NCBI GenBank assembly: GCA_019637095.1
Contig: JAHBWG010000055.1
Span: 1 to 64,000, forward strand
DNA length: 64,000 nt
Origin: Sandaracinaceae bacterium
GTDB taxonomy: Bacteria; Myxococcota_A; Polyangia; Polyangiales; Sandaracinaceae
Direction of reading: 5' to 3'
Part shown: piece by piece, positions 1-64,000 of the stretch
Layout of the letters: each line of letters starts with the position of its first letter
Numbering within the stretch: the first letter of the stretch is position 1
Position numbers and translations under genes: made by a program
Notes under the pieces: generated by a model
Databases searched by the model: none
What the model was told of the DNA's origin: nothing
What the model saw: only the letters and a program-made list of their open reading frames with translations

Positions 1-275
1 GCCGATCGGCGAACGTGGCGCCGATCGCCCGGCGATCGCCGCGGATCGGCGGCCTCGCCGATGACGCCGTCCACCAGCGATGGGTGCGACCCGACCCGGG
101 GTTCGCCGGCACCCAAGGGCAACTCGAGGACTGTCGATCGGTCGAGCTTCGCGCCATCGAGCGCGCCGTCGAACGCACCATCGAGACCAGCCCGTCGCGC
201 AGCGACGGGGCGTGGGTCGAGGCCCCGCCGCGGCTTCGCCGCGGCGCGGGAGGTGCGAAGCACCCCTCGGCAAGC
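1..275. other. Left-edge stretch without a recognised gene
   Basis: I recognise no protein here in any frame. The plus frame starting at base 3 has high G+C at third positions over roughly the first 240 bases, but its translation resembles no family I know and it runs on into a gene on the other strand, so it is not called. The stretch is rich in short GATC-centred palindromes (perfect at 1-10 and 30-41) and holds two strong hairpins described separately. Confidence 0.5.
191..246 (-). terminator. Two consecutive perfect hairpins after the lipoprotein gene
   Basis: Bases 191-209 form an 8-bp perfect stem with a 3-base loop. Bases 226-246 form a 9-bp perfect stem with the loop TTC. They begin about 30 bases beyond the stop codon of the minus-strand gene at 276-674. 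No T-tract follows, so a role in termination or in 3'-end protection is inferred from position and stem strength only. Confidence 0.4.
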
Positions 276-674
276 TCAGCGGCTCGCGCCGCAGTTTCGA
301 AAGCGCGCCTCGCCGACGACGTTCCGGCCCCAACCGGCGCAGTCGAGCGTGGCCTCTCCGTCGAGCGCGCTCGAGTCGCCGGCGCTGGTGCGCGTCGTGA
401 TCGTCCCGCAGCTCTCTCCGATCACCGTCGCGTGCTCCGCGCCCGCCGCGAAGTACGCGACCGACGCGCGCCCGCCCCACGTCTGGACGATCCGGATCTT
501 GTCGCCGGCCGCGCCGTGTAGGTCCACCCCGCGCGCGGGCACCTGGTCGTTCGAGCAGCGCGTGACCGCGAAGGGCACCCCATCGAGCGAGAGGCTCGAC
601 GTGGGCTCGGCCGGAGCGAGCGCGCAGGCGAGCGTCAGGACGCCGAGCACGAGCCATGCGACGCGGGCGCGCAT
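276..674 (-). CDS. Small secreted lipoprotein, function unknown
   Basis: The 132-residue product starts with a positively charged, hydrophobic signal peptide ending in the lipobox LTLAC (Cys17), so it is probably lipid-anchored. Four further cysteines follow (in RCSN, ESCG, LDCAG and RNCG), which would suit two periplasmic disulfides. The mature part looks like a small beta-rich domain, and I recognise no family. The next gene upstream on the same strand is rocD, 72 bases away, and there is no sign of a shared function. Confidence 0.6.
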   Translation of the reverse strand: MRARVAWLVLGVLTLACALAPAEPTSSLSLDGVPFAVTRCSNDQVPARGVDLHGAAGDKIRIVQTWGGRASVAYFAAGAEHATVIGESCGTITTRTSAGDSSALDGEATLDCAGWGRNVVGEARFRNCGASR

Positions 675-746
675 CGACGCTGGTTTATCACGAGAGTCGC
701 GAGCTCCGAGCGACCGTCTACGACGCGCGGGCGAGCGGGATGGACG

Positions 747-1949
747 TCACCGGCGCAGGATCGGGATCGCGACGTCGAGCGCGGCGTCGAGCTCGGCCTC
801 GGCGATCACGAGCGGAGGCAGGATCCGCACGACGTTCTTGCGCGTGTCCTTCACGAGCACTCCGGCGGCGGCGAGCTCGCGCGCGACCGCGGCCGCGATG
901 GGCGCTTCGTACTCGATCGCGATCATGAGGCCGCGTCCCCGGATCTCGCGCACGCCCTCGCCGTCGATCTCGGCGCGCAGCCGCTCGAGCGCCCGCCGGC
1001 CGAGCGTCGCCGCGCGCTCGGCGAGCCGCTCGTCCTCGAGCACGTCGAGCGCAGCGAGCGTGACCGCCGCGGCGAGCGGGTTACCGCCGTAGGTCGAGCC
1101 GTGCGAGCCCGGCGTGAACACGTCCATGACGTCGCGGTCCGCGCACATCGCGGAGACCGGGTAGAGCCCGCCGGACAACGCCTTGCCGAGGATCAGCACG
1201 TCCGGGCGCGCGTCCTCGTGCTCGAACGCGAAGGTCCGCCCCGTGCGGCCGAGCCCGGTCTGGATCTCGTCCCACGCGAGCAGCACCCCGCGCTCGCGGG
1301 TGACCGCGCGGACTCGTCGCATCCAGCCGTCCGGTGGGATGCGCACGCCCGCCTCACCCTGGATCGGCTCGAGCAGGACGCCGACCGTGCGCGGCCCGAT
1401 CGCGCGCGCGAGCGCGTCGGCGTCGCCGAACGGCACCATCACGAACCCCGGCGTGAGCGGGCCGAAGCCGCGGCGATACTCGGGCTCGTCGGAGAACGAG
1501 ATGATCGTGGTGGTGCGGCCGTGGAAATTGCCCGCGGCGACCACGATCTCCTGCTCCGAGTCCGGCACGCCGCGGCGCTCGTGGCCCCAGCGGCGCATCG
1601 CCTTGATCGCCGTCTCCACCGCCTCGGCGCCGGTGTTCATGGGCAGCACCTGCGCGAGGCCGCTGAGCGCGGCGATGCGGGCGAGCATGTCGCCCATTCG
1701 ATCGTTGTGGAACGCGCGCGAGGTGAGCGCGAGGCGCGCGGCCTGCGCGCTCAGCGCGGCGACGATGCGCGGGTGGCAGTGCCCCTGCGAGACGGCCGAG
1801 TAGGCGCCGAGGCAGTCGACGTAGCGGCGCCCCTCGACGTCCCACACGAACGCGCCCTCCCCGCGGGTCAGGACGACGGGGAGCGGCGTGTAGTTCTTCG
1901 CCCCGTACGCCTCGGCGCGGGCGATCAGCTCTTCGGTCGGCGTCGTCAT
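747..1949 (-). CDS. rocD: Ornithine--oxo-acid aminotransferase
   Basis: This PLP-dependent class-III aminotransferase converts ornithine and 2-oxoglutarate to glutamate semialdehyde and glutamate, linking arginine breakdown to proline and glutamate. The 400-residue product has the usual family length. The N-terminus (AKNYTPLPVVL, then DCLGAYSAVSQGHCHP) is of the ornithine type rather than the acetylornithine type. The PLP lysine lies in LILGKALSGG, the cofactor-binding aspartate in WDEIQTGLGRTG, and STYGGNPLAA is conserved near the C-terminal third. The ATG at 1949 gives the family N-terminus; seven upstream codons are open but do not look coding. A carbamate kinase lies about 4 kb away on the same strand, which may or may not be metabolically linked. 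Confidence 0.9.
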   Translation of the reverse strand: MTTPTEELIARAEAYGAKNYTPLPVVLTRGEGAFVWDVEGRRYVDCLGAYSAVSQGHCHPRIVAALSAQAARLALTSRAFHNDRMGDMLARIAALSGLAQVLPMNTGAEAVETAIKAMRRWGHERRGVPDSEQEIVVAAGNFHGRTTTIISFSDEPEYRRGFGPLTPGFVMVPFGDADALARAIGPRTVGVLLEPIQGEAGVRIPPDGWMRRVRAVTRERGVLLAWDEIQTGLGRTGRTFAFEHEDARPDVLILGKALSGGLYPVSAMCADRDVMDVFTPGSHGSTYGGNPLAAAVTLAALDVLEDERLAERAATLGRRALERLRAEIDGEGVREIRGRGLMIAIEYEAPIAAAVARELAAAGVLVKDTRKNVVRILPPLVIAEAELDAALDVAIPILRR

Positions 1950-2013
1950 GCGCGCGCAGTGTCGCACCATCCGGCGCCCTGCGCGCGAGCCGTCGGAGGG
2001 TCCGCAGGAGGCC

Positions 2014-3888
2014 TCACTGATGGAGGAAGACGACCTCGACGTCGCGCACGATGCGCGCGCCGGTGCGCGGCATGAACTCGATGCCGCCGACCGAGACGAC
2101 GCCGAGCCCCGGCACGCCGGTCGAGGTGTGGAACGTGCGCCCGTTGCGCAGCGCGATCGCGCCCGCCGCGAGCCGGGTCGCCTCGCCGCCCGTGCCCCGC
2201 GCGCCCGAGAAGACCTCCGCGTTGCGCTGCGAGGTCCAGCTGAGGTTCGAGATGCCGCCCAGCAGGACGATACGCTCGCGGAAGCCCTCGCGGGTCGGAT
2301 CGAAGTCCTGCGTCAGCGCGACCTCGGCGAACGACTGCGCGCGCACATCCGTCGGCGTCGCGACGCCGGTGTTCGCGCTCACCGTGTAGGAGCGCGTCGC
2401 GGGGGCGACCGGCGCGGCGCAGGTCTCGGTGGGCGACGCGGGATCGAAGAAGCGCGGGGCCGTGCCGTCGGGCTCGCACCGAGGCCCGTACCACCCGACG
2501 ACGAGCGCGGCGTCGCCGCCGGCGATCGCGGCGACCGCGGGCCGCATGAGCGCGTACTCGGGACGGTTCTGCGTCATGCCGCGCGTCGAGCTCGGGAAGT
2601 CACGCCCCTCGGTCGCGTCCTCGGTGACCCCGTTCGGATCGGCGCCGCCCTCCCACACCTCGGCGAGCGCGGCGTCGTCCGCTGCGAGCGCCCCGCCGAA
2701 GATCCACACGCGCCCGCGCAGGCCGACCGCCGAGGGCGCGACGCGCGGCGTGCGCAGCCGGTTGCCGCTGGCGCGGTAGACGCCGTACCCGCCCGCGCGG
2801 TTCGCGTCGAAGACCTCGAACGTGGCGGCGCTGTCGGCGCCGCCCATACCCCCCACGATCACCACGCGACCGGCCTCGGAGGGCACCGCCGCGGCTGCAT
2901 GGAAGAAGCGCGGCTGGTTCGTCGCGCCCGGCTCGGTCGAGCCGGCCACGCCGAGGAAGCCACCGCGCCCGGGGTCGCCGTCGCGATCGGGATCGTCCGT
3001 GCGGTGGCCGAGGTACGCGTCGAACACCTCGAAGCTGGCGTGCGCGCTCGAGCTGCCGCGCGAATCGATCGGGTAGATCGAGACGTCGAAGCGGCCGCTG
3101 TCGGCCGCGCCGATCGGCGCGAAGGCGAGCAGCGCGTCGGTGGCGCCGCCGACGAGGAGCACGCGCCCGTCGGGCAGCGCGGTCGCGGTGTGGCCGCCAC
3201 GCGCCGCGAGCATCGCGTTGCGGATCGGCGTGACGCGACCCGAGCCGACCTCGACGGCGAGCGCGCTCGAGGTGGCGCGCGCGCGGAAGCACTGCGTCCC
3301 CTCGGGCAGCGCGGGCTCCGCCGGGCACGCGCCGCTCGTGAGCGTGTCGAACCCGCCCGCGACGAGGAGGCGGCCGTCCGGCAACCACGTCGTCGTGTGG
3401 AGGAAGCGGCCGAAGTCCTCGCCCGGGAGGCCCGCGCTCTCGTTCACCGACCACATGCGGATGCGCACCTGCCGGCGCTCCCCCTCACCGAGGATGAACG
3501 GCCCGGCCTGTCCGACGTGCGTGACGACGCCGCCCTCGTCCTGCCCCTCGAGGAAGAAGCGGACGGGCGTGCGCGTCGGGAGGTTGCGCCGCACGAGCAC
3601 GGGCTCGTCGCCGAAGCCCTCCGTGCCTCGCGCAGGGTGGCACGACTCGGACTCCACCCGCCCGGTGAGGCCCGCGACGCTGCAGTTCGTCGGGACGCAC
3701 ACCTCGCTCGCGGTCTCCTCGTCGATCGTGCACGTCAGCACGCGGATCGTGTCGATGGTCCCGGGCAGCGCCGAGGTGCCGGTCAGGCCCCACTCCACGC
3801 GCAGATCGAGCGGGGCGTCCTCGCCCGGGCCCGCGCACGCGAGCGCCAAGAGGGCGGCGGAGCCCAACCAAGCGGATCGGAAAAGCAC
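2014..3888 (-). CDS. Kelch-repeat lipoprotein
   Basis: The GTG start at 3888 gives a signal peptide with lipobox LALAC (Cys18) and a 624-residue protein. At least six kelch/galactose-oxidase-like blades can be seen through the repeated pattern 'hydrophobics-GG' after PDGR-type turns: LPDGRLLVAGG, LPDGRVLLVGG, GRVVIVGG, RVWIFGG, RIVLLGG and VVSVGG. This predicts a surface or periplasmic beta-propeller, and its ligand is unknown. The N-terminal ~150 residues form a separate beta domain. Upstream, TAGCCT (3895-3900) sits only six bases before the GTG, with no ribosome binding site, suggesting a leaderless message. Confidence 0.75.
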   Translation of the reverse strand: MLFRSAWLGSAALLALACAGPGEDAPLDLRVEWGLTGTSALPGTIDTIRVLTCTIDEETASEVCVPTNCSVAGLTGRVESESCHPARGTEGFGDEPVLVRRNLPTRTPVRFFLEGQDEGGVVTHVGQAGPFILGEGERRQVRIRMWSVNESAGLPGEDFGRFLHTTTWLPDGRLLVAGGFDTLTSGACPAEPALPEGTQCFRARATSSALAVEVGSGRVTPIRNAMLAARGGHTATALPDGRVLLVGGATDALLAFAPIGAADSGRFDVSIYPIDSRGSSSAHASFEVFDAYLGHRTDDPDRDGDPGRGGFLGVAGSTEPGATNQPRFFHAAAAVPSEAGRVVIVGGMGGADSAATFEVFDANRAGGYGVYRASGNRLRTPRVAPSAVGLRGRVWIFGGALAADDAALAEVWEGGADPNGVTEDATEGRDFPSSTRGMTQNRPEYALMRPAVAAIAGGDAALVVGWYGPRCEPDGTAPRFFDPASPTETCAAPVAPATRSYTVSANTGVATPTDVRAQSFAEVALTQDFDPTREGFRERIVLLGGISNLSWTSQRNAEVFSGARGTGGEATRLAAGAIALRNGRTFHTSTGVPGLGVVSVGGIEFMPRTGARIVRDVEVVFLHQ

Positions 3889-3894
3889 GGGCCT

Positions 3895-3924
3895 AGGCTA
3901 CCACCAACCCGGCGTGCGCGAGAA
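3895..3924 (-). promoter_or_regulatory. Putative leaderless promoter of the kelch lipoprotein
   Basis: Reading the minus strand, TTCTCG (3924-3919), an 18-base spacer, TAGCCT (3900-3895), then six bases to the GTG start. The -35 box is weak. Confidence 0.4.
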
Positions 3925-3952
3925 TCCATCCGAGGCGCACGCCCGGGCCCGA

Positions 3953-4789
3953 TCACGCGCGGCCCGCCGCGCGGAGCACCAGGGCGTACGCGTCGCGCAG
4001 GGGGATCGCGTGCGCGGCGGCGAGGTCGCGCGCGACCGCCTTCGTGCGCAGGCCCTCGTCGAGCAGCGCGCGCGCCTGCCGCACGATCACCTCCTCGTCG
4101 GGCGGGGCGTGCTCGGGCTCCGGCGCGCCCTCGATCACCAGCGTGACCTCGCCGCGCGGCGCCTCGGCGTAGCGCGCGGCAAGCGCGGCGAGCGTCCCGC
4201 GGGCGATCTCCTCGTGCAGCTTGGTGAGCTCCCGCGCGACCGCCGCCGGCCGCTCGGGCATCACACCGGCGAGCTCCGCGAGCGTCTCGGGCAAGCGGTT
4301 GGCCGCCTCGAAGAGCACGCTCGCCTCGACGGCGCGCGCGATCCCCTCGATCGCGACGCGCCGCTTCGCGCCGCTGCGCGGCAAGAACCCGAGGAACCGG
4401 AACGCGCCGACCCGCAGCCCCGAGGCGACGAGCGCGGCGAGGGGCGCGCTCGGCCCGGGGATCGGCTCGACGCTCACCCCGCGCGCGGCGGCCGCCGCGA
4501 CGAGCGCGGCGCCGGGATCGCTCACGAGCGGCGTGCCCGCGTCGGTGACGAGCGCGAGCTTCGCGCCGCCCGCGAGCTCGTCGACGAGCGCGGCGATCAG
4601 CGCGTCCGCGCTGTGCGCGTGGAAGGCGCGCAGCGGCGTCGCGATCCCGTGGTGGGCGCAGAGCGCGCGCGTGCGGCGCGTGTCCTCCGCGAGGATCGCG
4701 TCGGCCTCGCGCAAGACGCGCAGGGCGCGCAGCGTCACGTCCTCGAGGTTGCCGATCGGGGTGGCGACGACCTGCAGCCGGCCGCTCAC
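3953..4789 (-). CDS. rsmI: 16S rRNA (cytidine-1402-2'-O)-methyltransferase
   Basis: This SAM-dependent tetrapyrrole-methylase-fold enzyme 2'-O-methylates C1402 in the decoding centre of 16S rRNA. The 278-residue product shows the family N-terminus VVATPIGNLEDVTLRA, the conserved ILAEDTRRT, the loop LVTDAGTPLVSDPG, and IPGPSAPLAALVASGL followed by FLGFLPR. The GTG at 4789 overlaps the stop of the upstream gene as GTGA, so translation is probably coupled. The C-terminal ~60 residues form the small helical tail normal for RsmI. It is the last gene of the overlapping set that starts at 8443. Confidence 0.92.
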   Translation of the reverse strand: MSGRLQVVATPIGNLEDVTLRALRVLREADAILAEDTRRTRALCAHHGIATPLRAFHAHSADALIAALVDELAGGAKLALVTDAGTPLVSDPGAALVAAAAARGVSVEPIPGPSAPLAALVASGLRVGAFRFLGFLPRSGAKRRVAIEGIARAVEASVLFEAANRLPETLAELAGVMPERPAAVARELTKLHEEIARGTLAALAARYAEAPRGEVTLVIEGAPEPEHAPPDEEVIVRQARALLDEGLRTKAVARDLAAAHAIPLRDAYALVLRAAGRA

Positions 4790-6111
4790 GCGCGGCTCGT
4801 CCCCAGGACGCGATCGACCTCCTCGAAGAGGTCCGCGCCCGAGCGCTGCACGAACCGGTAGCCGACCTCGACGATCGGCGCGTCGATCGAGATCAGCCGC
4901 CCGAGCCGCGCCGGGCTCGCGTCGACGACCACGTCGGGCGCGGCGTGGCGGATCGTCGCCTCGAGCTCCGCGCGCTGCGCGGCCGAGTAGCCGAGCGCCG
5001 GCAGGACCGGCCCGATGTGCGGGTGGTCCCTGTACGCCGCCGCGATCGAGCCCACCGCGTGCGGCCGCGGATCGACGAGCTCCGCGGCGCCCTCGCGTGT
5101 CGCCGCGAGGAGGCCTGCGCCGCTCGGCATGCCGCCGTGCGTGATCGTCGGCCCGTCCTCGACGACGAGCGCGCGCCGCCCGCGGATGGCGCCGGACGGC
5201 GTCGCGTGCACCTCGAGCTCCGCCTCGACGACGCGGGCGCGCGGGTTGGTCGCCGCGCACGTCGCGCGGAGCGCGGCGAGCGCCTCCGCGCTCGCCTGCC
5301 CCGCCTTCGAGAGCACGAGCACGTCGGCGAGCCGCAGGTTCGTCTCGCCGGGGTAGTAGCGCGTCTCGTGGCCGGGCCGCAGCGCGTCGAGCACGACGAT
5401 CGAGAGGTCCGCCTTCACGAACGAGGTGTCGTTGTTGCCGCCGTCCCAGAGGATGAGCTCCGCCTCCTGCTCGGCCGCGGCGAGGATGCTCGCGTAGTCG
5501 ACCCCGGCCCACACCACGAGCCCGAGCTCGAGGTACGGCTCGTACTCCTCGCGCTCCTCGATCGTGCACTCGTGCCGGTCGAGGTCCTCGGGCGTCGCGA
5601 AGCGCTGCACCGCCTGCTTGGCGAGATCGCCGTACGGCATCGGGTGGCGCAGCACCGCCGCGCGCACGCCGCGATCCGCGAGGCGGCGCGCGATCGCCTG
5701 CGAGAGCGGGCTCTTGCCCGCGCCGGTCCGGGCGGCGGTGACCGAGACGACCGGCAGGCGCGAGGTGAGCTGCGTGTGCTTGGGCCCGAGCAGCGCGAAG
5801 CTCGCGCCCGCGGCCTGCACGATGGACGCCTTGTGCATCACGTCTTCGTGCGCCAGGTCGCTGTAGGAGAGGAACACGTGGTCCACCGCGTGCTCTCGGA
5901 TCAACCGCGGCAGCTCGTGCTCCGGCTCGATCGGGATCCCGTTCGGGTAGTGCGGGCCCGCGAGCGACGCGGGGAACGTGCGCGCGTCGATGAACGGGAT
6001 CTGCTCGGCGGTGAAGCAGACGACCTCGAGCTGCGGGCGCGCGCGCAGGAAGGTCAGGAAGTCGTGGAAGTCGCGCCCCGCGGCGCCCATCACGATGCAC
6101 TTGTCGCCCAT
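4786..6111 (-). CDS. COG2403-type P-loop GTPase (cyclic-2,3-diphosphoglycerate-synthetase-like)
   Basis: The 441-residue protein has an N-terminal Rossmann-like domain (MGAAGRDFHDF) and a P-loop TGAGKS at about residues 129-134. It also has the strings LILWDGGNNDTSF and VVLDALRPGHE, typical of COG2403 proteins, some of which are annotated as cyclic-2,3-diphosphoglycerate synthetase. The physiological reaction is not established for the bacterial members. Its start overlaps the end of the carbamate kinase gene by 22 bases, and its stop overlaps rsmI. The tight pairing with carbamate kinase suggests a role with an acyl- or carbamoyl-phosphate rather than glycerate, but that is inference. Confidence 0.75.
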   Translation of the reverse strand: MGDKCIVMGAAGRDFHDFLTFLRARPQLEVVCFTAEQIPFIDARTFPASLAGPHYPNGIPIEPEHELPRLIREHAVDHVFLSYSDLAHEDVMHKASIVQAAGASFALLGPKHTQLTSRLPVVSVTAARTGAGKSPLSQAIARRLADRGVRAAVLRHPMPYGDLAKQAVQRFATPEDLDRHECTIEEREEYEPYLELGLVVWAGVDYASILAAAEQEAELILWDGGNNDTSFVKADLSIVVLDALRPGHETRYYPGETNLRLADVLVLSKAGQASAEALAALRATCAATNPRARVVEAELEVHATPSGAIRGRRALVVEDGPTITHGGMPSGAGLLAATREGAAELVDPRPHAVGSIAAAYRDHPHIGPVLPALGYSAAQRAELEATIRHAAPDVVVDASPARLGRLISIDAPIVEVGYRFVQRSGADLFEEVDRVLGTSRA

Positions 6112-7076
6112 CGGTCCTCCTCGCGCACGTCGAGCGAGGCGAGCGCGACGGTGGTGCCCGCCTCGCCCCGCAACGCGTCGTGCAGATGTTCTACGTCGGT
6201 GATCACGGCGGCCCGGCCCGGCGCGCTCGCGAACCGCGCGGCCGCCTCCATCTTCGGTCCCATGCTCCCCGCAGGGAAGTGCCCATCGCGGGCGTACGCG
6301 CGCACCGCCGCGGGGTCGAGCCGGCGGAGCGGGCGCGCGGACGGAGTCCCGAAGCCCGCATACGCCGCGTCGACGCCGGTCACGATCGCGAGCAGCGACG
6401 CGCCGATCGCGTCCGCGAGGAGGGCCGACGCGAGGTCCTTGTCGACGACCGCCTCGACGCCCTCGAGCCGCGCGCCGACGCGCACGACGGGCACGCCGCC
6501 GCCGCCCGCGGCGATCACGACCGCGCCCTGATCGCAGAGCGGGCCGATCAGCTCCACGCCGAGGAGCTCGCGCGGCTCGGGGCTCGGCACGACGCGCCGG
6601 TAGCCGCGGCCGGCGTCCTCGCGCAGCACGAAGCCCTCGGTCGCGAGCGCCCGCGCGCGCGCGGCGTCGTAGAACGGCCCGATCGGCTTGTCTGGATGCC
6701 CGAAGGCAGGGTCGTCTCGATCCACGACGACGTGCGTGAGCAGGCTCGCGACGGGGCGCCGCGCGCCGCGGCGCGAGAGCTCGTCGTGGAGCGCGAGCGC
6801 GAGGACGTGGCCGAGCTCACCCGCGGTCTCCGCGACGCAGACGTCGAGCCCGATCGCGTACGCCTCGCCGAGCGCGCGCTCGACGCGCGTGAGCGCGTGG
6901 CCGACCTGCGGGCCGTTGCCGTGCGTGATGACGAGCGGACGCGTCGGCCCGAGCGCGTCGAGCAGCGCGCCGACGACCCGCCGCGCGAAGTCGATCTGAC
7001 CCGCCATCGTCAGCGGGACGCCGGGCGACGCGAACGCGTTGCCGCCGAGGGCGACGACGGCGCGGCCGCCGCTCAC
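6090..7076 (-). CDS. arcC: Carbamate kinase
   Basis: This enzyme interconverts carbamoyl phosphate plus ADP with carbamate plus ATP. The 328-residue product has the amino-acid-kinase fold signatures: VVALGGNAF at the N-terminus, ITHGNGPQVG, VIAAGGGGVPVV, the lysine-bearing VDKDLASALLA, and FPAGSMGPKMEAA near the end. The GTG at 7076 overlaps the preceding stop (GTGA). No arginine deiminase or ornithine carbamoyltransferase is visible nearby, so it is not part of a standard arc operon here. It is translationally linked to the COG2403 GTPase downstream. Confidence 0.92.
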   Translation of the reverse strand: MSGGRAVVALGGNAFASPGVPLTMAGQIDFARRVVGALLDALGPTRPLVITHGNGPQVGHALTRVERALGEAYAIGLDVCVAETAGELGHVLALALHDELSRRGARRPVASLLTHVVVDRDDPAFGHPDKPIGPFYDAARARALATEGFVLREDAGRGYRRVVPSPEPRELLGVELIGPLCDQGAVVIAAGGGGVPVVRVGARLEGVEAVVDKDLASALLADAIGASLLAIVTGVDAAYAGFGTPSARPLRRLDPAAVRAYARDGHFPAGSMGPKMEAAARFASAPGRAAVITDVEHLHDALRGEAGTTVALASLDVREEDRWATSAS

Positions 7077-8443
7077 GTCGCGCTCCCGCGGCGGCGGAGC
7101 GCGAACAGACCGAGCACCGCCGCGCCGAACGGCGCCGCGCCGCGCGCCGGCGACGCCGGGCGCGTGACGCGGCAGCCGCAGCCACCGCTCGCGCCTCCCG
7201 TGCCCGCGTCGAGCGCGCCGGATCCTGCGTCGGAGCCCGGCCCCGCGTCCGGGCGCTCGGGGCGGCGCGGGATCTCGCCCGTCACGAGCGGCGGCGCGAG
7301 CGGCGGGCACTCGGCGAGCCTGTCGGGCGCGCAGCGCGTGCGGAACGAGAAGAGAAACGGCTCCGTCGTGGTGCGCCCGTCGAGCGTCTCGACGCCGGCC
7401 GCGAGCTCGATCGTGTACTCGGTGTCGTAGGCGAGGGGCGCATCGGGCCGCAGGAACACGAGGTTGCGGTCGCGGCCGCCGTATGCGGTCTGGACGGTGA
7501 ACGGCACCGCCGCCCCGCCGCCCGCTTCGGAGAGAGACAGCAGCGGGCGGATCTGATCGCGCTCGATCCCGTAGCCGAACCACAGCGCCGGGCGGCCCCA
7601 CGCGACCGTCTCGTCGAGGCTCACCGGCCGGTTCACCCCGCCGTCCTCGGGGAGCGTGCGGATCACGAGCTGCGCGTCCACGTCGTCACGCGCGTCCAGC
7701 CGGTCGAGCACGACCTGCCAGTAGTCCGCGATCAGCGCGCCGAGCCAGGGGACCGAACCGACCGCGTCCAGGTCGTAGACGAATGTACCAAGGAAGGGAT
7801 ATTGCGCCCAGGCGTCCCAGTAGAGGTTCCCCGCGATGCGCGGGTTGCCTTGCACGTCGAGGACCGCCGACATGCGGCCTTGCCCGTTGATCAGCGTGCT
7901 CTGGGTGACGTCGTGACCGACCGCGGCCATCGCCGCCGAGAGCTCGCCGTACGGACCCCACGGCTCGACATCGAGCGCGACGCCGTGATCGACCACGAGG
8001 AAGTAGTCCGCGTACTGGTCGACGGGTCGCGTCGAGTCCTCGGGACCGTCGACCTCGAAGGCGCGGTCGAGGAGCGTCGTGTCGTAGCTCTGGTCGGCCA
8101 TCCCGTGCGAGGCGACGCCGAGCGCGAACGCGACCGCGCGCTGCGCGTCCGGCGAGGACAGGTCGCCGCCGTAGGTCGCGCGGAGCTGCGCGATGAGCGC
8201 CCCGAGGAAGGGCTCCCAGTGCGCGAGCTCGCCGTAGGGATCGTCGATCGCGTAGCCCGAGTCGGGGAACATCGAGCCCGCCTCGAGCGCCGCGCGGTTG
8301 GTCGGCGAGGCCAAGAGCGTCTGGAGCGCGCCCGGGCCGAGCCCGTCGGCGGCGAGCTGCGAGATGTGCACGTGCGTGAACGCCCCGTTGGCGGACGCGA
8401 GCGAGGGCACGAGCCAGAGCCCGAGGACGGCGAGCGTGCGCAT
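7073..8443 (-). CDS. Zinc-dependent phospholipase C-like protein with MYXO-CTERM tail
   Basis: This is a 456-residue exported protein. After a signal peptide (cleavage near ASA-NG), residues 20-230 resemble the all-helical zinc-dependent phospholipase C / S1-P1 nuclease fold: [39 protein letters not shown] and VVDHG supply the expected His/Asp ligands. An Ig-like Big_5 domain (about 270-385) follows, then an Asp/Gly/Ser linker and a MYXO-CTERM tail: GCGCRVT, a short hydrophobic helix and ALRRRG. Such tails are thought to be cut by a dedicated myxosortase-type protease and lead to surface display. TATTCT lies six bases before the ATG. First gene of the overlapping set ending with rsmI. Confidence 0.7.
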
Positions 8444-8449
8444 GCCCCG

Positions 8450-8455
8450 AGAATA
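8450..8455 (-). promoter_or_regulatory. -10-like hexamer, leaderless start of the phospholipase-like gene
   Basis: TATTCT on the minus strand is followed by exactly six bases and the ATG at 8443. No good -35 box is visible. There is no ribosome binding site. Confidence 0.35.
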
Positions 8456-8487
8456 GCGAGCGCTGGACGCTGGTTGGTGGCCATTGC

Positions 8488-9597
<1,110 letters not shown>

Positions 9598-9638
9598 CGC
9601 GGCTTGACCGAGCCGACGGCGAGCGTGAGGATTCCACC

Positions 9639-10352
9639 ATGAGCGAGCCGCAGGCCGAGCTCCCGGACGACCTCCGTCCCGACGTGAGCGCGCTCGTGAT
9701 CGAGGACGACGAGCCGGTGGACGACCTGCACTCCGAGACGCAGATGCGCCTGCTGACCGAGCCGCTCTACGCGAGCTGGGCCGGTCCGCCGCCGCGCGAG
9801 GACGGCGCGCCGCGACCGTTCCTGGTCGCCGCGAACGTGGGGGTGTTCGGCTCGGTCCACGAGCCCGCGACGGCGCCCGACGTGCTGCTGAGCGCAGACG
9901 TCGCCGCGCCGCTCAGCTTCGAGGACGAGCGCGACCGGAGCTACTTCATCTGGGAGCGCGGCAAGCCCCCCGACGTCGTCATCGAGATCGTGAGCCACCG
10001 TGACGGCGACGAGCTGGGGCGGCGGCGTGCCCGCTACGCGCGCATCCGCGTGATGCACTACGTCGTGTGGGACCGGCTCGGGACGCTCGGGCCGCCGGGC
10101 CCCTACGCGTTCGAGCTGCGTGGCGATCTCTACCAGACGATGAAGGACCCGTGGTTCGAGTCGCTCGGGCTCGGGCTCGTGGAGTGGCACGGCACGTTCG
10201 AGACGATGAACGAGCGCTGGCTGCGCTGGCGCCTCGCCGACGGCTCGCTCGTCCTCACCGGCGCGGAGCGCGCCGAGGCCGCGAGCGCGCGCGCCGACGC
10301 GCTCGCCGCGAAGCTGCGCGCGCTCGGGATCGATCCCGACGACGCCGGCTGA
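9639..10352 (+). CDS. Uma2-family (DUF820) putative endonuclease
   Basis: The 237-residue protein shows the Uma2 core of the PD-(D/E)XK fold: PDVLLSADV, PDVVIEIVS and the basic RRARYARIRVMHYVVWD segment at about residues 125-150. The Asp, the Glu of the EIVS motif and downstream positive residues form the expected active site. The C-terminal helix resembles the coiled Uma2 tail with repeated Ala-Asp-Ala. Uma2 proteins abound in cyanobacteria and myxobacteria; their role is unknown. AGGA lies seven bases before the ATG. The gene converges on the outer-membrane protein gene. Confidence 0.75.
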   Translation: MSEPQAELPDDLRPDVSALVIEDDEPVDDLHSETQMRLLTEPLYASWAGPPPREDGAPRPFLVAANVGVFGSVHEPATAPDVLLSADVAAPLSFEDERDRSYFIWERGKPPDVVIEIVSHRDGDELGRRRARYARIRVMHYVVWDRLGTLGPPGPYAFELRGDLYQTMKDPWFESLGLGLVEWHGTFETMNERWLRWRLADGSLVLTGAERAEAASARADALAAKLRALGIDPDDAG

Positions 10353-10360
10353 CGCCGGCG
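10343..10360. terminator. Hairpin between convergent genes, stop codon in the loop
   Basis: Bases 10343-10349 and 10354-10360 form a perfect 7-bp GC stem around the loop TGAC, which contains the stop codon of the Uma2 gene (10350-10352). It lies just before the convergent outer-membrane gene ends at 10368. There is no T-tract; a bidirectional terminator is inferred. Confidence 0.4.
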
Positions 10361-10367
10361 CGCAGGC

Positions 10368-11771
10368 TCAGAACATGCCCATCGCGGAGAAGCTGAGGTC
10401 GAGCAGCACCGTCTCGTCCTGACGGAAGGTCCGGCCGGGCAGGTCGAGCACGGTGCGGTGGTGCGGGTTCACGATGCCGCGCCGGCACGTCCCGGTCCGC
10501 GGATCGTCCGCCGGGACGTCGGAGACGTTGGGGTTGCACGCGTCGGCGTAGGTGATCACGTGCGGCGACTGGTAGAAGACGCCCACGCCGAGGGCGAACG
10601 TCACGAAGCGCGCCGCGCGCATCTCGAGGTTGAGCCGTCCGCCGAGCGTCGCGTGGGGCGCGGTGTCCGTGAGGCCGGTGAACGGCACGCGGCGCAGGTC
10701 CGCCGACGTCCCCGGCGATCCCTCGAGGTTGAGCGAGGTGAGGTAGCGGTTCTCCGACGTCCCGAGCGCGTCGAAGAGCGGGGAGTACGAGCGGCCCTCG
10801 GACGTGTAGCGGCCCGTGAAGCGCAGATCGACCGTGAAGCGCTGGTAGCTCGAGCGGTCCTCCCACGGGTGGATCGCGAGACCGCCGGTGAGCTCGCCGA
10901 TGATCGGCGGCTGGTTGTTGATGAACCCGCGGAGGTTCCCCGACGGCACGTAGAAGCGATCGGCGCTGCCCGGCCACTCGACGTGGAACAGGAGGCCCGC
11001 GTACGGCTCGACGTAACCCGCGCGCCAGGACGCGCGCGTCTCGATGCGCAGCGCGTTCGTCCCCCGCGTCTCGCCCGCGTTGGTGCCGCCCTCCATCGCC
11101 GTCCAGTCCGTGCCGGACTGCTGCCACACGCGGCAGCCGCGCGGCCCCGCGGAGCACGGGACCATCGGGTCGCCGATGTTGAACCGGCCCGACACCATCA
11201 GCACCCACGTCGGCAGCTCGCGCTCGCGGTGCTGGTTCAGGATCGACCACATGATGCCCGCCTCGATGTGGTCCACGCCCGAGCGGGTCGGCGAGTCGAA
11301 GGGAACGCTGAAGAGCGGCGGATCGTTGAACGGATCCCCGTCGCCGTCCGCGTCGGCCGACAGGAAGGGGCCGGGGTCCGGCCCGCCGCGCACGCGCGCG
11401 AGGGAGCGGTCGTCGCTCAGGATGATCGGCATGCGGCCGAAGATCGCGAGGTCGCGGAAGATCCCGACGTCGAGGCCGAGGTCGAGGAGGTTCCGGCGGT
11501 TGGTGAAGTGCGCGACGTCGACCCAGTTCTGCGCGCCGCGGTGCGGGTCGCCCGAGCTCATGCTGCCCCGCTCGCGCTGGATGTTCCCGTACGAGTACTC
11601 GTGCCGGAAGCCGACGCGGAGGTTCAGATCGAACGGGTCGTCGTCGTCGAACGCGTCCGCGACGTCCACGTACGAGTGCGGCTCGCGCATCAGGCGCAGG
11701 TCGCCGTCCTGCGCGGAGGCGACGACCGGAGCCCCGAGAGCGCCCGCGAGGGCGAGCGAAATCCATCGCAT
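10368..11771 (-). CDS. Predicted outer-membrane beta-barrel protein, function unknown
   Basis: A signal peptide ending in VASAQ-DG is followed by a 440-residue mature region. It has many alternating amphipathic strands (for example DLNLRVGFRHEYSYG, TVDLRFTGRYTSE, VTFALGVGVFYQ) and ends in phenylalanine (SAMGMF), as outer-membrane barrels do. It has no close named family that I recognise; it resembles the generic barrel or 'transporter-like' proteins of myxobacteria. Two Asp-rich loops (DADGDGDPFND and NPNVSDVPADDP) look surface-exposed. The gene has its own promoter and no operon partner. Confidence 0.65.
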   Translation of the reverse strand: MRWISLALAGALGAPVVASAQDGDLRLMREPHSYVDVADAFDDDDPFDLNLRVGFRHEYSYGNIQRERGSMSSGDPHRGAQNWVDVAHFTNRRNLLDLGLDVGIFRDLAIFGRMPIILSDDRSLARVRGGPDPGPFLSADADGDGDPFNDPPLFSVPFDSPTRSGVDHIEAGIMWSILNQHRERELPTWVLMVSGRFNIGDPMVPCSAGPRGCRVWQQSGTDWTAMEGGTNAGETRGTNALRIETRASWRAGYVEPYAGLLFHVEWPGSADRFYVPSGNLRGFINNQPPIIGELTGGLAIHPWEDRSSYQRFTVDLRFTGRYTSEGRSYSPLFDALGTSENRYLTSLNLEGSPGTSADLRRVPFTGLTDTAPHATLGGRLNLEMRAARFVTFALGVGVFYQSPHVITYADACNPNVSDVPADDPRTGTCRRGIVNPHHRTVLDLPGRTFRQDETVLLDLSFSAMGMF

Positions 11772-11781
11772 CGCGTCGGCG

Positions 11782-11811
11782 AGGATACGGGCGGGCTCGA
11801 TCGGGCGTCAA
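11782..11811 (-). promoter_or_regulatory. Promoter of the outer-membrane protein gene
   Basis: On the minus strand TTGACG (11811-11806), an 18-base spacer and TATCCT (11787-11782) lie ten bases before the ATG at 11771. Good match to a housekeeping-type promoter; the leader would be only a few bases long. Confidence 0.55.
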
Positions 11812-11830
11812 GCGAGGCGCGCGACGCCGG

Positions 11831-12841
11831 TCACCGGCCGAGCAGCCCCTCGACGCGATCGCGCCGCGCCTGCACCGGGTCCTCGGAGGGCGCGCGGCCG
11901 AGCGCGTCGAGCCGCAGGTGCTTGGCGCGCACCCGCTCCCAGCGCGCGGTCGCGAGCCGCCGCAGCCGGTAGAGCGCCTGCGAGTGCGCGACGAGCTCGC
12001 GCTGCAGGCGCGAGGCCTCGTCGGTCTGCCCTTGGCGCACCGCGTCGCGATGCTGGCTCGTGAGGTCGCGGCCGCGGCGCGTCTCCGTCTCGAGCGAACG
12101 CAGCGCCTGATCGAGCCGGTCCGCCTCCTGCGCGAGCGCCGCGCGCTCCGCCGCGGGCTCGACCGCGGGGGCCTCGAGCGCCGCGAGCGCGGCGGCCGCC
12201 TCTCGCGCCGCGGCGAGCCGCGTCGGCCCCTCCGTGGGCTCCGCGAGGCGGTCGGGCGCCGCCACCGCGCGCCCCGCGACCACGTCGAGCTCGCGCAGCC
12301 GCTGCCGCGCGTCGGACTCCCCGACCGAGACGGCGGCGCCGCCCTGGAGCACCGAGACCCAGCTCCCGCCCCAGTCGAACACGGCGACGTACACCTCGCC
12401 CGCGTGCCCGATCTCCACCGTCGAGGACGGCGCGGCGATGCGCAGCGGCGGGCGCGGCGCGTTCCCCGCCGGTGGCTGCGCCGCGTACAGGCGCCCGCGC
12501 AGGAGCATCACCTGCGCCGCCGAGTCCTCGACCAACACCGCGCGCGCCGGGCCGTCGAGCTCGAGCCGGCCGCCGTCGCGGAGCTGGATGACGGCCTGCC
12601 CGCCCTCGGGCACCTCGATCGGAACCTCCGCGGCGAGGTCGGCGCCGACGCGCGCCTCCGCGCCGCCGACCGTCACCTCACCGCTCGCGCGCACGAGGCT
12701 GGCGGGCGCCGGATCCTCCGTCGCCGCGTGCCCCTCGGAGGGCTCGTCCTCGACCTCCCGGGGCGGCGGCGGCGTGGCCGTCGGCGCCTCTTGCCCGCAC
12801 GCGACGAGCGCGAGCGCGAGCCACGCGGCGCCGCGGCGCAC
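11831..12841 (-). CDS. FecR-domain lipoprotein with coiled-coil tail
   Basis: The 336-residue protein starts with a lipobox signal (ALVACG, Cys15) and a Pro/Glu linker. Residues ~48-190 are a FecR-like beta domain (VRASGEVTVGG, AVIQLRDGGRLELDGPA, STVEIGHAGEVYVAVF, VSVLQGGAAVSVG), followed from ~205 by an Ala/Glu/Arg-rich helical region likely to form a coiled coil. FecR domains usually sense envelope signals, but no sigma factor adjoins it; instead it follows the PP2C-cNMP phosphatase by four bases, so the two are probably cotranscribed and may act together. Confidence 0.75.
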   Translation of the reverse strand: MRRGAAWLALALVACGQEAPTATPPPPREVEDEPSEGHAATEDPAPASLVRASGEVTVGGAEARVGADLAAEVPIEVPEGGQAVIQLRDGGRLELDGPARAVLVEDSAAQVMLLRGRLYAAQPPAGNAPRPPLRIAAPSSTVEIGHAGEVYVAVFDWGGSWVSVLQGGAAVSVGESDARQRLRELDVVAGRAVAAPDRLAEPTEGPTRLAAAREAAAALAALEAPAVEPAAERAALAQEADRLDQALRSLETETRRGRDLTSQHRDAVRQGQTDEASRLQRELVAHSQALYRLRRLATARWERVRAKHLRLDALGRAPSEDPVQARRDRVEGLLGR

Positions 12842-12845
12842 CTCG

Positions 12846-14165
12846 CTACTCCGACTCGGGCGACGCGAGGAGCGCGTCGGTCAGCTCGGCCGCGTCCTCG
12901 ACGCTGCGATCCTTGGCCTCGCCGAGCTGCAGGTTCGTCGTGCGCAGCCGCTCGGTGAGCACGCCGAGGAAGCTCCAGAGGAGCTTCACCGCGATCGCGT
13001 GATCCTTGCGGATGATGTCGAAGAAATCGCGCCGCCGGATCACGAGGAGCTTGCTCGGCTCGTCGGCGGTGACGCTCGCGCTCCGCGGCGCCTTGTCGAC
13101 GAGCGCCATCTCGCCGAGGTGCTGGCCCGGCCCGAGGTGCGTGAGGACCGCCTCGCCGCTGTGCACGCGAACCTGCCCGGTCAGGACGATGAAGAGCTCG
13201 TCGCCCTCGTCGCCCTCCTCGACGACGACCTGGTCGACCCCCGCCGCGCGGACCTCCGTGATGTTCAGGACCCGCACGAGCTCCTGGTAGGTGAGGTGAC
13301 GGAAGAGCGGCATCTTGTGCAGCACCTCCATCTTGAGGTTCACCTCGCGCGCGAGCCGGTCGACGCCGCTCTCGGCGTCCGGCACCTTGATCACGACGGC
13401 GGTGATGTTGTCCTTGCCGCCGCGCTCGTTCGCGAGGTCGATGAGCCGCTGCGCGAGCGCGTCCTCCGGCGTCTCCGCGAACAGGCGCGCGAGCTCGACC
13501 TCCTCGAGGTAGCCGCTGAGCCCGTCGGAGCAGAGCAGGAAGCGGTCGCCCTTGAGCACGTCGAAGTCGAGCGTGTCGACCTCGACCGACTCGTAGACCC
13601 CGACCGCGCGCGTGACCGCGTTCTTGTACTGGAGCTTCTCGATCTGCTCGCGGCTGAGCCGGCCGCGCTTGAGCAGCTCGTTGATCAGCGAGTGGTCCTC
13701 GGTGAGCTGGTGGACCGCGCCCTGGCGGTAGAGATAGACGCGCGAGTCGCCGACGTGCGCGATGAACCCGCGCGAGCCGATCAACAGGAGCGCGTCGATG
13801 GTGGTGCCCATCCCGCGCTTGGACTCGTCGTTCTGCCCTTGTTGGTACACCGCCGAGCACGCCTGCTGGACCGCCGACTCGAGCAATCGCAAGACGTCTT
13901 GCCGGCCGATCCCGCCGTGCCCCGCCTCGAACTGGTGGAGCATGTCGGCCGAGCCCTTGAGCACCTCGCGCACGGTGTGCGACGCGACCTGGGACGCGAC
14001 CTCCCCGGCGGCGTGGCCGCCCATCCCGTCGGCGACGATGAAGAGGTTGAGCTTCTTGTCGACGAGGAACGAGTCCTCGTTGTGGTCGCGCACCCGACCG
14101 ACGTCGGTCATCGGCCAGAACTGGACCGCCGCGGGCGGGGTCGCTTCCGGGGTGGGCGCGGACAT
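12846..14165 (-). CDS. PP2C-family protein phosphatase fused to a cyclic-nucleotide-binding domain
   Basis: The 439-residue protein has an N-terminal PP2C/Stp1 phosphatase domain with all metal-binding motifs: DVGRVRDHNEDSF, VADGMGGHAAGE, GMGTTIDALLL, HVGDSRVYLYR, LCSDGLSG and GGKDNITAVV. From about residue 290 a cNMP-binding beta-roll follows (PLFRHLTYQELVRVL, EGDEGDELFIVLTGQVRV, GPGQHLGEMALVDKAPRSASV). The phosphate-cassette-like GEMALVDKAPRSA supports ligand binding. It probably dephosphorylates Ser/Thr-phosphorylated proteins under control of a small ligand. Start ATG 14165 has a strong GGAAGGAG site. The FecR lipoprotein follows four bases later. Confidence 0.88.
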   Translation of the reverse strand: MSAPTPEATPPAAVQFWPMTDVGRVRDHNEDSFLVDKKLNLFIVADGMGGHAAGEVASQVASHTVREVLKGSADMLHQFEAGHGGIGRQDVLRLLESAVQQACSAVYQQGQNDESKRGMGTTIDALLLIGSRGFIAHVGDSRVYLYRQGAVHQLTEDHSLINELLKRGRLSREQIEKLQYKNAVTRAVGVYESVEVDTLDFDVLKGDRFLLCSDGLSGYLEEVELARLFAETPEDALAQRLIDLANERGGKDNITAVVIKVPDAESGVDRLAREVNLKMEVLHKMPLFRHLTYQELVRVLNITEVRAAGVDQVVVEEGDEGDELFIVLTGQVRVHSGEAVLTHLGPGQHLGEMALVDKAPRSASVTADEPSKLLVIRRRDFFDIIRKDHAIAVKLLWSFLGVLTERLRTTNLQLGEAKDRSVEDAAELTDALLASPESE

Positions 14166-14174
14166 CGCGCTCCT

Positions 14175-14204
14175 TCCATATCCCGGCGGCCGAACCCGCG
14201 TCAA
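14175..14204 (-). promoter_or_regulatory. Promoter of the PP2C-cNMP gene
   Basis: On the minus strand TTGACG (14204-14199), an 18-base spacer and TATGGA (14180-14175) lie just before the start codon. The left arm of a 13-bp inverted repeat fills most of the spacer, as expected for an operator. Confidence 0.5.
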
Positions 14205-14257
14205 CGCGCACACCGCCGGTTGAACGAGTGGCCTGCGTCTGCAAGGGTTCGGCCGCC
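14185..14257. promoter_or_regulatory. 13-bp perfect inverted repeat spanning a divergent promoter region
   Basis: GGCGGCCGAACCC at 14185-14197 is the exact reverse complement of 14245-14257, with 47 bases between. The left arm lies between the -35 and -10 boxes of the PP2C promoter. The right arm overlaps the -10-like AAGGGT (14243-14248) of a plus-strand promoter with TTGAAC at 14220-14225. Operator function is inferred. Confidence 0.5.
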
Positions 14258-14272
14258 CCGCAGCATGGTCAC

Positions 14273-14327
14273 GTCCGGCCGGGTGGATGGCGGCGCGGGG
14301 CAGGCTCTCTCGGAGCGCCGGCCGGAC
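14273..14327 (+). promoter_or_regulatory. 10-bp inverted repeat in the leader of the Cys-rich lipoprotein
   Basis: GTCCGGCCGG (14273-14282) and its exact complement (14318-14327) enclose 35 bases and end directly at the AGGAG ribosome binding site (14328-14332). In RNA this stem would abut the site and could control translation, or it may be a second operator. Confidence 0.4.
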
Positions 14328-14342
14328 AGGAGACGAACTGAC

Positions 14343-15806
14343 ATGAACGACAAGCGGACCCTTTGGGTGGCGCTCGCAGCGATCGGAATGGCGGCCGGTT
14401 GCACCGAGAGCCACGGAGGCGGCGAGGACGCCGGCACCTCCATCACCTTCGACGCGAGCTTCCCGGACGGCGGACCCGACGCCGGGATCCCGGAAGCGAA
14501 CGTCGGCGCGCCCTGCCGCGGCGACACGGACTGCGACGGAACGGGCGTGTTCTGCGACGACGAGTTCCCGGGCGGCTACTGCTCGGCGGCGTGCGCCGCG
14601 GACGAGCCGTGCCCGGACGGCGCGAGCTGCATCGAGACGCGCACCGGCGGGATCTGCCTCGACGACTGCGACTTCATGGCAGCCGACGGAGACTTCTGCG
14701 CGCGCGACGGCTACGGCTGCGCCGACATGGTGGGCGTGTGCCTGCCCGGCTGCGACGTCGACCGCGAGTGCCCGACCGGCCGCGTGTGCGACCCCAACGG
14801 AGGCTTCAACGGCGAGGGCAGCTGCCAGGATCCGAGCGCGAGCCTCGGCGACGCCTGCACCATGGCGAGCGACTGCCCGCCCGGCACCACCTGCCTCTCC
14901 GAGCGCTTCACGGGGATCCCGGGCGGCGTCTGCGGTCAGTTCGGATGCAACGCGGCCGACGGCACCGGCTGCCCCGAGAACGGCACCTGCGTCCCGGCCG
15001 GCCGCGGCGGCGTGTGCCTGCTCGCGTGCGCGTCGGACGCCGACTGCACGCGCGCCGACCAGACGTGCACCCCCGGGCCGAACGGCAGCTACTGCGGCCC
15101 GCGGTTCAACCCGGCCAACCTCGGCCAGGCTTGCTCGGCCGGCCGCGGTGGGTGCGCGGGCGGCGCCTGCCTCACCGAGTCCGAGACGGGCTGGCCGGAC
15201 AGCTACTGCGTGGCGCTCGGGTGCGACCCCGTCGCGCAGACCGGTTGTCCCGGCGACGGCGTGTGCATCGCGACCGCCGATGGGCGCGGCGCCTGCCTCG
15301 ACGGCTGCGCGCGGCAGACGGACTGCCGGGACGGCTACTGGTGTCGCCCGGCGGACGCCGCCGACCCGACGAGCCCGACCGCGTGCGTGCCCGGCTGCGA
15401 GACCGCGGCCGTCTGCGGCAACGAGGGCTACGTCTGCAACACCGGCACCGGCCTCTGCCGCGAGCCGTTCGTCGAGACCGCGCTCGGCGAGCCCTGCGGC
15501 GCGATGGGCTGCACCGGCGGGCAGTGCTTGACCGAGGCGGCGAGCGGCTGGCCGGCGGGCACGTGCACCTACCCGGGCTGCCGTCTGACGGGGACGGGCC
15601 CGATGGCCGAGTGCCCGGCGGGCGGCGTCTGCATCGACGACGAGGCGGGCGATCCCGCGCTCGGCGTCTGCGTGCGCGGCTGCACCGCCCCGGCGGACTG
15701 CCGCCCCGGCTACGCCTGCCGCGAGGGCGCGTGCCGCCCGGCCTGCGGCGCGTCGGACTGCAGCGGCACTCGCACCTGCAACACCGAGAGCGGCCTCTGC
15801 CGCTGA
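14343..15806 (+). CDS. Cysteine-rich repeat lipoprotein
   Basis: The 487-residue protein has a lipobox signal (GMAAGC, Cys20) and an Asp/Gly-rich linker. The rest is built of irregular Cys-rich modules of about 25-45 residues with the pattern C-x5-C-x4-C...GxC (for example DCPPGTTC, ECPTGRVC, DCRPGYAC). This resembles the EGF/EB-like modules common in myxobacterial surface proteins. Two longer units (CLTESETGWPDSYC and CLTEAASGWPAGTC) are clear copies of one another. The role is unknown; adhesion or a disulfide-rigidified stalk is possible. The divergent neighbour is the PP2C phosphatase, and the intergenic region has paired inverted repeats. Confidence 0.7.
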   Translation: MNDKRTLWVALAAIGMAAGCTESHGGGEDAGTSITFDASFPDGGPDAGIPEANVGAPCRGDTDCDGTGVFCDDEFPGGYCSAACAADEPCPDGASCIETRTGGICLDDCDFMAADGDFCARDGYGCADMVGVCLPGCDVDRECPTGRVCDPNGGFNGEGSCQDPSASLGDACTMASDCPPGTTCLSERFTGIPGGVCGQFGCNAADGTGCPENGTCVPAGRGGVCLLACASDADCTRADQTCTPGPNGSYCGPRFNPANLGQACSAGRGGCAGGACLTESETGWPDSYCVALGCDPVAQTGCPGDGVCIATADGRGACLDGCARQTDCRDGYWCRPADAADPTSPTACVPGCETAAVCGNEGYVCNTGTGLCREPFVETALGEPCGAMGCTGGQCLTEAASGWPAGTCTYPGCRLTGTGPMAECPAGGVCIDDEAGDPALGVCVRGCTAPADCRPGYACREGACRPACGASDCSGTRTCNTESGLCR

Positions 15807-15839
15807 GCGAGCGCGGGGGCGGCTGGCCGCCCCTGCTGC

Positions 15840-15845
15840 TATCCT
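15840..15845 (+). promoter_or_regulatory. Extended -10 element before the MYXO-CTERM gene
   Basis: TATCCT preceded by TGC (extended -10 pattern) lies seven bases before the GTG at 15853. No -35 box or ribosome binding site is seen. Confidence 0.3.
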
Positions 15846-15852
15846 CTCTCGC

Positions 15853-16776
15853 GTGAACCGCACGCTCGCGCTGATGCTCGCCGCCGCGCTGGGGACGCCC
15901 CTGGCGGCGAGCGCGCAGGACGCCGGCGTCGACCCGTGCTCGCTGCCGACGCTGGAGCGCCCGACGGAGAGCTACCCTGCCGACGGCGCGGGGAGCGTGA
16001 GCATCGACGCGCCCCTGCGCATCCGCTACACGCCGGCGTACTTCGCGCCCGGCGGACCAGGGACCGATCCCACGCGCCTCCTCGACGTCCGGCGCTGCGG
16101 CGCGGGCTGCGACCGCGCAGCATGTGGCGACGCGAGCGCGCCGGTCGGCGGCCGCGTGCAGGTGCTCGGCGACGAGCTCGTGTTCTTCCCCGACGCGCTC
16201 CGCTGGGACACGGCGGCCACCTACCGAGCCACCGCGCTCGGGCGCGACGGCGACCTCGCCGTCTCGTTCTGCACGGGCTCGAGCCCGGACGATCTGCCGC
16301 CCGTCCTCGGCGCGATCGACGAGCTGCGCTCGGACCCGGCGGAGCCGCGCTGCGAGGCGCCCGACGGCGGCTTCCGCGTCGGCGTGTTCTTCCGCCCCGC
16401 GATCGACTCGGGCCCGCCCGGCTCGATCGAGTACCTCTTGTTCCAGACGCGCGGCGCCGGGGTCGACGCGCCGATCCTGCGGGACCGCGTGCGCAACTAC
16501 CCCGGCGAGCAGATCACGATGGCGTTCGTGCTGCCGCCGGACGAGGCCTCCACGCCGATCTGCGTGCGCGTCGTCGCGGTCGATGGCGTCGGCAACTTCG
16601 CGCTGTCCGATCGGCGCGGCGACGGCGACGAGGCGTGTCTCGACCCGGTGCGAGGCAACTACTTCTTCCCGCTCTGCGGCGCGAGCACGCGGGGCGGCGC
16701 GGGCGGCGGCGCGGTGTCGCTCGTCGCCCTGATCGCGCTCGCGCTCCTGGGCGCGCGGCGACGCCGCCGCGGCTGA
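15853..16776 (+). CDS. Exported protein with probable MYXO-CTERM tail
   Basis: The 307-residue product has a signal peptide (cleavage after ASA-QD) and a beta-rich ectodomain with paired cysteines (for example RRCGAGCDRAACG). Its C-terminus has the MYXO-CTERM layout: a Cys-Gly turn, a Gly-rich spacer, a hydrophobic helix of about 15 residues and a terminal run of five arginines before Gly. The tail predicts handling by a myxosortase-type protease and surface sorting. The first ectodomain half resembles an Ig-like Big_5 fold (TPAYFAP, GDELVFFPDALRWDTAATYR). Function unknown. Confidence 0.6.
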   Translation: MNRTLALMLAAALGTPLAASAQDAGVDPCSLPTLERPTESYPADGAGSVSIDAPLRIRYTPAYFAPGGPGTDPTRLLDVRRCGAGCDRAACGDASAPVGGRVQVLGDELVFFPDALRWDTAATYRATALGRDGDLAVSFCTGSSPDDLPPVLGAIDELRSDPAEPRCEAPDGGFRVGVFFRPAIDSGPPGSIEYLLFQTRGAGVDAPILRDRVRNYPGEQITMAFVLPPDEASTPICVRVVAVDGVGNFALSDRRGDGDEACLDPVRGNYFFPLCGASTRGGAGGGAVSLVALIALALLGARRRRRG

Positions 16777-16786
16777 GCGCTCGTGC

Positions 16787-16792
16787 TATTCC
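16787..16792 (+). promoter_or_regulatory. Extended -10 element before the gene at 16800
   Basis: TATTCC preceded by TGC lies seven bases before the ATG at 16800; no -35 box and no ribosome binding site are visible. Confidence 0.3.
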
Positions 16793-16799
16793 TCGGGCG

Positions 16800-17378
16800 A
16801 TGACGCCCGCCTTCCTCGACGGCCTGCTGCTCGCCGCGACCGTCGCGGGCGATCGGGACGGCGGCCTCGCGCGCGCCGGGCTCGCCCCGGGCCCCGCGCG
16901 GGGCCTCGCCGAGCGCAGCGCGGCGCTCGCCGCGCTCGACGCCGAGGCACGCCGCGACGAGGTGCGGCGCCTCGCCGGCTCGCTCCGCGCGATCGCCCTC
17001 GACGCGGCGCTCCCCGTCGCCGCCCGCGCGATCCTCGCCCCGGCGCTCGACCGCGAGGCGGGGCGCCGCTGGACGGAAGGGGCCTCGCCCGTGCGCCGCG
17101 GGTTCCGCGCACCGCCCGCGCTGCGCGCGACGCTCCGCCGCTTCGCGACGCCCGCGGATCCGAGCGCCCATGCGCGCGAGCTCGACGCCGCAGAAGACGC
17201 CGACCCGCGCCTCGCGGCGTGGGCGCCGCGGCTCGCGGAGGGCGCGGACGTCGCGCGCGTCACGGGCGCGCTCGCGCTCGGCGCGCGAGGCGAGCTGCGC
17301 GGCGACGCCGCGTCGAGCCGCTGGCGGCGCATCGGCGCCGAGCTCGCGAGCGTGTGGGAGTCGCCGTGGCGAAGGTGA
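16800..17378 (+). CDS. Hypothetical protein encoded just before an SctL-like gene
   Basis: The 192-residue, Ala/Arg-rich, largely helical soluble protein has no signal peptide or membrane segment and matches no family I recognise. Its stop overlaps the start of the next gene by 13 bases, so the two products are probably made together. By position it could be an SctK-like accessory of a type-III-secretion or flagellar stator complex, but the sequence itself does not prove that. Confidence 0.55.
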   Translation: MTPAFLDGLLLAATVAGDRDGGLARAGLAPGPARGLAERSAALAALDAEARRDEVRRLAGSLRAIALDAALPVAARAILAPALDREAGRRWTEGASPVRRGFRAPPALRATLRRFATPADPSAHARELDAAEDADPRLAAWAPRLAEGADVARVTGALALGARGELRGDAASSRWRRIGAELASVWESPWRR

Positions 17379-17899
17379 TCCGCAGCGCGCGCGTCGTGCC
17401 GGCGGAGGTGCGCGACGCGGAGGCGCAGGCCGCCGCGATCGTCGAGGCAGCACACCGGGAGGCGGAGGCGTGGCGCGAAGCGCTCCGCGCACGGCTCGCG
17501 GCCGAGGCGCGCGCGGACGCCGAGGCGGCCGTCGCGGCCCGCCTCGTCGCCATCGACGCCGCGCGCGCGGCCGCGCTCGCGGACCGGGCCGAGCGCGTCT
17601 GCGCGATCGCCGGCGCGGTGGCGCGCCGCGTCGTGGGCGACGCGCTCGCGACGGACCCGTCGCTCGTGCGCGCGCGGGTCGACGAGATCCTCGGGCGGCT
17701 CGCGCGCGCGCGCCGCACGCGCGTGCGCGTGCACCCGGACGACCTCGCGCTGCTCGACGGAATCGCCTCCGAGCGGGTGCCGGATCCGTCGCTTGCGCGC
17801 GGTGACTGCGTCGTGGAGAGCGATCTCGGCGACGTCGACGGACGCGTCCAGACCCAGCTCGCGCGGCTGCTCGCGGCGCTCGAGGTCGAGCTCGGGTGA
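17366..17899 (+). CDS. SctL/FliH-like stator protein (HrpE/YscL family)
   Basis: The 177-residue protein starts VIRSARVVPAE, continues with a long Ala/Glu/Arg coiled coil (residues ~15-75) and ends in a compact domain with RVRVHPDDLALL and a late CVVESDLGDVDGRVQTQLARLL. This is the layout of YscL/SctL, FliH and the related V/F-ATPase stator subunits that hold the export ATPase. The GTG at 17366 follows GGGAG by five bases; a GTG at 17375 would give a GTGA overlap. No other type-III-secretion gene is in the window, so it is an orphan here. Confidence 0.65.
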   Translation: MAKVIRSARVVPAEVRDAEAQAAAIVEAAHREAEAWREALRARLAAEARADAEAAVAARLVAIDAARAAALADRAERVCAIAGAVARRVVGDALATDPSLVRARVDEILGRLARARRTRVRVHPDDLALLDGIASERVPDPSLARGDCVVESDLGDVDGRVQTQLARLLAALEVELG

Positions 17900-18978
17900 G
17901 CGCGCCGCCGCCGCCGCCCGGCACGCTCGCAGAGTGGCGCCGGCCCCTGGTCCTGCTCGGCCTGACGTTCCTGTCGACGTTCTACGTCGGCGCGGGCGCC
18001 GCGCGCTCCGGGCTCGCGAAGCACTGGCCGCATCAGGCGCTCAAGTGGAGCCTCCTCGACAAGGACGTCGGCGCGATGCCGCGGCTCTCGCTCCCGCCGC
18101 TGTCGCTCGAGGAGCTCGGCTGGTACGCGACCCACCCCGAGCACTTCCTCGCCGGTTGGACCTTCGCCGTCCCCCTCATGGCGATCCTCATCGCGCACGA
18201 GATGGGCCACTACGTCGCCGGACGGATCCACCGCGTCGACATCTCGCCGCCGTACTTCATCCCGATGCCCATCTTCCTGCTCGGGACGATGGGCGCGGTG
18301 ATCAAGATGCGCGGGCGCATCGAGACGCGCGACGCGCTGCTCGACATCGGGGCGGCGGGCCCGCTCGCGGGGATGGCCGTCGCGCTGCCGGTCGTGATCT
18401 ACGGCTTGATGATCTCGCGCGTCGGTACCATGCAAGACTTCTTGCCTCCGACGGCGCTCGCGCTCGAGCCCAACGTCTTCGTCGAGGGCCGCGGCGTCCT
18501 CTACCTCGGCCTGATCTACGCGCTGAAGGGCCCGCTCGCCGAGGGGCACGACGTCTGGCTGAGCCCGTGGGCCCTCGCCGGCTGGGCGGGGCTGCTCGTG
18601 ACGATGATCAACCTGATCCCGATCGGGCAGCTCGACGGCGGCCACGTGGCGTACGCGCTGTTCGGCAAGCGCCAGGACGTCTACAGCCGGCGCGTGCACT
18701 GGGCGCTGCCGTTCGTCGGCGGGCTCGTCTCGCTCGCGTACATCGTCCCCGCCTACCTCGGCGGCGAGCGAGGGCTCGAGAGCCTCTCGGGCGAGCTGAT
18801 GGCGGGCTTCCACTGGGTGTTCTGGGCCGCCGTGCTCGTCGTGCTCGTGCGCCTCGGCGGCGTGGAGCACCCGCCCACGGGCCCCGAGCCGCTCTCGCGC
18901 GGCCGCAGGCTCGTCGCGATCGGGACGCTGGTGCTCTTCGCGCTCCTGTTCATGCCCTCGTGGATCTACGTGCCCTGA
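17896..18978 (+). CDS. Site-2 protease-type M50 membrane metalloprotease
   Basis: This intramembrane zinc protease is of the S2P/SpoIVFB family. The 360-residue product has the catalytic HEMGH motif at about residues 97-101 and the second motif LIPIGQLDGGH at about 241-251, each within a hydrophobic segment. Several more predicted membrane helices lie at the N- and C-termini. The start overlaps the SctL-like gene as GTGA. Family members cleave membrane-bound anti-sigma or signalling proteins; the substrate here is unknown. It converges on the large membrane protein gene seven bases away. Confidence 0.85.
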   Translation: MSAPPPPPGTLAEWRRPLVLLGLTFLSTFYVGAGAARSGLAKHWPHQALKWSLLDKDVGAMPRLSLPPLSLEELGWYATHPEHFLAGWTFAVPLMAILIAHEMGHYVAGRIHRVDISPPYFIPMPIFLLGTMGAVIKMRGRIETRDALLDIGAAGPLAGMAVALPVVIYGLMISRVGTMQDFLPPTALALEPNVFVEGRGVLYLGLIYALKGPLAEGHDVWLSPWALAGWAGLLVTMINLIPIGQLDGGHVAYALFGKRQDVYSRRVHWALPFVGGLVSLAYIVPAYLGGERGLESLSGELMAGFHWVFWAAVLVVLVRLGGVEHPPTGPEPLSRGRRLVAIGTLVLFALLFMPSWIYVP

Positions 18979-18985
18979 GGCGGCC

Positions 18986-20692
18986 TCAGAAGCCGACTGC
19001 GGCGGGCGCCGGCAGATCGCGCACGGTCTCGAGCGGCGCAGGGACCCCCCGCGCGTGCTCGCGCGCCGGCGGGCACGCGTCGAGCGCGGCCAGGACGCGC
19101 CCGAGGAACGCCGCGTCGCCGGGCTCGCCCTGGCGCACGACGCGACGGCCGCCGCGCGAGCTCGCCTCGTCGGCGTCGAGCGCGCGCAGCGCGACGTCCG
19201 CCGGGCTGTCCGCGCGCGCGACGACGAGCCACACCGGCGCCGCCCGCCAGCCCCCCGCGTGCGGCTCGTGCGCGAGCGCGAGGTCGAGCCGCAAGAGCCC
19301 GTCCGGGCGCTCGGCGAGCACCGTCCGGATCCGCACGTCCTGCACCTCGCCGTCCGCGCTCACGTACATCACCGGCCGCAACGCCAAGCCCGGCGGGAGC
19401 GTCGCGAGCGCGCGCGTCGCAGTGAGCAGGCGCGCGAGCGCGTCCGTCGGTCCGAGCGCGAACGCGAGCCGCGTCCCCGTCACGAGGATCGGCGCGGGCA
19501 ACACCGCGGCGCACAGGCGCACGTCGAGCGGCACCGGCGCCTCGGCCCACGCCCACGGGAGCGCGAGCCACAGGGCGGCGTGGAGCGCGCCGAGGGGCGT
19601 CGTCGCATCGAGCAAAGCCTCGGGGTGGAGCCATGGGCGCCAGCGCGCGCGCCGCGCGGCGGCGAGCCAGCGTGCGTCGACGATCCTCCACGCGCCGAGC
19701 TTGGACTGCGAAGGCCGCGCGCCGGGCAGGTGCGCGCCACAGAGCGCGCAGACGGCGAGCGCGGCGAGGCCGGCGTACGCGTGGCCGGCGAGACCGAGCA
19801 CGGCGCCGCACGGCGCCACCGCGAGCGCGACGGCCCCTCGCACCACGCCCGGCGCGTAGAGCAGCGCGCGCGCCGCGCCGCCGGCCCGCCGCCCGCGCCG
19901 CGCCACCACCGCGATCTGCGCGACACAGAGCAGCGCGATCGCGAGCGCGAGCGGGATCCAGAAGTGCGCCGGGTCACCCGGCGCGCGGAGCGCCGCGACG
20001 CTCGACGGCGGCGGAGCGCGCACGATCGGGGCGCCCCGCAGCGCCGCGTCCATCGCGTCCTGAGGCACGTCCGCGCGCACCGTCCACGTCATCGTGCGCG
20101 GGAGGTGCGCGCGCCAGAAGCGCAGCACGGTGTGATCCTCGCGCTGTTCGACCTCGACGCTGCGCTCGCCGCCAGCGTCGAGCTCGACGTCGCGGGGCCC
20201 CGCGATCGATCCGTGTGGAACTATCAAGTCGACTTGCACCCCGTCGAGGCCGGCGCGCCAGCCCGGCAAGGTCCAGCTCACGCGTACGCGATCGGTGTCT
20301 TCGACCGGCTCGGTCGCGCGGTGCGCGAGCGCCGTGTGGTACGCCAGCCCGATGCGCACGTCGCCGCGGCGAGGCGTGCGCCCGCGAGGAAACGAGACCA
20401 TGACGCGCTCGCCCGGCGCAGGCGCGAGCCGCGGCTCGAAGCGCTCCCCGTCGCCACCCTCCGCCCACGGCGTGTACGCCTCGTCGAGCACGAGGTCGGG
20501 GTCGAGGCCCGCGATCTCGAGCCCCGACAGCCAGCCCCCGTGCACGCGCACCGTGACCGTCAACGTGACGTGCGCGCGCGCCTCGGCGTCGACACGCACC
20601 TCCGCGTGCACGCTGCGCACGGCCGCGTCCGTCCACGCGGACGCGGGCGCGGGCGCGAACAGGCAGAGGACCACGGCGAGCGCTCGGCGCAC
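18986..20692 (-). CDS. Large membrane protein with N-terminal periplasmic domain, function unknown
   Basis: The GTG at 20692 gives a signal-like N-terminus (ending ASAW-TD) and a 568-residue protein. Residues ~20-235 form a beta-rich extracytoplasmic domain. Hydrophobic segments at ~245-265, ~280-325 and ~395-430 are likely membrane helices, and the C-terminal ~120 residues look cytoplasmic. The layout resembles DUF2207-type membrane proteins without a convincing family signature. It appears monocistronic, with a leaderless promoter. Confidence 0.55.
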   Translation of the reverse strand: MRRALAVVLCLFAPAPASAWTDAAVRSVHAEVRVDAEARAHVTLTVTVRVHGGWLSGLEIAGLDPDLVLDEAYTPWAEGGDGERFEPRLAPAPGERVMVSFPRGRTPRRGDVRIGLAYHTALAHRATEPVEDTDRVRVSWTLPGWRAGLDGVQVDLIVPHGSIAGPRDVELDAGGERSVEVEQREDHTVLRFWRAHLPRTMTWTVRADVPQDAMDAALRGAPIVRAPPPSSVAALRAPGDPAHFWIPLALAIALLCVAQIAVVARRGRRAGGAARALLYAPGVVRGAVALAVAPCGAVLGLAGHAYAGLAALAVCALCGAHLPGARPSQSKLGAWRIVDARWLAAARRARWRPWLHPEALLDATTPLGALHAALWLALPWAWAEAPVPLDVRLCAAVLPAPILVTGTRLAFALGPTDALARLLTATRALATLPPGLALRPVMYVSADGEVQDVRIRTVLAERPDGLLRLDLALAHEPHAGGWRAAPVWLVVARADSPADVALRALDADEASSRGGRRVVRQGEPGDAAFLGRVLAALDACPPAREHARGVPAPLETVRDLPAPAAVGF

Positions 20693-20698
20693 CCGCCG

Positions 20699-20727
20699 AC
20701 GCTAGCCGGACCCCTCGTTCGGCCCAA
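20699..20727 (-). promoter_or_regulatory. Leaderless promoter of the large membrane protein
   Basis: On the minus strand TTGGGC (20727-20722), a 17-base spacer and TAGCGT (20704-20699) end six bases before the GTG start at 20692; no ribosome binding site. Confidence 0.5.
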
Positions 20728-20743
20728 CTTTCGTGCGCGCGCG

Positions 20744-22351
20744 CTACTCGAGCGCGCGCAAGCGGTCGCGCAGGTTGACGAGCCGCAGCTGGGGCAAGGG
20801 CTGCCCGTCGAGCTCGTTGATCGCGATCTGCACTTCGGGGAGCGCCTCGGGCCCGTAGACCGACTCGACCAGGTCGGCGGCGCGCTCGCCGACCGAGTCG
20901 CGCGCGGCGAGGCGGACCAGCGCGCGGCGCAGGTGCGGATCGCCGCGCACGCTCGGATCGAGCCGCAGCGCGCGCTCGTATCGGTTGAGGGCGTCCGTGA
21001 ACCAGCCGCGCCCGACGAACAGGTGCGCGATCAAGAGGCGCGGCCGCGCGTCGTCCGGCATCGCGCGCGCGAGCGTGAACAGTCCGGCCAGCTCGCGCCG
21101 ATCCTCGAAGACGTGACCGTCCTCGACCATCGCGTGGTACGGCAGGAGCGGCTCCGGGATCTCGCCCTGCCACGGATCGCGCGCCGGCACGCGCACCGCG
21201 AGCGCCGGCTCCGGGGGCAGCGCCGGCTCGTCGGCCTCCTCGACGGGAGGCGCCTCGGTCGCGGCCGGCGCTGGCGGCGGCTCGCGATCCCACGCGAACG
21301 CGAGCGCGATCACGCCGGCCGCCGCGAGCGCGCCCGCGCCGACGGCGAGCCCGACGCGGCCGCGTACCGGCGGCGGCGGCGGCTTGATGGACACCTGCGT
21401 CGCCGCGACGCTCACCTCGGCGAGGTCCACGACCCACGCCGCCCGCGCGGGCAGCGCCTCGAGCGCCTTCAGCATCGCCGACGCGTCGCGGTATCGATCG
21501 CTCGGCGTCTTGGCGGTGGCCCGGTCGAGCAGCTCGACGAGGTCCTCGTGCGCCCGCAGCTCGGGCCGCACCGAGGCCAGCCGCGGCAGCGGATCGGCGA
21601 GGTGCCCGCGCAGCACCTCGGCCCGCGTCTCACCAACGAAGGGCCGGCGGCCGGCGAGCATCTCGAAGAGCAGGACGCCCAGGGAGTACACGTCCGAGCG
21701 CTCGTCCGCGGGCGTGCCCGCCGCCTGCTCCGGCGACATGTACGACGGTGTCCCGAACACGACGCCGCGCTTGGTGAGCGTAACCTCGTCGTCCTCGGCG
21801 CCCTTGGCCGAGACGACGCGCGCGAGCCCGAAGTCGAGCAACTTGACGTGCTCGCTACCGTCGCGACCGCGGAGGAGGAATACGTTGGCGGGCTTGAGGT
21901 CGCGGTGTGCGACGCCCTTCTCGTGCGCGAACGCGAGGCCCTCGAGGATCTCGCGGGTGACCTCGAGCGCGAGCGCGGGCGTCATCTCGCCGGCGCGCAG
22001 CACCTCCTCGAGCGTGCGGCCCTCGAGCAGCTCCATCACGAGGAAGGGGCGATCTCCGTCGATGCCGTAGTCGGAGATCGAGACGATCTGCGGGTGGGTC
22101 AGCGCGCTGAGCACCCGGGCCTCGCGCTCGAAGCGCGCGCGCAGCTCCTTCATCGTGAGCAGATCGTCGTGCAGGACCTTGATCGCGACCGGCCGCTCGA
22201 GCGGGAGCTGCACCGCGCGGTACACCGCGCCTATCCCGCCGCCGCCGAGCAGGCCCTCGATCCGATAGCGCCCACCGAGCACGTTCCCCGCGCGGAGCTC
22301 GGAGCTCTCGGCGTCGGCCTCGGGGCGCTCGGAAGGGTGGCTGCTCTGCAT
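20744..22351 (-). CDS. Ser/Thr protein kinase (Hanks type) with membrane helix and TPR tail
   Basis: The 535-residue protein has a kinase domain at ~25-290: glycine loop LGGGGIGAVYRAVQ, VAIKVLHDD with the ATP lysine, catalytic loop HRDLKPANVFL, DFGLAR, and the activation-segment end GTPSYMSPEQAAG. A single hydrophobic segment near residues 330-350 anchors it in the membrane. The Pro/Ala linker leads to a C-terminal helical region (~420-535) with TPR-like repeats (FTDALNRYERALRLDPS). No PASTA domains are present. It probably phosphorylates cytoplasmic partners in response to an envelope cue. Confidence 0.92.
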   Translation of the reverse strand: MQSSHPSERPEADAESSELRAGNVLGGRYRIEGLLGGGGIGAVYRAVQLPLERPVAIKVLHDDLLTMKELRARFEREARVLSALTHPQIVSISDYGIDGDRPFLVMELLEGRTLEEVLRAGEMTPALALEVTREILEGLAFAHEKGVAHRDLKPANVFLLRGRDGSEHVKLLDFGLARVVSAKGAEDDEVTLTKRGVVFGTPSYMSPEQAAGTPADERSDVYSLGVLLFEMLAGRRPFVGETRAEVLRGHLADPLPRLASVRPELRAHEDLVELLDRATAKTPSDRYRDASAMLKALEALPARAAWVVDLAEVSVAATQVSIKPPPPPVRGRVGLAVGAGALAAAGVIALAFAWDREPPPAPAATEAPPVEEADEPALPPEPALAVRVPARDPWQGEIPEPLLPYHAMVEDGHVFEDRRELAGLFTLARAMPDDARPRLLIAHLFVGRGWFTDALNRYERALRLDPSVRGDPHLRRALVRLAARDSVGERAADLVESVYGPEALPEVQIAINELDGQPLPQLRLVNLRDRLRALE

Positions 22352-22381
22352 GGACGGGCTGGGCGCTCAGTATGGGCCAAG

Positions 22382-22810
22382 TCATTCGCACGTCACGTCG
22401 CTCGTGACCGTGTCCGCCATGCCGATCTCCCTCGTCGAGCCGTCGAGCCATCTCAAGAGGACGCGGACCGGCCCCGCGCAGAGCCGCCGCGGGTCGGCCG
22501 CCATGCGGTCCTCCCCGACGACGACGGAGCTGCGGCTCTCGCCCGGCGAGACGCGCGAGACGAACCCCGGCGGCACGTCGGGGACCATCTGCGCGACGAG
22601 CGCGTCGCCCGCGTAGAGCTCGAGCCCGTTGGGCTGGAAGAGGCGGTCACCCTCGGCGTGCTCGCCGACCCGGTACGTCGTGTCGAGCCGCGCGCTGACC
22701 GCGTTCGCCGACGTGACGGTGACGCACGCCGTGTCGATCGTGGCGTCGAGGCCGAGCTCGGTGTCGATGCAGCCACCGAGCAGCAGCGACAGCGCGAGCG
22801 CCGCCCTCAT
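22382..22810 (-). CDS. Small lipoprotein, function unknown
   Basis: The 142-residue product has a clear signal peptide with lipobox LLGGC (Cys14), then a beta-rich domain (NGLELYAGDALVAQM, RVLLRWLDGSTREIG) with four cysteines in the mature part. The ATG at 22810 overlaps the stop of the gene before it as ATGA, so translation is coupled. It is followed 30 bases later by the Ser/Thr kinase gene and might be in the same transcript. No family recognised. Confidence 0.6.
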   Translation of the reverse strand: MRAALALSLLLGGCIDTELGLDATIDTACVTVTSANAVSARLDTTYRVGEHAEGDRLFQPNGLELYAGDALVAQMVPDVPPGFVSRVSPGESRSSVVVGEDRMAADPRRLCAGPVRVLLRWLDGSTREIGMADTVTSDVTCE

Positions 22811-23370
22811 CGCGCGAGCCGCATCTCGAGCGGGCGGCGGATGTCCCCCAACGAGCGCAGCGCGCGCTCGACGTCGTCCTCGTCGAGCTCGAGCTCGTCG
22901 ACGAGCGCCGCGTGCACCGCGTCGTAGAGCCACGTCGACGCGTCGGGATCGAGCGCGCACGCGGTGGCGCCGTGCCCCTCGTGCGTCAGCTCGGGCAGGC
23001 CGTCGACGGCGCGGTCGAGCACCGTGAGGAGCTCGCCGAGGTACGCGCGCACGGTGCCCATCTGCTCGGCGAGCGGCTCGAACAGCTCGGGCTCCGCCTC
23101 CGCGTGGCGCGCCATCACGTCGGGGGCGTCGCGCACGAGGCGCTCGAGCGCGAGCCGCAGCACGATCACGTCGTCGACGTACGCGAGGATGCCGCGCATC
23201 CCCGGGATCGCGTTGCTCGCGGCGAGCACGTGCAGGAGCGCGCCCGCGGCCAGCGCCCGATGCTCGTCGGCGAGGTCGGGATCCTCGACGATCCGGAGGA
23301 CCGCCTTCATGTCCTGCGGAAGGGCGAGAATCGCCTCCTCCACGACGTCCTTGAACGCTTGTTGCTCCAC
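22807..23370 (-). CDS. YkvA/DUF1232-like small helical protein
   Basis: The 187-residue protein contains a segment at ~40-75 (AAGALLHVLAASNAIPGM, then LAYVDDVIVLRLAL) that matches the DUF1232/YkvA pattern of a short hydrophobic hairpin ending in YVDD. The remainder is acidic and helical. The family's role is unknown; members are often membrane-associated. The GTG at 23370 follows GAGGA by about five bases. It overlaps the lipoprotein gene downstream. Confidence 0.6.
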   Translation of the reverse strand: MEQQAFKDVVEEAILALPQDMKAVLRIVEDPDLADEHRALAAGALLHVLAASNAIPGMRGILAYVDDVIVLRLALERLVRDAPDVMARHAEAEPELFEPLAEQMGTVRAYLGELLTVLDRAVDGLPELTHEGHGATACALDPDASTWLYDAVHAALVDELELDEDDVERALRSLGDIRRPLEMRLAR

Positions 23371-23381
23371 GGGTCCTCGAC

Positions 23382-23418
23382 GCCGGCGGGGTCCTTTCGC
23401 GCGATCCCTTCCGCCGGC
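23382..23418 (-). terminator. Inverted repeat between the OmpA gene and the DUF1232 gene
   Basis: GCCGGCGG (23382-23389) and CCGCCGGC (23411-23418) form an 8-bp stem with a 21-base loop, about 20 bases after the OmpA-family stop codon. A run of five T's on the coding strand lies between stop and stem, not after it, so terminator function is uncertain. Confidence 0.3.
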
Positions 23419-23440
23419 CGCTCCGAGTCTCTCAGAAAAA

Positions 23441-25507
<2,067 letters not shown>

Positions 25508-25525
25508 CGGTCGATAATCTCCGAG

Positions 25526-25550
25526 CGCGGGAAATCCAAAGGATTCCGCG
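25526..25550 (-). promoter_or_regulatory. 5'-terminal stem-loop in the OmpA-family leader
   Basis: On the minus strand CGCGGAATCC pairs with GGATTTCCCGCG around a TTT loop, with small bulges. From the promoter at 25557-25586 transcription should begin at about 25550, placing the stem at the very 5' end of the message, as in the stabilising leader of E. coli ompA. Role inferred. Confidence 0.4.
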
Positions 25551-25556
25551 TGGGCC

Positions 25557-25586
25557 GGATTATCTCCCGCCGGTCGAGCCTGTCAA
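25557..25586 (-). promoter_or_regulatory. Promoter of the OmpA-family gene
   Basis: On the minus strand a perfect TTGACA (25586-25581), an 18-base spacer and TAATCC (25562-25557) lie about 50 bases before the ATG at 25507. Best promoter match in the window. Confidence 0.65.
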
Positions 25587-25603
25587 CGTTCAGGGCGCGT
25601 GAT

Positions 25604-25625
25604 CTCCCGCACCGCGGCGCGGGAG
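25604..25625 (-). terminator. Hairpin just after the FHA gene
   Basis: CTCCCGC (25604-25610) and GCGGGAG (25619-25625) form a 7-bp stem with an 8-base loop, six bases downstream of the FHA gene's stop codon. No T-tract follows on the minus strand. Confidence 0.4.
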
Positions 25626-25631
25626 GCGAGC

Positions 25632-27410
25632 TCAACGCTGCATCTGGAGGATCTGGCGGTAGCCGCCCGCGCGCGGGTCGTTCGGGTAGCGCCGCACGAA
25701 CAGCTCCATCGCCGAGACCGCCTGACGCGTCTGGCCCTGAGCGCGGTAGGCCTCGATGAGGAGCGCGAGCCCGCGCGGCGTCCTCGTGCGACCCGTGGGC
25801 GAGAGCAGCCGGATCACGCACTGGTTGTCCCCGGCGCGCGTGCACGCGAGCGCCTCGGCCTCGTAGTCGCGCTGATCCTCGGCGGGCGTCGCGGTGGTCT
25901 GGCCGGTCGTGCCCGTGGTCTGCCCGGTCGTGCCCGTGGTCTGCCCGGTCGTGCCGGTGCTCCCGGCCTCCTCGCCGCCGCGCCGGCGACCGGTGCCCGG
26001 CGTGCCCGCGGGATCGCCGCCGCGTCCCCGGCGACGACCGCCGCCGGGCGGCTCGTCCGTCACCACCGCGGCGTCGCCCGTGTTGCACGCCTGCGCGTCG
26101 GCGAGCAGCCGCGTCGCCTGCACGCGCTGCGGCTCGGTCAGCCCCAGCATCGCGGCGACGCGCCGCGCCGTCTGGAGCGCCTGATCGCAGTCTCCCTGCT
26201 CGAGGGCCTGCTGCGCGATGCCGAGGTCAGCCACCGCGACGGCGCGCGCCGCCTGACCGACCTGCGGCCGATTGCGCAGCGGGCTGTCCGCCGGGAGGCT
26301 CATGAACTGGTCGTAGGCGCCCTGCGCGTTGCCGTTCTCGAGGAGGCGCTGGCCGGCCGCGAACAGCTGCTCGAGCCCCTCGCGCTCCTGCGCGCGGCGC
26401 AGACAGTCGCTCGCCGTCGGATCGCCGGGGCGCAGCGCGAGCGCCGCGGTCGCCGCCTGCACGGCGAGGGTGAGGTCGTCGGTGCGCAGCGCGTCGGTGC
26501 AGCGACCGAGCTCGAACGCGAACGGATCCGAGCCGGTCGACCCGCCGCGGTTCACCGAGTCGAGCGGGGTCACGACGGGCTCGGTGTCCCCCGAGCCGCC
26601 GCCCCAGAACGCGACGAGGACGGCGCCCACCACCGCGAGCAGCACGATCGCGATCGCGACGAAGATCGGCGCCCGAGAGCCGCCCTCCTCGGGCTCGGCC
26701 GTCACCGCGTCCATCTGCACGGTGCGGTCGGCGTCGAACGCGTAGTGCTCGCCCGCCGCGACGAAGCGGAAGCGCACCTGGCCGAGCTCGACGACGTCGC
26801 CTGCAGTAAGCAAGGCGTTTTGCACGTCCTCGCCGTTGACGCGGACGCCGTTCGCGCTGCCGAGATCGATGAGGCGCAGGTTCCCGTCCGGCTCCTTCTG
26901 GATCTCGGCGTGCTCGCGCGAGATGGACCGGTGGTTGATCCAGATGTCGAGGTCCTCGGCGCGCCCGATGCGGACACGATCGCTCGTGAGCGAGAACTCC
27001 GCGCCGGGGGCCGGCGGCGTGATCATCACCAGGCGCGGGGGCGGCCCGGGCGCCGCGATCATCGCGGTGTCGACCTGCGTGACGCCGGGTGCGTGCTGGT
27101 CGACCGACGTCGTCTCCGCGCCCTCGACCTGCAGCGCGAGGTGGTAGTCCCCGATGGTGATCTGGTCGCCGGGCTCGAGCGACGTCTCCGCGCCGATGCG
27201 CTGCCCGTTGACCTTCACCCCGTTGTAGGAGTGGAGATCCTCGACGAGGAACTTTCCGTTGGCCTTCGCGAGGCGGGCGTGACGGCGCGACACGTTCCGC
27301 TCGGTGAGCCGAATCGTGTTGCCTTCCTTCCGTCCGATCGTGATTTCGTCACGGACGAGAGGGACGACCGTCTGCTTGCCCTCGTCGTCCGAGATGACGA
27401 GCTTGAACAT
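25632..27410 (-). CDS. Double-FHA-domain membrane protein
   Basis: The 592-residue protein begins with an FHA phosphothreonine-binding domain (~5-90; EITIGRKEGNTIRL, NVSRRHARL, LHSYNGVKVNG). A second FHA follows (~145-225; VRIGRAEDLDIWI, SISREHAEI, LGSANGVRVNG), then a membrane helix (~258-280) and helical TPR-like repeats, with a low-complexity Thr/Gly/Gln stretch before the last helices. Both FHA domains keep the Arg and Ser/His residues that contact phosphothreonine, so it should dock Ser/Thr-phosphorylated partners, plausibly of the kinase at 20744. GAGG precedes the ATG by about five bases. Confidence 0.88.
   Translation of the reverse strand: MFKLVISDDEGKQTVVPLVRDEITIGRKEGNTIRLTERNVSRRHARLAKANGKFLVEDLHSYNGVKVNGQRIGAETSLEPGDQITIGDYHLALQVEGAETTSVDQHAPGVTQVDTAMIAAPGPPPRLVMITPPAPGAEFSLTSDRVRIGRAEDLDIWINHRSISREHAEIQKEPDGNLRLIDLGSANGVRVNGEDVQNALLTAGDVVELGQVRFRFVAAGEHYAFDADRTVQMDAVTAEPEEGGSRAPIFVAIAIVLLAVVGAVLVAFWGGGSGDTEPVVTPLDSVNRGGSTGSDPFAFELGRCTDALRTDDLTLAVQAATAALALRPGDPTASDCLRRAQEREGLEQLFAAGQRLLENGNAQGAYDQFMSLPADSPLRNRPQVGQAARAVAVADLGIAQQALEQGDCDQALQTARRVAAMLGLTEPQRVQATRLLADAQACNTGDAAVVTDEPPGGGRRRGRGGDPAGTPGTGRRRGGEEAGSTGTTGQTTGTTGQTTGTTGQTTATPAEDQRDYEAEALACTRAGDNQCVIRLLSPTGRTRTPRGLALLIEAYRAQGQTRQAVSAMELFVRRYPNDPRAGGYRQILQMQR
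25893..25955 (-). repeat. Three tandem 21-bp units in the FHA gene
   Basis: Three 21-bp units (25893-25913, 25914-25934, 25935-25955) code for repeated TGQTTGT heptapeptides between the structured parts of the FHA protein. Units two and three are identical, so copy number may vary between strains. Confidence 0.75.
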
Positions 27411-27479
27411 CCCGCCTCTTGTTAGGTCCCCGAGCTCTTTGACCGCCGCCCGCTGCGCCAGAAAATCTTCAGTCGATGG

Positions 27480-27507
27480 ATGGTACCGTCCACCCCGAGG
27501 GTGTCAA
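27480..27507 (-). promoter_or_regulatory. Promoter of the FHA gene
   Basis: On the minus strand a perfect TTGACA (27507-27502), a 16-base spacer and TACCAT (27485-27480), giving a leader of about 60 bases before the ATG at 27410. Confidence 0.55.
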
Positions 27508-27535
27508 TCATCACGACCCGCCGCCACCCCCTACC

Positions 27536-27564
27536 TTGGGGAGCCCGAGACTTCACGGTACTTT
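27536..27564 (+). promoter_or_regulatory. Leaderless promoter of the VWA lipoprotein
   Basis: TTGGGG (27536-27541), a 17-base spacer and TACTTT (27559-27564) end six bases before the GTG at 27571; no ribosome binding site. Confidence 0.5.
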
Positions 27565-27570
27565 GAGCGG

Positions 27571-29010
27571 GTGCGTCGCGTCCCGCCACTCGTCTTCGCT
27601 GCCGCGACGCTCGCGGCGTGCGTCGAGCGGGCGCCGCCGCCGGGTCGACCCGACGCTCGCCCGCCGGATCACGACGCGGGCGTGCTCGAGCCGTTCGACG
27701 CCGGGGGCGCCGGGCTCGGACGCCTCGACGGAGGCCCGCGCCTGCCGCCCGCCGACCGGGAGATCGTCTTGGCCTACCTCGGCGACGAGGTCGTCGAGGA
27801 CCTCGAGGTCTCGGGCACCGTCGGCACGCTCGACGTGTTCTTCTCGATCGACACCACGGGGAGCTTCGGCGGCGAGATCGAGAACCTCCAGTCGACGCTG
27901 CGCTCACGCATCCTGCCCGGCCTGCGCGAGCGCGTCCCCGACGTGCAGGTCGGCGTCGGCCGCTTCGAGGACTTCCCCGCGGCGCCGTTCGGCGCGCCGG
28001 ACGACCTGCCCTTCCGCCTCGTCACCGCGATCACGGACGACGATCGGCGCGTCGGCAACGCGGTCGCCTCGCTCGATCAGCCGCTCGGCAACGGCGGCGA
28101 CATCCCCGAGTCGGGCGCGGAGGCGCTCTATCAGATCGCCACCGGCGAGGGTTATCGCACGCTGGTGCCCGCCTACCGCGGGAGCGGCCTCGGCGGCGTC
28201 GGCTTCCGCGCCGACGCGCTGCGCGTGGTCGTGCACGTCACCGACGCGCCGACGCACGAGCCGCCCGACTACGGCGCGCGCTTCCCCGGGACGCGCTCGA
28301 CGGCCGACGCGACCGAGGCGCTGCGCGCGATCGGCGTCTACGCGATCGGGATCGCGAGCGGCGACGCCGCGCGGCCGTACCTCGAGCAGGTCGCGCTCGG
28401 CACCGGGGCGGCGGTCGCGCCGGTGGGCGGCGGCTGCGCGACGGGGATCGCCGGCGCGCGCCGCACCGCGCGGGGCGATCGCTGCCCGCTGGTCTTCGAC
28501 ATCCGCGCGGACGGCACCGGGCTCGACGACGCGATCATCGACGCGATCGTCGATCTGCTCTCGACCATCCGCTACGACGAGGTCTGGGCGGAGACGGACG
28601 ACCGGCTCGGCTTCGTGCGCACGCTCGAGGCCCTGACCGCGACCCCGCCGCCGGGCATCCCCGCGCCGGGCCGCGCGGACCGGCGCCCACCCGGCGACGG
28701 CGTCGACGACACCTTCACCGCGGTCGGCCCCGGCACCGCGCTGCGCTTCCGCGCGCGGCTGCGCAACGAGACGATCCCACCCGCCGACTACGATCAGCAC
28801 TTCCGGCTCACGCTGCGCGTGGTCGGCGACGGCGCGACGCTGGCCACGCGCACCCTGCGCGTCGTGGTGCCGCGCGGGCGGCTCGACGCGGGCGCGCCGG
28901 ACGCGGGCGGCGAAGACGCGGGCGGCGAAGACGGCGGCGAAGACGCGGGCGGCGAAGACGCGGGCGTGGGCAGCGAGGACGCGGGCGGCGACGATCCCGA
29001 CTCAGGATGA
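27571..29010 (+). CDS. VWA-domain lipoprotein
   Basis: The GTG at 27571 gives a signal peptide with lipobox TLAAC (Cys16) and a 479-residue protein. The von Willebrand A domain starts near residue 85 with the metal-ion site DTTGSFGGE and continues through VGVGRFEDFP and VVVHVTDAPTHE. A C-terminal beta domain (~360-440) follows, and the last ~40 residues are Asp/Gly/Glu repeats (GGEDAGG type). It probably binds a protein ligand at the cell surface via a divalent metal. The downstream membrane gene starts 43 bases later. Confidence 0.8.
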   Translation: MRRVPPLVFAAATLAACVERAPPPGRPDARPPDHDAGVLEPFDAGGAGLGRLDGGPRLPPADREIVLAYLGDEVVEDLEVSGTVGTLDVFFSIDTTGSFGGEIENLQSTLRSRILPGLRERVPDVQVGVGRFEDFPAAPFGAPDDLPFRLVTAITDDDRRVGNAVASLDQPLGNGGDIPESGAEALYQIATGEGYRTLVPAYRGSGLGGVGFRADALRVVVHVTDAPTHEPPDYGARFPGTRSTADATEALRAIGVYAIGIASGDAARPYLEQVALGTGAAVAPVGGGCATGIAGARRTARGDRCPLVFDIRADGTGLDDAIIDAIVDLLSTIRYDEVWAETDDRLGFVRTLEALTATPPPGIPAPGRADRRPPGDGVDDTFTAVGPGTALRFRARLRNETIPPADYDQHFRLTLRVVGDGATLATRTLRVVVPRGRLDAGAPDAGGEDAGGEDGGEDAGGEDAGVGSEDAGGDDPDSG

Positions 29011-29053
29011 CGCCTCGACGCGCGGACCGCGTGCCGTTAGAACTGCGCGCCCC

Positions 29054-30778
29054 ATGAACGCCGACCAACTGAGCGAGCTCCTCACGGTGCTCTGGGCCTG
29101 GATCGCCGCTCCGGCCGTCGCGCTCGCCGCGCTCGTGCTCACGGTGCGGCTCCGGCTCCCGCAGGTCCTGGGCCTGCCCACCGCGTTTCGCGCGCTGCGC
29201 GAGGAGGACCCCGGCGCGGGCGGCGCGATCCCGCCGGCCGCGGCGGTCGCGATGAGCACCGTCGCGAGCTACGGCGCGGCGGGCGCCGTCGGCGCGGCCA
29301 CCGCGGTCGCGCTCGGCGGGCCCGGCGCGATCGCGTGGGTCTGCCTCTTCTCCTTCCTCCTCGCGCCGCTGCGCGTGGGAGAGGCCGTCCTCGCGCGGAC
29401 CGCCCCGGTCGGTCAGGCCGGCGGCGCGACCGGCAGCCTCGCCGGGCGACTGCTCGTGGATCGCGCGCCGCTCGTGCGCGCGCTCGGCTGGGCGCTCTTC
29501 GCGCTCGTCCCCCTCGCGGGCTTCGCGTACTTCGGCGGCGTGCACGGCGGCGCCGTCGTCGACGCGGCCGAGCAGCTCCTGCCGGGCAGCGCGATCGTCC
29601 TGGGCGGCGTCGTAGCCGCCGTCGGCGCCGGGCTCGCGCTCCTGCCGGGCCGCCGCTTCGGCGCGCTCCTGGGCTGGCTCGCGGCGGTCTCGCTCATCGC
29701 CCTGTTCGGCGCCGCGCTCGTCACCCTCTTCAGCGATCTCGGCCGCGGCCTCGCCGCGATCCCGCGCGCGATCACCGACGCCATCTACGACATGCCGAGC
29801 GCCGGCGCGTTCTCGGGCGCGCTCGCCGCGGAGATCGCGGTCGCGGCCGTGCTCCACCTCGCCTCGCCGCTCGCCGCCTCGAGCGGCGTCGAGGGCGCGT
29901 GGCACGCGGAGGCGCAAGCCAAGTCGACCAAGGCGCAGGCCGCGGCGGCGATGCTCGGCGCCCTCGGTTACGGCGCGCTGACCGCCGTGCTCGGGCTCGC
30001 GCTCGTCGCGACCAACGCGTTCATCCGACCGACGGAGACCACGCGCGCGCTCGCCGACGTGACGTTCTACACCGCGCCCTTCGAGACGGTGAGCCAGCGC
30101 CGGGAGCAGAGCCGCCGCTTCCGCGGGATCATCCGCGTGACCGAGGGCACCACCGGCGTCGTCACGATCCACCCCGGCGTCGAGCGCTCGATGATCCTCA
30201 CCCCGACGTTCGAGGAGAACGGCGAGCCGGCCGACGTGATGCTCCGCGTCGACGGCGGGCGCGTGGTCGAGGTCCAGCGGCCCGGCACGCTCGGCGCGCT
30301 CGAGACCGCCGGACCCGAGGCGCTCCGCTCGGTGCGCGTGCGCGGCCGCACCACGCCGCGCGGCGGGCTCCTGCTCGCCGAGGCGATCGCGCACGGCGGC
30401 GGCTCCATCACCTCGCGCGTCGCGCTCGCGGCGCTGCTCTTGCTCGCCGCGCTCGGCGTCGCGGCGTGGGGCTTCGGCGTGCGCAAGACGCTCGCGAGCA
30501 AGATCCCGGACGCGCAGGCGCGCTTCGCCGCGGTCCTGCCGGCGCTCGGGCTCGGCGTCGCGGTCGCTGGCGCGTGGGCCGACTTCGCCGCGTTCGGGCT
30601 CGCGATCGGCGGCCTGCTCGCGATCGCGGGCGCCATCGCCCTGTTCGCGAAGAGCTCGGAGATCGCACAGCTCCTCGGGGACAAGCGGCCCGCTGCCCCC
30701 GCGCCGAGCGGCCCGATCGCGGCGCCCGACGACGACGCGGCCGCGGCCGCGAAGCGCAAGCGCAAGAAGCGCCGTTGA
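29054..30778 (+). CDS. Divergent AGCS (sodium:alanine symporter)-like membrane protein with inserted soluble domain
   Basis: The 574-residue polytopic protein follows the sodium:amino-acid symporter family in order: TVRLRLPQVLGLPTAFRAL near the N-terminus, AVGAATAVALGGPGAIAWV, GEAVLARTAPVGQ, and VEGAWHAEAQAKSTKAQAAAAMLGALGY in place of the usual NEAG...HPV segment. The substrate-binding glycine/asparagine motifs of true transporters are altered. A soluble beta domain of about 110 residues (~325-440) interrupts the helices, and the C-terminus is Lys/Arg-rich. It is probably not a working alanine symporter; function unknown. Confidence 0.55.
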   Translation: MNADQLSELLTVLWAWIAAPAVALAALVLTVRLRLPQVLGLPTAFRALREEDPGAGGAIPPAAAVAMSTVASYGAAGAVGAATAVALGGPGAIAWVCLFSFLLAPLRVGEAVLARTAPVGQAGGATGSLAGRLLVDRAPLVRALGWALFALVPLAGFAYFGGVHGGAVVDAAEQLLPGSAIVLGGVVAAVGAGLALLPGRRFGALLGWLAAVSLIALFGAALVTLFSDLGRGLAAIPRAITDAIYDMPSAGAFSGALAAEIAVAAVLHLASPLAASSGVEGAWHAEAQAKSTKAQAAAAMLGALGYGALTAVLGLALVATNAFIRPTETTRALADVTFYTAPFETVSQRREQSRRFRGIIRVTEGTTGVVTIHPGVERSMILTPTFEENGEPADVMLRVDGGRVVEVQRPGTLGALETAGPEALRSVRVRGRTTPRGGLLLAEAIAHGGGSITSRVALAALLLLAALGVAAWGFGVRKTLASKIPDAQARFAAVLPALGLGVAVAGAWADFAAFGLAIGGLLAIAGAIALFAKSSEIAQLLGDKRPAAPAPSGPIAAPDDDAAAAAKRKRKKRR

Positions 30779-30788
30779 CGTGGGTCCG

Positions 30789-30816
30789 TTGACCCCTCGC
30801 GGTTTTGGGCTAGCGT
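30789..30816 (+). promoter_or_regulatory. Promoter of mtnP
   Basis: TTGACC (30789-30794), a 16-base spacer and TAGCGT (30811-30816) lie about 50 bases before the ATG; GGAGG at 30855-30859 is the ribosome binding site. Confidence 0.55.
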
Positions 30817-30864
30817 CCGCGACCGCGCGGGGCGCGGGGTCTCCCGGCCGCCACGGAGGTAGGG

Positions 30865-31740
30865 ATGAGCGGACGGGTGCTCGGCGTGATCGGAGGCAGC
30901 GGCCTCTACGCCATGGTGGGGCTCGAGGACGTGAAAGAGCACGTCGTCGAGACGACGTTCGGGGAACCGTCGGACGCGGTCGTCGCGGGGCGCCTCGGCG
31001 ACACCCGCTTCTTGTTCCTGCCCAGACACGGCCGCGGCCACCGGCTCGCGCCGCACGAGATCGACTACCGCGCGAACGTCCTCGCGCTGAAGATGCTCGG
31101 CGCCGAGCAGATCGTGAGCGTCTCGGCGGTCGGCTCGATGAAGGAGGCGATCCGCCCCGGCGACGTCGTGCTCCCCGACCAGCTCATCGACCGCACCCGG
31201 ATGCGGCCGAGCACGTTCTTCGAGGGGCTCGGCGTCGTCGCGCACGTCGAGCTCGCCGATCCGATCGACCCCGCGCTCTCGGAGGCGCTCTACCGCGCGT
31301 GCCTCGAGGTCGGCGTGCGCACGCACCGCGGCGGCACCTACGTGTGCATCGACGGGCCGCAGTTCTCGACGCGCGCGGAGTCGAACCTCTACCGCTCGTG
31401 GAGCGTCGACGTGATCGGGATGACGAACCTCCCCGAAGCGCGCCTCGCGCGCGAGGCGGAGCTGCCCTACGCGACCCTCGCGCTCGCGACGGACTACGAC
31501 TGCTGGCATGCGTCCGAGGCCTCCGTGAGCGTCGAGGCGGTGCTCGAGGTGATGAAGAAGAACGTCGCCGTCGCCCAGGCAGTCCTGCGCGGCCTCGCCG
31601 CGATCCTCCCCGACCCGGCGAGGAGCCCCGCGAGCCGCGCGCTCGAGCACGCCGTCGTCACCTCGCCCGACCAGATCCCGGCGGCCTCGCGCGCCAAGCT
31701 CGCGCCGGTCTGCCCCCGCAAGTTCGCTTCCACCCGTTGA
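30865..31740 (+). CDS. mtnP: S-methyl-5'-thioadenosine phosphorylase
   Basis: This enzyme phosphorolyses methylthioadenosine to adenine and methylthioribose-1-phosphate in polyamine/methionine salvage. The 291-residue product has IGGSGLYAM, RHGRGHRLAPHEIDYRAN, SAVGSM, the methionine-salvage signature CIDGPQFSTRAES and IGMTNLPEARLAREAELPYA with the ATDYDCWH end. These residues favour MTAP over purine nucleoside phosphorylase. GGAGGTAGGG precedes the ATG. A PfkB-type kinase follows 36 bases later. Confidence 0.9.
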   Translation: MSGRVLGVIGGSGLYAMVGLEDVKEHVVETTFGEPSDAVVAGRLGDTRFLFLPRHGRGHRLAPHEIDYRANVLALKMLGAEQIVSVSAVGSMKEAIRPGDVVLPDQLIDRTRMRPSTFFEGLGVVAHVELADPIDPALSEALYRACLEVGVRTHRGGTYVCIDGPQFSTRAESNLYRSWSVDVIGMTNLPEARLAREAELPYATLALATDYDCWHASEASVSVEAVLEVMKKNVAVAQAVLRGLAAILPDPARSPASRALEHAVVTSPDQIPAASRAKLAPVCPRKFASTR

Positions 31741-31776
31741 ACCCCACTCGCTGAGTGACCGAGGTCGTCGATCTCC

Positions 31777-32700
31777 ATGCCTGAGAAGAACCCCAACCTG
31801 CTCGTGGTCGGCTCGGTCGCGCGCGACACGCTCCACCTCCCGACCGGCTCGCACGACTACGTGCTCGGCGGCTCGGCCGTGTTCGCGAGCCTCGCCGGCT
31901 CGCTGTTCACGAGCCCTCGGCTCGTCGGCATCGTCGGCACGGACTTCCCCGACCACGAGGTCGCGATGCTCGCGGCGCGCGGCGTCGACGTGAGCGGCCT
32001 CGAGATCGTCGGAGGCGACACCTTCCACTGGGAGGGCCGCTACTCGGACGACCTCACGAGCCGCGTCTCGCTCAAGACCGAGCTCAACGTGTTCGCGGAC
32101 TTCCAGCCGAAGATCCCCGAGGCGTTCCGCGACACGCCGTTCGTGATGCTCGGCAACATCCACCCCGATCTCCAGCTCGCGGTGCTCGACCAGATGCGGC
32201 GGCCCGAGCTCGTGATCGCCGACACGATGAACTTCTGGATCGAGGGGACGCCCGATCGGCTCGCCAAGCTCCTCGAGCGCATCGACGTGCTCGTGATCAA
32301 CGAGGAGGAGGCCCGCCAGCTCGCCGGGGTCTACAACATCGTCGAGGTCGCCGACCGGCTCCTGCGCATGGGCCCGCGCATCGCGGTGATCAAGCGCGGC
32401 GAGTACGGCGCGCTCTTGTTCGAGGGCGACCAGGTGTTCAGCGCGCCCGCGTACCCGGTGCGCCGCGTGCTCGATCCCACGGGCGCGGGCGACTCGTTCG
32501 CAGGCGGGATGCTCGGCTACGTGTCCGAGGTCGGCGTCGCGGATCACGGCACGCTGCGGCGCGCGATCATCTACGGCTCGGCGCTCGCCTCGTTCTGCGT
32601 CGAGGGCGTCTCGGTCGAGCGGCTCGCGCAGGTGAGCCGCGAGGACGTCGAGACACGCTACCGCGCGTTCGCGCGCCTCGCGAGCTTCGACTCGCGCTAA
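31777..32700 (+). CDS. PfkB-family carbohydrate/nucleoside kinase
   Basis: The 307-residue ribokinase-fold enzyme has the N-terminal GSVARDTL, the substrate-side GGSAVFASLAGSLF, VINEEEARQLAG and the catalytic anion hole DPTGAGDSFAGGMLGY with the general-base Asp. The substrate cannot be read from the sequence. Being next to mtnP, it may phosphorylate adenosine, a (methylthio)ribose derivative or another salvage product, but that is inference from context. It has no obvious promoter of its own and is probably cotranscribed with mtnP. Confidence 0.85.
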   Translation: MPEKNPNLLVVGSVARDTLHLPTGSHDYVLGGSAVFASLAGSLFTSPRLVGIVGTDFPDHEVAMLAARGVDVSGLEIVGGDTFHWEGRYSDDLTSRVSLKTELNVFADFQPKIPEAFRDTPFVMLGNIHPDLQLAVLDQMRRPELVIADTMNFWIEGTPDRLAKLLERIDVLVINEEEARQLAGVYNIVEVADRLLRMGPRIAVIKRGEYGALLFEGDQVFSAPAYPVRRVLDPTGAGDSFAGGMLGYVSEVGVADHGTLRRAIIYGSALASFCVEGVSVERLAQVSREDVETRYRAFARLASFDSR

Positions 32701-32748
32701 GGTGTCTGGACCTGGGCTCCGGGGAACTTCGACGACAAAGGGGATGTG

Positions 32749-33702
32749 ATGCGGTCTCTTCTCATGACTTCGATCCTCGCGCTCGCGCTCGCGGGCTGCG
32801 ACGGCAACGGCGGCACCGACTCGGGGATGCCGCCGACGGACTCCGGCCCGCCGGCGAGCGTGTGCCCCCGGACGAACGTGCCGAACCCCGACGAGCTGAT
32901 GGGGCCGTGCTGCTACCGCGTCGACCAGACGTCCAAGCGCGAGGCGCCGGAGATGCGCCTGACGTACCTCGAGCTGGTCGAGCCGATGGACTCGCCGCTC
33001 TCCTCGATGACGCTGCGCACCGTGCTCAACACGTCGATGCAGGAGGAGCGCTTCAACTGGCTCTTCCGCACCACGGGCGCGGGCGCGGACGGCACGGTCG
33101 AGATCGTGACCGGCTTCGGCCGTCGCAACGCGGACGGCACGTACAGCTTCTCCGCCGGAGCGGCCAGCAGCGATCCCGCCGAGTGGTGCCCGGTCCAGAT
33201 CCCGGCCACGCTCGCGAGCGAGGTCGTCAACTCGTCGGATCTCGATGGCGCGATCGCCGTCCCGGTGTTCGACACGACGGGCACGAACCTGCAGGTGGTG
33301 CTCGAGCTGCAGGCGCTGAGCATCCAGAACGCGCGCTGGACGGAGAACCGGAGCTGCATCGGCACCAAGACGAACCGGCCGTTCACCTACGATCCCGACG
33401 CCCAGCTCACCGCATACATCGACGTCGCGCGCGCGCGCACGCAGATGATCAACGTGCCGCCCGTCATGACGACGGTGTGCGCCGCGATCGCGGGCTCGCT
33501 CGACGCGCCGACCTATTGCGACGACAACGCCCAGGGCGCCTGGATGGTCCCGCCCGACTCGCTCTGCGACGCGTCCGGCTGCCGCCGCAACGCGGCGGGC
33601 GCGACCGACGTCTGCGACCCGGCGACGAGCTGCAACGCGTGGCGCATCGTCGGCCGCTTCGCCGCCGCCGGCATCACGATCACGAACAGCACCTGCGATT
33701 GA
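32749..33702 (+). CDS. Lipoprotein, function unknown
   Basis: The 317-residue product has a strong lipobox signal (LALALAGC, Cys17), an Asp/Gly/Pro linker and a ~285-residue beta-rich mature domain with about a dozen cysteines, some clustered (GPCCYR, DASGCRRN, ATSCN). The start ATG follows AAAGGGG by five bases; an in-frame GTG lies one codon upstream. No family recognised. Confidence 0.65.
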   Translation: MRSLLMTSILALALAGCDGNGGTDSGMPPTDSGPPASVCPRTNVPNPDELMGPCCYRVDQTSKREAPEMRLTYLELVEPMDSPLSSMTLRTVLNTSMQEERFNWLFRTTGAGADGTVEIVTGFGRRNADGTYSFSAGAASSDPAEWCPVQIPATLASEVVNSSDLDGAIAVPVFDTTGTNLQVVLELQALSIQNARWTENRSCIGTKTNRPFTYDPDAQLTAYIDVARARTQMINVPPVMTTVCAAIAGSLDAPTYCDDNAQGAWMVPPDSLCDASGCRRNAAGATDVCDPATSCNAWRIVGRFAAAGITITNSTCD

Positions 33703-33749
33703 GGGCTCCGAGGAGCGCTCGTCGCGCCGCCGTTCTCTCACCGAGCGCG

Positions 33750-33779
33750 TTGAAAACGGAGCGCCGGCGGGGGTAGGCT
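33750..33779 (+). promoter_or_regulatory. Promoter of the 1372-residue fusion gene
   Basis: TTGAAA (33750-33755), an 18-base spacer and TAGGCT (33774-33779) precede a strong GGAGG (33811-33815) and the ATG at 33821. Confidence 0.5.
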
Positions 33780-33820
33780 CCCCGTGCGCACGTGGGGCAG
33801 ACGTGCGCGCGGAGGATGGG

Positions 33821-36800
33821 ATGTATCGCTTGGATCACTTCACGGCGTATCGGCTGGGGCTGATCGTCATGCTCACGCTCACCTTGTTCGCGTGTAGCGG
33901 CGGCGGCGGCTGTTCCGGCTGCGAGAGCTGCGGCATCGCGCCGATCCCGGGCGGCTACCCGATCGAGGAGCGGATCGACAACTCCGCGCAGATGCGGCTG
34001 ACGCCACACGGCGTCGCGTTCCTAGAGAACAACGTCGACGCGCTCGCGAACATCCTGTTCCCCGAGGGGCTCGACTTCACGATCGACGAGCAGCAGCAGA
34101 CGTTCATCATCACGATCACGATCTGCCGCGGCGGCGGGTGCATCGCTCACCTCGAGATCGACTCGATCGACCTCTCGCCGACGGACCCGAACCTCCTGCG
34201 CGCCCATGTCCGGCTGATCATCGAGAGCCGCCGGCGCGACGGCACCCGCGGGCCCTGGCCGGGCACCTGCGATCTCGACATCGACACGCGCCGCGGCAGC
34301 CGCCGCTACGTCGGCCTGATCGCGGACATCCGCGTGCGCGCCGTCGAGGCGAGCCGGCCCGCGCGCGGCGGCTACTCCGAGATCGTCGTCGAGCGCATCG
34401 AGCTGCTCGACGGAGAGGGCATCGAGAACGACGACATCCGCATCTCCGGCGGCTTCCTCGGCTCGTGCGGCGCGCTCAACCTCGACCTGTTGAAGGGCTT
34501 CATCATCGACCAGGTCGCCGGCCAGCTCGGCGGCCTCGCGGACAGCGCCGTCGGCGACAACCTCTGCACCACGCAGGGGGAGCACGGCTGCCCGACGGGC
34601 ACGTTCCCGGTCCCGAACAACACCGACCCCGACACGATCTGTCGGTACGCCCCCAGCGCCGACGCGGAGTGCGTGAGCCTCCTGCTCGGGATGGACGGCC
34701 GCGGCGACCTCGGGGGCCAGCTCATCGGCGGCTTCTCGCCGGGCACGCACGCCTACGCGCAGTTCCTGCTCGCGGCGGGCGGTGACGCGGTCGCCAACGA
34801 CGGCATGAGCCTCTTCTTCTACGGCGGCTTCATGGGCACGGACCGCACGTTCACCGAGACCCCGGCGCACAACTCGTGCGTGCCGGTGGTGCCGGTGCCG
34901 CCGCGGCCGACGATCCCGCGCGCCGCCGCGTTCCTCACCGGCAACACGATCCCCGGCACCTCGACCAACGCGGACATCGGCATCGGCTTGTCCGAGGCGT
35001 ACCTCGACTACGCGGGCTACGGGCTCTTCGACTCGGGCGCGCTCTGCATCGGCGCCGGGACGCGCCTGTCCCAGCAGCTCTCCACGGGGCTGCTGTCGGC
35101 GGCGATCATGAGCGTGCCGGAGCTGACCTACCCGGCCGCGGCGGCGCCGATCACGATCGCGCTCCGCCCGCAGCTCCCGCCGGACTTCTCGATCGGCGCG
35201 GGCGGCGACGCCGACCCGATCCTCCAGATCGAGCTGCCGCAGCTCCAGATGGACTTCTACGTCTGGAGCACCGAGCGCTACGTGCGCTTCATGACCTTCC
35301 AGACGAACCTGCGCATCGGGATCGACCTCACGGTGGAGTCCGGTGAGCTCGTCCCGCGGATCGTCTACGTCAACTCCGACGACCCCGTCGTGACCAACTC
35401 CGAGCTGCTCGCGGAGATGCCGCCGTTCCTGGCGAGCACGCTCTCGACGGTCATCGGCGCGTTCGCCGGCATGCTGGGCGGCGCCATCGATCCGTTCGCG
35501 CTGCCGGAGATCATGGGCATCGAGCTCGACGTCCCGCCGGGCGGCGTCACGCGCGTCCGCGAGGGCCCGAACGACTTCCTCGGCATCTTCGCGAACCTGC
35601 GGATCGCGGGCGCGGCGCCGCTCACCCGGCCGCTCGACACCACGCTCACGGTCAGCGACCTGCGCCTCGATCACGAGGCGATGCACCCCGCGACCTGGGG
35701 CGCGAACGGCGGCAACTCCGTGTGGCTCCACTTCGACGCGAGCGGCATCGAGGGGGTCGAGCACGAGTACAGCTACCGCATCGACGGTGGCGCGTGGTCC
35801 GCGTGGACGCGCGAGCCGCGCGTGCTCGCACGGAACGACGTCCTCCTGCTGCAGGCGCGGCACGTCGTCGAGGCGCGCGCCCGCGTGGTCGGCGAGCCGC
35901 GCACCGTCGATCCGACGCCCGCGCGCGCCGAGCTGCTCGTCGACATCCTGCCGCCGCGCGTGACGGTCGGCCGGACGGTGGACGGCGTCGAGGTCACCGC
36001 GATCGACCTGCTCACGCCGCGTGATCGGCTCGAGTACCGCTACCGCGTCGACGGCGCGTGGACGGCCTGGACCGAGCGCGCGCGGCACCCGCTCGCGCTC
36101 GACGCCGCCGGCGTCGAGGTCGAGGTCCGCGACGAGGCCGGCAACGTCGGCCGCGCGGAGGCCGCGCTCATCCGCGGCCTCGGCAACCCCGAGGCGGGCG
36201 ACGGCTGCGGCTGCCGGGTGACCGGCGACGAGAGCCGCACCCCGTTCGCGCTGCTCGCGCTGCTCGGCGCGCTCGGCGCGATCTTCATGCGGCGGCGGCG
36301 CCAGAGCGTGGCGCCGTTCCTCGGCGTGCTCGCCCTCGCGATCGCGGGGCTGCTCGCGTCGGGCTGCGAGTGCAGCGAGCCGATGACCGGGCTGCCCTGC
36401 GGGGGTCGCTGCATCGCCGCGGCCCCGCCGGTCACGACGAGCGGCTCGGTCTGCTGCGAGGCCACGGACATGTGCTCGATGTACGACGTGGACGCGCTCT
36501 GCGACCCCGGCTACACGTGCCCGCTCGCGAACCTCGTGCTCGACGCGACCTGCAACGTGACGTGCTCGGCCTGCGAGGCCAAGCCCGCGCTCGAGCCCGG
36601 CATCCTCGCGACCGACCTCGACATGGTCGTCGACGAGTCCGGGCAGGTCTTCGTGTCCGGCTACAGCCCGGGCAGCCCGCAGGGTGGGGACTTCGGCGAC
36701 CTCGTGTTCGGCCAGTGGAGCGGCACCGCCGTGACGTGGGAGATCGTCGACGGCGCGCCGCGCACCCCGATCACGAACGACCCGACCGGCTGGCGCGGCG

Positions 36801-37939
36801 GGGTCAGCGACCCGGGCGACGACGTCGGCCGGTGGACCTCGCTCGCGAACCAGGGCGGCACGTTCCTCATCACGCACTACGACGCGAGCAACGGCGCGCT
36901 CCGCTTCTCCGCGGGCGGGCCCGGCGCGTGGGCGTCGCACACGATCGACGACGCGGGCGACTCCGGCCGCTACTCCTCGCTCGTGCTGCTCGCCGACGGA
37001 ACGCCGGTCGTCGCGTACCTGCGGATGGCGCCCGACGCGACGAGCCCCGAGGTGATCCGGGGCTCGGTGATGGTCGCCACGGCGAGCTCGCCCAACCCGT
37101 CGGCCACGACCCACTGGACGCTGACCGAGGTCGCCTCGGCGCCGATCCCTTGCCGGCCGCTCACGTGCGGCGGCCTCGCGCGGGCGTGCCTCGAGACGGG
37201 AGAGTGCGTCGCGCCGGCGAGCGACTGCGGCGCCGCGTGCCCGAGCGGCGAGGCCTGCTACGCAGGCAGCTGTCGCGCGGCGCTCCCGCCCAACTACGTC
37301 GAGGATCTGCCGCCCGCGTACGGCCTCTACACCTCGCTCGCCGTGATCCCGAGCGGCGGGCTCGCGCTCGTGTTCTACGACCGCACGAGCGGCAACGTGT
37401 TCGGCGCCACGTCGACGGACGGAGCGAGCTGGGGCGCGCCGTTCTTGATCGACGGCTACCGCGTCGGCGACCCGAACGTCGGCGACTGCGGCATGTCCGC
37501 GAACCTCGCCGTCGACGACAGCGGGCTCTGGCACGTCGTCTACGTCGACGGCGCGGAGGAGACGCTGCGCTACGCGCAGGTGCGCGGCGACGGGACCGTG
37601 GTGAGCCGCGAGGTCGTCGACGACGGCTCCACCTCGGACGGCACGACGCGCTTCACCGACGGCCGGCACATCGTCGGCGACGACGCGTCGATCGTGGTCG
37701 AGCCCGGCGGCGGCGTGCGCGTCGTCTACCAGGACGCGACGAGCCAGCACGCGGTCCTCGCGACCCGCTCGGCGGGCGGCGGCGCGTGGTCCATCGAGCG
37801 CTTCGACACGACCGGCTCGACCGGGTACTGGCTCGAGCAGCAGCTCCTGGGCACGACGAGCTACGCGGCGGCCTTCTGGCGCCAGCGCGTGGGTCGGGCG
37901 ATGCAGAGCGGCGTGCGCGTCGTGAGCCTCACCCCGTGA
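33821..37939 (+). CDS. Apparent fusion of a MYXO-CTERM lipoprotein with a second complete lipoprotein
   Basis: The 1372-residue protein starts with its own lipobox signal (LTLFAC, Cys25). Residues ~30-790 form beta-rich domains ending in two Ig-like modules (EYSYRIDGGAWSAWT and EYRYRVDGAWTAWTERA). At 794-827 comes an entire MYXO-CTERM: DGCGCRVT, a 17-residue hydrophobic helix and four arginines, where such proteins normally stop. Reading continues with no linker into a second hydrophobic stretch ending in the lipobox LLASGC (Cys849), then a Cys-rich part and a beta-propeller-like region to the end. The frame is open throughout. It could be a true polyprotein or two genes joined by loss of a stop; no ribosome binding site precedes the internal ATG at 36287. 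Confidence 0.8.
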   Translation: MYRLDHFTAYRLGLIVMLTLTLFACSGGGGCSGCESCGIAPIPGGYPIEERIDNSAQMRLTPHGVAFLENNVDALANILFPEGLDFTIDEQQQTFIITITICRGGGCIAHLEIDSIDLSPTDPNLLRAHVRLIIESRRRDGTRGPWPGTCDLDIDTRRGSRRYVGLIADIRVRAVEASRPARGGYSEIVVERIELLDGEGIENDDIRISGGFLGSCGALNLDLLKGFIIDQVAGQLGGLADSAVGDNLCTTQGEHGCPTGTFPVPNNTDPDTICRYAPSADAECVSLLLGMDGRGDLGGQLIGGFSPGTHAYAQFLLAAGGDAVANDGMSLFFYGGFMGTDRTFTETPAHNSCVPVVPVPPRPTIPRAAAFLTGNTIPGTSTNADIGIGLSEAYLDYAGYGLFDSGALCIGAGTRLSQQLSTGLLSAAIMSVPELTYPAAAAPITIALRPQLPPDFSIGAGGDADPILQIELPQLQMDFYVWSTERYVRFMTFQTNLRIGIDLTVESGELVPRIVYVNSDDPVVTNSELLAEMPPFLASTLSTVIGAFAGMLGGAIDPFALPEIMGIELDVPPGGVTRVREGPNDFLGIFANLRIAGAAPLTRPLDTTLTVSDLRLDHEAMHPATWGANGGNSVWLHFDASGIEGVEHEYSYRIDGGAWSAWTREPRVLARNDVLLLQARHVVEARARVVGEPRTVDPTPARAELLVDILPPRVTVGRTVDGVEVTAIDLLTPRDRLEYRYRVDGAWTAWTERARHPLALDAAGVEVEVRDEAGNVGRAEAALIRGLGNPEAGDGCGCRVTGDESRTPFALLALLGALGAIFMRRRRQSVAPFLGVLALAIAGLLASGCECSEPMTGLPCGGRCIAAAPPVTTSGSVCCEATDMCSMYDVDALCDPGYTCPLANLVLDATCNVTCSACEAKPALEPGILATDLDMVVDESGQVFVSGYSPGSPQGGDFGDLVFGQWSGTAVTWEIVDGAPRTPITNDPTGWRGGVSDPGDDVGRWTSLANQGGTFLITHYDASNGALRFSAGGPGAWASHTIDDAGDSGRYSSLVLLADGTPVVAYLRMAPDATSPEVIRGSVMVATASSPNPSATTHWTLTEVASAPIPCRPLTCGGLARACLETGECVAPASDCGAACPSGEACYAGSCRAALPPNYVEDLPPAYGLYTSLAVIPSGGLALVFYDRTSGNVFGATSTDGASWGAPFLIDGYRVGDPNVGDCGMSANLAVDDSGLWHVVYVDGAEETLRYAQVRGDGTVVSREVVDDGSTSDGTTRFTDGRHIVGDDASIVVEPGGGVRVVYQDATSQHAVLATRSAGGGAWSIERFDTTGSTGYWLEQQLLGTTSYAAAFWRQRVGRAMQSGVRVVSLTP

Positions 37940-37946
37940 TCGACGG

Positions 37947-37975
37947 CGCTGGGCCGAGCCGCGCTCGGCCCAGCG
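37947..37975. terminator. Bidirectional terminator between convergent genes
   Basis: A perfect 13-bp stem (37947-37959 with 37963-37975) and a CGC loop sits eight bases after the stop of the fusion gene and 13 bases before the end of the convergent small gene. Strongest uninterrupted hairpin in the window; no T-tract. Confidence 0.65.
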
Positions 37976-37988
37976 TGCGAGCCCCCGC

Positions 37989-38219
37989 TCAAGCCGCGAC
38001 GCGGTCGGTGTCGTCCTCGACGACCTCGCGGCGCGCCTCGGAGACGGCGCGCAGGAGCGTGTCGCGATCGACGAGCCCCGCGTCGAGCAGCGCCCGCATG
38101 TACCCGTCCGCGTAGCCGTGCGCGCGCGCGAGCTTCGCGTACATCGCGCCCTCGAATCGCGCCTCGGTCACCTGCCGCACCAGCTCCCGCACCCGCTCGA
38201 GCATCTCGTTCTTGGACAT
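37989..38219 (-). CDS. Small helical protein, function unknown
   Basis: The 76-residue soluble protein (MSKNEMLERVRELVR...) is charged and predicted to be all-helical, with a conserved-looking core EGAMYAKLARAHGYADGYMRAL. GGGAGG seven bases before the ATG at 38219 settles the start; TTGACG at 38266-38271 with GCACTC at 38242-38247 is a possible promoter. It resembles small cytoplasmic proteins that occur as families in myxobacteria, but I recognise no named domain. Confidence 0.65.
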   Translation of the reverse strand: MSKNEMLERVRELVRQVTEARFEGAMYAKLARAHGYADGYMRALLDAGLVDRDTLLRAVSEARREVVEDDTDRVAA

Positions 38220-38304
38220 GTGTCGGCCTCCCTGCCGCCCGGGGAGTGCCTCGACGCGATCCATGTCGTCAACTTTTCGACCAGCGCTGCAGCTCGCGTG
38301 GGCG

Positions 38305-39714
38305 TCAACCGCAGCGCGAGGGCAGCTCGACCGCGGGGTCGGGGCAGATGTCGGTCGCCCCGGCGAGGTTCAGGTGCACCGAGTTGATGGAGCCCTCGCA
38401 GCCCGCCGTGATGAAGGCGTCGGCGCCTCGCATCGCGCCCGCGCGGACCTCGGGGCAGACGTGGTTCAAGCACACGAGGTTGTCCTCGCCCGCGATCAGC
38501 AGGAACGTCCCGACGAGCGCCGGGGCCGTCGGCACGCAGCAGAAGCCCGCGCTGCGGCTCTGGCAGGAGTGCCCCGCGCCGCACTCCGCGTCGCTCGTGC
38601 ACGCGGGCGTGTTGTCGACGTCGCCGACCACGAAGCGGTCGCCGACGTTGCGCTCGAGCGGGTTCCCGCTCGCGTTGCACGAGTTCGTGATCGTGACGTA
38701 CGCGATCTCGTCGAGCTGCCGGCTGCAGCTCTCCGCGAGCGCACCGTTGAACAGCGAGTAGTAGCCCGTCACGTCGACGCGGACCCGGCCGCACGCCTGG
38801 TCGCGGCGGCCGTCGCCGAACACCACGAGCTCTCCGTCGTCGGTCCCGTCGCGGTCGTCGAAGAAGCGGATCGATCCGCGGCGCGACTCCTCGCAGACGT
38901 AGCGACCGCAGCTCGGGTCGGTCGGCGGGCAGTCGGTCCGCGGGATGCCGCCGCCGCCGTCGGGCGCGTCGCAGACCCGGAACTCGCGGGTGAACCGGCA
39001 GTTCCATGCGCCGCCGCCGCCGCCGTCGGGGTAGTCCGGCGTCGTGCGGCAGTAGTAGCGCCCGTCGCGCTCGACGCACTCCCAGCCCCCGCCGTCGGGG
39101 ATATCCGTCCCGCCGTCGCAGTGCGTGACGCCCTCGTAGTCGTAGCAAGTCCAGTTGCCCCCGTCGGGCAGGTCCGGCCGCGGCCTCCGGCAGTGGCGGC
39201 CGGTCTCGTCGTCCCAGCACGTCCAGCCGCCGCCGCCCGGGTGGTCACCCGGCACCGTGGAGCACACGCGCAGGTCGCCCTCGAACCAGCAGCTCCAGCC
39301 GCTGCCCCCGCCGCCGTCCGGGTAGTCCGGGCGGTCCTTCACGCAGGTCACGAGATCGCCGGCCTGCATGCAGCTCCAGCCGTTGCCGCCGCCGCCGTCC
39401 GGGTACGACCCGCCCTCGCAGATCGTCCGGCCCTCCTCGTCCCGACAGCTCCAGCCGCCGCCGTCCGGGTAGTCCGGTCCGGGCGAGACGCACCGCTCGT
39501 AGCCGTCGCTGCGCTCCTCGCAGACCCAGTGCTCCGGGCACTCGTAGAGGCGGCAGTCGCCACCGATCGCGCAGTCCGGATCGATCGGACAGGCCAGCAT
39601 GTCCGGCGGGATGCTCTCGATGAACTCGCTCGGGCTGCGGCCCCCCATGTTGCCGAAGCCGCCGGTGCAGCCACCGGCCAGGACGATGCAGAGAGAACGG
39701 AAGAGACGCGGCAT
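38305..39714 (-). CDS. Lipoprotein with Cys-paired PDGGG repeats
   Basis: The ATG at 39714 gives a lipobox signal (LAGGC, about residue 15) and a 469-residue product. Residues ~75-260 consist of seven or eight units of 22-27 residues, each with the pattern PDGG(G)-x-W-x-C-x(7-9)-C, for example DYPDGGGWSC followed by RTIC. Each unit carries its own Cys pair. The C-terminal ~190 residues form a separate domain with many more cysteines (ATSDAECGAGHSC-like spacing) and a terminal SRCG. The function is unknown; the repeats look like a disulfide-locked stalk or adhesin. Confidence 0.7.
   Translation of the reverse strand: MPRLFRSLCIVLAGGCTGGFGNMGGRSPSEFIESIPPDMLACPIDPDCAIGGDCRLYECPEHWVCEERSDGYERCVSPGPDYPDGGGWSCRDEEGRTICEGGSYPDGGGGNGWSCMQAGDLVTCVKDRPDYPDGGGGSGWSCWFEGDLRVCSTVPGDHPGGGGWTCWDDETGRHCRRPRPDLPDGGNWTCYDYEGVTHCDGGTDIPDGGGWECVERDGRYYCRTTPDYPDGGGGGAWNCRFTREFRVCDAPDGGGGIPRTDCPPTDPSCGRYVCEESRRGSIRFFDDRDGTDDGELVVFGDGRRDQACGRVRVDVTGYYSLFNGALAESCSRQLDEIAYVTITNSCNASGNPLERNVGDRFVVGDVDNTPACTSDAECGAGHSCQSRSAGFCCVPTAPALVGTFLLIAGEDNLVCLNHVCPEVRAGAMRGADAFITAGCEGSINSVHLNLAGATDICPDPAVELPSRCG
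38940..39500 (-). repeat. Tandem PDGGG/W-C...C repeat region
   Basis: Seven to eight diverged units of 66-81 bases, all in frame in the lipoprotein gene, recognisable at DNA level by recurring CCGTCSGG/GTAGTCCGG cores. Unit length varies, unlike a CRISPR or microsatellite. Confidence 0.65.
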
Positions 39715-39752
39715 GCCGGACCCCACAGCACGGGGTGTGCCGCACATCTTCG

Positions 39753-39800
39753 GTCGCCTCCGTACCTCCCGAGGCGACGTTCGGAGCGCGGGACGCTCCG
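39753..39800. other. Two hairpins upstream of the PDGGG lipoprotein and tRNA-Leu
   Basis: GTCGCCTC/GAGGCGAC (39753-39760, 39771-39778) form an 8-bp stem with a 10-base loop; CGGAGCG/CGCTCCG (39782-39788, 39794-39800) form a 7-bp stem with a 5-base loop. They lie in the 162-base region between the lipoprotein start and the divergent tRNA. Role unknown. Confidence 0.35.
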
Positions 39801-39876
39801 CAGGGTGGGGTCGATGTCCGCCAGCCCGGACGAGGCCGATGGACGGACACGGCGCGCGGAGCTACGGGTAGCGAGG

Positions 39877-39962
39877 GCCGGGCTGGCGGAATTGGCATAC
39901 GCAGGCGACTTAAAATCGCCGGCTGGGAGACCAGCGTGAGGGTTCGACCCCCTCGCCCGGCA
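39877..39962 (+). tRNA. tRNA-Leu, anticodon UAA
   Basis: This is an 86-base class-II tRNA. The acceptor stem GCCGGGC (39877-39883) pairs with GCCCGGC (39955-39961), with discriminator A. The anticodon stem GGCGA/TCGCC encloses CTTAAAA (anticodon UAA), followed by a long variable arm (GGCTGGGAGACCAGC) and a T arm GAGGG-TTCGACC-CCCTC. The 3' CCA is not encoded. It reads UUA codons, rare in this GC-rich DNA. The 3' end abuts panD, and no integrase or repeated 3' segment is seen. Confidence 0.95.
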
Positions 39963-39965
39963 TGC

Positions 39966-40367
39966 TCAGGACGGGGCGACGTGCCGCCCGATGGCGGGGC
40001 CGGGGCGCTCGCGGTCGAGCTCGCGGATGCGGTTGTCCTCGTCGACGAAGACCACGCGGGGCTGCCACGCGTGGGCCTCCTCCTCGTCGAGGTCCCCGAA
40101 CGTCGCGAGGATCACGAGATCGCCAGGCCGGTTCAGGTGCGCGGCCGCGCCGTTGAGGCAGACGACGCCGCTGCCGCGCTCGCCGGCGAGCGTGTAGGTC
40201 ACGAGCCGCGTGCCCCGCGTCACGTTCCAGACGTGGACCTCCTCGTGCTCGAGCATGCCCGCCGCGTCGAGCAGGTCGCGGTCGACGGTGACGCTCCCCT
40301 CGTAGTCGAGGTTCGCGTCGGTGACCCGCGCCCGATGGATCTTCCCGAGGAACATCCGCCGCTTCAT
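39966..40367 (-). CDS. panD: Aspartate 1-decarboxylase
   Basis: This pyruvoyl-dependent enzyme makes beta-alanine for pantothenate and coenzyme A. The 133-residue proenzyme has the family start [22 protein letters not shown]; self-cleavage at Gly-Ser in YEGS leaves a pyruvoyl group on the alpha chain. [20 protein letters not shown] and [17 protein letters not shown] match the rest of the fold. The ATG at 40367 fits the family start. It ends three bases from tRNA-Leu. No PanM/PanZ-type helper is visible. Confidence 0.93.
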
Positions 40368-40426
40368 CGCCTCGTCCTTCTTCCTCACCGTGGCGGCTCG
40401 CGGAGGCGAGTCCACCCGGCGGCGAG

Positions 40427-40454
40427 AAGATAGCGCGCCTCAGACCATTTCCAA
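40427..40454 (-). promoter_or_regulatory. Promoter of panD
   Basis: On the minus strand TTGGAA (40454-40449), a 16-base spacer and TATCTT (40432-40427) give a leader of about 50 bases. Confidence 0.45.
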
Positions 40455-40518
40455 GCGCCGCGCGTCGGAGCCTCTCGACGCCGCGCCCTCCCCCGCCGCG
40501 GCGCAGAGGAGCAGACCG

Positions 40519-40764
40519 ATGAAGAAGGCCCTGACCACGCTGGGCGCGCTCGCCTGCGCGCTCTCGCTCACGACCGCCGCCGCCGCGCAGGGCGCGACCG
40601 CGCCCGACGTGAGCTACGAGTTCGAGGACGACAACGTCGAGGGCGGCTACCGCTCGCCCCTCGGCGACATCATCCGCGTGCCCCCGCGCGGCAGCCGCGT
40701 GAGCCTCGTGCGCCCCCGCGTGCACTTCGTCCCCGAGCTGGTGAAGTCGATCGAGACGATCTGA
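40519..40764 (+). CDS. Small secreted protein with basic C-terminal region
   Basis: The 81-residue protein has a signal peptide ([16 protein letters not shown]..., cleavage near AAA-QG), an acidic segment ([12 protein letters not shown]) and a basic C-terminal part ([18 protein letters not shown]). GAGGAG seven bases before the ATG settles the start. The segment [16 protein letters not shown] is seen in small periplasmic proteins of the group, to my recollection, but I know no function. Confidence 0.65.
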
Positions 40765-40790
40765 GCTCCGGCCCGACACGCGGGCGTGGC

Positions 40791-40819
40791 TTGACCCGCA
40801 TCGCTCGCCGACGTTCACT
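40791..40819 (+). promoter_or_regulatory. Leaderless promoter of the amidohydrolase lipoprotein
   Basis: TTGACC (40791-40796), a 17-base spacer and TTCACT (40814-40819) end six bases before the ATG at 40826; no ribosome binding site. Confidence 0.4.
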
Positions 40820-40825
40820 AGTCGG

Positions 40826-43800
40826 ATGCGCTTGGTCTCGAGCTTGTGCGGTTCGCTCGCTCTCATGATCGTCGTCTCCGGCTGCGAGTGCCGGCGGGTC
40901 GTCAACCCGCCCGGCATCGACGCGGGCTGGGACGCCGCCGAGGAAGAGACGGACGGCATGCGCCCGCGCCCCGACGGTGGGGTCCCCACCGACCTCTTCC
41001 CGCCGCCGACCATCACCGAGTGCACGACCCTCGCGCCCACGAGCGGCGGCCGCTGCGAGGTGACGCCCGGCGCGGGCGGGACGCTCGTGCAAGGCGACGT
41101 GCTCACTCCAGGTGAGGTCTTCCGCGGCGGCGGCGTGCTCTTCGGCGCGGACGGAATCATCTCCTGCGTCGGCTGCGACTGCGCGGCGGGCGGCGCCACC
41201 GTCGTGCGGTGCCCGAGCGTGGCGATCTCGCCCGGCCTCATCAACGCGCACGACCACATCACCTTCAACAACACCGTGCCGTACGCGGCGGCGGGCCTGT
41301 TCACGGAGGAGCGCTACGAGCACCGGCACGACTGGCGCACGACGCGGCCGAGCCCGCCGCACACGAGCGTCTCGAGCGGCGGCGGGCGCTCGACCACGGG
41401 CGAGATGCAGTGGAACGAGCTGCGCCAGCTCGTCGGGGGCGCGACCAGTGTGTTCGGCAGCGGCGGGCCCGAGGGCCTCTTGCGCAACCTCGACAACACG
41501 ACGCGCAGCGGCCTGGGCCTGCGGGCCGAGTACGAGACCTTCCCGCTCGGCGACTCGGACGAGACGCAGTTCACGGAGGGCTGCGGCTACGCCTACTGCT
41601 CGAGCTGCACGACCTCGGACATCGCCGGGTTCCACGCGTTCGTGCCGCACGTCGCCGAGGGCATCAACGCGCAGGCGCGCAACGAGTTCCTCTGCATGCG
41701 CGAGGGCATGCGCAACCTGCTGCAGGCTCCGACCGCGCTGATCCACGGCACGGGCCTGTTGCCGGTCGACATGGGCGAGATGGCGACGCGCGGCGTGGAG
41801 GTGATCTGGTCGCCGCGCACGAACATCACGCTCTACGGCGACACCGCGCGCGTCACCGAGTTCGCCTACAACCGCGTCCCGATCGGGCTCGGCACGGACT
41901 GGCTGCGCTCCGGCTCGATGAACATGCTCCGCGAGCTCGCCTGCGCCGACGAGTTCAACGCCAACTTCCTCGCGGGCTTCTTCCCCGACGAGCAGCTCTG
42001 GCGCATGGCGACGGTGAACAACGCGAGGGCGTTCAACATCGAGGACCGCCTCGGCGTCCTCGCGCCCGGCCGTCAGGCCGACCTCGCCCTCTTCGCGACG
42101 ACCGCGAGCCGGCGCGACTACGCCGCGGTCGTGCGCGCGGGGCTCGCCGACGTCGTGCTCGTCACGCGCGGCGGGCAGGTGCTCTACGGCGACGCCAGCG
42201 TCGTCGAGCCGCTGCGCTCGGGCTGCGATCCGTTCACGCCCGGCGGCTCCGCCGACGTGTGCGGCGCGCCCAAGCGCGTGTGCCTGCAGGAGCTCGGCAC
42301 GAGCTTCGCGGCGCTGACGGCGGAGGCGAACCGCCGCGCCGCGCAGTACCCGCTCGTGTTCTGCGGCGTGCCGGACCACGAGCCCTCGTGCCTGCCCGCG
42401 CGCACGATGATGCGCCCGGTCGACGCGATGGTGAACGGCTCGAACTACTACACCGGCATGAGCAGCGCGGACGACGTCGACGGGGACGGCATCCCGAACG
42501 CCGCCGACAACTGCCCGAGCGTGTTCAACCCCATCCGGCCGCTCGACAACGGCGCGCAGGCGGACTCCGACGGCGACGGCATCGGCGACGCGTGCGACGC
42601 CGACGCGGTCGACACCGGCGACCTCGACGGAGACGGCGTCGCGAACGAAGTGGACAACTGCCCGACGGTGTTCAACCCGGAGCAGACGGACTCCGACGGC
42701 GACGGCATCGGCGACGCGTGCGACGCGTGCCCGACGATCGCCGTCGCGGCGGGCACCCAGACCGTGTACGCTGTCCGCTGCGAGGCCACCCGAGGCAGCG
42801 TCACGCTGCGCGACCTCGTCGTGACCGCGACCACCTCCGGCGGCTTCTACGCGCAGCAGCGCGAGGGCTCGACGGACTTCGCGGGCGTCGACTTCAGCGG
42901 CATCTTCGTCTTCACGGGGAGCGCACCCACCGTCACGCGCGGCCAGGTCGTGAACGTCAGCGGCACGACGGGCGACTTCTTCGGGCTCGCGCAGCTCACG
43001 AGCCCGACGGTCACCCCGGTCTCGAGCGGCGCCGAGCCGGCACCGCTCGCCGTCGCCGCGTCGGCGATCACCACGATGGGCCCGCGCGCGTCCGCGCTCC
43101 AGAGCGTGCTGGTGCGCGTGGGCGCCTCGACGGTGACGGAAGCGAGCCTCCCGGGCGGCGAGTTCGCCATCGACGAGGGCCTGCGCGTCGACGACCTGAT
43201 CTTCGCGATCACGCCCGCCCCCGCGGTCGGCGAGACGTTCTCGTTCCTGCAGGGGCCGCTCTCGTTCGGCTTCGGCACGACGCGGCTCGTCCCGCGCGAC
43301 GTCGGCGACGTCGGCTTCGCCGCGCTGCGCCTCTCGCCGCGCACGATCATCGCGCCGCCCGGCGCCACCGTCACGCTGAGCGTGGCGCTGCCGATGCCCG
43401 CCCCGGCCGGCGGCGCGTCGGTCACCATCGCGCCATCGCCGGCGGCGATCCTCGTCGGCCCGGCGGCCATCGTGGTGCCCGAGGGCATGCGCGCGGCGAG
43501 CGCCGAGTACGTCGCGCAGACGACCGAGGGCACGGGCAGCGTCACCGCCTCCTACGCCGGCGAGACGAGCATGGCGAGCGTGTCGATCGCGACCGCGCCC
43601 ACGCTCTTCTTCAGCGAGTACGTGGAAGGGACGAGCAACAACAAGGCGCTCGAGATCGTCAACGCGAGCAGCTCCGTCGCGAGCCTCACCGGCTGCGAGA
43701 TCCGCCGCTACACGAACGGCTCCGCGACGGTCTCGGCGACCTACCGGCTGAGCGGGATGCTCGGCCCGCGCGCGGTGTTCGTGGTCTGCAACCCGGGCAC

Positions 43801-44110
43801 CGAGGGCGCCGAGACGCTCTGCGACGACACCAGCTCCGTCATCAACCACAACGGCGACGACGCGTACGACCTCACCTGCGACGGGATGGTCGTCGACACC
43901 TTCGGTCAGATCGGCAACGACCCGGGCACGCAGTGGTCGGGCGGCGGGCTCGGCACCCTCGACTTCGTGCTCTACCGCCGCTGCTCGATCACGATGGGCA
44001 ACCCCGACGGCAGCCGCCCCTTCGACCCCTCGGTGGAGTGGATGGGCGGCGCGTGGGTCGACACGGCGACGAGCCTGAACGGCCTCGGCAACCGGATGGA
44101 GTGCCCGTAG
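40826..44110 (+). CDS. Amidohydrolase lipoprotein with thrombospondin-3 and lamin-tail domains
   Basis: The 1094-residue protein starts with lipobox VVSGC (Cys20). Residues ~80-470 are a metal-dependent amidohydrolase (TIM barrel) with HDH in [13 protein letters not shown], the HGTG histidine, and the catalytic Asp in [12 protein letters not shown], followed by [14 protein letters not shown]. Two Asp-rich thrombospondin-type-3 units (~550-635; [13 protein letters not shown] and [11 protein letters not shown]) and a beta domain (~640-800) come next. Then comes a segment ending near residue 920, and finally a lamin-tail domain (~930-1094; [19 protein letters not shown]). The cell-surface substrate is unknown. 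An intact enzyme domain on a surface lipoprotein this large is unusual. Confidence 0.8.
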
Positions 44111-44119
44111 CGCGCGCGC

Positions 44120-44440
44120 TCACTCGGGCGCGGCGAAGCGCAGGCCGACGAGCCAGCCGTCGGGGTGCTCGCGCGTCCACACGACCTCGCCGCGCTCGCG
44201 GGCCTCGTGGCGCTCGTCGAAGCGCACCTCGAGCTCGAGCCGCGCGCCGACCTCCACGGGCCGGTCGAGCGCGAGGCGCAGGCCGCCCGTGCTCGCGTTG
44301 AGCAAGAACCCCTCCGCCGCGAGCGGCGCGGTCACCCGCACCTCGCCGTGGATGGGGAAGCGCGTGCTCTTGCGGCGCGCGCCCCGGTGTACGGACCGGT
44401 CCGAGGGGCCCGCAGGCATCAAGCGGCCGATACTCTCCAT
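44120..44440 (-). CDS. PilZ-domain protein
   Basis: The 106-residue protein has the PilZ pattern: basic RRKSTRF near residue 24, LNASTGGLRLAL (D/NxSxxG) near 48 and a beta-barrel ending EVVWTREHPDGWLVGLRF. The Arg motif and NxSxxG motif are the cyclic-di-GMP contacts; the first is present as RR, so binding is plausible. ATG 44440 has AGGGGG upstream; a longer TTG-start form from 44494 looks less likely. No neighbouring motility gene is seen. Confidence 0.8.
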   Translation of the reverse strand: MESIGRLMPAGPSDRSVHRGARRKSTRFPIHGEVRVTAPLAAEGFLLNASTGGLRLALDRPVEVGARLELEVRFDERHEARERGEVVWTREHPDGWLVGLRFAAPE

Positions 44441-44618
44441 GGTACAGATCCCCCTAGGGCCCTTCGGAGCCCCGTCGAGCCAGCGAATCAGCAACGCGCG
44501 CGCCAGCGCGAAGATTCGCGCCGACCGCGCGACGACGAGCGTTCCGTCACCGTGTGGGAGTCAACTCACGCACGCGATGTCGTGCCCCGTGCGCACGAGT
44601 CACACCTCGAGCGCCGGG

Positions 44619-46124
44619 TCACAGCCCGAGGGCGGAGCCGTCGAAACGCCGCGGGCTGGCGTAGCCGCCGTCGGCCTCGTCCGGGTCGCGCAGCGTCACC
44701 CCGTGCAGCCGGAAATCGCGCGCGATCGGCGCGAGGCCCTCGCGCAGCTTCCGCATCGTGGCCTCGTACGCGATCTGCTCGACCTCGGGCCGGTAGAAGT
44801 ACTTCATCGGCGACCCGCTCAGGATCCGCATCTCGTCCGCCTCGGGGCGGAAGAGGTGGAAGGCGACGTTCGGGTACATCTCCGCGATCGCCCGGGTCGC
44901 CTTGTCGAAGCGGCCGTTGATCAGCGCCTTGAGCCCCTGCGCCGTCCCGTAGATCCCGCCTCGGTCGCGCACGTACCCAGGGGTGCGTCCGACCGCGGGC
45001 ACGAGGGGATCGACGAGGATCACAAGCGTGGCGCCGCGCCGCGCCGCGACGCGCATGTTCGTCGTGCGCGAGAACGCGCCGTCGACGTAGTAGCGCCCGT
45101 CGACCTCGACCGGCGGGTAGAACGGGACGAGCGCCGACGACGCTTGCACGGCGCGGTGCACCGGCACGTGCGCGTGGCGCTCGTGGCTGAAGAGCACGGC
45201 CTGGGACGTGTCCTGGTCCGTCGCGCCGATGTAGAGCGGGCGGCGCAGCGCGCCGAACCGATCGCTCATCCCGGGGCGCGCGAGCTGCCGCGCGAGCCAC
45301 GCGCCGAGCCGGCGCCCGCTGAACGCCGCGGTCGGCACCGCGCGCGCGAGCGAGCTGACCGCCCCGCGCGGGCCGGCGCCGCCGCGCGCGAGCTCTGCGA
45401 GCAACCGCGCGAGGCGCGCGCCCATCTCGGGGTAGTTCGGCTCGAACAGGTCCCACTTCCCGATCGGGTCGATGCGATGCCCGCGCCCCTCGAGGGATCG
45501 CAAGATCTCGTCGGGCCCGATCCCGTTGGCGAGGAACGCGGCGAGGATCGCGCCCGCGCTGATCCCACAGAAGAAGTCGAGGTCGACGACGGCGCGATCC
45601 GCGAGGAACGCCTCGAGCGCCCGCAACACCCCGAGCTCGTAGAGCAGCCCCTCGATGCCACCGCCCGCGAGGCAGACCGCGATCTTCCCGCGGCCGCGCT
45701 GCGAGAGGAGCGCGCCGAGCGCGCGCTCGAGCGCCTCGGGGCCTTCGTGCGCGACGACCCCGCCGATCCCGTGGTGCCCGAGCGCGAACGCGCCGTCGAT
45801 GCCGTCTCGCTCGACGAGCGCGAGCACGCGCTGGCGCAAGATGGGGCCGCCCATCCTGCCGTGCGGGAACACCTGCTCGAGGAAGCGCTTGGCCTCCGGC
45901 AACCCCGCCCCGCGCGCGTCGAGCACGAGGGCGTCGACCGGCTGGTGCCGCAGGTAGCCGAGCGCGCGCTCCGGCTCGCCGATCCCGACCGCGCGCCGGC
46001 GCGTCGTGAGCAGCCCCTCGGAGCCGGCGAAGTGGATGGAGCCGTCTTCGGCCGCGCGGGCGTCGGGCAGACGGTCGAGCCCGAGATCGCCGAACCGCTG
46101 GCCGAAATACAGGATCGTGTCCAT
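44619..46124 (-). CDS. Patatin-like phospholipase
   Basis: The 501-residue protein has a patatin lipase domain from ~175: oxyanion loop CLAGGGIEG, nucleophile motif FCGISAGAI (GxSxG) and catalytic Asp in YVDGAF. The serine-aspartate dyad is complete, so the enzyme should be active on lipid acyl chains. The N-terminal ~170 residues form a separate alpha/beta domain (VDALVLDARGAGLPEA) resembling a receiver-like or Rossmann domain. Start ATG 46124 lies eight bases after TATGGT with TTGCTC 17 bases upstream, so the message may be leaderless. Confidence 0.85.
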   Translation of the reverse strand: MDTILYFGQRFGDLGLDRLPDARAAEDGSIHFAGSEGLLTTRRRAVGIGEPERALGYLRHQPVDALVLDARGAGLPEAKRFLEQVFPHGRMGGPILRQRVLALVERDGIDGAFALGHHGIGGVVAHEGPEALERALGALLSQRGRGKIAVCLAGGGIEGLLYELGVLRALEAFLADRAVVDLDFFCGISAGAILAAFLANGIGPDEILRSLEGRGHRIDPIGKWDLFEPNYPEMGARLARLLAELARGGAGPRGAVSSLARAVPTAAFSGRRLGAWLARQLARPGMSDRFGALRRPLYIGATDQDTSQAVLFSHERHAHVPVHRAVQASSALVPFYPPVEVDGRYYVDGAFSRTTNMRVAARRGATLVILVDPLVPAVGRTPGYVRDRGGIYGTAQGLKALINGRFDKATRAIAEMYPNVAFHLFRPEADEMRILSGSPMKYFYRPEVEQIAYEATMRKLREGLAPIARDFRLHGVTLRDPDEADGGYASPRRFDGSALGL

Positions 46125-46132
46125 TCGATGGG

Positions 46133-46161
46133 ACCATAGAGATCCGCCCTCCGGCGAGCAA
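46133..46161 (-). promoter_or_regulatory. Leaderless promoter of the patatin gene
   Basis: On the minus strand TTGCTC (46161-46156), a 17-base spacer and TATGGT (46138-46133) end eight bases before the ATG. Confidence 0.5.
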
Positions 46162-46181
46162 GGTCCGCGACGCGGTCCGAA

Positions 46182-46211
46182 TTGCTGCGCGCCGCCGGAT
46201 GGTGGTAAGGT
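46182..46211 (+). promoter_or_regulatory. Promoter of the gene at 46243
   Basis: TTGCTG (46182-46187), an 18-base spacer and TAAGGT (46206-46211), about 31 bases before the GTG start. Confidence 0.45.
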
Positions 46212-46242
46212 TCGTTGCCTTTCGGGGGACGGAGACGACGAA

Positions 46243-46671
46243 GTGAGCGCGACGGACCTCCAGGCAGTCAAAGAAGAGCTCGTGAAGGCGGGGCTGGAGA
46301 TCTACCGCACCCGCCCGGCCGAGCTCGAGATCGCCGAGCGGGTGCGCCTCCACATCATGGACTCGGGGATCCGCGTGCGCGACGGGCTGCGCGTGGTGTT
46401 CACCGCGCGCACCCAGCGCTCCGACTTCGGCGCGAGCGTGTCTCCCGACCAGCTGTTCGAGCGCGTGCGCGCCGCCGTCGGGCAGCGCGCGCTCGACCGC
46501 GGCTACGTGGAGGAGGCCGCGCTGACCGTCGAGGTGAAGGACCCGATGGACGAGGCGAAGGTCCTCGATACCTGGCACGAGATCGTCTACGGCAAGGCGG
46601 CGGGCGACCTGAACGCGGTGGTCGAAGAGGTGCGCTGGGCGCTCTCCGTCGACAAGTTCATCGCTCCCTGA
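46243..46671 (+). CDS. Conserved-looking hypothetical protein
   Basis: The 142-residue soluble alpha/beta protein starts SATDLQAVKEELVKAGLEIYRTRP and ends SVDKFIAP. It has no signal peptide or membrane helix. GTG 46243 follows GGAG by eight bases. The composition (balanced charge, few gaps) suggests a folded cytoplasmic enzyme-like or binding domain, but I recognise no family. It is divergent from the patatin gene and ends in a strong hairpin. Confidence 0.6.
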   Translation: MSATDLQAVKEELVKAGLEIYRTRPAELEIAERVRLHIMDSGIRVRDGLRVVFTARTQRSDFGASVSPDQLFERVRAAVGQRALDRGYVEEAALTVEVKDPMDEAKVLDTWHEIVYGKAAGDLNAVVEEVRWALSVDKFIAP

Positions 46672-46695
46672 GCCCGTTCCGTCGACGGACGCGAA

Positions 46696-46724
46696 GAGGG
46701 GCCGCGCCACCGGCGCGACCCCTC
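46696..46724 (+). terminator. Hairpin after the gene at 46243
   Basis: GAGGGG-C-CGCGCC (46696-46708) and GGCGCG-A-CCCCTC (46712-46724) form a 13-position stem with one C-A mismatch and a 3-base loop, 24 bases after the stop. Confidence 0.5.
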
Positions 46725-46768
46725 CCAGAAAAGAAAGACGAGCAAGCTCGGTCGGGCGCGCCGCGCCC
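46725..46768 (-). terminator. Terminator of the cold-shock gene
   Basis: Directly after the stop (minus strand) come a 6-bp stem (46754-46759 with 46763-46768), then a second stem CGAGC/GCTCG (46739-46750), then a T-rich run TCTTTCTTTTCTG (46738-46725). Hairpin plus T-rich tail is a normal intrinsic terminator. Confidence 0.65.
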
Positions 46769-46975
46769 TCAGGAGGCCAGCTCGGCCACGCTCTCGGCGA
46801 GCGGGCCCTTCGGCCCCTCGCGCAGCTCGAAGCTCACCGACTGCCCCTCCCGCAGCGTGCGGAAGCCGTCGCCGGCGATCTGCGAGTAGTGCACGAAGAC
46901 GTCCGGGCCTTCGTCCTGACGGATGAAGCCCCAGCCCTTGGCGTTGTTGAACCACTTGACGGTACCGACTGCCAT
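46769..46975 (-). CDS. Cold-shock domain protein (CspA family)
   Basis: The 68-residue OB-fold nucleic-acid chaperone keeps both RNA-binding motifs, KGWGFIRQ (RNP1) and DVFVHYSQI (RNP2), within the normal family layout ([11 protein letters not shown] ... [10 protein letters not shown]). GGAGGGG stands four bases before the ATG. The gene has a ~110-base leader with a stable hairpin and ends in a good intrinsic terminator, so it is monocistronic. Confidence 0.95.
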
Positions 46976-47327
46976 CAACCCCTCCAGATTCGTGTGCTCG
47001 GGATACTGCTCACGGTGGATGGGAAGATGTCAAGACGTGTTGCAATACGACACGTCCGTGGAGCGGCCCGCTTCCCCCGTCGAGCACCGCAAGCCTAGGT
47101 CGTAAGGGAGGCCAGTCAAGCGCTTTCGACCTGAAATTTCGGGGATCTACGAGTGGTGCTGAACACCCGGTGAGCATCCGTACGTCCGCGTTGTACGAGT
47201 CCGATCTCGCGCCCCATCACTGTCCCCATTCGCGGGCCGGGTGGCCCCCGACGTCGACGATCACGAGCGCTTGTCGGCGGCCCGATCTCGCCGTACATGG
47301 CAGAGACTCTCGCCGGAGGTGTGCGCC
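46976..47327. promoter_or_regulatory. Intergenic region: cspA leader and promoter, then promoter of the Mpo1-like gene
   Basis: This 352-base gene-free region is less GC-rich than its surroundings. On the minus strand TTGACT (47119-47114), a 16-base spacer and TAGGCT (47097-47092) would start cspA transcription near 47085. A 7-9-7 inverted repeat (GACGTGT at 47034-47040, ACACGTC at 47050-47056) then lies within the leader. On the plus strand TTGTCG (47271-47276), a 17-base spacer and TACATG (47294-47299) serve the next gene. I see no small RNA I can support between them; 47155-47167 and 47235-47248 hold short hairpins. Confidence 0.55.
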
Positions 47328-47873
47328 GTGATCTCGAAGCTGAGTGAGCTGTTGGCCGAGAAGAAGAACCGGGACCTCGCGCTGCTCGCCGGCGGCGCCG
47401 TCACGCTGATGGCGGGCGGCAAGCTCACGCCGATCGCGATGTTCCTCGCCGGCATGAAGGGCCTCGAGGACGAGTGGCGCAAGGCGCACCCGGACTTCCA
47501 CGGGAGCCTCGCGGAGCGCTTCCAGCTCGCGATCGAGCACTACGACGCGACGCACCAGCACCCGACCAACCGCCTGCTGCACACGGTCGGGATCCCGATG
47601 GTGCTGGGCGGGTTCGTCGGGATGCTCGCGGCGCCGAGGTACTCGCCGCCCTGGTGGATCGCGAACGGCTCGTGGACGGCGGGCTGGGCGCTGAACTTCG
47701 TCGGCCACGGCCTCTACGAGAAGGGCGAGCCGGCGTTCGCGACCGATCCCTTGGGGCCGATCGCCGGGCCGGTGTGGGACTTCGTCCGGCTACGCGACAA
47801 GCTCTTCGGCGCCGCGGCGCCGGAAGCGCACGCGCACGCGCACGCCGACGCTGCGCCGACGACGCACGCGTGA
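47328..47873 (+). CDS. Mpo1/DUF962-like membrane protein
   Basis: The 181-residue protein shows the YGL010w/Mpo1 (DUF962) pattern: HQHPTNRLLHTVGIPM, two hydrophobic hairpins, and NFVGHGLYEKGEPA. In yeast Mpo1 the conserved His residues hold iron for alpha-oxidation of 2-hydroxy fatty acids; the two His-containing motifs are present here. The C-terminus is His/Ala-rich (AHAHAHADAAP). The GTG at 47328 follows GGAGG by eight bases; its stop overlaps the next start as GTGA. Confidence 0.75.
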   Translation: MISKLSELLAEKKNRDLALLAGGAVTLMAGGKLTPIAMFLAGMKGLEDEWRKAHPDFHGSLAERFQLAIEHYDATHQHPTNRLLHTVGIPMVLGGFVGMLAAPRYSPPWWIANGSWTAGWALNFVGHGLYEKGEPAFATDPLGPIAGPVWDFVRLRDKLFGAAAPEAHAHAHADAAPTTHA

Positions 47874-48995
47874 AGCGAGCGACGCTCGCCGCGCTCCTCT
47901 CTGCGTGCGCGGGCGCGAGCACGCCTGCGGCGGGCCCGCCCGGCGAGGGCGCTGCGGCGCTGACGGCGGAGGCGGAGGCGGCGTGGTCCGCGCTCGAGCC
48001 CGCGCGCGCCGCCGAGCCCGCGGAGCGCGCTGCCGCCGGCGGCGGCACCGTCGCGATGGAGACGGCGCGCGCACCTCGCGCTCGGACGCGACGAGGCCGC
48101 GCTCGCGGCGCTCGCGCGCGCGAGCTCACCCCACCTGCGGCACCTGCGCGCGCGGGCGCGCCTCTCGACGGGCGACGTCGCCGGCGCGGCGCGCGACCTC
48201 GAGGACGACGACGACCCGTGGGCGCGCGAGCTCCGCGCGGCGCTGGCCTCGCTCGGGACGCGGACTCCCTACCGCATACGCGGCGCGCGCGCCGAGCTCG
48301 CGATGGAGCCGCTGCCGCTACCGGTCGTGCGCGTGCGCGTCGACGACGTCGAGACGCTCGCGGTCGTGAGCACGGGCGCCGAGCTCACCATCCTCGATCC
48401 ATCGGTGCGCGCCGCGCCCGGCGTCATCGACGCGCTGCGCCTCGGCGCGATCGAGGTCTGCGACGTGCCGCACACCACGCGCTCGCTCGACCCCCTCTCC
48501 GAGGCGCTCGGGGCCCGCGTCGGCGCCGCGATCGGGCTCGACCTGCTGCTCCGCCTGCAGGCGCGGATCGACGGGCCCGGCGGCCGCCTCACGCTGTCGG
48601 CCGCCGCCGCCGCGCCCTCCCCGGACGCCGCGCGCGCCCCGTTCGTCACCCCGACCGGCTCGTTCCTCGCCGTCGTCGCGCGGATCGCGGGCGAGCCGGC
48701 GTGGCTGACCGTCGACACCACCGCGATCTTCCCGCTCGCGCTCACGGCGGGCGCCGACGAGGCGCTCGGGCTGGACGGGCTCGCGTGGGAGCCGGCGCGT
48801 GGCCCCGGACAGGCGATCGCGCCGGTCGCGATCGGCGCGCTCGCGATCGAGGCGCTGCCGCTCGCGCGCGGGATCCTCGACGACGATCACGCGCGCGCGG
48901 TCGGCGCGCCGGTGGCCGGCGCGATCGGCTGGGGCCTGCTCGCCGAGCTCGTGACGGTGCTCGACCCCGACGCCCGAGCGCTGCGCTTCGAGTAG
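47870..48995 (+). pseudogene. Frameshifted lipoprotein with TPR-like and pseudo-aspartyl-protease lobes
   Basis: The GTG at 47870 (GTGA overlap with the previous stop) opens a lipobox signal (LLSAC) and a short helical part in one frame. From about 48065 the coding signal moves to the frame one base later, which reads LALGRDEAALAALARASS, a TPR-like helix pair, and then two retropepsin-like lobes. In lobe one the catalytic DTG is STG (VSTGAELTI); in lobe two it is DTT (VDTTAIFPLAL). The switch lies in a GC-alternating run near 48063-48075. It may be a sequencing error or a real lesion; either way both lobes lack an intact catalytic motif. Confidence 0.65.
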
Positions 48996-49008
48996 CCGTC
49001 GGGCGCGA

Positions 49009-49596
49009 TCAGGCGCCGGCCGGCATGGTCGCGCGTCGGTGCGCCTCGACGAGCGCGACGTACGCCGCGAAGCCGGCGAAGAGGAGCGCTGGCCCCACCG
49101 GCCCGACCTGCCACACCAAGAGCGCCGCGGCGCTGCACGCGAGGACGAGCACCGCCGGCACGTGCGGCGTGTTGCCGTCGTCGACCGGGGCGGGGCGCGC
49201 CGACAGCGCGGCGATCATCGCCTCGACCTCCGGCCGCTCGGGCGCCACCGCCGGCCCCGCGTCGCGATCCCAGAGCGGGACGCCACAGCGGGGGCACGCC
49301 TCCGGGAACGGGAAGCAGTCCCCGCACGAGCCGCACGCGAAGCGGTCCGGCCGCGGCCCGGCCTTCGGCGCGCTCGGCAGCGGCGCGCCGCGCAGCGACG
49401 CGTGGACGCGCCGGTACGCGGCGAGGACCCGCTTGAAGCGATCGGCCGCCTCGAGATCGCCGGGGTTGCGGTCCGGGTGATGCGCGAGCGCGAGCCGGCG
49501 ATAGGCGGCCCGCGCCTCGACCAAGGTGGCGCGGCGGCTCAGCCCGAGCGCCGCGAACGGATCACCTGCCCTGAACGAGGAGGACGGGGTCGACAT
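49009..49596 (-). CDS. J-domain membrane protein with zinc ribbon
   Basis: The 195-residue protein has an N-terminal DnaJ domain (~10-70) with the Hsp70-stimulating HPD in LAHHPDRNPGD, a zinc ribbon (~88-103; CGSCGDCFPFPEACPRCG) and two C-terminal membrane helices (~145-185). It should recruit DnaK to the membrane. ATG 49596 follows GGAG by six bases. It has none of the Gly/Phe or client-binding domains of DnaJ. Confidence 0.85.
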   Translation of the reverse strand: MSTPSSSFRAGDPFAALGLSRRATLVEARAAYRRLALAHHPDRNPGDLEAADRFKRVLAAYRRVHASLRGAPLPSAPKAGPRPDRFACGSCGDCFPFPEACPRCGVPLWDRDAGPAVAPERPEVEAMIAALSARPAPVDDGNTPHVPAVLVLACSAAALLVWQVGPVGPALLFAGFAAYVALVEAHRRATMPAGA

Positions 49597-49639
49597 GTGT
49601 GGCTCCGACAACGAGACCGCGAGGAGGTTCCATCCTCTC

Positions 49640-50224
49640 CTACGGCGCGAGCCGGTGCATCTTCCACCCTCCTGCGTCGCGCTCGAACACCGCGCGGTCG
49701 TGCAGGCGCCCCGCGCCCTCGATCCAGTGCTCGATGCGCAGGGGCGACACGACATAGCCGCCCCAGCTCGGCGGGCGCGGGACCGGTCCGTCGCGGAAGC
49801 GCGCCTCGAGCTCGCGCACCCGCTCGAGGAGCACGGCGCGCGAGGCGATCGGCTGGCTCTGCGGGCTCGCCCACGCGCCGAGCTGGCTCTCCCGCGGGCG
49901 GCTCGCGAAGTACGCGTCGCTGACGGCCGCTGGCGCGCGGCGGACCGGGCCCTCGACGCGGAACTGCTCGCCGATCTCGGGCCAGTGCATCGCGAGCGCG
50001 GCGCGCGGGTTGGCCTCGAGCTCGGCCGCCTTGCGGCTCTCGTAGCTCGTGTAGACGAAGAACCCCTCCTCGCCCGCCTCCTTCACCAGGACCCAGCGCA
50101 CCGAGGGCGCGCCGTCGGGCGTCGCGGTCGCGAGCACGGCCGCCGCGCCGTCGAGCCGCGCGCCCGCGGCGACCGCGCGGCTCCGAGCGTCGAGGAAGCG
50201 CGCGATCGGATCGTCGGACGACAT
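49640..50224 (-). CDS. pdxH: Pyridoxamine/pyridoxine 5'-phosphate oxidase
   Basis: This FMN enzyme oxidises pyridoxamine/pyridoxine 5'-phosphate to pyridoxal 5'-phosphate. The 194-residue product has VRWVLVKEAGEEGFFVYTS, ESRKAAELEANPRAAL, EQFRVEGPVRR, SPQSQPIASR, and the C-terminal signature WGGYVVSPLRIEHWIEGAGRLHDR. It is slightly shorter than E. coli PdxH at the N-terminus. The start at 50224 is the only reasonable one; the DUF2203 gene is divergent, 83 bases away. Confidence 0.93.
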   Translation of the reverse strand: MSSDDPIARFLDARSRAVAAGARLDGAAAVLATATPDGAPSVRWVLVKEAGEEGFFVYTSYESRKAAELEANPRAALAMHWPEIGEQFRVEGPVRRAPAAVSDAYFASRPRESQLGAWASPQSQPIASRAVLLERVRELEARFRDGPVPRPPSWGGYVVSPLRIEHWIEGAGRLHDRAVFERDAGGWKMHRLAP

Positions 50225-50272
50225 GGGCTCGGATATGGCCCGCCTCGGTCGCCGCGTCACGGCGCCAAGCGG

Positions 50273-50300
50273 TTGATTTGTCGGAGACCGGCGTTACGAA
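50273..50300 (+). promoter_or_regulatory. Leaderless promoter of the DUF2203 gene
   Basis: TTGATT (50273-50278), a 16-base spacer and TACGAA (50295-50300) end seven bases before the GTG at 50308. Confidence 0.45.
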
Positions 50301-50307
50301 TTGCTCC

Positions 50308-50772
50308 GTGTCGCGGACCTTCACCCTCGACGAGGCCAACGCCTTGATCCCTCGGGTCATCGCGTCGTTCGCGCGGACGACACAGCTCGTCGCGGCCGCG
50401 CGCCGCATCGCACACCGGCTCGCCGCGGCGGGCATCCGGCCGCCCGCGCCGGGCCGGCTCCCCGAGCCCGCGTCGGTCGCGCACGACCCCGCGCTCGCCG
50501 CCGACCTCGCGCTCGCGACGAGCCTCGGGCAGACGGCGCTCGCGGAGGCGCGGGCGCTCGAGGCGCTCGGCGTGGTGGTGCGCGACCTCGAGCGCGGCCT
50601 CGTCGACTTCCGCTCCGTCCTCGACGGGCAGCGCGAGGTCTGGCTCTGCTGGCAGCTCGGTGAGCGCGAGATCCGGTTCTGGCACGACGTCGACACCGGG
50701 TTCGTGGGCCGCCAGCCCGTCGAGGGCCACCGCTTCTTCCGCGCCCGCCAGCTCGTCGCCCCGCGCGGCTGA
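50308..50772 (+). CDS. DUF2203-family protein
   Basis: The 154-residue protein has the DUF2203 N-terminus RTFTLDEANALIPRVIASF, a long helix, and the family C-terminal half GVVVRDLERGLVDF with EVWLCWQLGEREIRFWHD and GRQPV near the end. The family is of unknown function, occurs widely, and is sometimes linked to cell-envelope genes. The GTG at 50308 fits the family start; a TTG ten codons earlier is open but unlikely. It precedes the giant TPR gene by 86 bases. Confidence 0.8.
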   Translation: MSRTFTLDEANALIPRVIASFARTTQLVAAARRIAHRLAAAGIRPPAPGRLPEPASVAHDPALAADLALATSLGQTALAEARALEALGVVVRDLERGLVDFRSVLDGQREVWLCWQLGEREIRFWHDVDTGFVGRQPVEGHRFFRARQLVAPRG

Positions 50773-50804
50773 TCGCGGCCACAGATCGGCCTTCAACGGA
50801 TCGG

Positions 50805-50832
50805 TTACGATTCCAGGTCTCCGTGGTAGGGT
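50805..50832 (+). promoter_or_regulatory. Promoter of the giant TPR gene
   Basis: TTACGA (50805-50810), a 16-base spacer and TAGGGT (50827-50832); the ATG at 50859 has GGGGAG five bases upstream. Confidence 0.45.
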
Positions 50833-50858
50833 TCGCGCGCCCCCCTCGGGGAGCGTGC

Positions 50859-53800
50859 ATGGACGCCACCGCGCAAGAGCTGATCGCGCGCCTGCGCCGC
50901 AACCCGAACGACGCCGAGGCGTTCGGGGCGCTCCGCGCACACTATCAGCGCATCGGCGACTACGCGTCGCTCGCGAACCTGCTCGAGGGCTGGGCCGGGC
51001 GCTCGCGCGATCCGGTCGCCGCGGCGCGCGCGCTCTACGAGGCGGGCGAGCTCGTGCTCGGCGCGCTCGCGGACCGGGAACGCGCGGTGCAGATGTACCA
51101 GCGCGCGCTCGCGCTCGATCCCCGCTTCGAGGACTGCTTCCTGCGCCTGCGCGGCCTCTTCGAGGACGCCGGCGAGACGCGCCGCCTCGCGGACTTGCTC
51201 GAGCGCCATGGCGGCGCGCTCGCCGCCGTCGGCGCGGACCCGCGCGACGTCGCGCTCCTCTACCACCAGCTCGGCGAGCTCTGGGAGCACCGCTTCTCGC
51301 GCGTCGACAAGGCGGTCAACCACTACAAGAAGGCGTTCGAGCTCGACCCGACGTTCGTCGCGGCGCTCTACGCCGCGCGCGAGATCTACCGCGCGGCCGG
51401 CAACCTGAAGGCGGCGGCGACGCTGCTCGAGAAGGAGGCGAAGGCCGAGCTCGACAAGAGCCGCAAGGTCGCCCTCTGGCGCGAGCTGGCGCACATGCGC
51501 TCGGACAAGCTCGACGACCCGGAGGGCGCGGCGCTCGCGCTCAAGCGCGCGCTCGGCGAGCAGCCGGGCGACCTCGAGGTCATGACGGACCTCGCGCGGG
51601 TGTACCTCTCGCGCGCCGGTCGCACCAAGGACGACCACGTCGCCGAGTCGGACCGGCACCGCGCGGGAGACCTGCTCTATCAGATGGCGCAGCAGGTGAG
51701 CCCGGAGCGCGCGCTCGGGCTGCTCGAGCAAGCGCTCGACGCCCGCCCCGATCACGACGGCGCGATGTCCCTCTACGAGCGCACTTGCGAGGATCTCCGG
51801 CAGCCGCAGCGGCTGCCCGCGCGCTGGGTCGCCTACCTCGCCCACGCGCCGGGGCGCCCGGAGGCCGCGTTCCGGCGCAAGCGCCTCGCCGGCGCGTACC
51901 TCGACGCGGGGCAGATCGACTACGCGATCACGTGCCTCGAGTGGCTGCTCGACGAGGACGACGCCGAGGCCGCCGAGCAGCTCGTCGGGCTCTACCGCCA
52001 GGTCGGGCGCGAGGACGACGTCGTGCGCGCGCTCGGCGTCGCCGCCAAGGGGCTGCCGCCGGAGAAGCGCGTGCCGCGCCTGCGCGAGCTCGTCGCCGCG
52101 CTGCGCGACCGCGGTGACCTCCCGCGCGCGTCGAGCTTCGCCAAGCAGATCCTCGACGTCGAGCCAGGTGACCCGGAGGCGATGGACGTGATGGAGCGCG
52201 CGGCGCGCGCGAGCGGCGACTGGGCGGGCTTCCGCGACGCGCTGCTGTCGGCCTCGCGCATGCGCGGCGCGAGCGTCGAGGACCGCAAGGTCCGACTCAA
52301 GCACGTCGCGGTGATCAGCGAAGGCAAGATGGGCGACGTCGACGGAGCGGTGAGCGCGTGGCGGGGCGTCGCCGCGCTCGATCCGTCGGACGTCGAAGCG
52401 CGCGTCGCGCTCAAGCGGCTCTTCACCGAGACCGAGCGCTGGGACGACCTGGTCGAGATCCTCGAGCGCGAAGCGCTCGCGCAGACCGAGCCGTTGCCCA
52501 AGGCGGAGGTCTACCGGCAGCTCGCCGAGCTCCACCGCGACCGGCGCGGCGATCTCGCGGCCGCGATCACCGCGCTGCGGAGCCTGCGCGAGCTCTCACC
52601 CGGGGACCTACCCGCGCGCGACGCGCTCAGCGACGTGCTCGTGCGCGCGGGCGCGCACCTCGAGGCGATCCCGCTTCTGCGCCAGCGCATCGACGCCGCC
52701 TACGGACCGGACCGCGCCGCGCTCCTGCGCCTGCTCGCGTCGATCCTCGAGGACCACGTCGGCGACGACGAGGGCGCCTTCGACGCGTGGGCGCAGATCC
52801 TCGACGAGAATCCGTCGGACCTGGACGCGATCGCGCACATGGAGGCGATCGACGAGGCGTCCGGGATGCACGAGCGCCTGCTCTCGACGCTGTCGTACAA
52901 GGTCGAGGTCGTCCCCGAGACCGAGCGCGGGGCCGTGCTCTCGCGCATGGGCGGGATCGCCGAGTCCTCGCTCAACGACCTCGCGCGGGCGGCGGAGCTC
53001 TACGCGCGCGCGCTCGAGCTCTCGCCGGACGAGCCCGGGATCCTCGACCGGCTCTGCGAGGTGTACGAGCGTTCGGACCGGTTCAAGGACCTCGTCGTGC
53101 TGTTGCGGAGCACCGCGAACCGCGAGACCGACCCGCGGCGCCGCGCGGAGCTCTACCGCCGGATCGCGCGCACGCTCTCGGACGCGGTCGGCAACGACGA
53201 CGGCGCCGCGGAGGCGTGGCGCGAGGTGCTGCTCGCCGGCGAGGACGAGGAGGCGCTGCGGTTCCTGCAACGCCACGCGACGCGCAAAGACGACGTCGAG
53301 ACGCTCGTCGACGTGCTCTCGCGGCTCACCGCGCTCGTCGCCGACGACCTCGAGCGGCGCGATCTCCTCTGGGAGCACGCGCTGCTCTTGGCGGACCGGC
53401 TCGCGCGTCGGAGCGAGGCGATCGCGGTGCTCGAGGAGGTCGTCGCGATCCAGCCCGATCACGTCGCCGCCCTGCAACGCCTGGCCGCGCTCTGCGAAGA
53501 GACGCGCGACCTCGACCGGCTCGCCATGGCGCTGTCGCGCCAGCTCGAGGTGGTCGAGGACCCTGGGCTGCGCGTGCCGGTGGCGCGGCGGCTCGCGGAC
53601 CTCCACGAGCGAGACGCGCCGAACCCGCCCAAGGCGATCGAGGCGCTCTACGCGTGGTGCGACGCCGACCTCGCCGACCCCGAGCCGCTCGAGCGCCTCG
53701 TCCCGCTGCTCGAGACGTCGCGGCGCTGGCAGGATCTGGTCGACGCGCTCGACTCGCTCTCCGGGCTCGCAGGAGACGACGAGCGCGCCTCGGAGCTGAC

Positions 53801-56114
53801 GCGGCGAGCGGCCGGGGTGGCCTACCGCCAGCTCGGCGACGTCGACGGCGCCTGGTCACGCCTCGAGCCGCGCGTCCGCGAGGACGCCGACGCGACCGCG
53901 GAAGAGGAGCTGCGCCAGCTCGCGCGCGGCGCGTCCGCCGGCGAGCGGCTCGCCGAGATGTACGTGCAGATGGCGCAGGAGGCGCCCGAGACGAGCGCGC
54001 AGGCCGCCGCGTGGACGAAGGCGGCCGGCGTCTACGAGCACTACCTCGCCGACCTCTCCCGCGCGCTCGAGGCGGTGCTGCGCGCGTTCGCGGCCGACCT
54101 GTCGCAGACGAGCGCGCTCGACGAGGCGGACCGCCTCGCGAGCGCGGCGGACGCGTGGCCGCGGCTCGGTCAGGTCTACGAGACGCTGATCCGGCGCGCG
54201 GGCTCGGTCGACGAGAAGGTCGACCTCCTCTTGCGGCACGCGGACCGGCTCTTCGAGCGCGATCCGAGCGGCGCCCTCGATCAGACGCTGCGCGCGTGCG
54301 CGCTCGTGCCGCTCGACGACGACGTGCTCGCCCTCGCGGAGGAGCGCGCGCCTGTCGCGGGGCGCTCGGAGGATCTCCTCGTCACCTACGACAAGCGCAA
54401 GGCGAGCGCCGGTGACGACGCGGGCCGCGTCGAGGCGCTCCTGCGCTCGGCGCGCCTGTGCGAGACGACCCTCGGCGACCGCGAGCGCGCCACGCACTAC
54501 CTCGCGCTCGCGATCGCGCTCACCGTGCGCTCGCCCGCGCTCGCCCCCGTCGTCGAGGCGGAGGCGAGCGCGCTCGACGGACGGCCCTCCGCGATGGGCG
54601 GGCTGCGGCGCGCGATCGTCGAGATCTACACCGCGCTCGCGGACGACATGGAGGACGATCCGATCGGAGGCGCGCAGCTCCTCTTGCGCGCTTCACGCAT
54701 CCTCCACGCGGAGCTCGGCGACGCGCCGGCGGCGTTCACCACCCTCGAGCGCGCCGCGGCCTTGGCGCCGGGCGAGGCCGAGGTGCTCGACGAGCTCGAC
54801 CGGTTCGCGCGGCAGGTGCGCCGCCTCGGCGACCTCGATCGGCGCCTCGCGCAGCTCGTGGAGGAGGCGCTCGACAAGGACACCGCGGCGGCGCTGCTCG
54901 TGCGTCGCGGGAGCCTGCTCGAGGAGCTCGGCCTGAACGGCCAGGCCGCCGAGGTGTGGACGCGGCTGTCGAGCGTCACGGGCGGCAGCCGCGCCTCGCG
55001 CGAGCGGCTGCGCGCGGCGCTGCGCAAGGCGGGCAAGCTCGAGGACCTCCTCGTCGCGCTCCAGCGCGATCTGCGCTCGAGCGACGACGCCGAAGAGCAG
55101 GTGGAGCTGCGGCGCGAGATCGCGCGCGTCTGGGACGTCGAGCTGAAGAACAAGTGGGAGGCGCTCGACGCCTGGAAGAAGGTGCGCGCCGCGGTGCCGG
55201 GAGATCCGGAGGCCGAGCAGGCGATCGCGCGGCTCGAGGAGGACCGGCGGCGCCCCGTCGACTCCGACGTCTCGATCCACTCGCCCGCGCCGCGCCCCGA
55301 TCCGCTCGGCACCGGCGAGCTCTCGGCCGAGGATCTGGTCTCGGAGGATCTCTCGGTCGACGCGGAGGTCGTCGGCGTCGCGGAGGTCACGCACCCCTCG
55401 GGCGATCGGATCGGGCCGCTCGATGCGGCGCTCGACGAGCCGGCGCCCGCCGACGCGTACGCGGACGCGACCGACGAGAGCGGCGAGACCTCGGGCGAGA
55501 CGCGCTTCGACAGCGGCATGTTCGAGGCGCTCGAGGAGGCGCAGGCGGTCGCCTTCGCCGCCGGCGAGCCCGCGCCCGCCGAGGCGCCGCCGCTGCCGCC
55601 GCGCGAGACCCAGCGCCTCGACGCGAACCAGTACCTCGCGGCGGCGACGCCGCCGCCCCCGCCGCAAGTCGCGATGCCCGCGGCGGCGACCGACGACTTC
55701 GACGACGAGGACTACACCGCCGTCGCCGAGGACGTGTTCGACCAGATCCGCACGGACTTCGCCGGCGGCGCGCAGCCGGTCGAGCGCCTCTCGACGGGCG
55801 AGCTCGAGCTCGTCGACGAGGAGTCCGAGACGTTCGACAGCGCGGACGAAGAGGTCTTCGAGTCGATCGAGGCCGAGGCGCGCGGGACGTTCGAGGATCT
55901 CGGCGCGCCGCCCGAGCTCGATGGAGATCCATTCGAGCTGATGAACCCGGTCGAGGCGCTCGACGCGCTCGAGGAGCTCGAGGACTCCGAGGATCTGCTC
56001 GAGCTCGACGAGGTCGAGGAGCTCGACGACGAGGTGGAGGAGCTCGCGGATCTCGACGAGCTCGAGGCGGTGCCGCTCCGCTCGAGCCTCCCGCCGCCGC
56101 CGCCCAAGCGTTGA
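50859..56114 (+). CDS. Giant TPR-repeat protein with acidic C-terminus
   Basis: The 1751-residue protein has no signal peptide or membrane helix. Residues ~10-1450 are almost entirely tetratricopeptide-type helical repeats (for example EAFGALRAHYQRIGDYASL, RAVQMYQRALALDPRFED, GAFDAWAQILDENPSDLDAI), roughly 35-40 by spacing. The last ~270 residues are low-complexity and strongly acidic, with Glu/Leu/Asp runs (LEELEDSEDLLELDEVEELD) and ending in Pro-rich PPPPPKR. It is probably a large scaffold; the partner is unknown. The ATG at 50859 follows GGGGAG. Confidence 0.8.
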   Translation: MDATAQELIARLRRNPNDAEAFGALRAHYQRIGDYASLANLLEGWAGRSRDPVAAARALYEAGELVLGALADRERAVQMYQRALALDPRFEDCFLRLRGLFEDAGETRRLADLLERHGGALAAVGADPRDVALLYHQLGELWEHRFSRVDKAVNHYKKAFELDPTFVAALYAAREIYRAAGNLKAAATLLEKEAKAELDKSRKVALWRELAHMRSDKLDDPEGAALALKRALGEQPGDLEVMTDLARVYLSRAGRTKDDHVAESDRHRAGDLLYQMAQQVSPERALGLLEQALDARPDHDGAMSLYERTCEDLRQPQRLPARWVAYLAHAPGRPEAAFRRKRLAGAYLDAGQIDYAITCLEWLLDEDDAEAAEQLVGLYRQVGREDDVVRALGVAAKGLPPEKRVPRLRELVAALRDRGDLPRASSFAKQILDVEPGDPEAMDVMERAARASGDWAGFRDALLSASRMRGASVEDRKVRLKHVAVISEGKMGDVDGAVSAWRGVAALDPSDVEARVALKRLFTETERWDDLVEILEREALAQTEPLPKAEVYRQLAELHRDRRGDLAAAITALRSLRELSPGDLPARDALSDVLVRAGAHLEAIPLLRQRIDAAYGPDRAALLRLLASILEDHVGDDEGAFDAWAQILDENPSDLDAIAHMEAIDEASGMHERLLSTLSYKVEVVPETERGAVLSRMGGIAESSLNDLARAAELYARALELSPDEPGILDRLCEVYERSDRFKDLVVLLRSTANRETDPRRRAELYRRIARTLSDAVGNDDGAAEAWREVLLAGEDEEALRFLQRHATRKDDVETLVDVLSRLTALVADDLERRDLLWEHALLLADRLARRSEAIAVLEEVVAIQPDHVAALQRLAALCEETRDLDRLAMALSRQLEVVEDPGLRVPVARRLADLHERDAPNPPKAIEALYAWCDADLADPEPLERLVPLLETSRRWQDLVDALDSLSGLAGDDERASELTRRAAGVAYRQLGDVDGAWSRLEPRVREDADATAEEELRQLARGASAGERLAEMYVQMAQEAPETSAQAAAWTKAAGVYEHYLADLSRALEAVLRAFAADLSQTSALDEADRLASAADAWPRLGQVYETLIRRAGSVDEKVDLLLRHADRLFERDPSGALDQTLRACALVPLDDDVLALAEERAPVAGRSEDLLVTYDKRKASAGDDAGRVEALLRSARLCETTLGDRERATHYLALAIALTVRSPALAPVVEAEASALDGRPSAMGGLRRAIVEIYTALADDMEDDPIGGAQLLLRASRILHAELGDAPAAFTTLERAAALAPGEAEVLDELDRFARQVRRLGDLDRRLAQLVEEALDKDTAAALLVRRGSLLEELGLNGQAAEVWTRLSSVTGGSRASRERLRAALRKAGKLEDLLVALQRDLRSSDDAEEQVELRREIARVWDVELKNKWEALDAWKKVRAAVPGDPEAEQAIARLEEDRRRPVDSDVSIHSPAPRPDPLGTGELSAEDLVSEDLSVDAEVVGVAEVTHPSGDRIGPLDAALDEPAPADAYADATDESGETSGETRFDSGMFEALEEAQAVAFAAGEPAPAEAPPLPPRETQRLDANQYLAAATPPPPPQVAMPAAATDDFDDEDYTAVAEDVFDQIRTDFAGGAQPVERLSTGELELVDEESETFDSADEEVFESIEAEARGTFEDLGAPPELDGDPFELMNPVEALDALEELEDSEDLLELDEVEELDDEVEELADLDELEAVPLRSSLPPPPPKR

Positions 56115-56115
56115 G

Positions 56116-56130
56116 CCGCCCGCCGGGCGG
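56116..56130. terminator. Short hairpin between convergent genes
   Basis: CCGCCC (56116-56121), loop GCC, GGGCGG (56125-56130), immediately after the TPR gene stop and before the end of the convergent regulator gene. Confidence 0.4.
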
Positions 56131-56136
56131 GGTCTG

Positions 56137-57180
56137 TCAACGCCACTTGCCCGCGAGATACTTGCGCGCGATGTCGGCCCACGACCCGGTCGGGTCGAGG
56201 TCGAGGTAGGTCTGCCAGTGCGGGCGCGCCTCGTTCGTGCGCCCGAGCTCCTCGAGCGACATGGCGAGGTTGAAGTGCGCGTCGGCGAAGCCCGGATCGA
56301 AGCTCACGGCGCGCTCGAAGTGACGCGACGCGGCGGCGGCGTCGCCGCGCTCGAACGCGAGGTAGCCGAGGTTGTAGAGCGCCTCGGGCTGCTCCGGATC
56401 GAGCGCGAGCGCGCGCTCGTAGAGGCGCGTCGCGTGCTCCACGTCGCCCTGCCGGAACCGCAGGTTGCCCCAGTTCGTGAGCGCGTTCGCGAGGCTGGGA
56501 TCGAGCGCGATCGCGCGCTCGTACGCGCGCTCCGCGACCTGATAGGTCCCCTCGTCCTCGTCGAGCCGGCAGCCCTCGAGGTAGTGCTCGTACGCCTCCT
56601 GCCGCTTCTTCGGATCGACCGCCGCGGCGGGCTCGAGCACGCGCACGACGTCGTCCCGGAGCTCGCGCACCTCGAAGTCGAGGCGCAGCTGACCGGTCGT
56701 GGCCTCGTACACGCGGTTTGCGTCGTGCACCACGACCTTGCGCCCGTCGCTCCGGACGCGCAGCTCGTTGAGCGGGCGGGTCACGTGGGGGAGCGACGCC
56801 CGCAGCGCGTAGACCGAGTCCCGCACCACGGAGAGCGACGCGCCCTGGTCGAGCAACTCCTTGGCGGCGCGGATCCCGATCAGGTCCGAGAAGGTATAGA
56901 ACCGCCGCCACCCGACCCGACCGGAGGGCGAGATGAACAGGATTCGATCCCAGTAGCGGAGCCGTCCCAGCGGGAGATCGAACAGGCGGGCGACCTCCTT
57001 CGCCTGGAAGAGCCCCGCGTACGGATCGGCGGCGCGCTCGCGGCTGAACGCAGCCGGCGGCGCCGGCTCGGGCGAGGCGAGCGGCTCCGCGTCCTCGTCC
57101 TCGAGGGGCTCGGGCGGATCCACGCGCCGCCCGCCGCCCGGGCCGAAGCGCACGTGGATGACGTTGTCCTCGTTCTTCAC
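56137..57180 (-). CDS. MerR-like DNA-binding protein with TPR tail
   Basis: The 347-residue protein has an N-terminal linker, then a MerR-type helix-turn-helix (~60-135; FQAKEVARLFDLPLGRLRYWD, FYTFSDLIGIRAAKELLDQG). A TPR domain follows (~215-345; VAERAYERAIALDPSLANAL and four further units). The first helix-turn-helix looks intact, so it probably binds DNA while the TPRs sense a partner. The GTG at 57180 overlaps the preceding gene's stop (GTGA). The neighbouring giant TPR gene converges on it and might be a functional partner, but this is not shown. Confidence 0.85.
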   Translation of the reverse strand: MKNEDNVIHVRFGPGGGRRVDPPEPLEDEDAEPLASPEPAPPAAFSRERAADPYAGLFQAKEVARLFDLPLGRLRYWDRILFISPSGRVGWRRFYTFSDLIGIRAAKELLDQGASLSVVRDSVYALRASLPHVTRPLNELRVRSDGRKVVVHDANRVYEATTGQLRLDFEVRELRDDVVRVLEPAAAVDPKKRQEAYEHYLEGCRLDEDEGTYQVAERAYERAIALDPSLANALTNWGNLRFRQGDVEHATRLYERALALDPEQPEALYNLGYLAFERGDAAAASRHFERAVSFDPGFADAHFNLAMSLEELGRTNEARPHWQTYLDLDPTGSWADIARKYLAGKWR

Positions 57181-57611
57181 GACTCCCTGACCGAAGGTAG
57201 ATCGATCGGCGCCTCGAGGTCGATGTCGAGCAAGAGCATCTCCCCCTCGCGCCGGAAGCGGCTCGAGATCTGCGCGGTGCCGACGTCGCGGTCGGGGAAG
57301 CGGTGGTACAGCTCGGCGCACGCGATGCGGTGCGCTCTCAGGCGCACGCGCACCGATCCCTCGATCGCGCGCGCGAGCGGCTCGAGCTCGTCGGGGAGCG
57401 TCAGATCGCGGCAGTCGGCGGCGAGCCGCCCGAGGTCGAAGGTGATCATCACCGAGCCGAACCACCGGCTCGCGTCGTCGAGCCCGCCCTCGGTCATCAC
57501 CTCGGCGGCGCGGAACAGCTCGGCGACCGCCGGCGCGCTCAGCGCGCTCTTGCCACGCGCCCACGCGCGGATGCGGCGAGCCCTCGCGGGCGGCTTCATG
57601 GGCGGCGGCAT
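57177..57611 (-). CDS. Hypothetical protein coupled to the MerR-like regulator
   Basis: The 144-residue soluble alpha/beta protein starts MPPPMKPPARARR and ends IDLPSVRES. It has no signal or membrane segment and matches no family I know (segments RWFGSVMITFDLGRL and RLRAHRIACAELYHRFPDRD). Start 57611 lies nine bases after a good promoter (TTGGAT-18-TACGAT), so the message is nearly leaderless; an ATG four codons later is also possible. Stop overlaps the regulator's start. Confidence 0.6.
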   Translation of the reverse strand: MPPPMKPPARARRIRAWARGKSALSAPAVAELFRAAEVMTEGGLDDASRWFGSVMITFDLGRLAADCRDLTLPDELEPLARAIEGSVRVRLRAHRIACAELYHRFPDRDVGTAQISSRFRREGEMLLLDIDLEAPIDLPSVRES

Positions 57612-57620
57612 CGAGGGAAG

Positions 57621-57650
57621 ATCGTACCTTTCCCTACATGGCCGATCCAA
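57621..57650 (-). promoter_or_regulatory. Promoter of the hypothetical/regulator operon
   Basis: On the minus strand TTGGAT (57650-57645), an 18-base spacer and TACGAT (57626-57621) lie nine bases before the ATG at 57611. Confidence 0.55.
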
Positions 57651-57661
57651 CTTCGGCGCCG

Positions 57662-57667
57662 TAGGGT
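57662..57667 (+). promoter_or_regulatory. -10-like hexamer before the phosphoesterase gene
   Basis: TAGGGT, seven bases before the ATG at 57675; no good -35 box. Divergent from the regulator operon. Confidence 0.3.
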
Positions 57668-57674
57668 GCGCTCG

Positions 57675-58334
57675 ATGCGCGAGCGCCTGCGTCCCGCCAA
57701 CGCTCCGATGGCCTTCATGGCCGACGTGCACGGCCACCTCGAAGCGCTCGACGCGGTGCTCGCGGAGGTGCGACGCCGCGCCATCGACGAGATCTACGTC
57801 GCGGGCGACCTGCTGCTCGGCGGCCCGGACCCCGTCGGCGTCTACAAGCGCCTGCAGCAAGTCGGCGCGCGCTGCGTGCGCGGGCTGAGCGACAGCGCGC
57901 TCGTCGAGATCGCGCCCGAGCGCCTCGCGCCCGCGAACGCCCGCGAGCGCGCGCGCGCGCAGCAGTTCCTCGACACGCGCGAGGCGATCGGCGAGCTGGT
58001 GCTGAAGTACCTCGAGCGGCTGCCGCTCTCGCTGCGCATCCCCCTCGTCGACGGCTCGGAGATCCTCGTGGTGCACGGCACGCCCATCGATCCCTCGTCG
58101 GAGATCTCCCACGACCTCGACGACGACGAGATCGCGGAGCGGCTCGCGGGCGACCCCGCGGACATCGTCGTCTGCGGCGCGAGCCACGTGCCGTTCCAGC
58201 GGCAGATCGAGGACGTGCGGGTGATCAACGTCGGCTCGGTCGGCGAGTCGCCGGACGGAGACACGGCGCACTACACGATCCTGACGCCGCGCATGGACGG
58301 GGTGCTCGTCGAGCAGTGCTTCGTCGAGCTGTAG
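57675..58334 (+). CDS. Calcineurin-like metallophosphoesterase (YfcE/MJ0936-like)
   Basis: The 219-residue protein has the metallophosphoesterase order DVHGH (DxH), VAGDLLLGGPD (GDxxGxGP), then GLSDSA in place of GNxD, VVHGTP and GASHVPF in place of GHTH. The first metal site looks intact, but two usual second-site residues (Asn, first His of GHTH) are replaced. It may still hydrolyse phosphodiesters or bind a nucleotide. The leaderless-type start is at 57675. Confidence 0.75.
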   Translation: MRERLRPANAPMAFMADVHGHLEALDAVLAEVRRRAIDEIYVAGDLLLGGPDPVGVYKRLQQVGARCVRGLSDSALVEIAPERLAPANARERARAQQFLDTREAIGELVLKYLERLPLSLRIPLVDGSEILVVHGTPIDPSSEISHDLDDDEIAERLAGDPADIVVCGASHVPFQRQIEDVRVINVGSVGESPDGDTAHYTILTPRMDGVLVEQCFVEL

Positions 58335-58339
58335 CGCCC

Positions 58340-58855
58340 CTACCCTTCGCCGCGCGAGGCGCGGATGCTCGAGGACTCGACGTCGTCGGGCCACGGCTCG
58401 GGGACGGTGGCGCGGACGAGCACGTGCCCGCGCGGCGCGTCGAGCGCGAGCGCGCGGACGTCGACGAGCCCCGCGAGGAGGAGCGCGCCACAGAGCGCCT
58501 CGAGCGGGACGGGGCGCGCTCGACCGAAGAGCGCACGCACCGCGGCAGACGCGCCGCGCCAGCCGGGCGCGGCCTCGGGCGCGACGAACGCGACGGCGCC
58601 GCCGGGGCGGACCGCCACCGCGACCTCGCGCGCGAGCTCGACCGGCGCGAGCTCACGGCCCCACCCGGTGATCCACGCGGCGTCGTACTGCGCGAGCGGC
58701 GTCGCCGCGAGCGCCGCGCGCAGGGCCGCGATGGAGCTCGGCGCCTCGAGCGCGTGCGCGTCGGCCGGCAGGACCGACGGCGCGCGCAGCGACCCGACCA
58801 CGAGCGCGGGGCCGCCCGCCGCCATCGCCATCGGCATGGAGCGCGGCACGGTCAC
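58340..58855 (-). CDS. Methyltransferase-like remnant, function unknown
   Basis: The 171-residue protein resembles the C-terminal part of a class-I SAM methyltransferase (ALAATPLAQYDAAWI, VRPGGAVAFVAPEAAPG), but the N-terminal SAM-binding glycine motif is missing, so it is probably inactive or a distant relative. The GTG at 58855 overlaps the stop of the CorC-type gene (GTGA). Confidence in any function is low. Confidence 0.5.
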   Translation of the reverse strand: MTVPRSMPMAMAAGGPALVVGSLRAPSVLPADAHALEAPSSIAALRAALAATPLAQYDAAWITGWGRELAPVELAREVAVAVRPGGAVAFVAPEAAPGWRGASAAVRALFGRARPVPLEALCGALLLAGLVDVRALALDAPRGHVLVRATVPEPWPDDVESSSIRASRGEG

Positions 58856-60153
58856 TCCGCCGCGGCGTGCTCGGGCCCGTCGGCGTCCGGTCGCGCGAGG
58901 ATCTCCACCTCGGTGACGTGCCGCTCGTCGGCGGCGCGGACGATGAATTCGAAGCCGCGGAACGTGATCGACTCGCCCACCGCGGGGACGCGCCCCGCGC
59001 GCTCGACGACCATGCCGCCGACCGAGTCGTAGTCGCCGTCCTCGGTCTCGAAGTCCGCGTCGAGCACGTGCGCGACGTCGTAGACCGAGACGCGCGCGTC
59101 GACGAGGAGGTGACCCTCGCCGAGCTCGCGGATCGGCGTCTCCACGGCGTCGTGCTCGTCCTGGATCTCGCCGACGATCTCCTCGAGGATGTCCTCGAGC
59201 GTGACGAGCCCGCTCGTGCCGCCGAACTCGTCGACGACGACCGCGAGGTGGAAGCGGTTCGCCTGCATCTCGCGCAGGAGCTGCCCGATCTTCTGCGTCT
59301 CGGCGACGAAGAACACCGGGCGCCGGATCACCTCGGGCAGCGTCACGGTGCGCCCGTCGCGCTCGCGCAGGATGCGGAAGAGGTCCTTCGCGTAGAGGAT
59401 GCCCTCGATGCGATCGACGGTGTCGCGGAAGACGGGGTAGCGGCTGTGGCCGTGGCGCTCGATGTGCTCGATCACCTCGTCGAGAGGGGTGTCGATCTCG
59501 AAGGCCTTCATCAGGGTGCGCGGGACCATCACCTCGCGCGCGACGGTGTCCTTGAACTCGAAGACGCTGAGCAACAGCTCCGCGAACTCTTCCGTGATCG
59601 AGCCGGACTCCTCCCGCTTCTCGATCATGTGCTCGACCTCGCGCAGCGAGTGCTCGTCGTCCGCGGGCGCGTGCGCCTCCTCGAGCCAGCGGCCGACGGA
59701 GCTCGCGAGCAGGTGGACGGGGAACGCGAAGGGGGCGACCAGGAGATCGACCGGGCGGAGGAGGCGCGCCAGCGGCAGCGCCCAGCTCACCGCGCGGGCT
59801 CGGGCGGCCGCGCCGAAGCCCGCGGAGATCGCGGCCTGCACGAACGCGACGGCGCCGACCACGACCGCCGTCACCCACGGCGCGCGCTCCCACGTGAGGT
59901 GCATCGCGAGCGCCACGGCCGTCACGAGGCCGACCACGCGCCCGACCGCGAGGCGGGTGCGCCGGACCTGCGCCTCGTCGAGCAGGCGCTGCGCCGTGCG
60001 GGCGTCACGCCCTCCCGCCTCGATCGCCGCGAGCAAGCGGACCTCGCCGAGGGCGGCGATCGCTCCGCCGAGCGCGTCATACGCCGAGCTCACCAGGATG
60101 GTCGACACGAGCGCGACCCAAGCGGTCGCGGGGCCTTCGAGTGGCTCTGGCAA
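58852..60153 (-). CDS. CNNM/CorC-family membrane protein with CBS pair
   Basis: The 433-residue protein has an N-terminal DUF21-like membrane part (helices within ~10-165), the linker SITEEFAELLLSVFEFKDTVAREVMVPR typical of the family, two CBS domains (~215-330; VFRDTVDRIEGILYAKDLF, FVAETQKIGQLLREM, VVDEFGGTSGLVTLEDILEE) and the C-terminal CorC_HlyC domain (~345-425). It is probably a Mg/Co efflux or transport regulator that binds an adenosyl ligand through CBS. The TTG at 60153, with GGAAGAGAG upstream, gives the first membrane helix directly; a longer form from 60303 would overlap the next gene and is less likely. Confidence 0.8.
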   Translation of the reverse strand: MPEPLEGPATAWVALVSTILVSSAYDALGGAIAALGEVRLLAAIEAGGRDARTAQRLLDEAQVRRTRLAVGRVVGLVTAVALAMHLTWERAPWVTAVVVGAVAFVQAAISAGFGAAARARAVSWALPLARLLRPVDLLVAPFAFPVHLLASSVGRWLEEAHAPADDEHSLREVEHMIEKREESGSITEEFAELLLSVFEFKDTVAREVMVPRTLMKAFEIDTPLDEVIEHIERHGHSRYPVFRDTVDRIEGILYAKDLFRILRERDGRTVTLPEVIRRPVFFVAETQKIGQLLREMQANRFHLAVVVDEFGGTSGLVTLEDILEEIVGEIQDEHDAVETPIRELGEGHLLVDARVSVYDVAHVLDADFETEDGDYDSVGGMVVERAGRVPAVGESITFRGFEFIVRAADERHVTEVEILARPDADGPEHAAAE

Positions 60154-60253
60154 GATGGGCTCTCTTCCACCCGAGCCCCCGACGGCGGGCGGATGGAACG
60201 AGCCTAATTCGGCGCCCTCCCGCGGGCAAGCCCCGGCGCGGGCGCCGCGCACG

Positions 60254-61036
60254 TCAGCGCGCCATCGGGGCGGCGCCGAGGCGGACGAGCTGGCCGGCGT
60301 CACACGGCGCGAGGCCGAGGCCGTCGAGGGCGCGCGTGAGCGCGCCGAACGTGAGCGCCGCGAGCCGCCGCCGCGTCCGCGTGTAGCTGCACCACGCCGC
60401 GGTGCGATCCGCGGCGACGGACGCGAAACGCGGGCTCGCGCCGCAGCCGCGCAGGCACGTCATCGACTGAAACGGGCCCGCGGCGACCGCCGCGACCTCC
60501 TCGGGGCTCGGCGTGTCGTGCCCTCGCATCGGCAAGAACACCACCCGCTCGCGCTCGATCCCGGCCGCCGCGAGCGCGCGCGCCGCCGCCCGCGCCGCGT
60601 CGAGGCGCGAGCGCGCGACGAGGAGGTTCACCCCGCTCGGGATCCCCCGCGCGTCGAGGGCGCGGACGGCGTCGATCGCGCGGCGCACCTCGCCGCGGGC
60701 GCGCGCGTCGTGGATCGACACGTGGACCTTGTCGGGCCGCGCGTGCGCGAGCCGGTCGAGCGTCGGCCCGTCGAGGCCCAGGCCGTTGGTCGTCAGCGAG
60801 CGCGCGAGCACCCCCTCGAGCGCCTCGAGCACCTCGAACAGCCCATCCCACTCGAGCGGCTCGCCGCCGCCGATGGAGATCGCCTCGACGCCGTGCGCGG
60901 CCAGATCGCGCCCGAACGCGACGAGCTCGTCCGCGGTCCACTCCCCGTCGCCGTCGGCGTGCGAGCCGTTGTAGCAGAACGCGCAAGCCTTCTTGCAACG
61001 CCGCGACGGCTCCACCGAGACGCGCGCGACGCTCAT
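60254..61036 (-). CDS. Radical SAM protein
   Basis: The 260-residue protein has the radical-SAM cluster motif CxxxCxxC (RCKKACAFCYNG) at about residues 14-21 and the SAM-contact strings AISIGGGEPLEW and LTTNGLGLDG. It also has C-terminal cysteines (MTCLRGC, AWCSYT, APCDAG) that could bind an auxiliary cluster (SPASM/twitch-like). The substrate is unknown. ATG 61036 overlaps the preceding stop (ATGA). Operon partners are a membrane-anchored protein and an S9 peptidase. Confidence 0.85.
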   Translation of the reverse strand: MSVARVSVEPSRRCKKACAFCYNGSHADGDGEWTADELVAFGRDLAAHGVEAISIGGGEPLEWDGLFEVLEALEGVLARSLTTNGLGLDGPTLDRLAHARPDKVHVSIHDARARGEVRRAIDAVRALDARGIPSGVNLLVARSRLDAARAAARALAAAGIERERVVFLPMRGHDTPSPEEVAAVAAGPFQSMTCLRGCGASPRFASVAADRTAAWCSYTRTRRRLAALTFGALTRALDGLGLAPCDAGQLVRLGAAPMAR

Positions 61037-61896
61037 CGCGACCGGAGCCAGACCCACAGCACGGCGACGAGCGCGACGAGCGCGACGATCGCGGCGATGA
61101 CGGCCACGCGGCGCCGCGCGGACGGTCCGGCGTCCTTGGCCACCGGCGCCGCCTCGGTCGGCTCGCCGCCCTCGGGCGCGCCGCGCAGCGGGAGCTCGCC
61201 CCAGACGTGGCACGCCTTCTCGTCCAGGTGATCGGCGAGCTGGAGCGCGGGCGTGTCGGCGAAGCGCACATCGAGCACGAGCGCGCCCAGGCGCTCCGCG
61301 AGCTCCGGCGGCAGGCTGCCGGCGTCGAGCGGATCGATCGGCGCGACCCGCCGCACGTAGGCGCCGGGCACCTCGTAGTCCTCGTTGGCGAAGCGGAAGA
61401 GCGCGCCGCCTCCGTCCTCGCACCAGTAGTGGACCTCGTCGTCGACGATCACGCGCGCGACGCCCGCGTCGGCGGCGAGCGCCGCGACCCGCGCCGGGTC
61501 GATCGCCCCGACCGAGCCGGCGACGCGCGGCGCGGCGTCGCGCACGACGAGGAAGCCGTCGCCGAGCCGCTCGTGCACGGAGTAGCCGCGACCGGCCGCG
61601 TCGCGGTAGCTCGTCGGGCGCTCGTCGGCGTCGGGCCGCAAGACGAGGGCGACGCGCTGCGGGTAGCTCGGCAGCGGCAGGTCGGGCTCCTCGTCCGGGA
61701 ACGTGCCCTCGGCGAGCGCGCGGGCGACGAGCACGAGCGAGAGCGGCCAGTCGTCGAAGTCCCCGCCCTCCGGCGAGGCGGCCGCGCCGGCCGGCAACGC
61801 CCCCGCCTCGCCGGTCGCGAACGAGGCCACGAGCCCGTCCGCGTCGAGCGCGAACCAGGTCGTGTCCATCGAGTGCGCGGCGGGCACCGAGCGCAT
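61033..61896 (-). CDS. Membrane-anchored hypothetical protein
   Basis: The 287-residue protein has no signal peptide; residues ~1-235 form a soluble domain (MDTTWFALDADGLVASFATG, YSVHERLGDGFLVV, ALFRFANEDYEVPGAY), and a single C-terminal hydrophobic helix (~265-283) followed by LRSR would anchor it in the membrane. The N-terminal DTTWFA-DADG pattern occurs in myxobacterial proteins of unknown role, to my recollection. It begins three bases after the S9 peptidase stop and overlaps the radical SAM gene. Confidence 0.65.
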   Translation of the reverse strand: MRSVPAAHSMDTTWFALDADGLVASFATGEAGALPAGAAASPEGGDFDDWPLSLVLVARALAEGTFPDEEPDLPLPSYPQRVALVLRPDADERPTSYRDAAGRGYSVHERLGDGFLVVRDAAPRVAGSVGAIDPARVAALAADAGVARVIVDDEVHYWCEDGGGALFRFANEDYEVPGAYVRRVAPIDPLDAGSLPPELAERLGALVLDVRFADTPALQLADHLDEKACHVWGELPLRGAPEGGEPTEAAPVAKDAGPSARRRVAVIAAIVALVALVAVLWVWLRSR

Positions 61897-61899
61897 GGC

Positions 61900-64000
61900 T
61901 CAGTCGCCCCGCAGGTGCCGCTCGAAGAACCCGATCACGCGCTCCTCGAGCCGCGTCATCACGAGCGGGTCGGGGACCATGTGCGTCAGGCCGCTGAGCG
62001 CGAGGAGCTCGCCCGGCCGGCCCGCGCGGAAGAGCGCGTTCTGGAGCTTGAGCGAGTGGCTGAAGTACACGTTGTCGTCCGCGGTGCCGTGCACGAGCAG
62101 GAGCGGCCGGTGGTCCTCGACGGGCGCGTCGACGGCGTACGTCAGGACGGAGCTGCGGCGGTACGCGCCCTCCTCGCCCTCGGGCTCGGGCAGGCCGAGG
62201 TAGCGCTCGGTGTAGTGCGTGTCGTAGTCCCGCCACTCGCTGACCGGCGCGCCCGCGACGCCCGCGCGGAAGAAGTCCGGGCGGCGCAGCACCGCCATCG
62301 CCGAGAAGTAGCCGCCGAAGCTCCAGCCCCAGATGCCCACGCGGGACAGATCGAGCTCGGGGTGCCGATCGCCGAGCTGCTCGAGCGCCTCGATCTGATC
62401 GTCGAGCGGCGCGGAGATGAAGTCCCCGTCGATCGCGCGCTCCCACTCGCGGCCGCGCCCCGGCGTCCCGCGCCCGTCGATCAGGACGACGACGAAGTTG
62501 TGATCCGCGTACCACTGATCGAGCAAGTAACGTTGCGGCGTGCGCGTGACCTGCCGCGAGTGCGGCCCGCCGTAGACGTGGAGGATCACCGGATAGCGGA
62601 GCGCCGGATCGAAGGCGCGCGGCCGCACGATCGCGGCGCGCCACTCGCGGCGCCCGATCACCTCGAACGAGAGGTTCGGCGCGAACGGCGGCGCCTCCGC
62701 CTCGCTCCCGAGCGCGCCGACCTCGGCGCCGTTGGCGCGCCGCACGACGCTCGCGTAGCGCCCCTCCTCGGTCTGCATCGTGTGCACCCAGAGGGTGCCG
62801 TCGTGCGCGACCACCGCCGCGTGCTCGCCGGGCGCGTCGGTGAGCCGCTCCGGCTCGCCCTCGCCGTCGAGGCGCACGCGGTAGACGTGGGCCTCGGCGG
62901 GCTCCTCGCTCGCGACGATCCACGCGAGCCCCGCCGCCTCGTCGACGTGCACGAGCGAGCGGTACTCGAGCTCGCCCGAGGTGAGCGCGCGCGCGCGCGT
63001 CCCGTCCGCGAGCCGCAGCTCGAGCGCGAAGCGCCCGTCGCGCTCCGTGCTCCAGAGCAGCTGCGTGCCGCCGCGGATCCAGCGCGGGACGCTCTGGTCG
63101 AGGTTGATCCACGCGTCATCCGTCTCGGCGAACAGCTCGCGCGTCGCGCCCGTCTCGACGCTCACCGTCCGCACCGAGAGCCGGTGCTGCTCGCGATCCT
63201 GCACGACGATCGTGAGCGGGCCCTCCGTCGGCCACGCGACGGTGGTCAGGTACGGGAAGCCGTCGCGATCCCAGTCGACCCAGCGCGTCTCGCCGCCCGC
63301 GATCGAGAGGAGCCCGAGGCGCACCGACGCGTTCACCCCGCCCGGCCGCGGGTACGGCCAGGCCGACGGCTCGCTCTCGGGGTGCATCGGGTCGAGGATG
63401 TGCATGCGCTCCATCCCCGCGTGATCCGTCTGCTGGTAGAGGATCGTGCGACCGTCGGGCGACCACCAGTAGCCGCGCATGCGATCCATCTCCTCTTGCG
63501 CGACGAACTCGGCGAGGCCGTTCGTCACCTCCGGGCCGGTCCGCGTGGTCAGCCGCGCCTCCGCGCCGGTGGCGACGTCGATCACGTAGAGGTCGCCGTC
63601 GCGCACGACGGCGAGGTGCGTCCCGGTCGGCGAGAAGCGCGGATCGATCGCGCCGCCCGCTTCGCTCTCGAGCTCGCGGATCGCGCTGGGCGAGCCGATC
63701 GCGGCGCGCTCGACGAGGAAGAGCCGGCCGGAGAGCGGCACCAGGAGATGGGCGCCGTCGCGGCTGACGACGAACGACGCGATCCCGCGCGCGGTCAGGC
63801 GCATGCGCTCGCGCCGCGCCGCCTCCTCCGCGCTGAGCGTCTCCTCGCCGGCGTCGCCGAGCAGCATCGCCGCGGTCAGGAGCTCGCGGTCCTCTCCGCT
63901 CGCCACGTCGAAGTAGTAGAGCTTGCTCTCGGCGGTGCGGCCGCCCGAGCGCAGGTAGAGCACACCGCTGCCGTCGCGGAGCGCCGTGATCGCGCGCGGG
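61900..64000 (-). CDS. S9-family prolyl oligopeptidase/dipeptidyl peptidase IV, 5' end outside window
   Basis: The open frame continues to the right edge, so at least 700 residues are present and the N-terminus is missing. A DPP-IV-type beta-propeller is followed by the alpha/beta-hydrolase catalytic domain. The nucleophile lies in GIWGWSFGGYFSA, the Asp in VHGTADDNVYF and the His in LTHMVPDP; HVYGGPHSRQV and LIDGRGTPGRG are conserved. A Glu-rich loop of the DPP-IV type (LAEFVAQEEMDRMRG) is present, so it should remove Xaa-Pro dipeptides. The two overlapping genes downstream are probably in its operon. Confidence 0.9.
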   Translation of the reverse strand, partial: PRAITALRDGSGVLYLRSGGRTAESKLYYFDVASGEDRELLTAAMLLGDAGEETLSAEEAARRERMRLTARGIASFVVSRDGAHLLVPLSGRLFLVERAAIGSPSAIRELESEAGGAIDPRFSPTGTHLAVVRDGDLYVIDVATGAEARLTTRTGPEVTNGLAEFVAQEEMDRMRGYWWSPDGRTILYQQTDHAGMERMHILDPMHPESEPSAWPYPRPGGVNASVRLGLLSIAGGETRWVDWDRDGFPYLTTVAWPTEGPLTIVVQDREQHRLSVRTVSVETGATRELFAETDDAWINLDQSVPRWIRGGTQLLWSTERDGRFALELRLADGTRARALTSGELEYRSLVHVDEAAGLAWIVASEEPAEAHVYRVRLDGEGEPERLTDAPGEHAAVVAHDGTLWVHTMQTEEGRYASVVRRANGAEVGALGSEAEAPPFAPNLSFEVIGRREWRAAIVRPRAFDPALRYPVILHVYGGPHSRQVTRTPQRYLLDQWYADHNFVVVLIDGRGTPGRGREWERAIDGDFISAPLDDQIEALEQLGDRHPELDLSRVGIWGWSFGGYFSAMAVLRRPDFFRAGVAGAPVSEWRDYDTHYTERYLGLPEPEGEEGAYRRSSVLTYAVDAPVEDHRPLLLVHGTADDNVYFSHSLKLQNALFRAGRPGELLALSGLTHMVPDPLVMTRLEERVIGFFERHLRGD

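Follow-up and report, generated by a model that had tools for sequence, protein, structure and literature searches.

The open reading frame at positions 33821 to 37939 of the window (the 64,000-nucleotide stretch of Sandaracinaceae bacterium DNA analyzed here) joins a first half ending in a MYXO-CTERM sorting tag to a second half beginning with a lipoprotein signal. A preliminary description, made from the sequence without database searches, proposed that a myxosortase-type protease and signal peptidase II could release two surface proteins from this single chain, and left open that a stop codon had simply been lost. The question is therefore whether this is one gene or two, and whether one gene would give one protein or two.

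The open frame and its two internal sorting signals

The frame is indeed open across the join, with no stop from either possible start (Table 1) to its end, and a GGAGG motif lies 5 bases 5' of the ATG. The N-terminal lipoprotein signal peptide has counterparts of the same kind in almost every one of 25 aligned relatives. The complete MYXO-CTERM reported around residue 795 is in place, with its signature (GCGCRVT, residues 795 to 801, window 36203 to 36223), its helix, and its run of four arginines. The NCBIfam profile TIGR03901, with a cut-off of 20 bits, matches residues 794 to 827 at 27.7 bits when the whole protein is searched, and the same tag reaches 35 bits in the genome scan. Residues 795 to 827 thus share with the known MYXO-CTERM/myxosortase system (TIGR03901; MrtX; MrtC, NF040594) the signature cysteine, the single hydrophobic helix, and the arginine-rich, presumably cytoplasmic end, and an MrtC is encoded in the genome. 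The criterion that fails is location at the extreme C-terminus, as 545 residues follow the tag. The GCGCRVT motif also recurs near the true C-terminus of the protein encoded at 7073-8443, on the minus strand, as had been noticed.

The second hydrophobic helix and the lipobox cysteine, Cys849, were likewise found directly after the tag at the positions claimed, the cysteine opening the motif CECS (residues 849 to 852, window 36365 to 36376). In all 121 fused orthologues described below, the second half meets the criteria of a Sec/SPII lipoprotein (charged n-region, h-region, and lipobox with invariant cysteine), sharing the positive stretch, hydrophobic helix, and [GAS]Cys of bacterial lipoproteins processed by Lgt/LspA. 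The second half departs from this class in location: its signal does not open the primary product but lies in mid-protein at residue 849, behind a putative stop-transfer helix; only three relatives with split genes (G021, G129, and G030) carry it as an ordinary N-terminal signal.

Table 1. Features of the fused gene, in window coordinates
Feature	Positions	Strand	Basis or remark
Whole fused gene	33821..37939	+	1372 aa from ATG 33821; 121 fused orthologues
Alternative start, GTG	33803	+	Same open frame, through to 37939
N-terminal lipoprotein signal peptide, residues 1-24, lipobox LFAC	33821..33892	+	Sequence
Putative first product: N-terminal Cys25 and predicted two-domain BPI/LBP/CETP-like TULIP lipid-binding fold, residues ~25-597	33893..35540	+	AF2, Foldseek, VIA
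Two predicted fibronectin-III/Ig-like domains, residues ~600-790	35541..36190	+	VIA matches
Internal MYXO-CTERM: DGCGCRVT (Cys796, Cys798), helix 809-822, RRRR 824-827	36200..36301	+	TIGR03901
Second signal: short stretch inferred to be cytoplasmic, helix 833-847, lipobox LASG before Cys849	36302..36364	+	Kept in 121/121
Putative second product: Cys849-led lipoprotein, Cys-rich N-terminus, then predicted beta-propeller (lectin/sialidase-like)	36365..37936	+	AF2, VIA

This junction is not unique in the genome. Among 50 MYXO-CTERM matches with a readable downstream frame, 46 end within 23 residues, while the remaining four are internal, sit in mutually unrelated proteins, and are each followed by a helix and a lipobox. 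Of the three besides the present one, two are likewise conserved in fused form: a Zn-phospholipase-C-like protein continuing into a lipoprotein, found whole in 7 relatives, and a MopE-repeat protein joined to a BNR-type lipoprotein, which is one gene in about 12 relatives and split in three (G013, G027, and G049). The third, a matrixin joined to an FGE-domain lipoprotein (C32 peptidase-FGE), is represented by two adjacent genes wherever both halves were seen in relatives, which marks it as a recent fusion and indicates that recent stop losses do occur. All 28 MYXO-CTERMs detected in Sorangium So ce26 are terminal; the So ce26 copy of the fused gene itself falls below the MYXO-CTERM HMM, so this HMM undercounts internal tags.

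Conservation of the fusion and of its junction

The preliminary description had left the choice between one gene and two to orthologues, and would have been refuted if all relatives had two separate genes. They do not. A search of 57 related genomes recovered the whole protein as an unbroken frame in relatives from several families of the same order, where 96 of 145 genomes contain a homolog. We extracted about 100 loci and classified each stop-to-stop frame with HMMs of both halves, which gave 86 fused loci within the order. Another 35, read in other families and mostly beyond the class, with single-contig genomes included, bring the total to 121 fused orthologues from about 20 families of Myxococcota, against only 3 loci with separate genes. 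Named records with the fusion include Sandaracinaceae and Polyangium fumosum DSM 14668 (order Polyangiales), and it is also present in the finished chromosomes of Sorangium cellulosum So ce26, So ceGT47, and So0157-2.

The junction itself is conserved far beyond chance, being kept in every one of the 121 fused relatives: MYXO-CTERM cysteine, helix, Arg/Lys, loop, second helix, and [GAS]Cys, with differences only in the loop. The residue at lipobox position -1 is G in 101, A in 17, and S in 3; our detection rule required [GASN]Cys after the second helix, so these counts are conditional on it, which does not apply to the absence of any failing locus. Position -3 is looser than in Escherichia coli (A, L, S, F, V, or W), and the spacing between the two cysteines ranges from 36 to 94 residues. 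Across 68 diverse aligned junctions, Cys849 is the sole invariant column, and only Cys798 and Arg825 are otherwise more than 90% conserved. In 17 close pairs taken together, the junction has a pN/pS of 0.33 and each half one of 0.23, which identifies the junction as constrained coding sequence under purifying selection. Two fixed cleavage motifs with a loop between them that is free to vary are the pattern to be expected of a segment that is thrown away. The conserved junction cysteine could serve in a disulfide instead, although only 77 of the 121 orthologues have its CxC partner.

The exceptions divide the protein at the same place. In G021, the first gene ends in ...WRRRSSRRDARTKAVK, its TGA shares one base with the ATG of the second (a TGATG overlap), and the second gene begins with MNARTCLVGALALTLAGVANPGC. 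G129 is split at the join by a GTGA overlap, and G030 has the two halves on different contigs. The overlap of start and stop at two of the three loci is in itself supportive of two products. The second half in G030 adjoins a gene whose product resembles, by eye, that of 30865-31740 in the window. Stand-alone paralogues of the first half terminate directly after the arginines. In a tree of the first half (FastTree only, with some long branches), the split and stand-alone forms are nested among the fused ones with at least 8 changes, which suggests that the fused state came first and the splits later.

These data bear directly on how the frame arose. The lost stop codon of the preliminary description, or a sequencing or assembly error that joined neighboring genes, could appeal to the ease with which high-GC frames stay open and to the recent stop loss of the matrixin-FGE pair, but it is refuted by the phylum-wide occurrence of 121 fused orthologues, finished Sorangium cellulosum chromosomes and single-contig genomes of other classes among them, together with the purifying selection through the join, and we give it next to no credence. 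We also consider it very improbable that translation starts anew at the join and that the fusion is an incidental read-through. There is an in-frame ATG at 36287 (Met823), directly before RRRR, which was not mentioned previously; a product starting there (MRRRRQSVAPFLGV...LASGC) would have a good lipoprotein signal in MRRRR, the helix, and LASGC, and the split relatives do restart at the join. However, this ATG has no Shine-Dalgarno sequence and is not conserved, any ATG in that stretch being found in 20 of 86 relatives. An in-frame start backed by a Shine-Dalgarno match of at least 5 bases occurs in 2/86, compared to 3.8% of control windows from the same frames, so the fused genes have no more internal ribosome binding sites than chance would give. 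Moreover, in the MopE-type family the genuinely split pairs carry GGAGGT 5 bases before an ATGA overlap, an arrangement that the fused genes lack, and an internal start would leave the missing stop codon unexplained in 121 genes.

A different kind of alternative accepts the fused chain and questions its fate: left uncut, the hairpin would hold the two domains at the inner membrane, or after a single cut one half would keep the hairpin. The continuous frame kept throughout the phylum speaks for this, and there are no cleavage data or other protein evidence to oppose it, so we regard it as unlikely without dismissing it. A plain hairpin, though, needs neither an invariant MYXO-CTERM cysteine nor an invariant [GAS]Cys placed exactly at the end of a helix, and the three split lineages imply that the covalent link is dispensable there. 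The reading in which two surface proteins are made from one chain remains the best supported, because both tags are kept while the loop is not, the splits fall exactly at the second signal, and both enzymes are encoded; the two cleavages are inferred.

Predicted folds of the two halves

Neither half could be assigned to a family by sequence profiles run against Pfam, NCBIfam, and PDB sequences, so only the folds are informative. We modeled the halves separately with AlphaFold2, from 46 sequences for the first (pLDDT 87.9) and 45 for the second (pLDDT 93.3). The first-half model resembles human BPI (1bp1) with a Foldseek E value of 1.3e-17, and its residues 28 to 572 align with human BPI over 424 residues at a VIA Z of 17.5. 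CETP and LBP are matched as well, and the next unrelated fold falls to Z 9.9. We can thus predict a two-domain tubular fold of the BPI/LBP/CETP (TULIP) type, from which binding of lipid or LPS is only inferred. It differs from those proteins in being bacterial, in carrying Ig-like domains and two surface tags, and in having no sequence-level match, since no TULIP chain came up when PDB sequences were searched by profile. The Ig/FnIII-like matches at model residues 577 to 766 (VIA Z 8 to 10) are little over background for such a common fold.

The second half is predicted to be a beta-propeller similar to the seven-bladed PLL-type lectins (E value of 7e-12 against PHL/PLL lectins, VIA Z of about 30), with sugar binding only putative. 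Other propellers fit this half as well as PLL lectins do, and the closest one is CylK (VIA Z 33.8).

Proposed processing and known systems

Both proteases needed for a double cut are encoded in the genome of the window: the myxosortase MrtC (NF040594) scores 257.4 bits against a cut-off of 195, and LspA (signal peptidase II, PF01252) is found twice, at 122 and 108 bits. The MrtX profile remained below its cut-off in all 57 genomes. We think it probable that myxosortase and signal peptidase II each cut the polyprotein, so that two surface proteins result, each with its own lipid anchor. The N-terminal signal would export the BPI-like half until the MYXO-CTERM helix acts as a stop-transfer, leaving the arginines in the cytoplasm; the second helix would then serve as an internal lipoprotein signal that restarts export and takes the propeller half out. 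MrtC would cut after the MYXO-CTERM cysteine, and at Cys849 Lgt would attach the lipid and LspA would cut. The hairpin would be discarded, and the two lipid-anchored proteins would be made in a 1:1 ratio. The first would be a BPI/LBP-like product lipidated at its N-terminus and probably also at its C-terminal Cys798, the second a lectin-like propeller lipoprotein. All of this, from topology to surface location and 1:1 pairing, is deduced without support from the proteins themselves, and we know of no demonstration that LspA cuts at an internal lipobox. That the BPI-like protein and the propeller form a complex is merely a guess.

Some steps have precedents. The FbcH cytochrome b/c1 polyprotein of Bradyrhizobium frees its second product at an internal signal peptide, with the differences that it uses signal peptidase I and has neither a C-terminal sorting tag nor lipid anchors. 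To our knowledge, it is very rare for a bacterial polyprotein to mature into two surface proteins with separate anchors. In Myxococcus xanthus, MYXO-CTERM proteins are cleaved by a CPBP protease for which conserved cysteines are needed, while their lipidation is still only a hypothesis (PMC11980579). The same work noted internal MYXO-CTERMs as rare and discussed MXAN_5598, proposing that its N-terminal part is cut and surface-anchored and that the gene is perhaps a fusion (PMC11980579). An internal MYXO-CTERM in one open reading frame is thus not new. MXAN_5598 continues into an outer-membrane beta-barrel with OmpA domains, whereas the second part here is led by a lipobox and the cargo is different, and the present junction is ancient, conserved, and recurrent. 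Our literature searches turned up no description of a MYXO-CTERM fused to a lipobox, of the conservation of such a junction across the phylum, or of this protein family, and nothing useful on internal lipoboxes, internal signal-peptide polyproteins, lipo-invert, or midcut. Two NCBIfam models, NF058595 ("lipo-invert" tail) and NF033207 ("midcut-by-XrtH"), bear names that suggest processing tags of inverted order or mid-protein location, and they weakly match 21 and 2 of the 68 junctions, respectively. Two proteins scanned whole scored 10 and 19 bits with NF058595, under its cut-off of 37. With only names and scores to go on, any relation to these models is a lead and is not established.

We lean slightly toward a broader reading in which a sorting tag followed by a lipoprotein signal is a general cassette of Myxococcota, used with two intramembrane proteases to make paired but unrelated surface proteins, the BPI-like/propeller pair having been made this way since early in the phylum. 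The residues conserved throughout the phylum are precisely those that two sorting enzymes would be expected to require, which makes direct tests possible: of action by myxosortase and LspA in mid-protein, of lipidation at the MYXO-CTERM cysteine, and of the reason for 1:1 synthesis of a BPI-like and a lectin-like protein. Annotation takes such frames as one protein, and localization predictions for them would be wrong if both cuts occur.

Other internal fusions and presumed processing enzymes in the genome

Three more genes of this assembly join an internal MYXO-CTERM to a lipobox, as the fused BPI-like/propeller gene does. The gene in which a lipoprotein is attached to a Zn-phospholipase-C-like protein is kept fused in 7 relatives, spanning several families. 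The combination of a DUF4114/MopE-repeat protein with a MopE/BNR lipoprotein is a single frame in about a dozen relatives; in three related genomes (G013, G027 and G049) this pair is two genes, with GGAGGT and an ATGA overlap. Last, a matrixin-like MYXO-CTERM protein carries an FGE-sulfatase-domain lipoprotein, and as the two halves are separate, side-by-side genes in the relatives seen, this fusion is a recent event. Among the presumed processing enzymes, the myxosortase MrtC has motifs resembling EExxxR and HxxxN by eye.

Coordinates of the features (own genome unless marked window)
Feature	Position	Locus	Strand	Details
Second internal MYXO-CTERM + lipobox fusion	C194:28431-31931	L209:932-4432		Zn-phospholipase-C-like
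Third fusion	C138:42476-47836	L210:2977-8337		DUF4114/MopE
Fourth fusion	C32:10348-12699	L211:3349-5700	minus	matrixin/FGE
LspA (PF01252), two matches	C90:97017-98056			mutually adjacent; 122 and 108 bits
MrtC	C110	L100:971-1738	minus	256 aa
PfkB-family kinase gene	window 31777-32700			upstream of fused gene
Lipoprotein gene	window 32746-33702
BPI-like half	window 33893-35540

BPI-like half and gene neighbourhood

The first half is predicted to adopt a bacterial two-domain BPI/LBP/CETP-like fold and is probably located on the Myxococcota cell surface; no sequence-level relatives of it were found in the PDB. Of the 44 named relatives, about 20 likewise have the PfkB-family kinase gene upstream of their fused gene, and in several of these a counterpart of the window lipoprotein gene lies in between. 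A stand-alone first-half paralogue in another related genome (L155, G142:C226) ends in RARARAR, closely followed by another gene with a lipoprotein-like start (MSTRARFTAVGLLLSGLAAFAAC).
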